From: Solobacterium sp.
GTDB lineage: Bacteria; Bacillota_I; Bacilli_A; Erysipelotrichales; Erysipelotrichaceae
Assembly (NCBI GenBank): GCA_017510405.1
Contig: JAFWNG010000038.1
Location: 1 to 45,211, forward strand
Length of the DNA: 45,211 nucleotides
Reading direction: 5' to 3'
The position numbers and the translations under genes are program-made. Positions 1-45,211 of this stretch are shown here, one piece after another. The stretch's first letter is position 1, and every line of letters starts with the position of its first letter. Under the pieces are notes generated by a model. That model saw nothing but the letters and a program-made list of their open reading frames with translations, was not told the origin of the DNA and made no database searches.

Positions 1-275
1 ACATAGTCAGCGTGGCCTGGGCAGTCAACATGTGCATAGTGTCTTGTATTTGTCTGGTATTCAACGTGCGCTGTGTTGATTGTGATACCACGAGCCTTTT
101 CTTCCGGTGCGCCGTCGATCTTGTCATAAGCTTCGAATACTGCTTTACCAGCTTCCGGGTGCTCAGCAAGGTACTTTGTGATGGCCGCTGTCAGAGTTGT
201 CTTACCATGGTCAACGTGTCCGATTGTACCGATATTGACATGCTCCAGAGAACGGTCAAACTTTTCTTTAGCCAT
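1..275 (-). CDS. tuf: Elongation factor Tu, N-terminal part (runs off the window)
   Basis: EF-Tu is the GTPase that delivers aminoacyl-tRNA to the ribosomal A site. Read on the minus strand, the frame starts [20 protein letters not shown] and continues through the P-loop GHVDHGKTT, the switch I motif [12 protein letters not shown] and the start of the DCPGHADY motif, where the window ends; about 91 residues are present. The start follows a GGAGG site at about 282-288. It lies downstream of fusA, completing the usual rpsL-rpsG-fusA-tuf order, so it is probably cotranscribed with them. No terminator is seen in the 82-nt fusA-tuf gap. Confidence 0.97.
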
Positions 276-357
276 AATCTTTTTTCCTCCTGGTCTTTAA
301 TGTCAGTCCGCTAACATTCTAAATGAATGTTGCTTCAATTGCAATATTTTATATTGC

Positions 358-2436
358 TTAGTCAGCGGAGATGCGGTTCTTCTCGACGATCTCCTTAGCG
401 ATGTTCTTCGGAACCTCTTCGTAGTGGTCTGTCTGCATGACGTATGTACCGCGTCCCTGCGTAAATGAACGCAGATCTACGATATATCCGAACATTTCAG
501 ATAACGGTACGAAGCTTTCCACCTTGATCGCGTTTCCTGTTTCCTCCTGAGAGCGGATCTGGCCGCGGCGTTTTACGATATCGCCGAGAACGGAACCGAG
601 ATACTCAGACGGTGCAGTGACATCCACACGCATGACCGGCTCAAGAATGACCGGTGCGCACTTCTTGGCAGCTTCCTTGAGCGCCAGCGAAGCAGCGATC
701 TTGTATGCCTGCTCGGAGGAGTCTACATCGTGGTAGCTTCCGTCGAACAGCACTGCTTTGATATCTACAACAGGATAACCTGCGATAAGGCCGTTGCTGA
801 GTGCTTCTTCAACACCCTGCTGTGTCGGTTTGATATATTCCTTCGGAACGGATCCGCCGATCGTAGCGTCTTCGAATTCGAAGCCCTTGCCTTCGTTCGG
901 CTCAAACCGGATCCATACATGACCGTACTGACCGTGACCGCCTGTCTGACGTACGAACTTACCTTCGCACTCGGCTGTCTTGCGGATCGTCTCACGATAT
1001 GCTACCTGCGGCGCACCTGCTGTTGCTTCAACCTTGAACTCTCTTCTCATACGGTCAAGGATGATATCCAGCTGCAGTTCACCGACACCGGCGATGATCG
1101 TCTGTCCGGTCTCGTCATCCGTATAGGTACGGAATGTCGGATCTTCTTCCGCCAGCTTGGCCAGCGCCTGATCCATCTTCTGTGCATCCTGCTTTGTCTT
1201 CGGTTCTACGGACATCTGAATAACAGGCTCCGGGAATACCATCGACTCAAGAATGATCGGGTGCTCTTCATCACACAGTGTGTCACCGGTCGTCGTGTTC
1301 TTCAGACCGACGGCACCGGCGATGTCACCGGCACGTACTTCTGTGATATCAGCACGATGGTTCGCATGCATGCGGACCAGACGGCCGAAACGTTCACGCT
1401 TTTCTTTGGACGCATTCAGAACGTAGCTTCCCGCAGTCGCTGTTCCCGAGTAGACACGGAAATATGTCAGACGGCCGACAAACGGATCAGTCGCTACCTT
1501 GAATGCAAGCGCAGAGAACGGCTCATCATCACTGGCAAGGCGTTCAGATTCTGTCCCGTCCTCAAGGTGTCCCTTAATGGAAGGAATATCCGTCGGCGCC
1601 GGCAGATAGTCGACAACTGCATCCAGCAGAAGCTGAACGCCCTTGTTCTTATATGCCGAACCGCACAGAACCGGGAAGAACTCGGCAGTCAGCACGCCTG
1701 CGCGGATCGCTGCCTTGATTTCATCGATTTCCGGCTCCTCACCTTCCAGGACCTTCATCATGAGGTCATCGTCATAGTCTGCGATCGCTTCGAGCATTGC
1801 TTCATGCAGCGTCTGTGCTTCGTCGATGAACTGGTCATCGATCTCCGTTTCCAGAATATCCGTACCGAGGTCATTCTGATACATGTACTGTTTCATTGTG
1901 ACCAGGTCGATAATTCCGCGGAAGCTCTGCTCTGCGCCGATCGGCATCTGAATCGCAGCGGCTTTTGCACCTAAACGGTCGCCGATCGAGTGTACCGACA
2001 TGTTGAAGTCGGCACCTGTCGCATCCATCTTATTCGAGAATACAATACGCGGTACGCGGTATTCAGTAGCCTGTCTCCATACTGTCTCTGTCTGCGGCTC
2101 AACACCTGCTTTGGAGTCCAGTACGGTAACAGCACCGTCCAGTACGCGTAAGGAACGCTCTACTTCAGCTGTAAAGTCTACATGACCTGGAGTGTCGATA
2201 ATATTGATCTGACAATCCTGCCACTGTGCGGTCGTCGCTGCGGAAGTAATTGTGATACCGCGTTCCTGTTCCTGTGCCATCCAGTCCATCTGGGAGGCAC
2301 CGTCATGTGTTTCACCGATCTTGTGGATCTTGCCTGTGTAATACAAGATGCGCTCCGTCGTTGTCGTCTTGCCGGCATCGATGTGCGCCATAATACCTAT
2401 ATTACGAATCTTATTTAACGGAAACTCTCTAGGCAT
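358..2436 (-). CDS. fusA: Elongation factor G
   Basis: EF-G is the translocation GTPase of protein synthesis and also acts in ribosome recycling. The 692-residue protein has the P-loop AHIDAGKTT near residues 17-25, [13 protein letters not shown] and NKMD, followed by the EF-G domains II-V (for example [10 protein letters not shown] and the C-terminal [14 protein letters not shown] segment). Length is normal for bacterial EF-G. Two consecutive ATG codons (2439 and 2436) are possible starts; the GGAGG site is only 2 nt from the first and 5 nt from the second, so the second is preferred. It lies between rpsG and tuf in the str operon. Confidence 0.97.
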
Positions 2437-2495
2437 CATTTCCTCCTTCCCTTTAAGTAATAAATGTTAAATGCAGAAATAGTAATATCTCCGGA

Positions 2496-2966
2496 TTACC
2501 AGCGATAGTGAGCAAATGCCTTGTTTGCTTCTGCCATCTTGTGTGTGTCGTCTCTCTTCTTAACAGACTGACCGACACCGTTTGCTGCATCCATGATCTC
2601 GTTAGCGAGTCTCTGCTCCATTGTCGTCTCATGACGGAGTCTGGAGTAGTTAACGATCCAGCGGAGACCGAGTGTGAGCTTTCTGTCAGCGCTGACTTCT
2701 ACCGGTACCTGGTAGTTTGCACCACCGACACGGCGAACTTTCAGTTCGAGCTGCGGCATAACATTGCCGAGAGCCTTCTCGAATACTTCCATCGGATTCT
2801 GACCTGTTTTCTTTTCGATGATAGCGAATGCATCGTACAGGATCGTCTGTGCTGTTCCGCGTTTGCCGTCCAGCATGATCTTGTTGATCAGCTTTGTAAC
2901 CAGCTTGGAGTTATAAATCGGATCCGGCAGTACATCACGCTTAGCTATATAACCTTTTCTTGGCAT
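2496..2966 (-). CDS. rpsG: 30S ribosomal protein S7
   Basis: S7 is a primary 16S rRNA-binding protein that organises the head of the 30S subunit. The 156-residue protein starts [16 protein letters not shown] and contains [12 protein letters not shown], the conserved [15 protein letters not shown] segment and a C-terminal [15 protein letters not shown], all typical of S7 at its usual length. It lies 17 nt downstream of rpsL with a GGAGGAG ribosome-binding site in the gap and precedes fusA. In E. coli S7 represses str operon translation; whether that applies here is not visible in the sequence. Confidence 0.97.
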
Positions 2967-2983
2967 GTTCTAACTTCTCCTCC

Positions 2984-3400
2984 TTATTTGCTCTTCGGCT
3001 TCTTCGCTCCATACAGGGAACGGCTCTGATTACGATCGTTTACACCGGCGCAGTCCAGTGTACCGCGGATGATATGGTAACGAACACCCGGCAGGTCCTT
3101 AACACGGCCGCCGCGGATCATAACGACGGAGTGTTCCTGAAGGTTGTGTCCTACACCCGGGATATACGCTGTAACTTCCATACCGTTGGATAAACGTACA
3201 CGGGCATATTTACGAAGTGCAGAGTTCGGCTTCTTCGGTGTCATTGTGCCGACACGTGTGCAGACGCCTCTCTTCTGAGGACTGCTGAGGTTCGTGTTCT
3301 TCTTCTGCAGTGAGTTGAATCCTCTGTTTAATGCAGGGGATTTAGACTTGTAAACTTTGTCAGTACGGCCTTTGCGTACTAACTGGTTTATTGTTGGCAT
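2984..3400 (-). CDS. rpsL: 30S ribosomal protein S12
   Basis: S12 sits at the decoding centre and helps set translational accuracy. The start [12 protein letters not shown] at 3400 is chosen because of the AAAGGAG site upstream; a longer in-frame extension to 3430 lacks family support. At 138 residues it has the extra N-terminal loop common in Gram-positive S12. The streptomycin-critical segments [11 protein letters not shown] and KDLPGVRYH have the usual susceptible-type lysines. It is the first gene of the str operon, with a promoter at 3506-3534. Confidence 0.97.
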
Positions 3401-3462
3401 AAGTGCTGTCTCCTTTCTTTGTGCACACATAACCGGGTGTGCCGCCTGTTTGTTTAAAATTC

Positions 3463-3485
3463 GGGCTTCGTCCGTGACAAAGCCC
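3463..3485 (-). promoter_or_regulatory. Leader hairpin upstream of rpsL
   Basis: The str operon transcript leader contains a 10-bp stem (3463-3472 with 3476-3485, one G-U pair) closed by a 3-nt loop. The sequence after it in the transcript is AT-rich (AATTTTAA) but lacks a proper U-run, so it is not a convincing terminator. It lies between the promoter and the rpsL start and could be an attenuator, an mRNA-stabilising element or a protein-binding hairpin; the role is inference. Confidence 0.5.
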
Positions 3486-3505
3486 CACTTCTGCTAAGCC
3501 TTACT

Positions 3506-3534
3506 ATCTTAATCTCTGAAAAATGCCATGTCAA
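3506..3534 (-). promoter_or_regulatory. Promoter of the str operon
   Basis: On the minus strand a perfect TTGACA (3529-3534) is followed after exactly 17 nt by TAAGAT (3506-3511). This is a strong housekeeping-sigma promoter about 105 nt upstream of rpsL. It reads into rpsL-rpsG-fusA-tuf. Confidence 0.85.
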
Positions 3535-3615
3535 ACACTTTTTTTCATGTTTTCAAAGATTTGCCGGAATTCCTGAAATATTGCATAAATAAACGCGTTT
3601 TTATGCCGTTTCCGT

Positions 3616-3643
3616 AAAAAGGACAGCGGTATTTCCGCTGTCC
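3616..3643 (-). terminator. Rho-independent terminator of the surface-acylation operon
   Basis: On the minus strand a GC-rich stem, GGACAGCGG with CCGCTGTCC (3621-3629 and 3635-3643), is followed by TTTTT (3616-3620). It lies just downstream of the G5-domain lipoprotein gene and separates that operon from the str promoter. Confidence 0.88.
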
Positions 3644-3666
3644 TGTGTGTCTGCTGAGATGCCGGA

Positions 3667-4596
3667 TCAGTACTCCACGTACTCGACTGTTCCGTCGGAA
3701 TACTTGATCTCATAGTAACCGTGGCTGCCGTCGTCACAGTTCGGATATGCGGTACGGGATACCACATAACGCGCCGGCTTCGTACCGACTTTGACGACCG
3801 CTGTTACCGGGTTTTTGATGACTTCTTCTTTGAGCACCTCTCTGGCTGCCTCGGCACCGTCGACCTTCTTGATCCGGTATGTGACGTTCTTTTCGCCGTT
3901 GACGCCTCTGACAGAAACGCTTTCGGTTCCTGCGTTCATTGAACTGTCATTCTGACGCACTGTGTCATACGGGATCGCAACGGTCTCCGTCACTTCCTCA
4001 AATACAACGCGCTGTACAACGATCCGCAGTCCTTCCGAGATCTCGGTTTCCGCAGCCGGTTCCAGGATGTCGTCGCTTCCCAATGTGATCTTGATTTCTT
4101 TCAGGAAGTCCGCAACGGTGCCGGCCTTTGCGGCAAGCTTCTCTTCCTTGCCGTCATGAACGACAGTGACGCCGTAGGAACTTTCAATGATGATCTCCAT
4201 GTTGTCGGTTAACGGATCCTCATTTTTCACATTCATCGTCATGTTGTCCTTCAGCGTGATGCCTTCCTGTTTCAGCAGCTCCGCGACTGTGCCGCCGAGC
4301 ATGCTGGCTTCTTTCTTTTCGCCGTCAACGCTGATCGTTACATGATGCATGCGCTTGATAATGATATCGGTAACGTCTTCGATCTTTTCGTCCAGGCCGG
4401 GTGTTACTTCATCTTCTTCACCCAGTGTGATCTCCGCCGCTTCCAGGATCTTCTTTACTGTGTTGGGGATCCTGACTTCGATCGTGGTGTCTACTTCACC
4501 GTCTTTGATCGTCAGTTCCACTTTTTTGCCGCATCCAGCAGTAACCATGACCATAAGTACGCATACAGCCAGGAACAGTTTCTTTATCGTTGCCAT
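3667..4596 (-). CDS. Lipoprotein with DUF348 repeats and a G5 domain
   Basis: This 309-residue protein has an N-terminal signal peptide with lipobox VTAGC (lipidated Cys22). Three ubiquitin-like DUF348 repeats follow at about residues 27-195, then a G5 domain at about 195-275 (EEVTETVAIPYDTV to NPVTAVVKVGTK). It has the architecture of YabE/resuscitation-promoting-factor-like wall proteins, but the catalytic 3D or Rpf domain normally after G5 is missing. The protein instead ends in a short tail with SDGTVEYVEY. G5 domains are thought to bind cell-wall sugars. It is the last gene of an operon with the DHHW and MBOAT genes (3-nt gap), so a role at the wall, perhaps with the acylated polymer, is likely; the exact function is unknown. 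Confidence 0.85.
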   Translation of the reverse strand: MATIKKLFLAVCVLMVMVTAGCGKKVELTIKDGEVDTTIEVRIPNTVKKILEAAEITLGEEDEVTPGLDEKIEDVTDIIIKRMHHVTISVDGEKKEASMLGGTVAELLKQEGITLKDNMTMNVKNEDPLTDNMEIIIESSYGVTVVHDGKEEKLAAKAGTVADFLKEIKITLGSDDILEPAAETEISEGLRIVVQRVVFEEVTETVAIPYDTVRQNDSSMNAGTESVSVRGVNGEKNVTYRIKKVDGAEAAREVLKEEVIKNPVTAVVKVGTKPARYVVSRTAYPNCDDGSHGYYEIKYSDGTVEYVEY

Positions 4597-4599
4597 TTC

Positions 4600-5991
4600 C
4601 TACTCTCCTTTATTGACAGATGTACGGCAGATCACTTTCAGCGCGCCATCCTCTTTTAATAATACTTCCAAAGCCAGTGTCGAACCAGTCCAGTTCTCTT
4701 TTTTCAGATATGCCGTAAATCCGTTCTCACCGGTATCGTATGCATCCATGCAGAGACCGTCCACACTCACCAGGATATCCGAGCCGTCCGTGACGATACC
4801 CGGGGCGATGGTTCCGCTCAGCTGCCAGAACTCCGGATCAAACATGTTTTCCGTGATCGTGACGGATACACTGCCTTCCGCGAGTTCCTCGGTGACCGGC
4901 AGCGGGTCGGAGAAGACCGGTGCGGAAAGGATCGGCGGCGCTGTGATGTAGTCACGCAGGTTCCTTTCCACTTTCTCGAAGATGACTGTGTTGACGGGCT
5001 GCGCGTTCAGGATGTTCTCCAGGCGGTACGGCGCTTCTTTGGAGAACCACGCATGTTCGAACTGTCCCGCGACATACGGCAGAAGCGTATTGCCGAAGGA
5101 ATCCCGGAACATCAGCAGAGTGCCTGTTCCCTGACCGGCAGTCTCGATCCAGCCGTCTTCCACGCTCTTCGTATCGGTCACGTAGGTATACTGTTCGGGA
5201 ATGTCATAGTAGTAATTGACTTCCTTCTCTCCGTAATACGAATACAGCATGCGGTTGAGGTCGCCGTCTTCCGCTTTCCGGCGGCTGGCGGATACGTTCG
5301 CATAGGAATCGTACGGCAGTCCGGTCCTGTCCATGATCGTCCGGTACGCAAGCAGCGCGCCTTTGTTGTTCCAGTGGGAATCCCGCTTCAGATACAGGAC
5401 TTCGTCTTCTGCCTTCAGCGCCGCATAGACGTCCGCGTACGGAATGCCCGCTTCGCCGCAGAGATCACTGAGATGATACAGCGTATGGTCATCCCCGACC
5501 TTGACAGACGCATAGTACGGCATATGTTCGCCGTACAGCGTGTTCTTATTCGGCGCTGCCGTGAATACAAATGTTGTTCCGCGCTGATTCAGCCACCTGC
5601 TGACCAGCGACAGATTGTTCTGGAGCGCTGTCAGTTCTCTTTCACTCATCATGCCGGTTCCGCTGTAATCCGGCAGAGTAGTCGTATAGTACAGCCATCC
5701 GTCCGTGCCGCAGATCACATTCTTTACCGAAGAGACCCCGAACAGGCCGCTCTGGATCTTACCGTCCGCCGCAACCAGCTCGTTGCGGAACGCGAAGTGC
5801 TCCGTGAAGTATTTTTCAAAGGATGAGAAGAACTGCAGGTTCAGTCCTCCCTCTTTCGCCGTCAGGGAAGGGAATTCCGACAGCCTGCGGTTCTCGGTCG
5901 TTTCTGTTGTCGGCCGCACGATCATTCCGAACAGTGGAACGGAACACAGGATCATGCACAGGGCAATATATGCAACTTTCAGTTTTTTCAT
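4600..5991 (-). CDS. DHHW family (AlgJ/AlgX-like) SGNH-type O-acyltransferase partner
   Basis: This 463-residue protein has one N-terminal membrane anchor (about residues 5-25) and an extracytoplasmic SGNH-like domain. The family hallmarks are visible: ENRRLSEFP after the anchor, the DSHW motif at 204-207, and RDSFGNTLLP at 296-305 with the presumed nucleophile Ser298. In alginate and related systems such proteins take acyl groups exported by an MBOAT protein and place them on an extracellular polysaccharide. The MBOAT gene lies directly upstream (15-nt gap), which fits. The substrate polymer is not known. An all-beta region at the C-terminus (about 365-460) may bind carbohydrate. Confidence 0.88.
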   Translation of the reverse strand: MKKLKVAYIALCMILCSVPLFGMIVRPTTETTENRRLSEFPSLTAKEGGLNLQFFSSFEKYFTEHFAFRNELVAADGKIQSGLFGVSSVKNVICGTDGWLYYTTTLPDYSGTGMMSERELTALQNNLSLVSRWLNQRGTTFVFTAAPNKNTLYGEHMPYYASVKVGDDHTLYHLSDLCGEAGIPYADVYAALKAEDEVLYLKRDSHWNNKGALLAYRTIMDRTGLPYDSYANVSASRRKAEDGDLNRMLYSYYGEKEVNYYYDIPEQYTYVTDTKSVEDGWIETAGQGTGTLLMFRDSFGNTLLPYVAGQFEHAWFSKEAPYRLENILNAQPVNTVIFEKVERNLRDYITAPPILSAPVFSDPLPVTEELAEGSVSVTITENMFDPEFWQLSGTIAPGIVTDGSDILVSVDGLCMDAYDTGENGFTAYLKKENWTGSTLALEVLLKEDGALKVICRTSVNKGE

Positions 5992-6006
5992 ATCTGCACT
6001 GCCTCC

Positions 6007-7422
6007 TCAGAACCGGAAATAGATAAACGGATTATACGAACCGCCGGAAAGACGGATGATGCACCAGGCAAGAAGCACGACCGATACACAGTACAGAACT
6101 GCCTGTGTGCCCTTTTCTTTCCCGGTAAGGTCTTCCGCTTCGCCTGCTGTCCGCAGTTTTTTCACGATCGTTTCTGCCGGTGCGCAGAACAGAATGCCCA
6201 TCACCAGCATGAATAAGAAGTACGGCGTGACCAGCTGCATCGTCTGTGCCGTGTATGCCGGCGAGAAGTCAAACCCGCTGAACATCCGTCCGATCATTCC
6301 GACTGCTTCGCTCATGGTGTCCGCACGGAAGATGACAAAGCCGACCGTAACGACAAGCATGGTATAAATATGGCCGAGGATCCGAGGCATCTTCCTGATA
6401 CCGCCGGCAAACTCCTCCAGGAAGCTGAACGCACCATGGTACAGTCCCCAGATCACAAACGTCCAGCTGGCACCGTGCCATAATCCGCACAGGAAGAATA
6501 CGATGAGTTTATTCACGCCGGCACGGACCGCACCTTTGCGGTTTCCGCCGAGCGGGATATATACATAGTCTTTGAACCACGAAGACAGGGAAATGTGCCA
6601 GCGCCGCCAGAATTCCTTAATTGTGACGGACGCATACGGGAAGTTGAAATTCTCCAGGAAGTGGAAGCCGAACATCTTTCCCATACCGATGGCCATGTCG
6701 CTGTAGCCGCTGAAGTCGAAGTAGATCTGCAGCGTATACGCGATCGCTCCAAGCCATGCGCCGGCGATATTCACCGAGGCAAAACCGGCATCGAACACCG
6801 CATCCGCGCACACCGCCATCGTATTGGCAATGAGCACTTTCTTGGATAATCCGATAATAAACCGCCGCAGGCCCGCCGCTGCACCGTCCGCTGTCACGTG
6901 CCGTTCGTTGATTTCTTTTTCTATATCTTTATATTTGACGATCGGTCCGGCGATCAGCTGCGGGAAGAACGAGATGTACAGCAGTACTTTGAAGAAGTTC
7001 TTCTGTACAGCTGTCTTTCCCCGATAGACATCGATCACATAGGACAGTGCCTGGAAGGTAAAGAAGGATATGCCGATCGGCAGAGTGATCTGCGGCACCG
7101 GAATGCCGGTATGCAGGACCGCGTTGATGCTCTGTACAAAGAAACCGGTATATTTGAATACAAACAGGATCCCGATGTTGCACAGTACAGCCAGGGTCAG
7201 AAACAGCTTCGGCTGTGTTTTGTCGATCAGCCTTGCGAACAGATAGTTCATGACTGCGCTTGCGATCATCAGAAGCACGTAGACCGGTTCGCCGAACGCA
7301 TAGAACAGAAGACTTGCAAGGATGAGCAGACCGTTTTTCACCTTCAGCGAAGGCACCGCGGAATGGAGAACAAAAACAATTGGCAGAAATATGCACAGAA
7401 ATACCAGTGAACTGAATGTCAT
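6007..7422 (-). CDS. MBOAT family membrane O-acyltransferase (AlgI/DltB-like)
   Basis: This polytopic 471-residue membrane protein has the MBOAT signature: YFDFSGYSDMAIGMGKMFG (about 234-252), the ENFNFPYASVTIKEFWRRWH segment (257-276), and LCGLWHGASWTFVIWGLYHG (311-330) with the essential His316 and a second His329. MBOAT proteins of this branch move an acyl group, usually acetyl, across the membrane for O-acylation of a surface polymer. No dltA or dltC genes are nearby and the next gene encodes an AlgJ/AlgX-like protein, so polysaccharide O-acetylation is more likely than teichoic acid D-alanylation. It lies 24 nt downstream of the first transglutaminase-like gene. Confidence 0.92.
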   Translation of the reverse strand: MTFSSLVFLCIFLPIVFVLHSAVPSLKVKNGLLILASLLFYAFGEPVYVLLMIASAVMNYLFARLIDKTQPKLFLTLAVLCNIGILFVFKYTGFFVQSINAVLHTGIPVPQITLPIGISFFTFQALSYVIDVYRGKTAVQKNFFKVLLYISFFPQLIAGPIVKYKDIEKEINERHVTADGAAAGLRRFIIGLSKKVLIANTMAVCADAVFDAGFASVNIAGAWLGAIAYTLQIYFDFSGYSDMAIGMGKMFGFHFLENFNFPYASVTIKEFWRRWHISLSSWFKDYVYIPLGGNRKGAVRAGVNKLIVFFLCGLWHGASWTFVIWGLYHGAFSFLEEFAGGIRKMPRILGHIYTMLVVTVGFVIFRADTMSEAVGMIGRMFSGFDFSPAYTAQTMQLVTPYFLFMLVMGILFCAPAETIVKKLRTAGEAEDLTGKEKGTQAVLYCVSVVLLAWCIIRLSGGSYNPFIYFRF

Positions 7423-7446
7423 AGTTACTGTCTCTTCTCCTTTCTG

Positions 7447-8952
7447 TTATTCCTGGATCCGGACATACAGGTTCGATGTATGGCTCCGGTCCACCCACGC
7501 TTCGTACAGGGGATCGCCTTTTGTGACCAGACTGAGCTCTCTCGCAAAGAAGTTGCCGGAGTAATGCAGCGTCCACTGCGGATCGTATACCAGACCGGCG
7601 ATCTCCACCCATCCGTGTCCCGTGGAATTGCTGCAGTAGATCTCTTCATAGCCGATGACCTGCGCCATCAGGGCAAAGCACGCCGCATAGCTCATGCAGT
7701 TGCCGGAACGGTTGTCGAAGCAGTGATTCGCGTACTTCTCCACCCAGTCGTCGCCGAGATAGTGCGGGATCCACGGATTGCGTTCCCGGAAGTGAAGCGT
7801 CGGGAATACATCGAAGCATACGCGCAGCTTCTGTGCTTTTGTCATGGAAGGATCGGTGATCTCATCGACCAGTGCGATCGCTTTGCGGTAAGCATTCAGA
7901 TAGTCTGCCGATTTATCGCCGATCCACAGACCGTCAATGTTGAATCCGTATAGTTTCCCACCGATATTCAGGATCTCTTTCGAAGCTTTCTTTCCGTCGC
8001 CTTTGTAGTAGTACAGTTTGCCGTTGATATTCTTCCAGCCTTCCAGCACTAAGGTGCCTCTTTCGATCCCGTACTGTTCACAGAGTTTGCCGAACTCCGC
8101 CGAGTTCACGAATCCTGCCAGTGTCTCTTTTCTCGTCTTTCCGGACGTGATATACGATACCCAGCTGCTGATCTCCTGCGCACTGCCTTCCCGGTTCAGC
8201 ACCGTCTGATACAGTGTCTTTACATACTGCTCATTGCTGGTGTTCTTATTCGTATATTCCGGACTCAGGAAGAATCCCACGGCCAGGTCTGCACCGGTCA
8301 TGCCTTCCGTATAGACCTTCTTTGTCCATCCTTCCAGTCCGCCGACTTCTGCGCCTCTGCCCAGTACTTTCGTATATAAACGGTATACGAACGCTGTGAT
8401 CTGATAGTTCCGGTCACGGTATAATCCCGTACTTCCTGCATTTCCCTTCGTGACGCCGTATGTGCTGCACAGGTTTCCGAACTCTGTTGAGTTCAGGAAT
8501 CCGTTGATCACAAACTCCCGTGTCATCAGTACATTCAGGCGGTCCGTCCAGTCTTTCAGTCCCGTCGCATCCGCGTCCCGGTTCAATACTGCTTTGTACA
8601 GAAGACGCACGAATGTTTCATTATCCAGATTCCTGGCATTCATTTCCTTACTCAGGAAGAATCCCTTTACCGCAGTACTGCCGGTGATCGATCCGTCGGT
8701 GATTCCTTCTGTCCAGGTCTTATAACCGGAATCGTCCGGTTCCCTTTCCAGAACGACACGGTACAGGCGCACCACAAATCCCCGGATGCTCGCCTCGGTG
8801 TCTGATATATCTTCATAGCCTTCTTCTGTTATCTCTGTGGTTTCTTCCGTCTCTTCCGGCATTGTTTCATTTTCAGCATTCACCGGCAGACTGCACAGTC
8901 CCAGAATAAGGGACGCACTCAGCAGTGCCGTCATCGTTCTGAATCGTTTCAT
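7447..8952 (-). CDS. Secreted DUF4214 / transglutaminase-like protein, copy 1
   Basis: This 501-residue protein has an N-terminal signal peptide (cleavage near VNA-EN), a short acidic linker, and several DUF4214 repeats (about 50-300; for example LYRVVLEREPDDSGYKTWTE and LYKAVLNRDADATGLKDWTD). A single choline/glucan-binding-type repeat with GKLYYYKGDGKK follows (about 305-345). The C-terminal transglutaminase-like domain has a plausible Cys419-His446-Asp457 triad (SGNC, GHGW, YDP). The start follows AAGGAAAG at a good distance. It is the first gene of the unit that continues into MBOAT, DHHW and G5 genes, and is preceded by a terminator and a possible promoter. Peptide crosslinking or proteolysis at the surface is plausible but unproven. 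Confidence 0.85.
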   Translation of the reverse strand: MKRFRTMTALLSASLILGLCSLPVNAENETMPEETEETTEITEEGYEDISDTEASIRGFVVRLYRVVLEREPDDSGYKTWTEGITDGSITGSTAVKGFFLSKEMNARNLDNETFVRLLYKAVLNRDADATGLKDWTDRLNVLMTREFVINGFLNSTEFGNLCSTYGVTKGNAGSTGLYRDRNYQITAFVYRLYTKVLGRGAEVGGLEGWTKKVYTEGMTGADLAVGFFLSPEYTNKNTSNEQYVKTLYQTVLNREGSAQEISSWVSYITSGKTRKETLAGFVNSAEFGKLCEQYGIERGTLVLEGWKNINGKLYYYKGDGKKASKEILNIGGKLYGFNIDGLWIGDKSADYLNAYRKAIALVDEITDPSMTKAQKLRVCFDVFPTLHFRERNPWIPHYLGDDWVEKYANHCFDNRSGNCMSYAACFALMAQVIGYEEIYCSNSTGHGWVEIAGLVYDPQWTLHYSGNFFARELSLVTKGDPLYEAWVDRSHTSNLYVRIQE

Positions 8953-8974
8953 AGCTTTCCTTCCTGATGCATAA

Positions 8975-9015
8975 AGCGATATCGCTATTGTACCGCCTTT
9001 TCGATCTTCTTACAT
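8975..9015 (-). promoter_or_regulatory. Possible promoter and palindrome ahead of copy 1
   Basis: On the minus strand TACAAT (8987-8992) is a good -10 element, but the -35 region (about 9010-9015) is poor, which may mean an activator is needed. A perfect 12-bp palindrome, AGCGATATCGCT (8975-8986), begins immediately after the -10, over the expected start of transcription. It could be an operator. Confidence 0.4.
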
Positions 9016-9046
9016 GGTTATTCTTATCATTCCTGTCTGCATAAAC

Positions 9047-9084
9047 AGAAAAGACAGGCTTCCGAACATTGTTCAGCGCCTGTC
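9047..9084 (-). terminator. Terminator between copies 2 and 1
   Basis: On the minus strand GACAGGC (9078-9084) pairs with GCCTGTC (9053-9059), with an inner GAAC/GTTC pairing, followed by TTTTCTGTTT. It lies 27 nt downstream of the copy 2 stop codon, so copies 3 and 2 form one unit and copy 1 with the acylation genes another. Confidence 0.75.
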
Positions 9085-9110
9085 TCCTGCCTGTTTATTC
9101 TGTATGGATC

Positions 9111-10586
9111 CTACAGCTTTACGTATGTATTCGAAGGAACACTGCGGTTGATCGCACCCTGGTAATTCTGGTCGCCCTGCTGACTGAGCGGACGCGCATA
9201 GTAATTGCCGGAGTGATGGAGCTGCCATTCCGGATCATAGACCAGACCGTTCATCTCTACCCAGCCATGTCCGTTATTGATGCAGTAGATGTCTTCATAG
9301 CCGATGACCTGTGCCATAAGTCCGAAACATGCCGCATAACTGATGCAGTTGCCAATATGCGTATCGAAGCAGTGATTTGCGTACTTCTCGACCCAGCCCG
9401 CTCCCATGTAGTGCGGGATCCACGGGTTCTTTTCACTGAACGAACCGAATACGTCAAAGCAGATCCGCAGCTTCCGCTCATCGGTCATGGAATCGCTCGT
9501 AATGGAATTGACCAGAGCGATCGCTTTTCCGTAAGCGTCCAGATAGCTGTCATTCTTTTCCCCGATCCAGACGCCTTTGGCATTGAAGCCGTACCGCTTT
9601 CCCTTGATCGTAAGGACTTCTCCGGCTGCCATTTTGCCGTCGCCTTTGTAGTAGTACAGCTTGCCGTTGACGTTCTTCCAGCCTTCCAGTACAAGTTTTC
9701 CCTGTTCGATTCCGTACTGTTCGCAGAGTTTTCCGAACTCTGCCGAGTTCACAAATCCTGCCAGTGTCTCTTTCCGTGTCTTTCCCGATGTGATATACGA
9801 TACCCAGCTGCTGATCTCCTGCGCACTGCCTTCCCGGTTCAATACCGTCTGATACAGCGTCTTGACATACTGTTCATTGCTGGTGTTCTTATTCGTATAT
9901 TCCGGACTCAGGAAGAATCCTGCAGCCAGGTCCGCACCCGTAGCGCCTTCGGTAAACACTTTCCGTGTCCACCCTTCCAGTCCGCCGACTTCTGCGCCTC
10001 TGCCCAGCACTTTTGTATATAAACGGTATACGAACGCTGTGATCTGATAGTTCCGGTCACGGTATAATCCCGTACTTCCGGTACTGCCTTTCGTGACGCC
10101 GTATGTTCTGCACAGGTTTTCAAACTCTGCGGAGTTCAGGAATCCGTTGACCACAAACTCCCGTGTCATCAGTACTGCCAGACAGTCAGTCCAGGTTTTC
10201 AGGCCGGCCGCATCCGCGTCCCGGTTCAGTACTGCCTTGTACAGAAGACGCACGAATGTTTCATTGTCCAGATTCCTGGCATTCATTTCCTTACTCAGGA
10301 AGAATCCCTTTACAGCCGTACTGCCGGTGATCGATCCGTCTGTGATCCCTTCCGTCCACGTCTTATATCCGGAATCGTCCGGTTCCCTCTGCAGAACGAC
10401 ACGGTACAGCCGCACCACAAATCCCCGGATACTTGCCTCGGTACTGGGAATATCCTCATAGCCTGTTTCAAGCGTATCAGCCGTCTCCTCCGGCATTGTT
10501 TCATTTTCAGCATTCACCGGCAGGCTGCACAGTCCCAGCATAAGGGACGCACTCAGCAGCGCCGTCATCGCTTTGAATCGTTTCAT
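9111..10586 (-). CDS. Secreted DUF4214 / transglutaminase-like protein, copy 2
   Basis: This 491-residue paralogue of the 7447-8952 gene has the same order: signal peptide, DUF4214 repeats, one wall-binding-type repeat (GKLYYYKGDGKMAAGE) and a transglutaminase-like domain with Cys414, His440 and Asp451 (IGNC, GHGW, YDP). Identity to copy 1 is very high at both DNA and protein level across the signal peptide and the DUF4214 region, and lower in the catalytic part. This suggests recent tandem duplication or gene conversion of the N-terminal part with divergence of the catalytic end. It sits 52 nt downstream of copy 3 with no terminator between, so they are probably cotranscribed. Confidence 0.85.
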   Translation of the reverse strand: MKRFKAMTALLSASLMLGLCSLPVNAENETMPEETADTLETGYEDIPSTEASIRGFVVRLYRVVLQREPDDSGYKTWTEGITDGSITGSTAVKGFFLSKEMNARNLDNETFVRLLYKAVLNRDADAAGLKTWTDCLAVLMTREFVVNGFLNSAEFENLCRTYGVTKGSTGSTGLYRDRNYQITAFVYRLYTKVLGRGAEVGGLEGWTRKVFTEGATGADLAAGFFLSPEYTNKNTSNEQYVKTLYQTVLNREGSAQEISSWVSYITSGKTRKETLAGFVNSAEFGKLCEQYGIEQGKLVLEGWKNVNGKLYYYKGDGKMAAGEVLTIKGKRYGFNAKGVWIGEKNDSYLDAYGKAIALVNSITSDSMTDERKLRICFDVFGSFSEKNPWIPHYMGAGWVEKYANHCFDTHIGNCISYAACFGLMAQVIGYEDIYCINNGHGWVEMNGLVYDPEWQLHHSGNYYARPLSQQGDQNYQGAINRSVPSNTYVKL

Positions 10587-10638
10587 AGTTATCCTTCCTG
10601 ATCTATCCAGTAATATCTGTTCTGTTTCTGTATGAATC

Positions 10639-12222
10639 TTACAGTTTTACATACGCATTCGATACGACATTGCGGTTGATCGCGCCAAGATAGTTGGGAT
10701 CGCCCGCTGAGCCGGTGCCCAGAGGTCTTCCGAAGTAATTTCCTTCCCGGTGCAGCGTCCATTCCGGATCATAGACCAGACCGTTGATCTCTGCCCAGCC
10801 GTGTCCGGTGGAATTGCAGCAGTAGACGTTTTCATAGCCGAGCACTTTTGCCATAAACGCAAATGTCACGGCATAGCTGAAACAGTTGCCCGACCGCGTA
10901 TCAAAGCAGTTTGACGCATAGCGCAGTTCCCAGCCGTCGCTGCGGTCATGCGGGATCCACGGATTTTTCTCTTTGAACTTCTTAAATACATCGAAGCAGG
11001 CGCGCAGCTTCTGTGTTTTTGACATGGAGCTGTTCGTCACTTCGTTTACCAGAGCGATCGCCTTTCTGAAGACATTCAGATACGCTGTGCTCTTATCACC
11101 GATCCAGACGCCGTCTTCGTCAAATGCATACTGCTTTCCGCCGATCGTCAGGATCTCTTTCGCTGCCATTTTGCCGTCGGCTTTGTAGTAGTATCTCTTG
11201 CCGTTGACGGTCTTCCAGCCTTCCAGTACAAGCTTGCCTCTTTCGATTCCATACTGTTTGCACAGATTGCCGAACTCCGCTGAGTTCACAAATCCGGCCA
11301 GTATTTCTTTTCTTGTCTTTCCTTCCGCAAGCCGTCCTGCCCAGCTGCTGATCTCTTTGGCGCTGCCTTCCCGGTTGAGCACTGCCTGGTACAGCATCCG
11401 GACATAATCCTCGTTGCTCGTATTCTTATTCTTATATTCCGGACTCAGAACGAAGCCGGCTGCCAGATCCGCACCGGTGGCGCCTTCGGTATAAACTTTC
11501 CGCGTCCATCCTTCGATTCCGCCGGCATCCGCAGTTCTGCCCAGTACTTTCACATACAGACGATATACGAACGCGGTGATCTGGTAGTTCCGGTCACGGT
11601 ATGCCGATGTCCTTGCGGCGGTTCCTTTTGTGACGCCGTATGTTTCACATAAGCCCGCAAATTCTTTCGAGTTCAGGAATCCGTTGATCACATACTCCCG
11701 TGTCATCAGCACTGACAGGCAGTCCGTCCAGGTTTTCATGCCGGCCGCATCCGCGCCTCGGTTCAATACTGCCTGATACAGGAGCGTGACAAATGTTTCA
11801 TTGCTCAGATTTCTGGCATTGATCTCCTTACTCAGGAAGAACCCTTTTACTGCGCTGCAGCCAGTGATCGTTCCGTTCGTGATTCCTTCTGTCCAGGTCT
11901 TATAACCGGTATCGTCCGGTTCGCGCTGCAGAACGACACGGTACAGACGCACCACGAATCCCCGGATGCTTGCCTCTGTACTGGGAATATCCTCATAGCC
12001 TTCCTCAGCGGTTTCTTCCGGCTGTTCTTCCGGTTCTTCTTCTGTTTCCTGAATAACGGTTTCCGGTGTTTCTTCTGCCGTTTCTTCCGAAAGTATTTCC
12101 GCCGACTCCGCTGTTTCCTCCGGTTTGTCTTCTTCCGCACTGACATTCAGCGGTGCGAAGGAACCGATCCCAATTACCATGCTCAGTAACAGAGCAGTCC
12201 ATCTGATTCTCTTCATATTCAT
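10639..12222 (-). CDS. Secreted DUF4214 / transglutaminase-like protein, copy 3
   Basis: This is the longest and most diverged of the three paralogues (about 527 residues). After the signal peptide (cleavage near VSA-EE) it has an extended Glu/Thr-rich acidic linker of about 50 residues, absent or short in the other copies. DUF4214 repeats, a wall-binding-type repeat (GKRYYYKADGKMAAKE) and a transglutaminase-like domain with Cys447, His474 and Asp485 follow. The start is placed at 12222 (AGGGG 4 nt upstream); 12216 is an alternative and a frame extension to 12237 is unlikely. A good promoter lies at 12255-12284. Confidence 0.83.
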   Translation of the reverse strand: MNMKRIRWTALLLSMVIGIGSFAPLNVSAEEDKPEETAESAEILSEETAEETPETVIQETEEEPEEQPEETAEEGYEDIPSTEASIRGFVVRLYRVVLQREPDDTGYKTWTEGITNGTITGCSAVKGFFLSKEINARNLSNETFVTLLYQAVLNRGADAAGMKTWTDCLSVLMTREYVINGFLNSKEFAGLCETYGVTKGTAARTSAYRDRNYQITAFVYRLYVKVLGRTADAGGIEGWTRKVYTEGATGADLAAGFVLSPEYKNKNTSNEDYVRMLYQAVLNREGSAKEISSWAGRLAEGKTRKEILAGFVNSAEFGNLCKQYGIERGKLVLEGWKTVNGKRYYYKADGKMAAKEILTIGGKQYAFDEDGVWIGDKSTAYLNVFRKAIALVNEVTNSSMSKTQKLRACFDVFKKFKEKNPWIPHDRSDGWELRYASNCFDTRSGNCFSYAVTFAFMAKVLGYENVYCCNSTGHGWAEINGLVYDPEWTLHREGNYFGRPLGTGSAGDPNYLGAINRNVVSNAYVKL

Positions 12223-12254
12223 ACAACCCCTGTCCAAATTTGAAATCTATCGTA

Positions 12255-12284
12255 ATTGTACATTTCTGCATACAGTCAGTTCAA
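12255..12284 (-). promoter_or_regulatory. Promoter of the copy 3 - copy 2 unit
   Basis: On the minus strand TTGAAC (12279-12284) and TACAAT (12255-12260) are 18 nt apart, about 33 nt upstream of the copy 3 start codon. Confidence 0.7.
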
Positions 12285-12384
12285 GATTCCTTTTGCCTTC
12301 ATCAACTGAAAAACGATCTCTGACTGCTTCCCATATTTATCCCATTGTCTGAAATGACTGTGAAAATGAAGCCCCTTATACCGT

Positions 12385-12413
12385 TTCCTTCCCATTATGC
12401 GATATGATATAAT
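12385..12413 (+). promoter_or_regulatory. Extended -10 promoter for the zinc-ribbon protein gene
   Basis: A perfect TATAAT at 12408-12413 is preceded by TGA (extended -10, TGn). The -35 region, TTCCTT at 12385-12390 with 17-nt spacing, is weak. The start codon is 42 nt downstream with an AAAGGAGG ribosome-binding site. Confidence 0.65.
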
Positions 12414-12455
12414 CATGTTCCGGATATCGGAACCAGTAAGTAAAAGGAGGTACGT

Positions 12456-13358
12456 ATGGCAAACAGCAATGTATGTGATTTCTGCCTTGCGGAATTCAAA
12501 GGTGTATTCGGCAAACCTGAAAAACTTTCGGACGGACACCGGATCTGCCGCGATTGTAAAAACATTATCCGTTCGTACGGACTTCCGGTAAAACACGATC
12601 TGTTCCAGCTTCTTGTGACTGCGCAGCCGGGCATGAAAGACATGATCATGTTCAGCTATCTTGAGAATCATAATCCGGAAGAAACGATCGACAAATTCTA
12701 TCCGGCGCCGTCGATCCGCCTCCATGAAGGCGAGCACTGCATCAATGCCGTGGAAGCGATCATTACCGTTCAGAAAGACCGTCTCCCGGACAGAGAGCCG
12801 GTAACGCATATCGGCGATGTACGCAAAAAGACCATCGACAACATCCCGGACACAAATACGCGTTCCGGTGCCGTCAAGGTCAGAGGCACTCTGTATGAGA
12901 CCGAGGCAGCGATCTACTTCATGAGCGATCACTTCGTCAACTGCCACCGTCTCGGCTATGTCCGCAGAAATACCGGTGAAGACGACCGTGTCATGATCGT
13001 CACTTCCAACAATACATATACCTATATGATCGAACACGCGGACCTGTTCTTCATGCGTGAGCGCTTCTTCCAGAAGTGCAATGCCGCAAAGCAGAACAAG
13101 ACCCAGCATCTGATCTATATCCGCAACGATAACGAGATCACGATCACTCCGGGTATCTACGATATCCCGAAGAGCCTGCGTCCTGGCATCTACCGCGTCA
13201 AGGCGGTAAACGATGCCGGTCTGCACATCCGGGATGCCATGGGCCGTGTCACGGACTACTACGAAAACAACGAACAGATCCATCTGTCTGCCGGCGGCGT
13301 ACTCGAATGTACCGGTGAGTACGAGCTGGAATGGATGGGAGAAAAACCGGAAGACTAA
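12456..13358 (+). CDS. Uncharacterised protein with N-terminal zinc-ribbon (DUF4428-like)
   Basis: This 300-residue cytoplasmic protein has no signal peptide or membrane segment. The N-terminus carries two Cys-x2-Cys knuckles (CDFC at residues 7-10 and CRDC near 34-37) around a KLSDGHRICRDC segment that resembles the DUF4428 zinc-binding motif. The remainder is mixed alpha/beta, with a late part (TPGIYDIPKSLRPGIYRVKA) that looks like a small beta-rich domain. I do not recognise a function. It has its own promoter and terminator and is divergent from the surface locus, so it is a single-gene unit. Confidence 0.7.
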   Translation: MANSNVCDFCLAEFKGVFGKPEKLSDGHRICRDCKNIIRSYGLPVKHDLFQLLVTAQPGMKDMIMFSYLENHNPEETIDKFYPAPSIRLHEGEHCINAVEAIITVQKDRLPDREPVTHIGDVRKKTIDNIPDTNTRSGAVKVRGTLYETEAAIYFMSDHFVNCHRLGYVRRNTGEDDRVMIVTSNNTYTYMIEHADLFFMRERFFQKCNAAKQNKTQHLIYIRNDNEITITPGIYDIPKSLRPGIYRVKAVNDAGLHIRDAMGRVTDYYENNEQIHLSAGGVLECTGEYELEWMGEKPED

Positions 13359-13361
13359 CAA

Positions 13362-13385
13362 GGGAAGGCAGCCGCCTTCCCTTTT
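13362..13385 (+). terminator. Rho-independent terminator after the zinc-ribbon gene
   Basis: GGGAAGGC (13362-13369) and GCCTTCCC (13374-13381) form a perfect 8-bp stem with a 4-nt loop, followed by TTTT. It lies 4 nt beyond the stop codon and ends right at the stop of the convergent WYL gene, so it may work in both directions, though the minus-strand T-run is weak. Confidence 0.88.
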
Positions 13386-13386
13386 C

Positions 13387-14355
13387 TTATTCGTACCGTT
13401 TCAGTACCTGTTTCATATGTTCTTTGAACTCTTCCCGCAGACTTTCCGGTTCCTGGATGACCATCGCATCCATATATTCCTGCGCCAGCCACAGAATGCC
13501 TGTCTTCGGAGCCGATATGCATAATTCAAAACGATTGCCCGAAGCCGGAATAATACGCACTTCTTTGCCGAAGATATCGATCATATGACTCAGGATCGAA
13601 GCATCACAGATCAGTCTTGCGGTCATATTCTCTCCCGAGAACATGAACAGTTTATTCCGGGAATACTCATATGGATCCTGTTCCTGACTCAGTCGGGTAC
13701 GTTTTTCATTCAGATGCTTTACATCTTTCATCCGGTCCAAACGATAGTGGATGAATCCGGGGTGATTCCGGCTTGTCGCGATCATATAGCCCCGCCCTTC
13801 TTCGTATACGATATAACGCGGTTCCACGATGTACGGCTCCGTCCTTCTGGGCACCAGATCCTTATTCATATCATGTGTCAGATAGGTAAATGAGATCATG
13901 CAGTTCTCCGCGATCGCCGTAGAGATCATTTCAATATTCAGAAATAATTCCTGATTCTCTGTTTTCTGATGATTGGGCAGATAGACATTCCGTACAAACT
14001 CCTGCTGTTCATACCGGCTGCGCAAAGACAGAAGCTTATCTACCAGGTCCTTGCTTGCTGTATTGGGAATAAAATGCGACGCATGCACAGCATTGCATAA
14101 CAGCAGGATCTCCGAACGTTCAAATTTACGCTCCGTCAGGTAATAGCCTTTTTTGTTGTCTTCGAACTTGGAGATACTGTAGCCGAACTCTTCCAGCATC
14201 TGGATATTGGAATATAATGTTCTGCGGTCCAGCCGGATACCGGTTCTTTCTTCCACTTTCTGCAGCAATTGCGGACATGTCAGGATATGTTCTTCATCCG
14301 TTTCGTTCTCCAGAATTTCCAGTACTGCCAGTACACTATGCTTTTTTTCTGCCAT
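13387..14355 (-). CDS. WYL-domain transcriptional regulator
   Basis: This 322-residue protein has an N-terminal winged helix-turn-helix (about 5-75; RLDRRTLYSNIQMLEEFGY) and a WYL domain (about 135-235) with FTYL, RRTEPYIVEPRYIVYEEGRGYM-type core residues, then a C-terminal extension. WYL domains sense ligands, often nucleic acid, and regulate defence or DNA-damage genes. The start at 14355 follows GGGAGG at 5 nt; an upstream frame extension to 14400 has no support. It diverges from a HIRAN-domain gene, a pairing seen repeatedly in bacteria. A promoter and inverted repeat lie in the intergenic region. Confidence 0.88.
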   Translation of the reverse strand: MAEKKHSVLAVLEILENETDEEHILTCPQLLQKVEERTGIRLDRRTLYSNIQMLEEFGYSISKFEDNKKGYYLTERKFERSEILLLCNAVHASHFIPNTASKDLVDKLLSLRSRYEQQEFVRNVYLPNHQKTENQELFLNIEMISTAIAENCMISFTYLTHDMNKDLVPRRTEPYIVEPRYIVYEEGRGYMIATSRNHPGFIHYRLDRMKDVKHLNEKRTRLSQEQDPYEYSRNKLFMFSGENMTARLICDASILSHMIDIFGKEVRIIPASGNRFELCISAPKTGILWLAQEYMDAMVIQEPESLREEFKEHMKQVLKRYE

Positions 14356-14371
14356 ATGCACCTCCCTTTTT

Positions 14372-14400
14372 ATTATACCTGTGTGCGCTTTTTTGCACAC
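14372..14400 (-). promoter_or_regulatory. WYL gene promoter with inverted repeat
   Basis: On the minus strand TATAAT (14372-14377) lies 16 nt upstream of the WYL start codon; the -35 region is poor. GTGTGC (14381-14386) and GCACAC (14395-14400) form an inverted repeat with an 8-nt spacer, in the -35/-10 region. It could be an autoregulatory operator that also acts on the divergent HIRAN gene at 14441. Confidence 0.5.
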
Positions 14401-14440
14401 GCAGAATTCTATCCTACAGGTGTCAGGAGGAAATCAATTT

Positions 14441-14734
14441 ATGAAATATATCACTATTGCCGGAGCTTCCTATTATATGGGTATCGAAGCATTCCATGTC
14501 GGCCAGATCCTCACAATTGAAAAAGAACCGCGCAACAGTTTCGATGACGAAGCGATCCGTGTAGTTTCGGATAACGGTGCTACTTATGGCTATGTGGCAA
14601 ATTCTACGGAAAGTGTTGCCCGCGGCACACATTCCGCCGGTTATATCTACCGGGATTTTGAATCCACAGCACGCATACGCATTTGTTTCATCCTCAGCGG
14701 GAAAGCCATTGCGGAGATCCTGGAAGCCGAATAA
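14441..14734 (+). CDS. HIRAN domain protein
   Basis: This 97-residue protein is a single HIRAN domain: MKYITIAGASYYMGIEAF, LTIEKEPRNSFDDEAIRV and NGATYGYVANSTESVARGT match the family core. HIRAN domains bind 3' ends of single-stranded DNA in HLTF-type helicases; stand-alone bacterial copies are thought to relate to DNA repair or to recognition of unusual DNA ends. The start follows CAGGAGG at 10 nt. It is divergent from the WYL regulator, which may control it. It marks the left side of the AT-rich island. Confidence 0.82.
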   Translation: MKYITIAGASYYMGIEAFHVGQILTIEKEPRNSFDDEAIRVVSDNGATYGYVANSTESVARGTHSAGYIYRDFESTARIRICFILSGKAIAEILEAE

Positions 14735-14809
14735 TCCGCTGTTTCGATGCGGATAATTGCTATCTTCGCGCGAATGAAATATTCTAAAACATATAAAGGG
14801 GTATAGCTT

Positions 14810-15262
14810 ATGACGAATATCGGTACCAGAATTCGAGAGGAACGGATGGCTGCGGCAATTTCACAAAGTGATTTTGCAAAAAGTCTCAATATATCTCAGT
14901 CTACATTGTCGAAATGGGAAAACGGCACGAATGAACCGGCTTTTTCCGATGTCATCCGTATTTCAGACGCTTTGAATATTTCACTCAGCAGACTGGCAGG
15001 TAAGAATGAACCTGTTGTCGAAGAAGAAATACCGGTCACAAATGACTATTTGATCACTGCTGCACTGTGGCTTGTTTCCATCCTTTTATCTCCCTTCGGA
15101 ATCATTTTTGATATTGTTGCAATCGTATATTCTTACAGGAAGAATCTTCCAACATTTATCAAGATAATTGGCATTCTTATTCTCCCGTTTCTGATCAACC
15201 ATCTGATGAGTGCCATGAATCTGTATCTGGAGATCCTGTTTCCGCAAATATTCCCGATCTGA
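14810..15262 (+). CDS. XRE-family regulator with C-terminal membrane segments
   Basis: The 150-residue protein starts with a Cro/C1-type helix-turn-helix (about 4-60; SQSDFAKSLNISQSTLSKWE) and a short acidic linker. It ends with two hydrophobic segments (about 80-105 and 118-140), so the DNA-binding part is probably tethered to the inner face of the membrane. Such proteins can sense membrane or envelope events. It lies upstream of the LytTR gene but is separated from it by a terminator at 15327-15349. Base composition is AT-rich like the rest of the island. The start follows AAAGGGG. Confidence 0.8.
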   Translation: MTNIGTRIREERMAAAISQSDFAKSLNISQSTLSKWENGTNEPAFSDVIRISDALNISLSRLAGKNEPVVEEEIPVTNDYLITAALWLVSILLSPFGIIFDIVAIVYSYRKNLPTFIKIIGILILPFLINHLMSAMNLYLEILFPQIFPI

Positions 15263-15326
15263 GGGGTACAGACTGTCTTCTGAATCGTTTTCATTTATCT
15301 TGTGAAATCCGTCCATATTAACTTCA

Positions 15327-15349
15327 AGATACCGACCGGTATCTTTTTT
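15327..15349 (+). terminator. Rho-independent terminator after the XRE-membrane gene
   Basis: AGATACC (15327-15333) and GGTATCT (15338-15344) form a 7-bp stem with a 4-nt loop, followed by a run of T to 15349. Confidence 0.82.
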
Positions 15350-15374
15350 AGATTGTCAGTGGTGTTATTCCGAT

Positions 15375-15393
15375 TCGTCATGGATTATGACGA
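15375..15393. promoter_or_regulatory. Inverted repeat upstream of the LytTR gene
   Basis: TCGTCAT (15375-15381) and ATGACGA (15387-15393) are perfect inverted arms around 5 nt, about 60 nt upstream of the LytTR start. No clear promoter hexamers were found with it. It may be an operator for the regulator gene. Confidence 0.4.
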
Positions 15394-15454
15394 TACAGAA
15401 TAAGGCAAACACAACAGCTTCCAATACAATGAATTCAGAGGGTTGTGCTTCAAA

Positions 15455-15805
15455 ATGGACTACACCATGAATGAACAGAAATTGATTAACCTGAAACTGC
15501 GGGGAAAATCCCTGGTCACAGTTCTGGACACAGATATTGTCTATGCAGAAATACTGAATCGGAAAATGAATGTTTTTACAGTTCAGGGAATTATGTATGA
15601 GCCTGTCGATATACAGCTTTATGAGTTATATGAATTCATCGATACTCATCAGTTTATATATATTAACCGTTCAACGATCGTGAATATTCAGATGATCCAA
15701 AGCATACATAAACCATTCCTTTACCTGGAAGGAACAGAACGTAGATTTGAAATATCCAGAAGAAGATACTCTGAAGTTCGCAGAGCGTACAGATCTTTGA
15801 CCTGA
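15455..15805 (+). CDS. LytTR-domain DNA-binding regulator (stand-alone)
   Basis: This 116-residue protein is almost only a LytTR domain: the N-terminal DIVYAEILNRKMNVFTVQG strands, the LYELYEFIDTHQFIYINRST segment, VNIQMIQSI, and the C-terminal EISRRRYSEVRRAYRS are all characteristic. There is no receiver domain, so it is not a classical two-component response regulator. LytTR proteins bind pairs of short direct repeats and often control bacteriocin, competence or quorum-sensing genes. A matching repeat pair lies just downstream, in front of the secreted-protein gene (15812-15841). The start at 15455 is uncertain; a TTG at 15443 is possible. Confidence 0.85.
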   Translation: MDYTMNEQKLINLKLRGKSLVTVLDTDIVYAEILNRKMNVFTVQGIMYEPVDIQLYELYEFIDTHQFIYINRSTIVNIQMIQSIHKPFLYLEGTERRFEISRRRYSEVRRAYRSLT

Positions 15806-15811
15806 AAAGAT

Positions 15812-15841
15812 ACCGTTCAAACCGCAAAAATGACCATTGGG
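15812..15841 (+). promoter_or_regulatory. Candidate LytTR binding site (direct repeat, 21-bp periodicity)
   Basis: ACCGTTCAA at 15812-15820 and ACCATTGGG at 15833-15841 begin exactly 21 nt apart, two helical turns. This is the arrangement of LytTR sites such as AgrA and ComE targets (9-bp half-sites, 12-bp spacer). The first half-site fits the AgrA-like pattern ACNGTTNAN. The second repeat ends 10 nt before the -35 of the promoter at 15852-15879, as expected for an activator. Confidence 0.6.
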
Positions 15842-15851
15842 ACACGAGAAC

Positions 15852-15879
15852 TTGAACCGGAACATCAGAAGAATACGAT
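15852..15879 (+). promoter_or_regulatory. Promoter of the secreted-protein/ABC operon
   Basis: TTGAAC (15852-15857) and TACGAT (15874-15879) are 16 nt apart, a sub-optimal promoter consistent with activation by LytTR. The start codon of the secreted-protein gene is 66 nt downstream. Confidence 0.55.
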
Positions 15880-15945
15880 GTATATAAACAGATGCGCAGC
15901 TGTCAATGAATCGGTTTATGAAAACTCAGGAGGAATTAACTATAA

Positions 15946-16341
15946 ATGAAAAAGAGATTCATACCTTTATTTGTGGCTGTTTGGATTATGTTTGTCTGTT
16001 TTATGCCGGCATTCAGAGCTTCAGCCTCCTACTCTAATTTTTCGATTTATTCAAATTGGACCTACGGAAACGTTTCATCCGTGAATACAAAACCAGATAA
16101 TCTTCCGCAGGCGTATGTAAATTGGAATGGATCATCATCTTCTACATCTCACAAAGAATGGTTTCAGGTAGTTAGTGTTGGTGGAGCAGCTTGCGGTCCA
16201 CAGGTCATTTTCAGTTATTGTACAAGTAATTACGTTGAAGAATATAGTTCTGTAAAAAAAGGAACACAGTATCGCTTACGGGCAAGAAGAGAGTTCCCTG
16301 TTGATCCTTGGACAACTGTTTGGGGAAATTGGGAATCATAA
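15946..16341 (+). CDS. Small secreted protein 1 of the LytTR island
   Basis: This 131-residue protein has a clear signal peptide (MKKRFIPLFVAVWIMFV; cleavage near ASA-SY, residue 27). The mature part of about 104 residues is rich in Ser, Tyr and Trp, predicted mostly beta, with one Cys pair (Cys83 and Cys92) and a C-terminal GTQYRLRARRE...WGNWES pattern. That tail loosely recalls small secreted proteins encoded beside ABC transporters (DUF2712 type, from memory). No double-glycine leader is present, so export is probably by Sec. It is preceded by AGGAGG at 12 nt and followed by a long hairpin and transporter genes. Candidate bacteriocin, toxin or signal; function unknown. Confidence 0.75.
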   Translation: MKKRFIPLFVAVWIMFVCFMPAFRASASYSNFSIYSNWTYGNVSSVNTKPDNLPQAYVNWNGSSSSTSHKEWFQVVSVGGAACGPQVIFSYCTSNYVEEYSSVKKGTQYRLRARREFPVDPWTTVWGNWES

Positions 16342-16351
16342 TGTGATTAAC

Positions 16352-16389
16352 GGATCAGGGCTCTTTGGATCAACAAAGGGCTCTGATCC
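16352..16389 (+). promoter_or_regulatory. Long intercistronic stem-loop
   Basis: Positions 16352-16367 and 16374-16389 form a 16-bp stem with two G-U pairs and a 6-nt loop, 10 nt after the secreted-protein stop codon and before the transporter genes. There is no U-run, so it is not a standard terminator. It may stabilise the upstream mRNA or be a partial stop, giving more secreted protein than transporter. Confidence 0.7.
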
Positions 16390-16408
16390 TCGCAAAAGGT
16401 TCAAAATC

Positions 16409-17284
16409 ATGAAATTTATCGTAAAACGGAACAGGATATTAATCATCATTTTCATCATAAGTCTTTTGATCATGCTGTATTTTATGACATCCAGTACTAA
16501 TATTGAATGGATCGTCAAACAATATGTTTCAAGTGAAGAATATCGCGAATTAATATGGACCGATGATGGAATAGGAGTTTTCGTTCCTGAAGCAGAACGC
16601 TCTGTATTTCGATTGATCTGGGTTGTCCTGACTAATTTCCGTTATCAATTCGATGTATCGGTTATTTTCGGTACTGCTTTGTTCTCGATATTTCTTCCGA
16701 TATTTTCAATGATCTGCACATATGATTTTTACCGGTATTATCATTCGATCTACACAAGTGCTGCTTACCGAAAAAAAGGTTACCGGTCAGATTTGAACCA
16801 TACGATGCATCATAAAGCTTTGAAAATGGCCGGGACGCTGTTCCTGTCATACTTCGTATACATGTGTATTGTTCAGGCGGTCACTACTGCGCCTAACGGA
16901 GCACCGTACCGGTCACTGCTTCATGAGATCTTCAATGACAGATTTTATGGAGACCATACATTTATTTACTTCTTCGTGGAAGGTTTGATCCGGTTTTTCT
17001 GGATGCCGTACATATACTGCCGAATGGGAGAGGCTTCTGTCCTGTACGAAACGGACTGGAAAATAACGGTATTTATGCCGGCACTATATTATTATGGGCT
17101 GACTGCAGCAGGAATGGCACTGTCAAATATACTGCCGGAATTAAACATTTATCTAAGCCCAGCAGTACTGATGGCAAACGGAGATTTTGAATTCAATTCT
17201 TTTCTATTGCTGGCAGTAAACGCAATACCACTGGTGCTGGCCTGGCTTATGACCTGGCAAAGAACGAAATATGTGGAGATATAA
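16409..17284 (+). CDS. ABC transporter membrane protein 1
   Basis: This 291-residue protein has about six predicted membrane helices (near 9-26, 84-104, 138-158, 184-204, 218-240 and 263-283). A soluble extracytoplasmic loop of about 55 residues follows the first helix, resembling ABC-2-type permeases. It has no recognised family signature. The start at 16409 follows AAAAGG at 8 nt; upstream in-frame codons run through the hairpin and are rejected. Its 3' end overlaps the next membrane-protein gene by 14 nt. The following ABC ATPase indicates the two membrane proteins form its permease. Confidence 0.75.
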   Translation: MKFIVKRNRILIIIFIISLLIMLYFMTSSTNIEWIVKQYVSSEEYRELIWTDDGIGVFVPEAERSVFRLIWVVLTNFRYQFDVSVIFGTALFSIFLPIFSMICTYDFYRYYHSIYTSAAYRKKGYRSDLNHTMHHKALKMAGTLFLSYFVYMCIVQAVTTAPNGAPYRSLLHEIFNDRFYGDHTFIYFFVEGLIRFFWMPYIYCRMGEASVLYETDWKITVFMPALYYYGLTAAGMALSNILPELNIYLSPAVLMANGDFEFNSFLLLAVNAIPLVLAWLMTWQRTKYVEI

Positions 17285-18572
17285 GAGTTCAGCAGGAAAT
17301 GCTTTGATCTATACGGCAGTCAGCCTGGTCTACTGCATGATCCTGAGAGGCCATACGGACACGTCGCTTTATGTACGAACATTGAACAGTTATGCACTGT
17401 CATTGCTGTTTTCAGGACTTCTCTTTGCATCGATTGGCTCATCGATTCCGCCGTCTATGGTCATGTCCAGGTATAAAGACAGGAACGCATACGACTGGTT
17501 CGAACTGAAACAGGCAATTGCGAATGCAGGTACCTTCTTTCTGACAGTCATGACGATTCAGAGTATTTTCTTTGGAATCCTGGACAAAGCATTTTCCCTT
17601 CCGTCCTATCTGTACAGGAATCTGTGTCTGTTTCTGTATATATGCATGATCTGCCGTGTATGGCTTTTAAAGGACATTGAGAAGAGGAAAAAGAGACTGG
17701 TGGTGCTCTGGGTCATGTGGAGTTTGCTGTACCTTGGCTTCATATTGACGGATGGTGTATTTGCGGCCGTATTCAGCCCATTTTCCGTTCTGAGATCCAT
17801 CGATCCGGGACTGTTCATATGGCATATGAGCCTGTGGGCAACTGTTGTATTTCTCTTATGGATCAATGACCGGAAAACAGAAGACAGAAATATGGCATGG
17901 CTGAAGACTGCACTGTTTCTGCCGCTATGGACACTGATGATGTACTATCTTATCCTGCATCCGATATTTCCCGATAAGACGTATGTACAGTTAAGTACTC
18001 TCATATATATGAATTTTCCGGAATTCGGGAAATATGCCTATTCCAGGATCAATCTGACACTGATCATTCCAAATGTACTGCTGTTCCTGGTATGTATCCT
18101 GATTCAGATCCGGTCATTCGGATCAGACGGATCCATTACCCGTATGTATATTCATAAGCTCGGAAGAATGAAACTGCTGAAGAGAACCATCGATCAGACA
18201 GGTATACAGGCAGGAAAGCTGTATACCGTCATGGTCTTTACTGTCATTACAATGTCACAGTTCAGCAGAAATCAACCGGCAGAAGCGGCCGGCATACTGC
18301 TGTACGTACTGCGTTATTCACTGATCATACTGCTGTTTGTTCTCTGGTTTCAATTTGTGTCATTCGTGAATGAAGGATCACTGCCGGCGGATCGGCTGCT
18401 GGGACTGTATATTGCATTATTGACAGCGGACATGATGACCGGAACGCATTTCATATCCTATTCTGGGAGTATTATTTCCGAAGGAATATGGCTTTCAGCA
18501 GGAATACTGCTGGGATGTACGGAAGTCTGGTATTTCCGAAAACAAATACAGAATTGCAGGGAGTTTATATGA
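17271..18572 (+). CDS. ABC transporter membrane protein 2
   Basis: This 433-residue protein is strongly hydrophobic with roughly ten predicted membrane helices and few loops; it has no recognised signature. It overlaps the upstream permease gene by 14 nt and the downstream ATPase gene by 4 nt (ATGA), which implies translational coupling and a fixed complex. No good ribosome-binding site is visible at 17271, fitting translation by reinitiation. It probably pairs with the 291-residue protein as a heterodimeric permease for export of, or protection from, the secreted proteins. Function is inferred from context only. Confidence 0.72.
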   Translation: MWRYKSSAGNALIYTAVSLVYCMILRGHTDTSLYVRTLNSYALSLLFSGLLFASIGSSIPPSMVMSRYKDRNAYDWFELKQAIANAGTFFLTVMTIQSIFFGILDKAFSLPSYLYRNLCLFLYICMICRVWLLKDIEKRKKRLVVLWVMWSLLYLGFILTDGVFAAVFSPFSVLRSIDPGLFIWHMSLWATVVFLLWINDRKTEDRNMAWLKTALFLPLWTLMMYYLILHPIFPDKTYVQLSTLIYMNFPEFGKYAYSRINLTLIIPNVLLFLVCILIQIRSFGSDGSITRMYIHKLGRMKLLKRTIDQTGIQAGKLYTVMVFTVITMSQFSRNQPAEAAGILLYVLRYSLIILLFVLWFQFVSFVNEGSLPADRLLGLYIALLTADMMTGTHFISYSGSIISEGIWLSAGILLGCTEVWYFRKQIQNCREFI

Positions 18573-19207
18573 TACACATCAGTCATATGACAAAACGATT
18601 TAAAGACAGAGTCATCTTTGAAGATGCCTCAGCACAGATTACAAAGCAGAAGACAAAGATCGAAGGAACCAACGGAACCGGCAAAAGCGTACTGCTGAAA
18701 ATGATCGTCGGATATTCCGAACCCGACGAAGGATCCGTAACAGTGGACAATATCGTGATTGGAAAAACATGCGATTTTCTTCCGGATGCCGGAGTCAGTA
18801 TCAATGCGCCGGAGTTTGTTCCGTATTGGACAGGAAAAGAAAATCTGAAATACCTTCAGGATATATTGAAAAAATGTTCCGATGAACGTCTGAACTGTCT
18901 GATACGTGCCATGGAGCTTGAAGCAGATATCAACAAGAAGTATCGTACCTATTCACTTGGCATGAAACAGAAAATGAGGCTGATTCAGGCACTGATGGAT
19001 TCGCCAAAGTATCTGATCCTGGATGAACCGTTTGATGCGCTGGATACTGCAATGAAAAAACAGGTCAAACAGATGCTGGATGACTATCTGAAAGAAGACA
19101 GGACGCGGATGCTGATTTATACAAGTCACATCGAAGATGATGAAGATTATTCAGATGACATTCTGTACCTGTCAGATAGGAAACTTGTCCAGAAAAAGGA
19201 TCTTTGA
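18569..19207 (+). CDS. ABC transporter ATP-binding protein
   Basis: This 212-residue nucleotide-binding subunit has Walker A GTNGTGKS (33-40), a signature-like SLGMKQKMRL (129-138), Walker B YLILDEPFDALD (148-159) and an H-loop TSHIED (His187). The LGMKQ variant of LSGGQ and the small size are typical of the bacitracin/lantibiotic-immunity (BcrA/LanF) branch. The Walker A lead-in is IEGTNGTGKS, slightly unusual (GTNG for GPNG). The start at 18569 overlaps the upstream stop codon (ATGA) and follows AGGGAG. With the two membrane proteins it would make a complete transporter for self-protection or export. Confidence 0.88.
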   Translation: MIHISHMTKRFKDRVIFEDASAQITKQKTKIEGTNGTGKSVLLKMIVGYSEPDEGSVTVDNIVIGKTCDFLPDAGVSINAPEFVPYWTGKENLKYLQDILKKCSDERLNCLIRAMELEADINKKYRTYSLGMKQKMRLIQALMDSPKYLILDEPFDALDTAMKKQVKQMLDDYLKEDRTRMLIYTSHIEDDEDYSDDILYLSDRKLVQKKDL

Positions 19208-19928
19208 AACACTGAATCGATGAGACCCTGCTTAAGGTGATCAAAGGTGAAAAGATGCAGTGCAATTTGTTTACTCAACAACGCTGTCCATTACGAACAC
19301 ATCATTTCAGTGATCCAGCGATTACAGTACGTTTCCAAGACTAATGATTTCCGTTTTACCCTGGTTAATGTATATTCCTCCAAATCGTATATTACTGAGA
19401 TAATCCGGCATTTTTTAAGGATATCCCAAAAAAAACGGCACTTCGTCCCAGATTATTTGATTTTTGAGTAATTCTTCTTCTATATTTTGGACAACAGGAG
19501 AGCTTCCCGTACTGAATCGTTATTTGTTCTTCTTTGCAGTTTGTTTATCTTTACTCCAGAAACATCATTCGACATTTCTTCCAAAATAGTTGTTCTCAGA
19601 AAGATATCCGACTCTGAAAAGCAACGCTCTGGATCAAGGGGGAGAAAGAAAAAGCAAGTGCATTAAACAATTATATTTGCTGGATCAATCCTTCATGCAG
19701 CAGTTATATCAGGAGGTGAAAATAAATGGATTAATAACCAGGTACATGATTCAGTTCATTTAAGACAATTTGACCGCTTACGGATAAACAATACCGTGAG
19801 TACTTGAAGCATTTCCATGTATTTGTTCAGGAAAGACCGAACATACATTGGATGCTTCCTGCTTAAAAAGCAAAATCATTGTAAGTTGATCTTGAAACAC
19901 TCAGTTCAGCACAAAATGGAGGATTATT
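19208..19928 (+). other. 720-bp AT-rich stretch without a convincing gene
   Basis: No reading frame here has protein-like features; a 74-codon frame at 19247-19471 has no homology I recognise. A near-perfect ribosome-binding site, AGGAGGTGA (19711-19719), precedes an ATG at 19726 that is followed after one codon by TAA, as if a gene had been lost by frameshift or deletion. ACCGCTTAC (19773) and ACCGTGAGT (19793) are 20 nt apart and vaguely resemble the LytTR repeat, but no matching promoter follows. The stretch probably contains decayed genes plus the control region of the next gene. Confidence 0.5.
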
Positions 19929-20282
19929 ATGAAAAAATTATTAATTATGTTGAGTTTAGCATTCGTCACGTTCTGTTCACTTATAGTTCCAGTTTATGGA
20001 TCAACAAAAGGTGCTACTTATAACTTACCTGTAATGAACTCTTGTGGTTTTAATAACGATCATTATCTTGTTACCGGAACATTTACAGTCAATGGAACAA
20101 TTGATTTTTCTAAAACGACCAGATATTACATGAGTCCTGGATATGTTAATGGAGCTTATCATAACGGAGGATACATTTATATTTATACGACTACAACTGG
20201 TCAAATATATGTACCGTATGATGATGGTTATACGAATCAGAATAATGTTTATTACACAACAGCCTGCAGTGTGTGGCACTAA
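19929..20282 (+). CDS. Small secreted protein 2 of the LytTR island
   Basis: This 117-residue protein has a signal peptide (MKKLLIMLSLAFVTFCSLIV; cleavage near VYG-ST, residue 24). The mature part of about 93 residues is rich in Tyr, Asn, Gly and Thr, predicted all-beta, with one Cys pair (Cys39 and Cys113) that could bridge the N- and C-terminal parts. It does not align clearly with secreted protein 1 but shares size, export route, Cys pairing and an aromatic C-terminus. GGAGG lies 6 nt before the start. The gene is 30 nt upstream of a lipoprotein gene, likely cotranscribed. Candidate effector, with the lipoprotein as a possible immunity protein. Confidence 0.7.
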   Translation: MKKLLIMLSLAFVTFCSLIVPVYGSTKGATYNLPVMNSCGFNNDHYLVTGTFTVNGTIDFSKTTRYYMSPGYVNGAYHNGGYIYIYTTTTGQIYVPYDDGYTNQNNVYYTTACSVWH

Positions 20283-20312
20283 TAATATTATTCTGTAGGT
20301 CAGGAATTAAAT

Positions 20313-20885
20313 ATGAAACTCATAAAAAGTAAAAAACATTTATTCTCAAGCCTGCTTATCCTTCTTCTTGTAACAGCATTAACATCCTGCAAGTCAAATA
20401 AAGAACTGAAGAGCGGTTCATTTACGCTTACATATCCATCAGATCTTAACATAGTAGAATACTCCGATCATATACCGCAAGAGTATCTGGACTATTATCC
20501 AGAATACCATTATCTGATGTGTCTGGAGGAGAACGCGAATTATAAAAGAGAATTCCGTTCTCCGGAGGAATGTGTATTTGAAATGGCTGTACTGATAGAT
20601 CCCGGAGAAGATGGACTGAGTATAGAAGACTATACAAAAGCAAGACTGAAAAGCCTGTCCGGAAACAACAATATCTGGTCTGTGATCTCTACGATCGAAA
20701 AGAAAGAAGACAGTATCATAACCAGAGCAGCACCATATTATGAAGCAGTTCAGGATATGGGAGTACATTATTTCCGTTTCTTCAAAAAAGATGATAAAGT
20801 CGCATTGATCGACATCACTGTACGCGAAGAAGCGGATGAAAAATACCGGAAAGCTGTCGAGACGATATTAAAGACTGCAAAGTAA
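20313..20885 (+). CDS. Lipoprotein following secreted protein 2
   Basis: This 190-residue protein has a type II signal peptide ending in LTSC (lipidated Cys26). The mature part has an opening SGSFTLTYPSDLNIVEY strand pair and a closing DDKVALIDITVREEADEKY segment, similar in layout to PsbP/DUF1795-like small alpha/beta domains seen in Gram-positive lipoproteins, but the match is weak. The gene directly follows secreted protein 2 and ends at a strong terminator, so both form a two-gene unit. A surface-bound immunity protein or receptor is plausible; this is inferred from position. Confidence 0.75.
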   Translation: MKLIKSKKHLFSSLLILLLVTALTSCKSNKELKSGSFTLTYPSDLNIVEYSDHIPQEYLDYYPEYHYLMCLEENANYKREFRSPEECVFEMAVLIDPGEDGLSIEDYTKARLKSLSGNNNIWSVISTIEKKEDSIITRAAPYYEAVQDMGVHYFRFFKKDDKVALIDITVREEADEKYRKAVETILKTAK

Positions 20886-20936
20886 AAAACTGCTGCAGTT
20901 TACAGAACATTTGTACCTGTAAACACAGCAGTTTTC
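20886..20936. terminator. Bidirectional terminator between island and pur operon
   Basis: A long interrupted stem joins AAAACTGCTG (about 20886-20895) and TTTACAG (20899-20905) with CTGTAAA (20917-20923) and CAGCAGTTTT (20926-20935). A-rich and T-rich flanks allow termination on both strands, for the lipoprotein gene (plus) and the nitroreductase/pur operon (minus). Confidence 0.82.
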
Positions 20937-20943
20937 TTATGTT

Positions 20944-21459
20944 CTAAAGACAGGTTGTGATGTCTTCCAGACGTTTGGACGCAAAGTGCTTCGAAGACGG
21001 CCGGCTGTCTGCCGCGGGATAGCCGATCGGCATTAACAGGATCACATCTTCGTTCTCCGGTACAGAGAACGCTTCTTTGACTTTTGAAGGTGCGAAATAA
21101 TTCACCCAGCATGTGCCAAGACCGATGTCCGCCGCTTTTAACATCATATGCGTAGCGACGATACTGACATCCTGAATACCTGCCGCATAGCCGTCTTCCA
21201 GCGGATTGACCCACTGCTCATCTCTGCACAGAGTCACCATCAGTACTACCGGTGCGTTGAATGCCATCTTTGTCAGCGAGCGGATCTTAGTAATTGCGTC
21301 TTCAGAAGACAGTATGTAGATGCGCTGCGGCTGGGCATTGACGCCGGTCGGCGCGAGCATGCCTGCTTCCAGGACTGCCTGCAGCTTTTCCGGTTCGACC
21401 GGGGTATCTGCATATTTCCGTACGGAATAGCGTTCTTTGATCAGTACATCAAATTCCAT
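20944..21459 (-). CDS. Nitroreductase family protein
   Basis: This 171-residue single-domain flavoprotein of the nitroreductase superfamily has the N-terminal FMN-contact pattern ERYSVRKYADTPVE, LEAGMLAPTGVNAQP and the C-terminal GLGTCWVNYF and MPIGYPAA motifs. Members reduce nitro compounds, quinones or other substrates with NAD(P)H; the natural substrate cannot be told from sequence. It is the last gene of the purine operon, only 3 nt downstream of purL, with a terminator directly after it. The link to purine synthesis is not obvious. Confidence 0.9.
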   Translation of the reverse strand: MEFDVLIKERYSVRKYADTPVEPEKLQAVLEAGMLAPTGVNAQPQRIYILSSEDAITKIRSLTKMAFNAPVVLMVTLCRDEQWVNPLEDGYAAGIQDVSIVATHMMLKAADIGLGTCWVNYFAPSKVKEAFSVPENEDVILLMPIGYPAADSRPSSKHFASKRLEDITTCL

Positions 21460-21462
21460 ATA

Positions 21463-24400
21463 TCAGCGGAAGTAGTCGACAGCGCCTTTGAAGATCATCT
21501 CTTCGAACTGCTTGTCCGGTACGTTGACATATAGGGAGTCGCCGGAACGCTCCGAGTGTCCCATCTTGCCGAAGATGCGGCCGTCCGGAGACGTGATGCC
21601 TTCGACTGCCAGGTAGGAGTTATTCGGGTTGAAGCGGACATTGCCGGTCGGTTCACCGTCCAGATCGACATACTGGGTAGCGATCTGACCGTTTCTGACC
21701 AGTTCTCTGAGTACGTCGCGGCTGGCAACGAAGCGGCCTTCGCCATGGCTGATGGCAACGGTATGAATGTCATCGACATTGCAGTAGCGCAGCCACGGGG
21801 ACTTCACAGAAGCGACACGGGTGCGCACCAGCATGGACTGGTGACGTCCGATGGTGTTGAAGGTCAGGGTCGGGCAGGATTCATCGGTATCGATGATCTT
21901 TCCGTATGGCACCAGACCGAGCTTGATCAGTGCCTGGAAACCGTTGCAGATGCCGCACATGAGGCCTTCCCGCTTATTCAGCAGGTCTGCCACAGCAGCC
22001 TTGATCTTCGGATTGCGGAAGAATGCGGTAATGAATTTACCGGATCCGTCCGGTTCGTCACCGCCGGAGAAACCGCCCGGCAGAGCGATGATCTGCGACT
22101 GTGCGATCTTTTCCGCCACTTCGTTAACACTTGTTTCGATCTCTTCCGGCGTACGGTTGCGGATGACATAGATCTCCGCTTCGGCACCGGCTTTTTCATA
22201 AGCACGCGCAGTATCCCATTCACAGTTGGTGCCCGGGAATACCGGAATCAGCACATGGGGACGTTCACAGGTATATGAGGCATGCATGATGCCGCGCTCG
22301 GTATAGCTGACCGCTTCCCGTTTCTCATCCTTCTGTACATTCAGATACGGGAATACCGGCTGGAGTTTTTCTTCCCACAGAGACTGCAGAACTTCCATAT
22401 CCAGTGTTTCATGGCAGGTAAATACATAGTCTTCACAGGTATGACCAAGCAGTACAGAACCGCCGATCTCCGTATCTTCGTCAGTCTCGATCAGGAACGC
22501 ACCGGTACAGCGTGTAAACAGTTCATCGTAATAAATGCCGTCGGCAGATTTGAAGCCGATCCGGTTGCCGAGCATCATCTTAAAGAGGCCTTCTGCCGCG
22601 CCGCCGCGTTCTGTTGTCCAGACAGACAGCGCTTTACCGTCACGGATCAGGGCTTCGACAGTATCGAAGACATGTTTGACACTGGCATAGTCCGGTTCCC
22701 CGTTTTCATCATATTTCGGATAGAGACACCATACCGGGTGTCCTGCCTTCTTGAATTCCGGTGTGACGACTCTGTCGGTCTTTGTGGTGGAAACAGCGAA
22801 CGAGATCAGTGTCGGCGGTACATCAAGATTCTCAAATGTACCGGACATGGAGTCCTTACCGCCGATCGCAGCGATCTTCAGGTTCATCTGTGCCTTGAGC
22901 GCACCAAGCAGTGCGGACATCGGGGAACCCCAGCGCTTCGGATCACTGGACGTGTGGCCGAAGAACTCCTGGAAGCTCATCCATGCGTGATGAGCACTGC
23001 CGCCGGCCGCGATCACTTTCGCAATTGAGGTGATCACAGCTTCCTGCGCGCCATGGTACGGCGAAGCAGAGGAAACATACGGATCATAGCCCCAGGCCAT
23101 TACCGAACAGGTCTTTGTCTCGGCGTTGAGCACCGGGATCTTGCAGACCATAGCCTGCATCGGTGTCAGCTGGCGGATGCCGCCGTAAGGCATGGTGACC
23201 GTACCGGCACCGATCGTGGAGTCAAAGCGTTCGACCAGTCCCTTCTGCGAGCAGACATTGAGATCGGATACGAGTGCTTCCATGCGCTCTTTAAAGCTTC
23301 CCTGCACCGGTTCCGGCATGGCAGACGGCTGAACGATTCTGGCGTTCGCGCTCCGCTTTGCACCGTTGGTATCGAGGAAGTCTCTTGCGATATCGACGAT
23401 CACCTGGCCGTCCAGTTCCATGACCAGTCTCTTTTCTTCGGTCACTTCGGCGACGATGGTGGATTCGAGGTTTTCTTCATCTGCGAGTTTCCGGAAGGCT
23501 TCTGCGTCTTCCTTTGCGGTCACGACGGCCATGCGTTCCTGAGATTCGGAGATCGCCAGTTCCGTTCCGTCCAGACCTTCGTATTTCTTCGGTACTTTGT
23601 TCAGGTCGATGTGCAGGCCGTCCGCCAGCTCACCGATGGCGACGGATACACCGCCGGCACCGAAGTCATTGCATCGTTTGATCAGCTTCGCAGCACGCGG
23701 ATCGCGGAACAGTCTCTGCAGCTTGCGTTCTTCCGGGGCATTACCCTTCTGGACTTCTGCGCCGCAGGTTTCCAGCGATTCCACAGTATGGGATTTGGAG
23801 GAGCCGGTCGCGCCGCCGCATCCGTCTCTGCCGGTACGTCCGCCGAGCAGGATGACAACATCGCCCGGTTCCGGACGCATGCGCACGACATTCTCTGCCG
23901 GAGCGGCACCGAGGACAGCACCGACTTCCATACGTTTGGCTGCGTAGCCCGGATGATACAGTTCATGGACATGTCCGGTCGCCAGACCGATCTGGTTGCC
24001 GTAGGAACTGTAGCCCGCTGCTGCAGTCGTAACGATCTTGCGCTGCGGCAGTTTGCCTTTCATCGTCTGTTCGACCGGTACGAGCGGATCTGCCGCGCCG
24101 GTGATGCGCATTGCCTGATAGACATACGAACGTCCGGACAGCGGGTCGCGGATCGCACCGCCGAGGCACGTTGCGGCACCGCCGAATGGTTCGATCTCGG
24201 TCGGATGGTTGTGCGTTTCGTTCTTGAACATCAGAAGCCAGTCCTGATCTTCCCCGTCCACATCCACGGTGATGCGTACCGAGCAGGCATTGATCTCTTC
24301 CGATTCATCCATATCCTTCAGCGCACCGCTCATCTTCAGAGCTTTTCCGCCGATGGTCGCCAGATCCCACAGGGAGATCGGCTTTTCTGTCTTTCCGGCA

Positions 24401-25182
24401 TAGATCTTTTTGCGCAGTTCGATGTAGTTGTCGAATGTACGCTGGATATATTCCGGTTCGATCTCGATATTTTCCAGGATCGTATTGAACGTGGTATGAC
24501 GGCAGTGGTCGCTCCAGTACGTATCGATGACGCGTACTTCGGTCACGGTCGGATCACGTTTTTCTGTCTCTGCATAGTACTTCTGCAGGAATTCCAGGTC
24601 TGCGAGGTCCATTGCCAGTCCCATGGATGCGTGCAGCTGTTTTCTCGCTTCTTCATCCATCGTGATGAAGCCGGCGATTGCTTTGGGCAGTTCCGGTTTC
24701 GGATAGCTCATGAGGATCGTTTCCGGTTTTTCAAGCGCAGCTTCCCTGGCTTCGACCGGGTTGATCAGAGTCTCCCGGATCTTGCGGTGATCGTCTTCGT
24801 TCAGTTCTCCGGCAATGTAGTAGATGCGCGCTGTACGGACATCCGGTCTCTGACGGCATGTGGAAAGCTGGATGCACTGGGCGCAGGAATCCGCGCGCTG
24901 GTCAAACTGACCGGGCAGGTATTCCACTGCCAGCACCCATTCGTCTTCCGCCGGTGCCGGTGCTTCTTCTTCGTACAGATCATCGACCTGCGGCTCGGAC
25001 AGGATGGTATAGCGGGACTGCAGATAGTCTTCGTATTCAATGTTTTCCAGATCATACCGGTTCAGAATACGCACGCCTTTGATCCGATCCGTACGCAGTG
25101 CTGTTTTCAGGTCATTCCAGACAGACCGCGCTTCGACCGCAAACTCCGGTTTCTTTTCTACAAAACAGCGATATACTGTCAT
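21463..25182 (-). CDS. purL: Phosphoribosylformylglycinamidine synthase, large single-chain
   Basis: This enzyme makes FGAM from FGAR, glutamine and ATP (purine step 4). The 1239-residue chain fuses the PurS-like N-terminus, the two-part synthase core and a C-terminal class I glutaminase, so no separate purS or purQ is needed. The synthase motif SDHCRHTTF is at 224-232; the glutaminase has GICNGFQ with Cys1079, His1209 and Glu1211 (GHSER). Three cysteines in CAQCIQLSTC (100-109) are unusual for the N-terminal region. It lies 17 nt after purD and 3 nt before the nitroreductase gene. Confidence 0.96.
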   Translation of the reverse strand: MTVYRCFVEKKPEFAVEARSVWNDLKTALRTDRIKGVRILNRYDLENIEYEDYLQSRYTILSEPQVDDLYEEEAPAPAEDEWVLAVEYLPGQFDQRADSCAQCIQLSTCRQRPDVRTARIYYIAGELNEDDHRKIRETLINPVEAREAALEKPETILMSYPKPELPKAIAGFITMDEEARKQLHASMGLAMDLADLEFLQKYYAETEKRDPTVTEVRVIDTYWSDHCRHTTFNTILENIEIEPEYIQRTFDNYIELRKKIYAGKTEKPISLWDLATIGGKALKMSGALKDMDESEEINACSVRITVDVDGEDQDWLLMFKNETHNHPTEIEPFGGAATCLGGAIRDPLSGRSYVYQAMRITGAADPLVPVEQTMKGKLPQRKIVTTAAAGYSSYGNQIGLATGHVHELYHPGYAAKRMEVGAVLGAAPAENVVRMRPEPGDVVILLGGRTGRDGCGGATGSSKSHTVESLETCGAEVQKGNAPEERKLQRLFRDPRAAKLIKRCNDFGAGGVSVAIGELADGLHIDLNKVPKKYEGLDGTELAISESQERMAVVTAKEDAEAFRKLADEENLESTIVAEVTEEKRLVMELDGQVIVDIARDFLDTNGAKRSANARIVQPSAMPEPVQGSFKERMEALVSDLNVCSQKGLVERFDSTIGAGTVTMPYGGIRQLTPMQAMVCKIPVLNAETKTCSVMAWGYDPYVSSASPYHGAQEAVITSIAKVIAAGGSAHHAWMSFQEFFGHTSSDPKRWGSPMSALLGALKAQMNLKIAAIGGKDSMSGTFENLDVPPTLISFAVSTTKTDRVVTPEFKKAGHPVWCLYPKYDENGEPDYASVKHVFDTVEALIRDGKALSVWTTERGGAAEGLFKMMLGNRIGFKSADGIYYDELFTRCTGAFLIETDEDTEIGGSVLLGHTCEDYVFTCHETLDMEVLQSLWEEKLQPVFPYLNVQKDEKREAVSYTERGIMHASYTCERPHVLIPVFPGTNCEWDTARAYEKAGAEAEIYVIRNRTPEEIETSVNEVAEKIAQSQIIALPGGFSGGDEPDGSGKFITAFFRNPKIKAAVADLLNKREGLMCGICNGFQALIKLGLVPYGKIIDTDESCPTLTFNTIGRHQSMLVRTRVASVKSPWLRYCNVDDIHTVAISHGEGRFVASRDVLRELVRNGQIATQYVDLDGEPTGNVRFNPNNSYLAVEGITSPDGRIFGKMGHSERSGDSLYVNVPDKQFEEMIFKGAVDYFR

Positions 25183-25199
25183 GATTTTTCTCCTTGTCT

Positions 25200-26462
25200 T
25201 TATTTACGGCCGATATCCGTCCGGTAGTGTACCTTCTCGAACGTGATCTCCTTTACTGCCGCATAGGCTGTCTTCAGGGCATCCTGAAGAGTATCGCCGA
25301 CTGCTGTGATGCCGAGCACTCTGCCGCCGTTGGTATAGTAGACGCCGTCTTCTTTCTTTGTACCGGCATGGTAGACGATGACGCCTTCATGTCCTCCGTC
25401 TGCGTCCAGACCGTGGATCGGATAGCCCTTTGTATAGGACTGGGGATAGCCGCCGCTTGCTTCAATGACGCACGCCGCAGCACCGTCGCTCCACTCCACT
25501 TCTGTCTCTGCCAGCGTGCCTTCACGGCATGCCTTCATGATCGTGAACAGATCACTCTTGAGAAGCGGCAGTACGACCTGGGTTTCCGGATCGCCGAAGC
25601 GGCAGTTGTATTCCACGACTTTCGGTCCGTTCGGAGTAAGCATCAGTCCGAAGTACAGGCATCCTTTGAACGGTCTGCCTTCTGCCTTCATTGCTTTTAC
25701 CGTCGGTTCAAAGATCTCACGCATGCAGCGGGCTGCGATCTCTTCCGTATAGTACGGAGACGGTGCAATCGTTCCCATACCGCCGGTATTGAGACCTTCG
25801 TCGTTGTCATAGGCACGCTTGTGGTCCATGGAGGATACCATCGGCTTTACCGTCTCACCATCGGTGAATGCCAGTACGGATACTTCCTTGCCGGTCATGA
25901 ATTCTTCTGCCACGACCTTATTGCCGGAAGCGCCGAATGCCTTGTCGATCATCAGTTCCTTTACGGCTTCCATCGCTTCTTCTTCGTTCATGGCGATGAG
26001 AACGCCTTTGCCCAGTGCCAGACCGTCAGCCTTCAGTACGATCGGATAGGTATTCTTTTCTCTGATGTACGCAGACAGTTTCTCTGCGTCATCAAATGTC
26101 TCATAGGCAGCTGTCGGGATACCGTATTTCTTCATCAGTTCCTTGGAGAATGCCTTGGACGCTTCGATGATCGCTGCGTTGGCACGCGGACCAAAGCACG
26201 GAATACCGGCTTCTTCCAGGGCATCGACCATGCCCAGTGCCAGCGGATCGTCCGGTGTGACGACACAGAAGTCGACCGGATGGCTGAGGGCGAAGTTCTT
26301 CATGCCCTCAATATCCGTTGCCTTGACATTGACGCATTCCGCCAGTGCGGAGATGCCGCCGTTGCCCGGCGCGCACCAGATCGTTTCGATCTCCTTGTTT
26401 TCTCTCAGTTTGCGGATGACCGCGTGTTCACGGCCTCCGGATCCTACTACGAGTATATTCAT
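25200..26462 (-). CDS. purD: Phosphoribosylamine-glycine ligase
   Basis: PurD makes GAR from phosphoribosylamine, glycine and ATP (purine step 2). The 420-residue protein starts with MNILVVGSGGREHAVIRKL and has the ATP-grasp core (PIVLKADGLALGKGVLI, GCLYFGLMLTP, VVEYNCRFGDPETQ), all diagnostic, at normal length. It lies 17 nt downstream of the AICAR formyltransferase gene, inside the pur operon. Confidence 0.97.
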   Translation of the reverse strand: MNILVVGSGGREHAVIRKLRENKEIETIWCAPGNGGISALAECVNVKATDIEGMKNFALSHPVDFCVVTPDDPLALGMVDALEEAGIPCFGPRANAAIIEASKAFSKELMKKYGIPTAAYETFDDAEKLSAYIREKNTYPIVLKADGLALGKGVLIAMNEEEAMEAVKELMIDKAFGASGNKVVAEEFMTGKEVSVLAFTDGETVKPMVSSMDHKRAYDNDEGLNTGGMGTIAPSPYYTEEIAARCMREIFEPTVKAMKAEGRPFKGCLYFGLMLTPNGPKVVEYNCRFGDPETQVVLPLLKSDLFTIMKACREGTLAETEVEWSDGAAACVIEASGGYPQSYTKGYPIHGLDADGGHEGVIVYHAGTKKEDGVYYTNGGRVLGITAVGDTLQDALKTAYAAVKEITFEKVHYRTDIGRK

Positions 26463-26479
26463 CGGATCACCTCCCGGTA

Positions 26480-27655
26480 TTAGTGGTGGAACAGACGGAT
26501 CTTTGTGAATGCCATGACCATGTCATAGCGGTCGCATGTTTCGATGACATTGTCATCACGGATGGATCCACCCGGCTCAGCGATGTAGCATACGCCGCTC
26601 TTGTGGGCACGCTCAATGTTGTCGCCGAACGGGAAGAATGCGTCAGAACCGAGGGCAACACCGGTGTTCTGTGCCAGCCATGCCTTCTTTTCTTCTGCGG
26701 TGAAGACGGACGGCTTCTCTGTGAACACTCTTTCCCATGCGCCGTCACGCAGTACATCTTCGTATTCCTCGCCGATGTATACGTCGATCGCATTGTCACG
26801 GTCTGCTCTGCGGATGTCTGCGCGGAACGGCAGTCCCAGTACTTTCGGGGACTGACGCAGCCACCAGTTGTCTGCCTTGTTTCCGGCAAGACGCGTGCAG
26901 TGTACGCGGGACTGCTGGCCGGCACCGACGCCGATCGCCTGTCCGTTCTTTGCGTATGCCACGGAGTTGGACTGTGTGTATTTCAGAGTGATCAGAGCAA
27001 CGATCAGGTCGCGCTTTGCTTCTTCTGTCAGGTTCTTGTTCTTTGTAACGATGTCAGTGAACAGGTCTTCATTGATCTTGAGATCGTTTCTTCCCTGTTC
27101 GAATGTGATGCCGAATACCTGCTTGCGCTCGATCGGATCCGGTACATAATCCGGATCGATCTGAATGACGTTATAGCTGCCTTTGCGCTTTGCCTTCAGG
27201 ATCTCCAGAGCTTCCTCTGTGTAACCCGGTGCGATAACGCCGTCGGATACTTCTTTCTTTAATAAGAGAGCCGTTGCCTTGTCGCAGACATCGCTTAATG
27301 CCGCAAAGTCACCGTAGGAGCTCATGCGGTCCGCACCGCGCGCACGTGCATATGCCGTTGCGATCGGTGTCAGTTCGACGTCGTCTGTGAAATAGATCTG
27401 CTTTTCAACATCGCTCAGCGGGATGGCGACTGCTGCGCCGGCCGGAGAGACATGCTTGAAGCTCGCCGCTGCCGGAAGTCCTGTCGCTTCTTTCAGTTCC
27501 TTAACAAGCTGCCAGCTGTTGAAAGCGTCCATGAAGTTGATATAGCCCGGTCTGCCGCTCAGTACTGTTACCGGCAGTTCACCGTTTTCCATGAAAATGC
27601 GGGACGGCTTCTGGTTCGGGTTACAGCCGTATTTGAGTTCTAATTCTTTTGCCAT
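26480..27655 (-). CDS. purV: AICAR formyltransferase, stand-alone (PurH C-terminal-type)
   Basis: This enzyme formylates AICAR with 10-formyl-THF to give FAICAR (purine step 9). The 391-residue protein corresponds only to the formyltransferase half of PurH; the conserved Lys67-His68 pair (SFKHVSPAG), TQSNSVAYAKNGQAIGVGAGQQSR and the SDAFFPFGDN segment are present. The N-terminal IMP cyclohydrolase domain of bifunctional PurH is absent; that activity is supplied by the PurO gene 10 nt upstream. The symbol follows use for stand-alone AICARFT. Confidence 0.93.
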   Translation of the reverse strand: MAKELELKYGCNPNQKPSRIFMENGELPVTVLSGRPGYINFMDAFNSWQLVKELKEATGLPAAASFKHVSPAGAAVAIPLSDVEKQIYFTDDVELTPIATAYARARGADRMSSYGDFAALSDVCDKATALLLKKEVSDGVIAPGYTEEALEILKAKRKGSYNVIQIDPDYVPDPIERKQVFGITFEQGRNDLKINEDLFTDIVTKNKNLTEEAKRDLIVALITLKYTQSNSVAYAKNGQAIGVGAGQQSRVHCTRLAGNKADNWWLRQSPKVLGLPFRADIRRADRDNAIDVYIGEEYEDVLRDGAWERVFTEKPSVFTAEEKKAWLAQNTGVALGSDAFFPFGDNIERAHKSGVCYIAEPGGSIRDDNVIETCDRYDMVMAFTKIRLFHH

Positions 27656-27665
27656 GTCTTACTCC

Positions 27666-28373
27666 TTATTTCTGATTCTTGTTGAACAGGATCGTTTCTG
27701 TTTCGCCTGTTTCGATATCGATGGAACGTACGAACAGAGAGACTTTGTTGTCTTCGTTCAGTGCTTCCCATAAGTGCTGTGCGAATGCGTCAAGCGGTTC
27801 TTTGACCATCTTGAACAGTGCCGGTTCGCCTTCGAAGGACGGGATCGGATTGCCGTTCTCTCTGTAGGTATGGATCACATGACCGTAACCCGGACGTACA
27901 TTGCTGTATTCAAAGAAATAACGCTGTGCGCTTTCCGGATCACCTTCTGCGCTCTTGAGAATGGAGATCTTATAGCTGTCTTTTTCGATGACTGCGGATA
28001 TGCGCGGCGTGTAGTTCGGACCATCTGGTTCGAATGTACGTGTGCGCAGTGCTTCTTCAAAGCTCTTGCCGTCTTTCATGAAGTCATAGATCGTATCGGT
28101 CTGGTCGCCGTTTGTAACGATCGTCGTATCACCGAGTACTCTGACCGGTGCGTAGATGATCAGGGACGGGTCTACCATTTTGGACGGATCGAATGCTTCG
28201 GTACGGATGCCGTTTCCTTCTTCGACAAAGACACGGTTGCGGCTGTTTGCGCTTCTTCCCATGATGAAGTAGCCGACACGGATCTTCTTTCCGCACGGTG
28301 TGCGTCCGATGACGATGCCGCGGCCCGGATATTCGTTTCCGCGCAGGTAATCAAATAAATCGTATTCTTTCAT
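27666..28373 (-). CDS. purO: IMP cyclohydrolase, PurO type
   Basis: PurO closes the ring of FAICAR to give IMP (purine step 10). The 235-residue protein matches the PurO/IMP_cyclohyd family first known from archaea (GRGIVIGRTPCGKKIRVGYF, GRSANSRNRVFV, GDTTIVTNGDQTDTI, FEPDGPNYTPRISAV). It is not related to the PurH cyclohydrolase domain. It overlaps purN by 4 nt and sits 10 nt upstream of the stand-alone formyltransferase gene, so together they replace purH. Confidence 0.92.
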   Translation of the reverse strand: MKEYDLFDYLRGNEYPGRGIVIGRTPCGKKIRVGYFIMGRSANSRNRVFVEEGNGIRTEAFDPSKMVDPSLIIYAPVRVLGDTTIVTNGDQTDTIYDFMKDGKSFEEALRTRTFEPDGPNYTPRISAVIEKDSYKISILKSAEGDPESAQRYFFEYSNVRPGYGHVIHTYRENGNPIPSFEGEPALFKMVKEPLDAFAQHLWEALNEDNKVSLFVRSIDIETGETETILFNKNQK

Positions 28374-28978
28374 GACTGTTTTTCCTCCTCAATCATCTCT
28401 GCCAGCATCTCGGCAGCTTTCGGCAGCAGGATCCATTCGGCCTGCTCCATAACACGTCTCTGCAGGATCTCCGGCGTGTCGCCATCCTGCACTTCGACGG
28501 CTTTCTGCAGCAGGATTCTGCCGCCGTCGGGAATCTCGTTGACCAGGTGTACGGTCGCTCCGGTCACTTTCACGCCTTTGGCCAGCGCCGCTTCGTGGAC
28601 CTTGAGTCCATAGTAGCCCTTGCCGCAGAAGGACGGGATCAGTGCCGGATGGATATTGATGATACGGTCCGGATATGCCTGGATGAACCGCGGTCCAAGA
28701 ATACTCAGGAACCCCGCCAGGATCACCATTTCGATATCATGCTCTTTCAGTACGCTTACCAGTGCTTCGTCGTACGCGTCCTGATCGGAGTAGTCTTTCC
28801 GCCGGACTGCCGCGGAAGGAATTCCCGCTTTGGCTGCCCGCTCCAGCGCATAGGCTTTATCATTGGACGCTACGACCAGGCAGATCTTCCCGTGCGGGAT
28901 CTTTCCTGCCTTTTCGTTGTCGATCAGAGCCTGCAGGTTCGTGCCGCCGCCGGATACCAGTACGCCGATGCGCGTCAT
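28370..28978 (-). CDS. purN: Phosphoribosylglycinamide formyltransferase
   Basis: PurN formylates GAR with 10-formyl-THF (purine step 3). The 202-residue protein starts [18 protein letters not shown]; the catalytic pattern NIHPAL (Asn, His) and NEIPDGG (Asp) is present. The start at 28978 overlaps the purM stop by 4 nt (ATGA); a longer in-frame extension upstream lies inside purM and is not real. Normal length. Confidence 0.95.
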
Positions 28979-30027
28979 GCGTTCTCCCGGAAGACCACTG
29001 TGTGGTCGCCTTTGATCATGCGGCCGATGACGGATGCTTTGATGCCGGACTCTGCCAGTGAAGCAATTGCCTTTTCCGCATCTTCCGATGCGACGAACGC
29101 CGCCATTCCGACACCCATATTGAAGGTATTGAACATATCGTGTTCCGGGATATTTCCGACTTTCTGGATCAGTTTGAAGATCGGAAGGATCTCCCATGTG
29201 CCCATCGTGATCTCTGCAGAGAGCTCTTCGCCGAAGGAACGCGGAAGATTCTCATAGAAGCCGCCGCCGGTAATATGAGAAATGGAATGCACGTTGACAT
29301 CTTCCAGCAGTTTCAGAACCGGTTTGACATAGAGCTGCGTCGGTGTAAGCAGCGTCTCACCAAGTGTCTTCCCGAGTTCTTCTGCATATTTGCCCAGTAC
29401 TTCTGCGTTATCGATATCAAATACTTTGCGGACAAGCGAGAAGCCGTTGGAATGTACGCCGGAGGAAGCCAGTCCGATAATCACGTCTCCCTCTTTGACA
29501 TCTTCTTTGTTCAGGATCTTCTTTTCGTCCACGATACCGACGGTGAAGCCGGCCAGGTCATATTCATCGACAGGCATGAGTCCGGGATGTTCCGCTGTCT
29601 CGCCGCCAATCAGTGCGCAGCCGGACTGTACGCAGCCCTCCGCCACGCCGCTGACGATCGCCGCGATCTTTTCCGGAATGTTCTTTCCGCATGCGATGTA
29701 ATCCAGGAAGAACAGCGGCTTTGCGCCGGCGCATACCACGTCGTTGACGCACATGGCCACGCAGTCGATTCCTACGGTATCATGTTTGTCCATGAGGAAT
29801 GCCAGTTTGACTTTCGTGCCGACACCGTCTGTACCGGATACGAATACCGGACGTTCCATACCGGTCATGTCCGGCGCAAACAGTCCGCCGAATCCGCCGA
29901 TGCTGTCCAGTACGCCAGGTACATGCGTGCGTGCAACATGTTTCTTCATCAGTTCCACGGCTTTATAGCCGGCTGTTACGTCAACACCAGCTGCCTTATA
30001 GCTGTCGCTGTAGCTCTTTTCGCTCAT
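28975..30027 (-). CDS. purM: Phosphoribosylformylglycinamidine cyclo-ligase (AIR synthetase)
   Basis: PurM converts FGAM to AIR (purine step 5). The 350-residue protein has [62 protein letters not shown] and [13 protein letters not shown], all diagnostic. It overlaps purE by 4 nt and purN by 4 nt, in a tightly packed, translationally coupled part of the operon. Confidence 0.97.
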
Positions 30028-30530
30028 TTTCCCTGCATCTCCTTTACAGTATCCTGAAGCTTTGCGTCTTTTTCCAGAACGCCTTCCTGCATCGCTCTGC
30101 GGTCTTTCAGGAGGCGCTCTGCCAGTTCATCATCACTGACGGCGAGGATCTCCATGGCCAGATACGCCGCGTTTTTCGCTCCGTCGATGGCTACGGTCGC
30201 CACCGGGATGCCGCTCGGCATCATGACGGTCGAAAGCAGGGCGTCCGTTCCTTCCAGAACAGCGGACTTCAGCGGTACGCCGATGACCGGCAGAGTCGTA
30301 TGTCCTGCCAGCACGCCGGCCAGCGCGGCTGCCATGCCGGCACCGGCAATGATCGCACCAAAGCCGTTCGTTCTTGCATTCTGCGCAAAGTCCGCAGCCT
30401 GTACCGGTGTGCGGTGTGCCGAATACACATGTGCTTCAAACGGTACACCATACTCCTGCAGTACCTGCATCGCTTTTTTCATGACCGGAAGATCCGAGTC
30501 ACTTCCCATGATCACTGCTACTTTTTTCAT
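30024..30530 (-). CDS. purE: N5-carboxyaminoimidazole ribonucleotide mutase
   Basis: PurE interconverts N5-CAIR and CAIR (class I). The 168-residue protein has [19 protein letters not shown] and [15 protein letters not shown], which are family hallmarks. No purK is seen in the window. It is the first structural gene of the pur operon; its GGAGGTG ribosome-binding site directly follows the U-run of a terminator-like hairpin (30540-30567), so expression appears to depend on read-through. Confidence 0.96.
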
Positions 30531-30539
30531 AACACCTCC

Positions 30540-30567
30540 AAAAAAACAGCCCGCTGAAAGCGTGCTG
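30540..30567 (-). terminator. Intrinsic terminator (attenuator) just before purE
   Basis: On the minus strand CAGCACGC (30560-30567) and GCGGGCTG (30547-30554) form a stem with one mismatch and a 5-nt loop, followed by a U-run at 30540-30546 that touches the purE ribosome-binding site. A terminator here would stop the operon before its first gene, so it must be conditional. No known purine, ZTP, PRPP or THF riboswitch consensus was recognised upstream. Confidence 0.75.
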
Positions 30568-30570
30568 TAG

Positions 30571-30678
30571 TTAGTTTCTTCCCGTTACTGCCTGTGCTTT
30601 GAAAAAACGATACGGAAAAATCCCATGGCTCTTTCTGTACTTTGCTTCATATGTCTGAACAGATGCGCAATATGCCAT
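30571..30678 (-). CDS. Putative 35-residue leader peptide of the pur operon
   Basis: On the minus strand a small frame starts MAYCASVQTYEAKYRK and ends QAVTGRN-stop. Its ATG is 6 nt after AAAGG, and its TAA lies 3 nt before the stem of the purE-proximal terminator. This spacing would place a ribosome at or near the stop codon where it could affect hairpin formation. The peptide is basic and aromatic (four Tyr, three Phe, several Lys/Arg) with no run of one amino acid. Either a leader peptide for attenuation or a small protein; unverified. Confidence 0.5.
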   Translation of the reverse strand: MAYCASVQTYEAKYRKSHGIFPYRFFKAQAVTGRN

Positions 30679-30725
30679 AGTACACCTTTCCCCGCATACG
30701 GTCTTCCGTCACGGTCAATAACGCT

Positions 30726-30756
30726 ATTATCCTAGCAAAATTTCGTTGAATGTAAA
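30726..30756 (-). promoter_or_regulatory. Probable promoter of the pur operon leader
   Basis: On the minus strand TTTACA (30751-30756) is followed by overlapping -10 candidates: TAGGAT (30729-30734, 16-nt spacing) or GATAAT (30726-30731, 19-nt spacing). Transcription from here would give a leader of about 190 nt before purE, containing the 35-codon frame and the attenuator. Confidence 0.5.
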
Positions 30757-30768
30757 GTGCCATGCAGA

Positions 30769-31719
30769 TTATTTCCGTAATCTCTCATGGTCTGTCATGC
30801 TGAATGCAGAAGACAGAAGCGCATATGCCGCAATCGGCGTCCCTTTGGATACATGCAGCGCAGTGCGGTAATACAGCACCAGGCCGTCCGCTTCTGCTGT
30901 ATACGTCCGCAGCAAATTCCCGTAAATATCCTCTGTATGACCGATCGTTTCACCTTTCCTTATATATGTATCCTCACAAATGCATGGAAACCACAGACCT
31001 TCTTCCTGCGCTTCCGGGTACACAGCTTCTGTATAATATGTCTTTTTACATACCGTCCGGTCCGGTGCCCGGACGATGCCGAGGCTTCCCAGTACGGCAA
31101 GGATATCTGCCATATACGCATCGATCCACTCCTGCATGCAGAGACCGCCATATCCCCGTTCCAGCAGAAGTGACGGTATTCCCAGCATGTTCGCCGCATA
31201 GCCTGCCTCGCCATGGCAGTTGTGCGAGCGCACTGCATGCGGAATATCCAGCACCTGCAGAACAGGCATGAGCTCCTTTTCCATACGATACGGTACAAAG
31301 ACGCACGGCGTCAGTTTCTCCGGTATCCCGCCGCTGTGCAGATCCAGGACAAAGTCTGCCTGCGGAAACAGTTCGCCGATAAAATACCGGGCGATCTCCG
31401 CGGTCGTTCCGCTGCCGTCACCGGGATAGTCCCGGTTCAGGTTTCCCCCGTCTTCCGGCACGAACGCATCCGTTTCCCGGCGGAAACCGGACATGTTCAC
31501 ACACGGCAGAAAGATCACCTTACCGTGTACTGCAGAAGGATCAAGCTGTTTTGCCGCACGGCTGACTGCCGATGTCGCAGGATACTCGCCGCTGTGGATC
31601 TGAGCGGTCACCAGCACAGTCTTCCCGGGGTATTTCCCGGAAATTATGATCGCAGGAATCGGATATTCCTGCGGTCCCAGATCCATATACTGTTTACTGC
31701 CGGACTGCCCGGTACACAT
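30769..31719 (-). CDS. M14-type metallohydrolase (AstE/AspA-like)
   Basis: This 316-residue zinc hydrolase belongs to the succinylglutamate desuccinylase/aspartoacylase branch of the M14 carboxypeptidase fold. Zinc ligands appear as His42 and Glu45 in QIHSGEYPATSA and a His in VLDLHSGG; NLNRDYPGDG supplies the substrate-binding Arg. A C-terminal beta domain follows (about 235-305). It is likely a deacylase or amidohydrolase acting on a small N-acyl compound; the substrate is unknown. It is the last gene of a four-gene operon and overlaps the RibD-like gene by 26 nt. No clear terminator follows before the pur promoter. Confidence 0.82.
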   Translation of the reverse strand: MCTGQSGSKQYMDLGPQEYPIPAIIISGKYPGKTVLVTAQIHSGEYPATSAVSRAAKQLDPSAVHGKVIFLPCVNMSGFRRETDAFVPEDGGNLNRDYPGDGSGTTAEIARYFIGELFPQADFVLDLHSGGIPEKLTPCVFVPYRMEKELMPVLQVLDIPHAVRSHNCHGEAGYAANMLGIPSLLLERGYGGLCMQEWIDAYMADILAVLGSLGIVRAPDRTVCKKTYYTEAVYPEAQEEGLWFPCICEDTYIRKGETIGHTEDIYGNLLRTYTAEADGLVLYYRTALHVSKGTPIAAYALLSSAFSMTDHERLRK

Positions 31720-32398
31720 AGCCTTCTTCCAGTGCGCGCATTTCCACGGTCTTCCAGAAACTTACCGTTTCCCGGTGCAGCCCCGCAAACACCGGGCGTC
31801 CTGCGTCGCCTTCGATCAGCGGACTTACCACAAAAGACAGTTCATCGATCATGCCGGCTGCTTCAAACGCACCGCCGATGATCCCGCCGCCTTCCAGCAG
31901 GATATCCTCGATTCCGAACAGCGCATTCAGTTTTTCCAGTGCCAGCGGGATATCGATACGGTCTTCTCCGGCCAGGATATAGGAAATATTGCGCTCCTGC
32001 AGATACAGCAGATAGGCGTCACTGACCTGTCCGCTCAGAACTTCGATGATATGGCAGTTGTCATAGCCGGGATCTTCGTCAAAGATCGTATTGCTTTCCC
32101 ATGCCAGTGATCCATATGTATCGAAGCAGACAGCATAGAACGCGAAGTCGCCTGCTTTGCGGTCCGCCCGGTCACAGACGCGTCCCTCGTATTTTGCTGT
32201 GTCCGGTTTGGCTGTGCCGGCAAAGCTTGACTGCATCGTTGCCCGTCCGCAGATGAATCCCTGAACTCCATCGTGGCGGTATTTCCGGTGCATCCGGTAG
32301 TACTCTTCCGTATACACTGCCGCGTGATCCAGAAAATGTCCGGTGACTTTCTGATCGATACTGACTGTCATGTGATAACGCACATACGGTCTTGTCAT
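31694..32398 (-). CDS. RibD C-terminal domain / dihydrofolate reductase-like protein
   Basis: This 234-residue protein matches the RibD reductase domain (MTVSIDQKVTGHF near the N-terminus, GFICGRATM, ILLEGGGIIGGAFEAAGMIDEL, SFVVSPLIEGDAGRPVF). Stand-alone members reduce riboflavin precursors or other pyrimidine or pterin compounds with NADPH; no deaminase domain is present. It overlaps GNAT by 4 nt upstream and the AstE/AspA-like gene by 26 nt downstream. Confidence 0.85.
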   Translation of the reverse strand: MTRPYVRYHMTVSIDQKVTGHFLDHAAVYTEEYYRMHRKYRHDGVQGFICGRATMQSSFAGTAKPDTAKYEGRVCDRADRKAGDFAFYAVCFDTYGSLAWESNTIFDEDPGYDNCHIIEVLSGQVSDAYLLYLQERNISYILAGEDRIDIPLALEKLNALFGIEDILLEGGGIIGGAFEAAGMIDELSFVVSPLIEGDAGRPVFAGLHRETVSFWKTVEMRALEEGYVYRAVRQ

Positions 32399-32802
32399 TT
32401 TTCCTCCTTCAGGCGCATGCCAAGGGCATAGCCGCCTTCATCTTCTCCGAGTATTTCAAAGCCCATCTTCTGATAGAACGCGAAAGCACGTTCGTTTTCC
32501 CTCGCAACGCCAAGCGTTACGCCGCGCACGCCCTGTTCCTTCAGTTCCTTCAGCATCTCTCCCATCAGCCGGGTGCCGTTTCCATTCCCGGTATATTCTT
32601 CCAGGATATCGATGTGCAGGTGGGCAGGATACTCTTCCGCCCGCTGCAGCAGGCTGTCCCATTCTGCTTCGGCACGCTTCTTATAGTATTCCCCGAGCGC
32701 GGTGATCTCCTCCCGCGTTTCTTTTGTTTTCTGCAGGAATGTACCGATGTCCTTCGCTGCCAGAATATAGCCGACAGCCTCCTCTTTCTCATTCATTAAC
32801 AT
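32395..32802 (-). CDS. GNAT family N-acetyltransferase
   Basis: This 135-residue protein has the GNAT acetyl-CoA-binding motif A (EYTGNGNGTRLMGEMLKELKE) and a C-terminal GVARENERAFAFYQKMGFEI segment. The acceptor is unknown. The start overlaps the stop of the upstream small membrane protein by one base (TGATG); a second ATG lies two codons later. Part of the 33077-30769 operon. Confidence 0.85.
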   Translation of the reverse strand: MLMNEKEEAVGYILAAKDIGTFLQKTKETREEITALGEYYKKRAEAEWDSLLQRAEEYPAHLHIDILEEYTGNGNGTRLMGEMLKELKEQGVRGVTLGVARENERAFAFYQKMGFEILGEDEGGYALGMRLKEEK

Positions 32803-33077
32803 CAGTGCTTGCCATGGTCCAGATACATGTCACAGTACATTTTCTTTGTGAATTCCGCATGTACCTCATCCGTACGCGCCTTTTCGGAAGCCGTTGCGAT
32901 GCAGATCTCTTCCATGCGCTGCCGGTACTCCGGCGTATACTTGCGGATCTTCCGCGTCTTTCCGTCCGTCTTCCAGACATCCTTAATATATATAACGCCT
33001 GCCACTGCATGCGACGCTGCCACATACAGCAGACCAAGTGCCGCAATACCGACAGATATGATTTTACGATCGAGCAT
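32802..33077 (-). CDS. Small membrane-anchored protein of unknown function
   Basis: This 91-residue protein has one N-terminal hydrophobic segment (about 5-25; IISVGIAALGLLYVAASHAV) and a charged C-terminal part (KTRKIRKYTPEYRQRMEEI). No family is recognised. The start at 33077 follows AAGGAGGTG at 5 nt; an upstream extension is not supported. First gene of the four-gene operon and divergent from the ABC exporter pair. Confidence 0.65.
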   Translation of the reverse strand: MLDRKIISVGIAALGLLYVAASHAVAGVIYIKDVWKTDGKTRKIRKYTPEYRQRMEEICIATASEKARTDEVHAEFTKKMYCDMYLDHGKH

Positions 33078-33128
33078 GTTGCACCTCCTTCTCCTTATTA
33101 TAATAGCAGACATTGTGATGCCTTTTCA

Positions 33129-33157
33129 TTCCACCGTACCTGTTAAATTGGTATGAT
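33129..33157 (+). promoter_or_regulatory. Extended -10 promoter of the ABC exporter operon
   Basis: TTCCAC (33129-33134) and TATGAT (33152-33157) are 17 nt apart, with TGG before the -10 (extended type). Transcription would start near 33164, which supports the start codon at 33186 rather than an in-frame ATG at 33153. Confidence 0.6.
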
Positions 33158-33185
33158 AATGGATATCAGGAGGACACGGTACAGT

Positions 33186-35378
33186 ATGAGAAAAGCTCTT
33201 CGTTATCTCAAACCGTTCTGGCTGTCAGTCATCGGTGTCATCGCACTTGTATTTGCGCAGGTGCAGCTCGAACTGGCACTGCCGGATTACATGTCCGATA
33301 TCGTTACGTATGGAATCCAGTACGGGGGCATCACGGAAGATGCCCCGAATGTCATGCGTTCTTCCACTGCCGATCTTCTGCAGTATTTCATGGATGAAGA
33401 TATCCGGACAGAACTATTGAATAATGCCTATACAAAGATCGAACAGAACGATCCTGCACATATAAAGGAATATCCGGTACTTGCCGAACAGGACATCTAT
33501 GTGCGCAATACGTCCTATAAAGGCGATACGGACATAGAGGCTGCTCTGCAGAAACCGTTCCTCATCGTGGGAATGCTGCAGAGAGAAGAAGTGCTCACCC
33601 AGATGGGCATCAAATCCCTGGATGAACTGAAGCTCATGCTGGAGAACGTACCCGGCGCTGCCGAAGGCATCGTATCCATGGTCGACAGCCAGATGAGCGG
33701 ATTCACTTCCGACAACCTCGGTGCCGCTGAGCGCATGATGATCCGCAGTGAATACGCCTCTGCGGGTCTGGATACCGACGCGATCCAGAACGGATATATC
33801 CTGCATGAAGGTCTGATCATGCTGGGGATCGCACTGCTTGGTTCCCTGTGTGCGATCGCTTCGGCGTTCCTGGCGTCCCGCACCGCTACCGGTGCCTGCC
33901 GCAATATGCGTGCCGATGTATTCCGCCGCGTGGAATCCTTCTCCAATGAAGAGTTCTCCCGTTTCTCCACCGCATCCCTCATCACCCGCACCACGAACGA
34001 CATCCAGCAGGTACAGATGTTTCTGACGATGCTGTTAAGGATCGTCCTGTTCGCACCGTTCATGGGATTCACTTCCCTGTTCAAGGTGCTCCGCTACAGA
34101 CAGCTTGCCTCCGTGCTCGGCTGGACGATCCTGATCATGATCGCACTCATGATCACCGTATTCTTCTTCACCTATCCGAAGTTCAAGATCGCACAGAAGC
34201 TCGTTGACCGGCTCAATCTCGTTACCCGCGAACAGCTCGACGGCATGCTGGTCATCCGTGCCTTCAACAACGAGGATATCGAAGAAAAGCGCTTCGACGA
34301 AGTCAATACCGATATTACAAAGCTGAATATCTTCCTGAACCGGACGATGTCGGTGATCTCACCGATCATGTCGTTCCTGATGAGTTCTGTATCCGTACTG
34401 ATCATCTGGATCGGTGCCAATCAGATCGATATCGGCGCCATGCAGATCGGCGATATGATGGCCTTCCTGCAGTATGCCATCCATGTCCTGATGTCCTTCA
34501 TGATCGTCGCCATGATCTTCATCATGATCCCGCGTTCCTCCGTCTCTGCCAACCGTGTATTCGAAGTGCTTGAGACCGTTCCGTCCATCCATGATCCGAA
34601 AGAACCGAAGCATCTGCCGGAAGGAAACCAGATCATTACGTTTGATCATGTTCATTTCCGCTATCCGAAGGCAGAGCAGGACGTGCTGGAAGACATCAAT
34701 TTCACTGCTTCTCCGGGTGAGACAGTTGCCTTCATCGGTTCCACCGGTTCCGGCAAGTCCACTCTGGTCAACCTTCTGCCGCGTTTCTTCGATGTCACCC
34801 AGGGCGCGATCCGCTACGGTGACACCGATATCCGTGACGTCACCCAGCATGAGCTGCGCGACCGGATCGGCTATGTGCCCCAGAAGGGCATCCTCTTCTC
34901 CGGAACGATCCGTTCCAACCTGCTCTATGCGGATGAAAACGCCTCCGAGGAAACACTGGACAATGCGCTGGAAGTTTCCCAGGCCCGCGAATTCGTAGAC
35001 GGCCGTCCGGAAAAGATCGATGATCCGATCGCTCAGGGCGGAACCAACGTCTCCGGCGGACAGAAGCAGCGACTTTCCATTGCCCGTGCTCTGTCCAAGC
35101 AGGCCGATGTATTCATCTTCGACGATACATTCAGCGCGCTGGACTACAAGACCGACGCAAAGCTTCGTGAAGCACTGAACGCTATGATCAAAAAGACCGG
35201 CGCAACGGTGCTGATCGTTGCCCAGCGCATCAGTACGATCATGCATGCGGACAAAATCGTTGTCCTGGATCAGGGAAAGGTCGCCGGTATCGGCACCCAC
35301 GAAGAACTGCTGAAAAACTGCAGTGTCTATCAGGAGATCGCATACTCCCAGCTGAATGAGGAGGAACTGGCCAAATGA
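33186..35378 (+). CDS. Heterodimeric ABC exporter half-transporter, degenerate-site subunit
   Basis: This 730-residue protein has six membrane helices in the ABC exporter fold and a C-terminal nucleotide-binding domain: Walker A GSTGSGKS (518-525), signature VSGGQ (622-626) and Walker B VFIFDD. The catalytic Glu is replaced by Asp647 and the H-loop His by Gln680 (VAQRIST), so its own ATP site is degenerate. A large extracytoplasmic region of over 150 residues lies between helices 1 and 2. It overlaps the partner gene by 4 nt (ATGA). Members of this TM287/288-type group export drugs, peptides or lipids. The start follows AGGAGG at 12 nt. Confidence 0.92.
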   Translation: MRKALRYLKPFWLSVIGVIALVFAQVQLELALPDYMSDIVTYGIQYGGITEDAPNVMRSSTADLLQYFMDEDIRTELLNNAYTKIEQNDPAHIKEYPVLAEQDIYVRNTSYKGDTDIEAALQKPFLIVGMLQREEVLTQMGIKSLDELKLMLENVPGAAEGIVSMVDSQMSGFTSDNLGAAERMMIRSEYASAGLDTDAIQNGYILHEGLIMLGIALLGSLCAIASAFLASRTATGACRNMRADVFRRVESFSNEEFSRFSTASLITRTTNDIQQVQMFLTMLLRIVLFAPFMGFTSLFKVLRYRQLASVLGWTILIMIALMITVFFFTYPKFKIAQKLVDRLNLVTREQLDGMLVIRAFNNEDIEEKRFDEVNTDITKLNIFLNRTMSVISPIMSFLMSSVSVLIIWIGANQIDIGAMQIGDMMAFLQYAIHVLMSFMIVAMIFIMIPRSSVSANRVFEVLETVPSIHDPKEPKHLPEGNQIITFDHVHFRYPKAEQDVLEDINFTASPGETVAFIGSTGSGKSTLVNLLPRFFDVTQGAIRYGDTDIRDVTQHELRDRIGYVPQKGILFSGTIRSNLLYADENASEETLDNALEVSQAREFVDGRPEKIDDPIAQGGTNVSGGQKQRLSIARALSKQADVFIFDDTFSALDYKTDAKLREALNAMIKKTGATVLIVAQRISTIMHADKIVVLDQGKVAGIGTHEELLKNCSVYQEIAYSQLNEEELAK

Positions 35379-37231
35379 GTGAAAGAAGACAGCCGCCCCG
35401 TCAGCACGGCGGTCCCCGGGGCATGATGGCCGGTGATAAGGCCAAGAATTTCAAAGGTACGGTCGTTAAGCTGATCCGCTACATGAAGCCGTACTATGTA
35501 CAGATCCTGTTCATCCTCTTCTTCGCGATCGGTTCCACGGTGTTCTCCATCATTGGTCCGAAGATCCTCGGCTCTGCCACAACAAAACTTGCCGAAGGAC
35601 TGTTTGCCAAGTATTCCGGAACCGGCGGGATCGACTTTGACGCCATCAAGAAGATCTTACTTACGCTTCTGACGATCTATGTCGTCTCTGCCCTGTTCAA
35701 CTATGCGCAGGGATGGATCATGGCCGGCGTCACCCAGAGTGTTACATACAAACTGCGGGAAGAGATCTCCCAGAAGATCAACCGCCTGCCGCTGAAGTTC
35801 TTTGACAAGCAGACCCATGGTGAAGTGCTCTCCCGTGTGACCAATGACGTCGCTACGGTATCCCAGTCTCTCAACCAGGCAGTCCAGCAGGTATTCACTT
35901 CCGTGATCATGATCATCGGCATCCTGTACATGATGATCTCCATCTCGTGGAAACTGACGATCATGGCACTCATCGTCGTACCGCTGTCCGGCATGGCAGC
36001 CGCAGTCGTTGTCATGAACTCCCAGAAATACTTCAAAGCCCAGCAGACGACGCTCGGCAATGTCAACGGACATATCGAAGAGATGTACGGCGGTCATATC
36101 GTCATGAAGGCATTCAACGGCGAAGAGCGCTCCATCCGGGAATTCAATGAACTGAATGAGAAACTGTACGAATCCGCATGGAAAGCACAGTTCATCTCCG
36201 GAACGATGCAGCCGATCACAAGCTTCATCGGAAACCTCGGATACGTGGGATGCTGCGTACTGGGCGGCTACCTTGCTGTCCACGAAGGACTTGCCATCGG
36301 TGACATCCAGGCATTCATCTCCTACGTACGCAACTTCAACCAGCCGATCACGCAGACAGCGCAGATCATGAACATTCTGCAGTCCACTGCCGCAGCCGCG
36401 GAACGTGTCTTCGAATTCCTCGAAGAAGCAGAAGAAGTACCGGATGTCAGCGAACCGCTGTCCATCCATGATGAAAACGGCAATCTGAAGCTGAAGGGCA
36501 ACGTTACATTCGAAAATGTACACTTCGGCTATGATCCGGACAATATCATCATCCACGACTTCAACGCCTATATCCGCTACGGTTCCACAGTAGCCATCGT
36601 CGGACCGACCGGTGCCGGCAAGACCACCATGGTGAAACTGCTCATGCGTTTCTATGATCTCAACGGCGGTCATATCTACGTGGACGGCAAAGATATCACA
36701 AAACTGCGCCGCCACGACCTGCGCTCTGCCTTCGGCATGGTACTGCAGGACGCATGGCTGCACTCCGGCACGATCATGGATAATATCCGCTACGGCCGTC
36801 CGGACGCTACCGATGAAGAAGTCATCGCAGCCGCAGACGCTGCCTACGTCGACCACTTCATCCGGACGCTGGAAGACGGCTACCAGACCGTGATTAACGA
36901 AGAATCCACCAACATCTCCCAGGGACAGAAGCAGCTGCTTACCATTGCCCGCGCCTTCCTGTCCGATCCGAAGATCCTGATCCTGGATGAAGCGACTTCC
37001 TCGGTCGATACCCGTACCGAGGTCCTGATCCAGAAAGGCATGGAAAACCTGATGAAGGGACGTACCTCCTTCATCATTGCCCACCGCCTTTCCACCATCC
37101 GCAACGCCGATATGATCCTGGTCATGGATCACGGCGATATCGTCGAGATCGGCACCCATCAGGAACTTCTCGACAAAGACGGCTTCTACGCCCAGCTGTA
37201 CAACTCGCAGTTCGAAGAAGCGTCAGCTTAA
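35375..37231 (+). CDS. Heterodimeric ABC exporter half-transporter, catalytic-site subunit
   Basis: This 618-residue ABC exporter half has six membrane helices, Walker A GPTGAGKT, Walker B ILILDEATSSVD with the catalytic Glu, and a normal H-loop (IIAHRLST). Its signature is ISQGQ instead of LSGGQ; this completes the degenerate site formed with the partner's Asp/Gln-substituted Walker B and H-loop. The pair therefore shows the expected asymmetry of TM287/288, LmrCD or BmrCD transporters. The N-terminal tail is Arg/Pro/Gly-rich. A bidirectional terminator follows, shared with the convergent TetR gene. Confidence 0.93.
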   Translation: MSERRQPPRQHGGPRGMMAGDKAKNFKGTVVKLIRYMKPYYVQILFILFFAIGSTVFSIIGPKILGSATTKLAEGLFAKYSGTGGIDFDAIKKILLTLLTIYVVSALFNYAQGWIMAGVTQSVTYKLREEISQKINRLPLKFFDKQTHGEVLSRVTNDVATVSQSLNQAVQQVFTSVIMIIGILYMMISISWKLTIMALIVVPLSGMAAAVVVMNSQKYFKAQQTTLGNVNGHIEEMYGGHIVMKAFNGEERSIREFNELNEKLYESAWKAQFISGTMQPITSFIGNLGYVGCCVLGGYLAVHEGLAIGDIQAFISYVRNFNQPITQTAQIMNILQSTAAAAERVFEFLEEAEEVPDVSEPLSIHDENGNLKLKGNVTFENVHFGYDPDNIIIHDFNAYIRYGSTVAIVGPTGAGKTTMVKLLMRFYDLNGGHIYVDGKDITKLRRHDLRSAFGMVLQDAWLHSGTIMDNIRYGRPDATDEEVIAAADAAYVDHFIRTLEDGYQTVINEESTNISQGQKQLLTIARAFLSDPKILILDEATSSVDTRTEVLIQKGMENLMKGRTSFIIAHRLSTIRNADMILVMDHGDIVEIGTHQELLDKDGFYAQLYNSQFEEASA

Positions 37232-37238
37232 ACGTTAT

Positions 37239-37270
37239 AAAACTCAGGCATTTCACACACCTGAGTTTTT
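37239..37270. terminator. Bidirectional terminator between ABC exporter and TetR genes
   Basis: AAAACTCAGG (37239-37248) and CCTGAGTTTTT (37260-37270) form an 8- to 10-bp stem with A/T flanks that work on both strands. Confidence 0.83.
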
Positions 37271-37820
37271 ATTTCTGTTTTTCGGTTTTCAGCAGTAATT
37301 CCAGTATCCTGCGGTCTTCTTCCAGCAGATCAAAGTTCTTCCCGTTCAGACACCACAGAACAATATTCCCGGTAAAGACAGACAGAACCGTTTTCAGCAA
37401 TTCTTCCGCTGTATGATCCTGGCGAAATTCACCGGTCTTCTGGCCTTCAGCGATACTGTCCATCATTTCCTGATAGACCTTTGTGCTCACAAACATACTG
37501 TTGAACGCACCGGGCATTTCATTTCTTCGTCCGGCAATCAATACCATCAGAATATCCGGGTTCAGTTCCATGACCGGTTCTGTCAGCTGTCTGAGGATAG
37601 CGGAAAGACGTTCTGTCATTGTGACGGCGGTGATATTTTCCTGTACATCCTGCATTTTTCCGCCGACATACCAGTCGATCACATCTTCCTTACTTTCAAA
37701 ATGATGGTAAAAACTGCCCTTTGTCACTCCGCACTCCGCACAGATCCGGTTGATACTGACCGCATCGTATCCATATGTCTGCCATAACCGTATGGCTGTT
37801 TGTGCCAGTTCATTCTTCAT
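37269..37820 (-). CDS. TetR/AcrR family transcriptional regulator
   Basis: This 183-residue protein has the TetR helix-turn-helix (about 18-45; INRICAECGVTKGSFYHHFESKED) and an alpha-helical ligand domain. The start at 37820 (MKNELAQTA) fits the family; no good ribosome-binding site is present, and a TACAAT lies 7 nt upstream, so translation could be leaderless. It diverges from the SDR gene; the perfect palindrome at 37887-37904 is the likely operator for SDR control. It also lies convergent to the ABC exporter, so that might be a target too. Confidence 0.88.
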   Translation of the reverse strand: MKNELAQTAIRLWQTYGYDAVSINRICAECGVTKGSFYHHFESKEDVIDWYVGGKMQDVQENITAVTMTERLSAILRQLTEPVMELNPDILMVLIAGRRNEMPGAFNSMFVSTKVYQEMMDSIAEGQKTGEFRQDHTAEELLKTVLSVFTGNIVLWCLNGKNFDLLEEDRRILELLLKTEKQK

Positions 37821-37843
37821 ATTGTCTATTGTACACGATACTC

Positions 37844-37872
37844 TTGAGTCCCTGCATCCCTTCAAGTATAAT
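37844..37872 (+). promoter_or_regulatory. Promoter of the SDR gene
   Basis: TTGAGT (37844-37849) and TATAAT (37867-37872) are exactly 17 nt apart, close to consensus. The start codon of the SDR gene is 50 nt downstream, after the palindromic operator. Confidence 0.8.
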
Positions 37873-37886
37873 GACAGCAGAAAAGC

Positions 37887-37904
37887 AACATACCGCGGTA
37901 TGTT
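37887..37904. promoter_or_regulatory. Perfect 18-bp palindromic operator
   Basis: AACATACCGCGGTATGTT is fully self-complementary. It lies 14 nt downstream of the SDR -10 element, over the early transcribed region, and has the ATACCG/CGGTAT core often seen in TetR-family operators. The adjacent TetR gene is the likely binder. Confidence 0.7.
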
Positions 37905-37922
37905 TTTGGAAAGGAAAATACA

Positions 37923-38684
37923 ATGGGTAAATTAACAGGTAAAGTTGCTGTTGTGACCGGTGCGTCCAGCGGCATGGGCAAAGAGATCGTTACACTTTTT
38001 GCCAAAGAAGGTGCGAGCGTTGTCGCAGTCGCAAGAAGAAAAGAACGTCTGGAGGATCTGGCTGCGTCATTAAAGGATGAAGAAGGCACAGTACTGGCAT
38101 ATCCGGGTGATATCTCCAGCAAGGATGTCAACGAGGCAATGATCGACTTCGCAGTGGAAAAGTTCGGAAAGCTGGATATCCTCGTCAACAATGCCGGTAT
38201 CATGGATGATATGGCAGCTGTCGGTGACTTCAATGACGACAAACTGCTGCAGGTATTCTCTGTCAATGTCTATGGTCCGTTCTATGCAACACGCAAAGCA
38301 GTCAATACCTTTAAGGCACAGGGCTCCAAAGGCTCCATCGTACACATTGCCAGTGAAGGTGCGTACAAGACATGTGCAGGTGCTGTCTACTGTGCAAGCA
38401 AATCTGCAGTTGTCACACTGTCCCGCAACACAGCCTATATGTACAAAAATGAGGGCATCCGCTCCAATGCGATCATTGCCGGCGGCTTTGTCACAGAGAT
38501 CTCCACATCCATGGGTATGCCGGATATGGAAGCATATGGCAAACTGCAGCCGAATCTTGCGACATCTCCGGCTCCGGGCGACCCGGTCGAGATCGCAAAA
38601 GCAGTCGTATTCCTTGCGTCTGACGATGCCGCATATATCAGCGGTGCAGAGCTTGCAGTGGACGGCGGCTGGTGCGCAGCCTGA
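37923..38684 (+). CDS. Short-chain dehydrogenase/reductase (SDR)
   Basis: This 253-residue classical SDR has TGASSGMG (12-19) for NAD(P) binding, NNAG (89-92), and the catalytic Ser144, Tyr156 and Lys160 (YCASK). Arg39/Lys40 after the second strand suggest NADP(H). The substrate is unknown; gut Bacillota use such enzymes on steroids, sugars and carbonyls, but no diagnostic residue pins this one. It has its own promoter, a TetR-type palindrome and a terminator, so it is likely induced by a ligand of the divergent TetR protein. Confidence 0.9.
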   Translation: MGKLTGKVAVVTGASSGMGKEIVTLFAKEGASVVAVARRKERLEDLAASLKDEEGTVLAYPGDISSKDVNEAMIDFAVEKFGKLDILVNNAGIMDDMAAVGDFNDDKLLQVFSVNVYGPFYATRKAVNTFKAQGSKGSIVHIASEGAYKTCAGAVYCASKSAVVTLSRNTAYMYKNEGIRSNAIIAGGFVTEISTSMGMPDMEAYGKLQPNLATSPAPGDPVEIAKAVVFLASDDAAYISGAELAVDGGWCAA

Positions 38685-38699
38685 CATAAATACAGGACG

Positions 38700-38730
38700 A
38701 AGCTGTGTCCGTCCGGATGCAGCTTTTTTT
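38700..38730 (+). terminator. Terminator after the SDR gene
   Basis: AAGCTG (38700-38705) and CAGCTT (38720-38725) pair around a GC-rich loop and are followed by a T-run to 38730, immediately before the ECF-type -35 element of the next operon. Confidence 0.72.
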
Positions 38731-38756
38731 GTGACCGCTTGTATCCGTTTCCCGTC
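38730..38756 (+). promoter_or_regulatory. ECF-type promoter of the sigma-serpin operon
   Basis: TGTGAC (38730-38735) and CGTC (38753-38756) are separated by 17 nt, the layout of ECF sigma promoters (for example B. subtilis SigX/SigM). The same TGTGAC-N17-CGT pattern precedes the second ECF operon at 42526-42552, suggesting autoregulation. Confidence 0.6.
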
Positions 38757-38777
38757 ATAATAGGTAGAGAGGGTCCT

Positions 38778-39338
38778 ATGGAAGACAAAGAGATCGTAGA
38801 TCTGTATTTTGAGCGAAACGAAGAAGCGCTGCGGCATACCGAAGAAACCTACGGAAGTTTCTGCCGGCACCTGTCTTTTAACATACTTCACAATCGCGCC
38901 GACGCAGAGGAATGCGTCAACGATACATGGGTGCGTACATGGAACAGTATTCCTCCGGAGCGTCCGTACAGTCTGCGTGCCTACCTGGCAAAGATCACCC
39001 GCAACCTGTCCTTCGACCGCTATGAGAAGATCCACGCACAGAAGCGGGGAAACGGTGAAACAGCGGTCATCCTGGATGAACTGGCAGAGTGCATTCCCTC
39101 GGACGCCTCCGTGGAAGAAGAAGTGCATCTGCACCAGCTCACCGAAGCGATCACCCGCTTCCTTGCCGGCTGCCCCGAACAGCAGCGTGTTCTTTTTGTC
39201 CGCCGCTACTTCTTCAATGAATCACTCAGAGATATTTCTTCACGCACCGGCATCACCCGCGGAAATGCCAAAACGATCCTGTACCGCATGCGCACGGATC
39301 TGCGTGAATTCCTGAAACAGGAGGATTATATCCAATGA
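38778..39338 (+). CDS. ECF-type RNA polymerase sigma factor 1
   Basis: This 186-residue protein has sigma-70 region 2 (about 10-85; EECVNDTWVRTWNSIPPERP and RAYLAKITRNLSFDRYEK) and region 4 (about 130-180; LREF-proximal helix-turn-helix ESLRDISSRTGITRGNAKT). The start at 38778 follows AGAGGG; an extension to 38739 is not needed. It overlaps the serpin gene by 4 nt. The sigma factor would direct transcription of its own operon and other envelope genes, restrained by the serpin's N-terminal cytoplasmic part. Confidence 0.9.
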   Translation: MEDKEIVDLYFERNEEALRHTEETYGSFCRHLSFNILHNRADAEECVNDTWVRTWNSIPPERPYSLRAYLAKITRNLSFDRYEKIHAQKRGNGETAVILDELAECIPSDASVEEEVHLHQLTEAITRFLAGCPEQQRVLFVRRYFFNESLRDISSRTGITRGNAKTILYRMRTDLREFLKQEDYIQ

Positions 39339-40762
39339 AAAAAGAAGATCTGTATAAAGCTGTCGGAGACATTCCGGACGGCTATATCAACGAAAGTGAA
39401 GCCTTTCAGAAAAAACGCAGATACCGGCGTTCGCTTTGGCTTCTGCCGCTCGCCGCAGCTGTCGCAATACTGCTGCTGTGGCCGAAACATACCGCTCCCG
39501 GCATAACAGACCCGGTTCTTTCACCGATGGTCCTGGCCGAAGCGGAAATGCCGGAACCGCTCACAGACATTACCGATCTGGAGCGTTTCCAGTACAGCGA
39601 GGATTTCTTTACATGGTGGGAAGACTTCAGTAAACGGCGGAACGCGTCCCTTGATGTCAATTCCCCGATCGGTTCCTTCTATGAGAACGCCATACCGGTC
39701 CTGCTGGGAAACAGCACGGAAAACCGGATCGTATCCCCGATCAATATCTGGATGGCGCTTGCCATGCTGGAGGAGACCACGGCGGGAAATACACAGAAAG
39801 AAATTCTGCAGGCACTTGGCGTGCAGGATACGAAGCAGCTGCGCACGATCGCCAACGCTGTGTGGAACGCCTGCTACGATGATACGCCTGCCCTGCAGTG
39901 CCTGCTGGCCAATTCCATGTGGCTGAACGGAGCGCGTTCCTTCCATACCGATACACTGAAGGTCCTGGCAGATACGTACAAAGCATCCTCCTATGCCGGC
40001 GACCCGTCGGATCCTGCCTTTACGAAGATGTTTCAGGACTGGCTCAACAAAAATACGAAAGAACTGCTGAAAGACGCAGTATCCGAGGAAGAGTTTTCCT
40101 CGGACATGGTCCTGACCCTGGCATCTTCTCTGTATTACAAGAACTCCTGGGCAATGCGCTTCAACGCTTCTCTGACGGATACGCAGCCGTTCCATACGCC
40201 CGAAGGCACTGTTGATACAGAATTCCTGCATAACACAGATCATTATGATCTGTATGCCGGTAATACCTGGACAGCCGTATGCCTGCCGCTGGCAGACGGC
40301 GGAAACATGTATATCTACCTGCCGGACGAAGGACATACACCGGAAGAAGTACTGCGGGATCCTGCAATATACGCTCCGATGCGGAAAACCGCAACACCGG
40401 CAAACGCTGAAAATGACCTGGTCGTCCTCAGCCTCCCTTCCTTTGATATCTCCGGCAGCCTGGATCTCTGTGAGATCCTGCAGGAACTTGGCATCCGCAG
40501 CGTATTCACCATGGAAGCTGACTTCTCGCCGCTCTGTGATGAGAAAGGACTCTGTGTTTCCGATGCCCATCACGCCGCCCGCCTCATCGTGGACGAAGAA
40601 GGTGTCACAGGCGCTGCCTATACAGAAATCGCGATTGCGGAAGGTGCCATCGAGCCGGGTGAAACCGTTGAGTTCACCGTTGACCGTCCCTTCGCCTTCA
40701 CGGTCGTCCACGCTGATTCCTCGATCCTCTTCAGCGGCATCGTTACTCATCCTGAAAAATAA
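39335..40762 (+). CDS. Membrane-anchored serpin with anti-sigma-like N-terminus
   Basis: This 475-residue protein has about 30 cytoplasmic residues (MKKEDLYKAVGDIPDGYINE), one membrane helix (about 33-50), a linker and an external serpin domain (about 105-472; VSPINIWMALAMLEETTAG, LASSLYYKNSWAMRF). The reactive-loop region has DEEGVTGAAYTEIAI followed by VDRPFAFTVVH. The hinge has Val where Thr/Ser is usual at P14, so inhibitory strength is uncertain. Serpins irreversibly trap serine or cysteine proteases. Coupling to an ECF sigma gene (4-nt overlap) suggests the N-terminus works as anti-sigma and the serpin as external sensor or inhibitor. Confidence 0.9.
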   Translation: MKKEDLYKAVGDIPDGYINESEAFQKKRRYRRSLWLLPLAAAVAILLLWPKHTAPGITDPVLSPMVLAEAEMPEPLTDITDLERFQYSEDFFTWWEDFSKRRNASLDVNSPIGSFYENAIPVLLGNSTENRIVSPINIWMALAMLEETTAGNTQKEILQALGVQDTKQLRTIANAVWNACYDDTPALQCLLANSMWLNGARSFHTDTLKVLADTYKASSYAGDPSDPAFTKMFQDWLNKNTKELLKDAVSEEEFSSDMVLTLASSLYYKNSWAMRFNASLTDTQPFHTPEGTVDTEFLHNTDHYDLYAGNTWTAVCLPLADGGNMYIYLPDEGHTPEEVLRDPAIYAPMRKTATPANAENDLVVLSLPSFDISGSLDLCEILQELGIRSVFTMEADFSPLCDEKGLCVSDAHHAARLIVDEEGVTGAAYTEIAIAEGAIEPGETVEFTVDRPFAFTVVHADSSILFSGIVTHPEK

Positions 40763-40781
40763 CGCACACTGTTATCGCACC

Positions 40782-40823
40782 AAAAAAGCTTCTGTTTCCG
40801 GTATCCCCGGTACAGAAGCTTTT
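40782..40823. terminator. Bidirectional terminator between the two ECF operons
   Basis: AAGCTTCTG (40786-40794) and CAGAAGCTT (40813-40821) form a perfect 9-bp stem with A-run upstream and TTT downstream, serving the serpin gene (plus) and the anti-sigma gene (minus). Confidence 0.85.
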
Positions 40824-40825
40824 CA

Positions 40826-42049
40826 TCAGTATACAAAGAATTCGTGGTAATCATCCAGATCCGGCAGGATCTGAACGATCGTTTCATATTCCCCGGTCCG
40901 GTTATTCATGAAGGACAGACGGTTCCGGTCAAAGGAAGGTATGTATTCTTTCAGCAGCCGCAGTCCGTCCGGTCCGCCGATGATCTCATATTCCCCGCTG
41001 TCTGTCATCTTCAGAAATGCCAGATAGCAGCCCGGTTCTGCCAGGATATCATCCTCAGCGAGATACTGTGTGTATTTCCCATCTTTCTCCAGTATCCCGC
41101 CTTTGCGGATATAGCGGCTGGATTGTGCAGTCAGTTCCTCGGAATAGGACTGATACAGTGTAAAGTAACCGCCTGTCCAGACTTCTCCGTCTTTTTCGAA
41201 ACAGGTATCTGTCGTTACGATATGGATCATACCAGCCAGATCCGCTTCCCGGTACAGATCCATTCCGTCTGTTTCCGGTATACTTCCGGTCACGATGCTT
41301 TCCTCTGCCTGCAGATCTTCCAGTATATTCACTTTCCCCGGTGTAAGCGCGATCGGCTGTGTCACGATCGATCGGATGCAGTCGGTCATTTCTTTTTCAC
41401 TGACATTCTTTGTCCAGATATCAAAGTGCCAGCCATCGTGGGACAGATACGCCTCGGTAAGATTCTCATACCGGAAGAGCAGAACATCCGTTCCGCTGAT
41501 CTTCGACATTTCTGCCTCCTCGCTGAGTTCTGACTTTTCATACATCTCACGCGGACGTCTTTCCGCACTTTGTGAAAGGAACAGATTCAGCCACCGGTTT
41601 CCATCATTACGATCCGATGTAAATACTTGATAGGCATAGAAGTCTTCGTCTTCGGCAAGAAAAAGATGCTCTGTCCGACGGAGGTATGCTCTGAACATCG
41701 CCGCCCTCGCATCTGCATACGGCAGAACGACTTTATTCATGATCGTAAGTTCATCTTCCGTGACCGGCACAGCCAGCAGTCCCATACTGTCCGCCAGACT
41801 CGACTCTATGGATGCAGGATCTGCTTCATTGAACACGATATGATCTTCCGGTACTGTTTCTTTACTGACCGGTTTATACCCGCTCCAGTACCCGGCAGAC
41901 GGCAGGATCACCGCTGTCAGCACCGCCGCTGCGGAAACAACTGGTATCCATATCTTTTTCGGTATTCGTTTTCTCTTTCCCTGCAGGACACGATTTCTGG
42001 CGTCCTGCGGCAACCCGATCTTTTTAACCGTTTCATGTATCGGATTCAT
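40826..42049 (-). CDS. Putative membrane anti-sigma factor
   Basis: This about 407-residue protein has about 32 cytoplasmic residues (NPIHETVKKIGLPQDARNRVLQGKRKRIPKK), one membrane helix (about 33-55) and a large external domain of unknown fold. The layout and its position directly after an ECF sigma gene (overlap of about 17-20 nt) fit a transmembrane anti-sigma factor with an extracellular sensor. No RsiW zinc motif is visible. Two adjacent ATG codons (42052, 42049) are possible starts; GAGGAG spacing favours the second. Confidence 0.75.
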   Translation of the reverse strand: MNPIHETVKKIGLPQDARNRVLQGKRKRIPKKIWIPVVSAAAVLTAVILPSAGYWSGYKPVSKETVPEDHIVFNEADPASIESSLADSMGLLAVPVTEDELTIMNKVVLPYADARAAMFRAYLRRTEHLFLAEDEDFYAYQVFTSDRNDGNRWLNLFLSQSAERRPREMYEKSELSEEAEMSKISGTDVLLFRYENLTEAYLSHDGWHFDIWTKNVSEKEMTDCIRSIVTQPIALTPGKVNILEDLQAEESIVTGSIPETDGMDLYREADLAGMIHIVTTDTCFEKDGEVWTGGYFTLYQSYSEELTAQSSRYIRKGGILEKDGKYTQYLAEDDILAEPGCYLAFLKMTDSGEYEIIGGPDGLRLLKEYIPSFDRNRLSFMNNRTGEYETIVQILPDLDDYHEFFVY

Positions 42050-42503
42050 CATTCAACTCCTCTCCGTATGCCTGTGCAAACGATTTCTTTGCCCTCAGAA
42101 GGCGCATCTTTACCGCCGACAGTGAGATTTTCAGCATCTCCGCGATCTCTTTCAGCGTGTAGCCTTCGGAATAGTGCAGCAGCAGTACTTCTCTGTCTTT
42201 GTACGGCAGTGTTTCGATCGTTCTGAGAACTTCCCTGTCATTGTCATCCATTGCCGGAATGTCCTCGATCAGCAGCGGAACATACCGGAACCGGAATCGC
42301 TGTATATTGCGGCATTCATTGATCATGACTTTCATCAGCCATCTTCCCGCATGCCCGCTGTCGTTGAATTCGGGATGTTTTCGCATGTATTTATACAGAG
42401 TCTCCTGTACCGCATCTTCGGTATCTTCTCTGTTTTTCAACAGCAGCAGTCCGATCCGGTACAGCTGATCTCCATATGTTTCAAGCAGTTCTTCCAGGTT
42501 CAT
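42033..42503 (-). CDS. ECF-type RNA polymerase sigma factor 2
   Basis: This 156-residue sigma factor has region 2 (LLLKNREDTEDAVQETLYKY and RWLMKVMINECRNIQRF) and region 4 (LPYKDREVLLLHYSEGYTLK, EIAEMLKISLSAVKMRLLRA). The start at 42503 follows AGAGGAAAA at a good distance; a GTG at 42518 is a less likely alternative. The 3' end overlaps the putative anti-sigma gene. An ECF-type promoter lies at 42526-42552. Confidence 0.9.
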   Translation of the reverse strand: MNLEELLETYGDQLYRIGLLLLKNREDTEDAVQETLYKYMRKHPEFNDSGHAGRWLMKVMINECRNIQRFRFRYVPLLIEDIPAMDDNDREVLRTIETLPYKDREVLLLHYSEGYTLKEIAEMLKISLSAVKMRLLRAKKSFAQAYGEELNDESDT

Positions 42504-42525
42504 ATTTTCCTCTTTCACATTATTA

Positions 42526-42552
42526 CACGCATGAGATCCTCAAAAAGTCACA
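42526..42552 (-). promoter_or_regulatory. ECF-type promoter of the second sigma operon
   Basis: On the minus strand TGTGAC (42547-42552) and CGTG (42526-42529) are 17 nt apart, matching the pattern upstream of the first ECF operon. Its -35 element touches the U-run of the terminator in repeat copy A. Confidence 0.6.
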
Positions 42553-42580
42553 AAAAAGTTTACGGAAGCTATTCCGCAAA
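42552..42580 (-). terminator. Terminator of the HTH/nucleotidyltransferase module (duplicate)
   Basis: On the minus strand TTTGCGGAA (42572-42580) and TTCCGTAAA (42559-42567) form a 9-bp stem with one G-U pair, followed by CTTTTTT. It is a copy of the clpP-like terminator at 43823-43852. Confidence 0.8.
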
Positions 42581-42590
42581 CTCGATGATG
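42552..42590 (-). repeat. Direct repeat copy A (duplicate of clpP-like 3' end)
   Basis: These 39 bp match 43824-43862 with a single mismatch (42570 versus 43842). In copy B the sequence encodes the last residues of the ClpP-like protein (IIEFAELLP-stop) and its terminator; copy A is detached from any gene and carries the substitution that changes the corresponding codon to TAG. The two copies bracket the nucleotidyltransferase/HTH module. Confidence 0.9.
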
Positions 42591-42608
42591 ATTTCCTCTG
42601 ATTGAAGA

Positions 42609-43130
42609 TCAGCTTTCTGCCGGACTGTATTCATACGCACGTTCAAGAGCCAGAGCCAGTTTCTTCACAGAGATCTTGCTGTCATCTCCTCTCATAAATG
42701 CATGAAAATTACCGGGATTTGCCTCAGCCATCCTGCATAAACGATATTCCGACAGCTTCTTCTGTTTTTTCAGTTTTATCAATGCATCCCGATATGTATT
42801 CTTCAGTTCTGTTTCGTCACGGCGCATATTTGCACCTCGGAATGTTTCGCAGAACTTGACCAGATCCATATCTCCCGAACCGGACAGATACGCTGTAACA
42901 GAATCATCTGTTTTCGGTGTATTCAGTTCTCTCATCCTTACAAGATGATCGCGCAGTTTTCCGGAGAACCATGCCGGATTCGAATCGGTAAAATATGCGT
43001 ATGTTAAAAGGGCAGGATACAGTCTGTGGTGTGTTTCTTCTACAGCTCTGCCCATCTCTTTTACTCTTAGATTGCCATAAAGCTTATATAAGTAATATCG
43101 GCTATATGTTTTCAAACTTAAGCTCTTCAT
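42609..43130 (-). CDS. HTH-like partner of the nucleotidyltransferase
   Basis: This 173-residue protein is mostly alpha-helical. A C-terminal helix-turn-helix-like part (about 120-168; KLSEYRLCRMAEANPGNFHAF, KISVKKLALALERAYEY) looks like an XRE-type DNA-binding region. I do not recognise a named family. The gene overlaps the upstream nucleotidyltransferase gene by 29 nt, so they are a translationally coupled pair. By analogy with AbiEi/AbiEii and similar pairs it could be the antitoxin; order here is enzyme first, regulator second. Confidence 0.68.
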   Translation of the reverse strand: MKSLSLKTYSRYYLYKLYGNLRVKEMGRAVEETHHRLYPALLTYAYFTDSNPAWFSGKLRDHLVRMRELNTPKTDDSVTAYLSGSGDMDLVKFCETFRGANMRRDETELKNTYRDALIKLKKQKKLSEYRLCRMAEANPGNFHAFMRGDDSKISVKKLALALERAYEYSPAES

Positions 43131-43680
43131 GTCCGACTTCCTCCAGATAAAGATTGAAACGATGACAGATCCATGGAAAATCCCATGTGTTCAAAAGACT
43201 GTAATAGAGGTCGCAAATGGATTCTTTCAGTTTTGACCAATCAATTCTTTCAATTACTTCCGGATCATGCAAATGATCCACATCCTTTCCCCGCCAGGCA
43301 TATATTTTGCCCGCTACAGCATCTTCCAGGGACAAAGCATAGTAGTCGATTACTTTTGTCGGTAAATCAACTTTCACAATACGGTCCATATAGTGATATG
43401 GCAAACTGTTTTCATATGTGATGATACGTGTATTCATATCGTATTTACTTAGTAAATCAGGCCCGATATTTGCGGAAAGTCTTATCAGATCAATATCATC
43501 ACTGATCATTGTTCTTGTTATACCGTGAAGCATCAGTACAGAACTCCCGGCAATGATAATACGTATACGGCTATGAATGGAAAAGCCTTCTTTAATGGAT
43601 ATTGCTAATAGTTCACGGTCTAAACCCAGCAGTCGGTCTATAACATCCTGTGATCGTAAATGCGGGTCATAATATGCCAT
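43102..43680 (-). CDS. Nucleotidyltransferase-fold protein (AbiEii/DUF6036-like)
   Basis: This 192-residue protein has the minimal nucleotidyltransferase core: IAGSSVLMLHG (43-53, the GS motif) and SDDIDLIRL (60-68, metal-binding Asp pair), then KVDLPTKVIDYYALSLEDAVAGKIYAW, typical of proteins that modify other molecules with nucleotides. AbiEii/MenT toxins are the best-known relatives. The start follows GGAGGGAG. The gene lies in an AT-rich segment bounded by direct repeats and has its own AT-rich upstream region. Confidence 0.8.
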   Translation of the reverse strand: MAYYDPHLRSQDVIDRLLGLDRELLAISIKEGFSIHSRIRIIIAGSSVLMLHGITRTMISDDIDLIRLSANIGPDLLSKYDMNTRIITYENSLPYHYMDRIVKVDLPTKVIDYYALSLEDAVAGKIYAWRGKDVDHLHDPEVIERIDWSKLKESICDLYYSLLNTWDFPWICHRFNLYLEEVGHEELKFENI

Positions 43681-43744
43681 ACTCCCTCCTATATTTTACA
43701 ATATTAATACTATTATTTATATGAAATGAATTAGATTCCTATAT

Positions 43745-43774
43745 AAAAAAGGGTAAATGCGTTCCATTTTACCC
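43745..43774 (-). terminator. Second minus-strand terminator between clpP-like and module genes
   Basis: On the minus strand GGGTAAA (43768-43774) and TTTACCC (43751-43757) form a 7-bp stem followed by TTTTTT (43745-43750). It follows a short in-frame remnant ending DEDYPADQVKE-stop (about 43786-43821), perhaps the tail of a lost gene. Confidence 0.75.
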
Positions 43775-43822
43775 TTCCAATTATTCTTTTACCTGATCCG
43801 CAGGATAATCTTCGTCGAAAAC

Positions 43823-43852
43823 AAAAAAAGTTTACGGAAGCAATTCCGCAAA
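43823..43852 (-). terminator. Terminator overlapping the clpP-like stop codon
   Basis: On the minus strand TTTGCGGAA (43844-43852) pairs with TTCCGTAAA (43831-43839), followed by CTTTTTTT. The stem includes the last codons and the TAA of the clpP-like gene. Confidence 0.82.
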
Positions 43853-43862
43853 CTCGATGATG
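43824..43862 (-). repeat. Direct repeat copy B (3' end of the clpP-like gene)
   Basis: This is the functional copy of the 39-bp repeat, covering the last ten codons of the ClpP-like gene and its terminator. Its twin is at 42552-42590, 1272 bp away in the same orientation. Confidence 0.9.
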
Positions 43863-44416
43863 CTGTCGCACAGGCCGAATTTCACACTTTCCTCGGCGGA
43901 GAAGTAATGATCGTAGGAAGTTTCCTTTTCGATCTCTTCTTCACTTTTTCCGGTGTGCTTTGCCAGGATGTCGTTCATCATTTTCCGTGTCTCGATGAGG
44001 CTGTCGGAAATGGATCGGATGGAAGAACAGTTTCCGCCGACGCCGTTGGGGATCAGCGGTTCATGCAGCATCGATTTGCTGTGGGGAAGGATGTATCTTC
44101 CGCCCGTTCCAGCTGCCAGGAGCACTGCAGCCATGCTGTAGGCTTTGCCGGTACACACGGTTTTGATCGGTGCTTTGCTGGAACGCATGACATCGTAGAT
44201 CAACATTCCTGCGTCGATCTCACCGCCCGGTGAATGGATGAGTACTGTGATCGGAAGAGAATCATCTTCCCGGTTCAGATATAATACCTGTTCCACGAAG
44301 TCACATGCTTTTTCTCCGTTGATCTCTCCCCGCAGGTAGATGATCCGGTTTGTGAGATTTCGTGTCTCCATTGGTACCAGAGAGATTCCGCTGCTGCTTT
44401 TCGATTCAATATGCAT
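43832..44416 (-). CDS. ClpP-like ATP-dependent protease subunit
   Basis: This 194-residue serine peptidase has the ClpP fold: NRIIYLRGEINGEKA, LIHSPGGEIDAGMLIYDVM, nucleophile Ser in GKAYSMAAVLLAAG, His in SMLHEPLI and Asp in SYDHYFSAEES. The active-site surroundings differ from housekeeping ClpP (YSMAA for ASMGA, LHEP for IHQP), so it may be a paralogue with its own partner. The start at 44416 follows GGAGGT at 7 nt; the frame extends upstream past the likely -10, so longer versions are rejected. Its 3' end is part of a direct repeat. Confidence 0.87.
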   Translation of the reverse strand: MHIESKSSSGISLVPMETRNLTNRIIYLRGEINGEKACDFVEQVLYLNREDDSLPITVLIHSPGGEIDAGMLIYDVMRSSKAPIKTVCTGKAYSMAAVLLAAGTGGRYILPHSKSMLHEPLIPNGVGGNCSSIRSISDSLIETRKMMNDILAKHTGKSEEEIEKETSYDHYFSAEESVKFGLCDSIIEFAELLP

Positions 44417-44440
44417 TCTGCTTACCTCCATTGCATCCAT

Positions 44441-44468
44441 ATTATAGAGTTCCGGATTTGATTCGAAC
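44441..44468 (-). promoter_or_regulatory. Probable promoter of the clpP-like gene
   Basis: On the minus strand a perfect TATAAT (44441-44446) lies 24 nt upstream of the start codon; GTTCGA (44463-44468, 16-nt spacing) is a weak -35. Confidence 0.45.
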
Positions 44469-44514
44469 GGAGGGGAGGATAATCCCGTTTTCCGGCAATA
44501 TCCGCATCGGTATA

Positions 44515-44542
44515 TTGTACTCAGCCGCAAAACGATTATACT
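44515..44542 (+). promoter_or_regulatory. Promoter of the thioredoxin-like lipoprotein gene
   Basis: TTGTAC (44515-44520) and TATACT (44537-44542) are 16 nt apart. Transcription would begin near 44549, so the ATG at 44549 would be leaderless and the ATG at 44579 is the better start. Confidence 0.6.
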
Positions 44543-44578
44543 GACCATATGAATGACGCATGGAAAGGAATCCCGCAG

Positions 44579-45187
44579 ATGACAGCATACAGACCACATC
44601 GTTTCAATACAGCAGTCCGGTCGTTTCTGATCCCGCTGATCCTGTTGTGTCTTCTATGCGGATGCAGTGCCGGTTCCGTTTCCGAGGTACCGGAGTATTC
44701 CATTTCCTATACGGAAGCGGATATGTCCGGCTACAGGAATATGGAAGGAAAAGCCCATATGTTCCGTGAGATCACTTTTGAAACACTGATCGACCTGTTC
44801 CGTCATCAGGAATCTGCGGTGGTCTGGATCAGCCGTACAAACTGTCCGTACTGCCAGAATGCCGTATGGATCCTGAATGACGCCGCAGAAGACGCAGGTA
44901 TTCCCGTATATTACATCAACGCCGACAGTCCGATGAGCCGGAACGGTACGATGGAAGAAAACCAGCGGCTGTATGAAGAACTGTGCGGATACATCCAGGA
45001 AGCGCTGCGCATGGATGACAGCGGCACCCTGTCGATGTATGTCCCTCTTCTGATGAATATACAGAGCGGGATACTCATTAACTATCATGTATCTCTGACC
45101 GATTCTTTCTCTCTGTCGGATTCCGATACGCTGAGTGAGAAAGAAACAGAGGAACTGTACAGCATCTACCGCAGTGTGCTGGAATAA
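44579..45187 (+). CDS. Thioredoxin-like lipoprotein
   Basis: This 202-residue protein has a type II signal peptide ending LLCGC (lipidated Cys29) and a thioredoxin-like domain with the redox motif NCPYC (Cys89 and Cys92) after the VVWISRT strand. It is probably a surface thiol-disulfide enzyme that keeps or forms disulfides in exported proteins, or a bacteriocin-accessory-type thioredoxin. The start at 44579 follows AAAGGA at about 10 nt; an upstream in-frame ATG at 44549 coincides with the predicted transcription start. Divergent from the clpP-like gene. Confidence 0.8.
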   Translation: MTAYRPHRFNTAVRSFLIPLILLCLLCGCSAGSVSEVPEYSISYTEADMSGYRNMEGKAHMFREITFETLIDLFRHQESAVVWISRTNCPYCQNAVWILNDAAEDAGIPVYYINADSPMSRNGTMEENQRLYEELCGYIQEALRMDDSGTLSMYVPLLMNIQSGILINYHVSLTDSFSLSDSDTLSEKETEELYSIYRSVLE

Positions 45188-45211
45188 GCTTATAAAATAA
45201 ATATCCACCGG

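Follow-up and report, generated by a model that had tools for sequence, protein, structure and literature searches.

A short upstream ORF ending at an intrinsic terminator before purE: a candidate ribosome-gated attenuator of purine operons in Erysipelotrichaceae and Ruminococcus

From our analysis of a 45,211-nucleotide stretch of DNA from Solobacterium sp. (contig JAFWNG010000038.1; hereafter the window), the leader before purE is rather likely, as judged from its sequence and from its relatives, to be a ribosome-gated transcription attenuator of the pyrBI kind, built from a short upstream ORF (uORF) and an intrinsic terminator (T2). Purine operons are controlled, in the textbook account, by the PurR repressor or by riboswitches, and for pyrimidines the textbooks describe attenuation that is coupled to the ribosome as in pyrBI. 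A search of the open-licence literature turned up no uORF attenuator described at purE, and a ribosome-gated switch on purine genes has, as far as could be found, apparently not been reported before. The window lies on contig 13 of a 3.27 Mb genome (G000) of a gut bacterium of the Erysipelotrichaceae, and its leader comprises the following features.

30530-30024, minus strand: purE (TIGR01162), heading an operon of purE-purM-purN-IMP cyclohydrolase-AICAR formyltransferase and further genes
30756..30729, minus strand: sigma70-like promoter TTTACA-16-TAGGAT, called by resemblance, with the extended -10 TGCTAGGATAAT
30689..30683, minus strand: uORF Shine-Dalgarno (SD) site AAAGGTG
30678..30571, minus strand: SD-led uORF of 35 codons, peptide MAYCASVQTYEAKYRKSHGIFPYRFFKAQAVTGRN
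30568..30540, minus strand: intrinsic terminator T2, whole, including its T run (predicted fold)
30568..30546, minus strand: T2 stem ACAGCACGC-TTTC-AGCGGGCTGT, 9 pairs with one mismatch, -10.8 kcal/mol, the T run then reaching 30540
30539..30533, minus strand: purE SD site GGAGGTG, adjoining the T2 U run
30723..30687, minus strand: 5' arm of a long-range helix predicted by folding, CGUUAUUG...GGGGAAA, overlapping the uORF SD
30620..30583, minus strand: 3' arm of the same predicted helix, UUUUUCCGUAUCGUUUUUUC...CAGGCAGUAACG, within the uORF end

The initial annotation had described promoter-like hexamers, an SD-led 35-codon ORF, a terminator, GGAGGTG and purE in this order, and all of them are present on the minus strand where it had placed them; the gap between the uORF stop and the first base of T2, which it gave as 3 nt, measures 2 nt. 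T2 lies about 110 nt downstream of the uORF start. The promoter hexamers are at chance level as a single match (1 found in the scan, 1.0 expected); they are kept as TTTAC-TTTCA / TAGGATAATAGCG in the nearest relative, the rumen Solobacterium MAG L032, which has the closest purE among the named genomes (91% identical to that of the window), and are also conserved in L112. The transcript would start near 30722-30718. Since T2 and purE lie too close together for a promoter to fit in, transcripts from the leader promoter must traverse T2 to reach purE, which supports the earlier contention that a terminator in this position must be conditional. The uORF peptide of the window had no Pfam match. Further into the operon (26480-28373, minus strand), a stand-alone IMP cyclohydrolase-like protein of the archaeal PurO type (PF07826) falls under the PurO equivalog cut-offs, and the gene adjoining it is a PurH relative assigned AICAR formyltransferase only. 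The PurE of the window is nearer to Ruminococcus PurE (L038-L110; 65-72%) than to that of many Erysipelotrichaceae (about 50-55%), which suggests that the pur operon was transferred, perhaps together with its leader.

We then performed a comparative analysis of purE loci gathered from named genomes, from the same family, from all 70 genomes of the genus and from the phylum, plus selected stretches, by scoring SD-led ORFs of at least 22 codons that end at a terminator abutting purE against the expectation from dinucleotide shuffles. A uORF ending at T2 was found in 42 of 44 dereplicated non-riboswitch leaders of Erysipelotrichaceae (2.2 expected) and in 24 of 30 leaders of Ruminococcus and related Clostridia (hereafter Ruminococcus-type; 1.0 expected). 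The end of the stop codon falls within -12 to +16 nt of the first T2 base in 36/44 leaders of the former (median 0.5) and 25/29 of the latter (median 2), and about one fifth of the former, which counts against the model, have a uORF whose end is deep within T2 or past it. Manual placement was used for about a dozen of the terminator positions and uORF starts, and in at least one case (L092) it misses by about 10 nt. T2 itself is strong, with a mean z of -4.2 over 40 Erysipelotrichaceae leaders and -4.9 over 26 Ruminococcus-type leaders. Using a closely similar rule, a specificity scan of 697 gene starts at 80 purE loci of named genomes and the window returned 61 genes with a terminator 7-50 nt ahead of the start and 36 with the combination of uORF and terminator, 35 of which are purE and one, in L063, a gene directly upstream of purE. 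Among the purE leaders of the riboswitch type, none of 23 (15 with a ZTP riboswitch and 8 with a guanine riboswitch only) had the uORF-T2 layout. The genes upstream of the leader vary among relatives and are often divergent, so that the leader belongs to purE. By these sequence comparisons, the uORF-T2 layout is genuine and confined to pur operons. In L063 (4509 onward), a uORF and terminator of the purE type stand ahead of a different gene just upstream of purE, which looks as though it had been inserted between the leader and the operon.

The initial annotation had made much of whether the ORF is conserved in relatives, and here the answer is divided: what the relatives keep is an open frame that runs up to the terminator, and not the peptide. 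Between the window and L032, the length of 35 codons, the start, the stop, the U runs and the terminator are all kept, while the uORFs differ at 14, 12 and 6 sites in codon positions 1, 2 and 3, amounting to 20 nonsynonymous and 2 synonymous codon changes. Across sister pairs, the differences at codon positions 1:2:3 were 66:56:67 in Erysipelotrichaceae and 46:43:59 in the Ruminococcus type, and no purifying selection on the peptide was measurable in the sister pairs of either group. This even spread is indicative that translation matters as an act and the peptide does not. As the two other reading frames of the uORF region carry stops at 3-6% of codons and the peptide shows no measurable selection, what is kept is an open frame that reaches the terminator.

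A second recurrent property of these leaders is that the two ends of the uORF can pair. In the window, the stretch 30723-30687, which holds the transcript start and the uORF SD, can pair with 30620-30583 at the uORF end, including CGUUAUUG with CAGUAACG, and extensive complementarity is kept in L032 (CGGCCG/CGGCCG, and the SD with a U run) although the 5' arm has a deletion there. With arm windows that were fixed after a first look at the data, the true arms of 35 non-redundant Erysipelotrichaceae leaders paired at -22.1 kcal/mol, as against -18.6 kcal/mol when arms were exchanged between leaders; permutations as good as the true mean numbered 0 of 20000 in this set and 81 of 20000 in 17 Ruminococcus-type leaders, and a mid-uORF control in the same matched-arm test gave no signal. 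Folds of whole leaders likewise held more long-range pairs than their shuffled counterparts (13.3 vs 7.7 in 40 Erysipelotrichaceae leaders; 13.9 vs 7.7 in 23 of the Ruminococcus type). Because true arms beat exchanged arms and long-range pairs are in excess, the Phe-coding U runs near the uORF end appear to mask the SD of the uORF itself. Clean two-sided changes in the helix were seen in within-clade alignments of clade C only, and in leaders of types B and D the long-range helix gives way to local structures around the start of the uORF. In L143, L144, L142, L010, L141, L147 and L013, UCCUUU at the transcript start pairs with the uORF SD, and a second terminator-like hairpin (CCGGAAA..UUUCCGG with a U run) lies inside the uORF end. 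As a general feature, a pause hairpin or internal terminator in the uORF was rejected, being at chance over the Erysipelotrichaceae (mean z -0.16) and clear in L143, L142, L010 and L147.

Known riboswitches show no match to this leader type. The initial annotation had seen no riboswitch consensus, and Rfam covariance models bear it out: no Rfam family, the purine, PRPP and ZTP riboswitches and the T-box included, had a match in the window or its leader, and no riboswitch was matched in this leader type at gathering or relaxed thresholds in the window, leader or relatives, the sole Rfam match among the tested uORF-type relatives being a ZTP riboswitch in L093 several kb away from its purE. As positive controls, purine (RF00167) and ZMP/ZTP (RF01750) riboswitches, which are absent from the window, were detected before purE in other relatives, in the same position as the leader described here. 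No regulator with a PurR_N domain was found in the window's host genome (96.6% complete), while the B. subtilis control was positive. Across the wider family, of 11 leaders in which a guanine riboswitch carries a terminator of its own, 8 have by rule a short uORF and T2 behind it, and in other leaders the uORF is present alone, without a guanine riboswitch, from which it can be argued that the uORF module reads a signal other than guanine. In the tandem leaders L020, L022, L023, L027, L029 and L162, a guanine riboswitch and its own terminator come first, a uORF of 14-20 codons (MVLRRYAIL.., MVFRIAAS..) next and a second terminator, adjoining the purE SD, last; the uORF start codon sits in a small hairpin (CUUA-UGGUCU-UAAG, in others CGAA-UGGUCU-UUCG).

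Probably, then, the leader works as follows. Transcription would begin just upstream of the uORF, and a ribosome that has loaded and follows close behind the polymerase would arrive at the uORF stop during the synthesis of T2. Standing at the stop, it would cover about the first dozen nt of T2, that is its 5' arm, so that the hairpin is blocked and the polymerase enters purE-purM-purN and onward. Should no ribosome be there in time, the uORF end would fold onto the uORF start region and shut out further ribosomes, T2 would form and transcription would end. It is thus the act of translating the uORF that would count and not the peptide made. Since the layout is kept in many relatives while the peptide varies freely, a translating ribosome probably lets the polymerase through; translation of the uORF and termination at T2 are what we infer from the sequences, and the blocking of T2 by a ribosome at the nearby stop from established work. 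Of the two control modes that the initial annotation had put forward, ribosome position on the ORF fits the conserved geometry of stop and T2, and for a metabolite or protein binding the leader there is no evidence in the window.

In E. coli, a terminator with the stop 28 bp ahead of it worked at about 90% and one with the stop moved to 5 bp at <10%; without the RBS this proximity effect was lost, so that translation is required, and terminators beyond about 30 nt from the stop were unaffected (PMC4824070). An E. coli ribosome seldom catches the polymerase in the first 100 bp unless the polymerase pauses, as in pyrBI (PMC4824070), and T2 being at about the same distance, the default outcome is probably termination, with read-through requiring an early-loading ribosome or a slowed polymerase. 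In many low-GC Gram-positives, the polymerase runs ahead of the ribosomes (PMC13323073); together with the E. coli data (PMC4824070), this means that read-through requires slowing of the polymerase, which counts against the model, as does the chance-level signal for a pause hairpin in the Erysipelotrichaceae.

As to the signal, we favour a race between ribosome loading and polymerase speed, in which low purine NTPs would slow the polymerase and turn the operon on; if read-through needs an early ribosome or a slow polymerase, low purine NTPs would be a natural inducer, as low UTP is for pyrBI. Sequence hints of purine-NTP sensing are weak and consist of an A-rich stretch before T2, the base bias ahead of T2 being first U-rich and then A-rich. 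A purine-rich tract as an obvious NTP sensor was rejected, as there is mild A enrichment only (about 0.4) just ahead of T2. General translation capacity is the next candidate after this race, and a ligand acting on the uORF start is possible. Tentatively, and with appreciable doubt, the leader could be a kinetic timer in which the uORF start is open until the uORF end folds back, ribosome loading races the polymerase and low purine NTPs silence T2, receptor-free, alone or behind a guanine riboswitch, in Erysipelotrichaceae and Ruminococcus.

The signal could instead enter through a structured RNA at the uORF start that binds a metabolite or protein and so sets uORF translation and, through it, T2. 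What speaks for such a gate is a 75-nt block around the uORF SD and start (model R1; e.g., L039:4796-4870, also L055, L035, L036, L048, L047, L037, L074, L003, L060, L080, L005 and L007), found in 15/70 genus genomes, once per genome and only before purE. With its motifs GUUUGG..CCRRAC, ACCC-NGUC-GGGU and GAGCUAU/RUGACUC, and no match in Rfam, it is probably a three-way-junction RNA and a candidate ligand- or protein-binding element; type D leaders, moreover, pair UCCUUU with the uORF SD. Two-sided changes were seen in its P1 and P2, the covariation being modest (3 such pairs, equalled by 13/500 shuffles). The block is missing from the window, from most relatives and from all Ruminococcus-type leaders, yet uORF and T2 are still kept in them, so it cannot be the common sensor, and we regard a gate of this sort as unlikely. 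The block was rejected as a general riboswitch, being confined to one genus and absent from the window genome, and its CCGAAC was rejected as a PurBox because arrangement and spacing misfit and PurR is absent.

Attenuation of the trp/his type or by a nascent peptide, whereby a ribosome stalling at particular uORF codons or motifs would shift the balance of antiterminator and terminator, is disfavoured by the sequences and, in our estimate, quite improbable. Phe-Phe and Val-Phe are common near the uORF end, some Ruminococcus uORF peptides resemble one another, and Ruminococcus-type uORFs (e.g., L042, L059, L081, L065) have high contents of Ser (13.5%) and Cys (8.1%), which are enriched in frame relative to the other two frames. 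However, the peptide is without purifying selection, the window uORF lacks a control-codon run for any one amino acid and no codon run is common to the leaders, and a conserved FF/VF motif was rejected, since the Phe codons coincide with the U runs whose pairing partner is the region of the uORF SD. Between the leader and the T2 5' arm, complementarity is also at chance level (mean z -0.01 in 40 Erysipelotrichaceae leaders, -0.43 in 26 of the Ruminococcus type), which gives no sign of an antiterminator of the trp or riboswitch type. Very improbable is the reading of T2 as an inefficient constitutive attenuator, or as a terminator of upstream read-through, with the uORF incidental. The window's upstream gene is indeed co-directional and without its own terminator ahead of the purE promoter, but many relatives keep uORF and T2 behind different or divergent genes, the coincidence of the two is far above chance and pur-specific, and a promoter does not fit between T2 and purE.

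A ribosome-gated attenuator has its closest counterpart in the UTP-sensed pyrBI leader of E. coli, where a leader ORF of similar length ends at or in an intrinsic terminator before a nucleotide-biosynthesis operon, the hairpin is occluded by the ribosome, as proposed here, the peptide is unimportant and an antiterminator is unneeded (PMC4824070). In sequence, the purE leader has the corresponding parts, namely an RBS-led ORF between promoter and terminator, a stop placed so that the ribosome would overlap the hairpin, and no antiterminator; as far as anatomy can say, it resembles pyrBI. Unlike pyrBI, it serves a purine operon in another phylum, is without a demonstrated uridine-rich UTP-pausing tract and adds the predicted start-end helix that would mask the uORF start. 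A uORF upstream of a conditional intrinsic terminator is also found in vmlR, mgtCBR and ilvB-II (PMC9226507, PMC3641672, PMC11109978), and vmlR of B. subtilis demonstrates that a uORF-dependent attenuator works in a Firmicute (PMC9226507). Unlike the purE leader, vmlR and ilvB-II use antiterminator pairing (PMC9226507, PMC11109978), and mgtP and ilvB depend on specific codons (PMC3641672, PMC11109978), neither of which was found here. The tandem attenuators of mgtCBR for two signals (PMC3641672) can be compared with the relatives that carry a guanine riboswitch and a uORF. The fthC uORF candidate of Streptococcus likewise pairs a uORF with a terminator, before a one-carbon/folate gene and with translation initiation proposed as the signal, but it concerns another gene, is genus-restricted and has a shorter ORF with its stop within a second hairpin (PMC11109978); the main text of that uORF survey reports no purE case (PMC11109978).

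If the model is true, ribosome-coupled attenuation extends to the purine synthesis of bacteria that are common in gut and rumen, and PurR is absent from at least one of them. It would place such coupling, at so short an ORF, in a broader group whose polymerase is thought to outrun the ribosomes. The uORF-T2 module would also account for purE leaders that are left blank in riboswitch catalogues. In essence, the kinetic timer, if true, would let purine operons sense their nucleotide supply in the manner of pyrBI, without any receptor.
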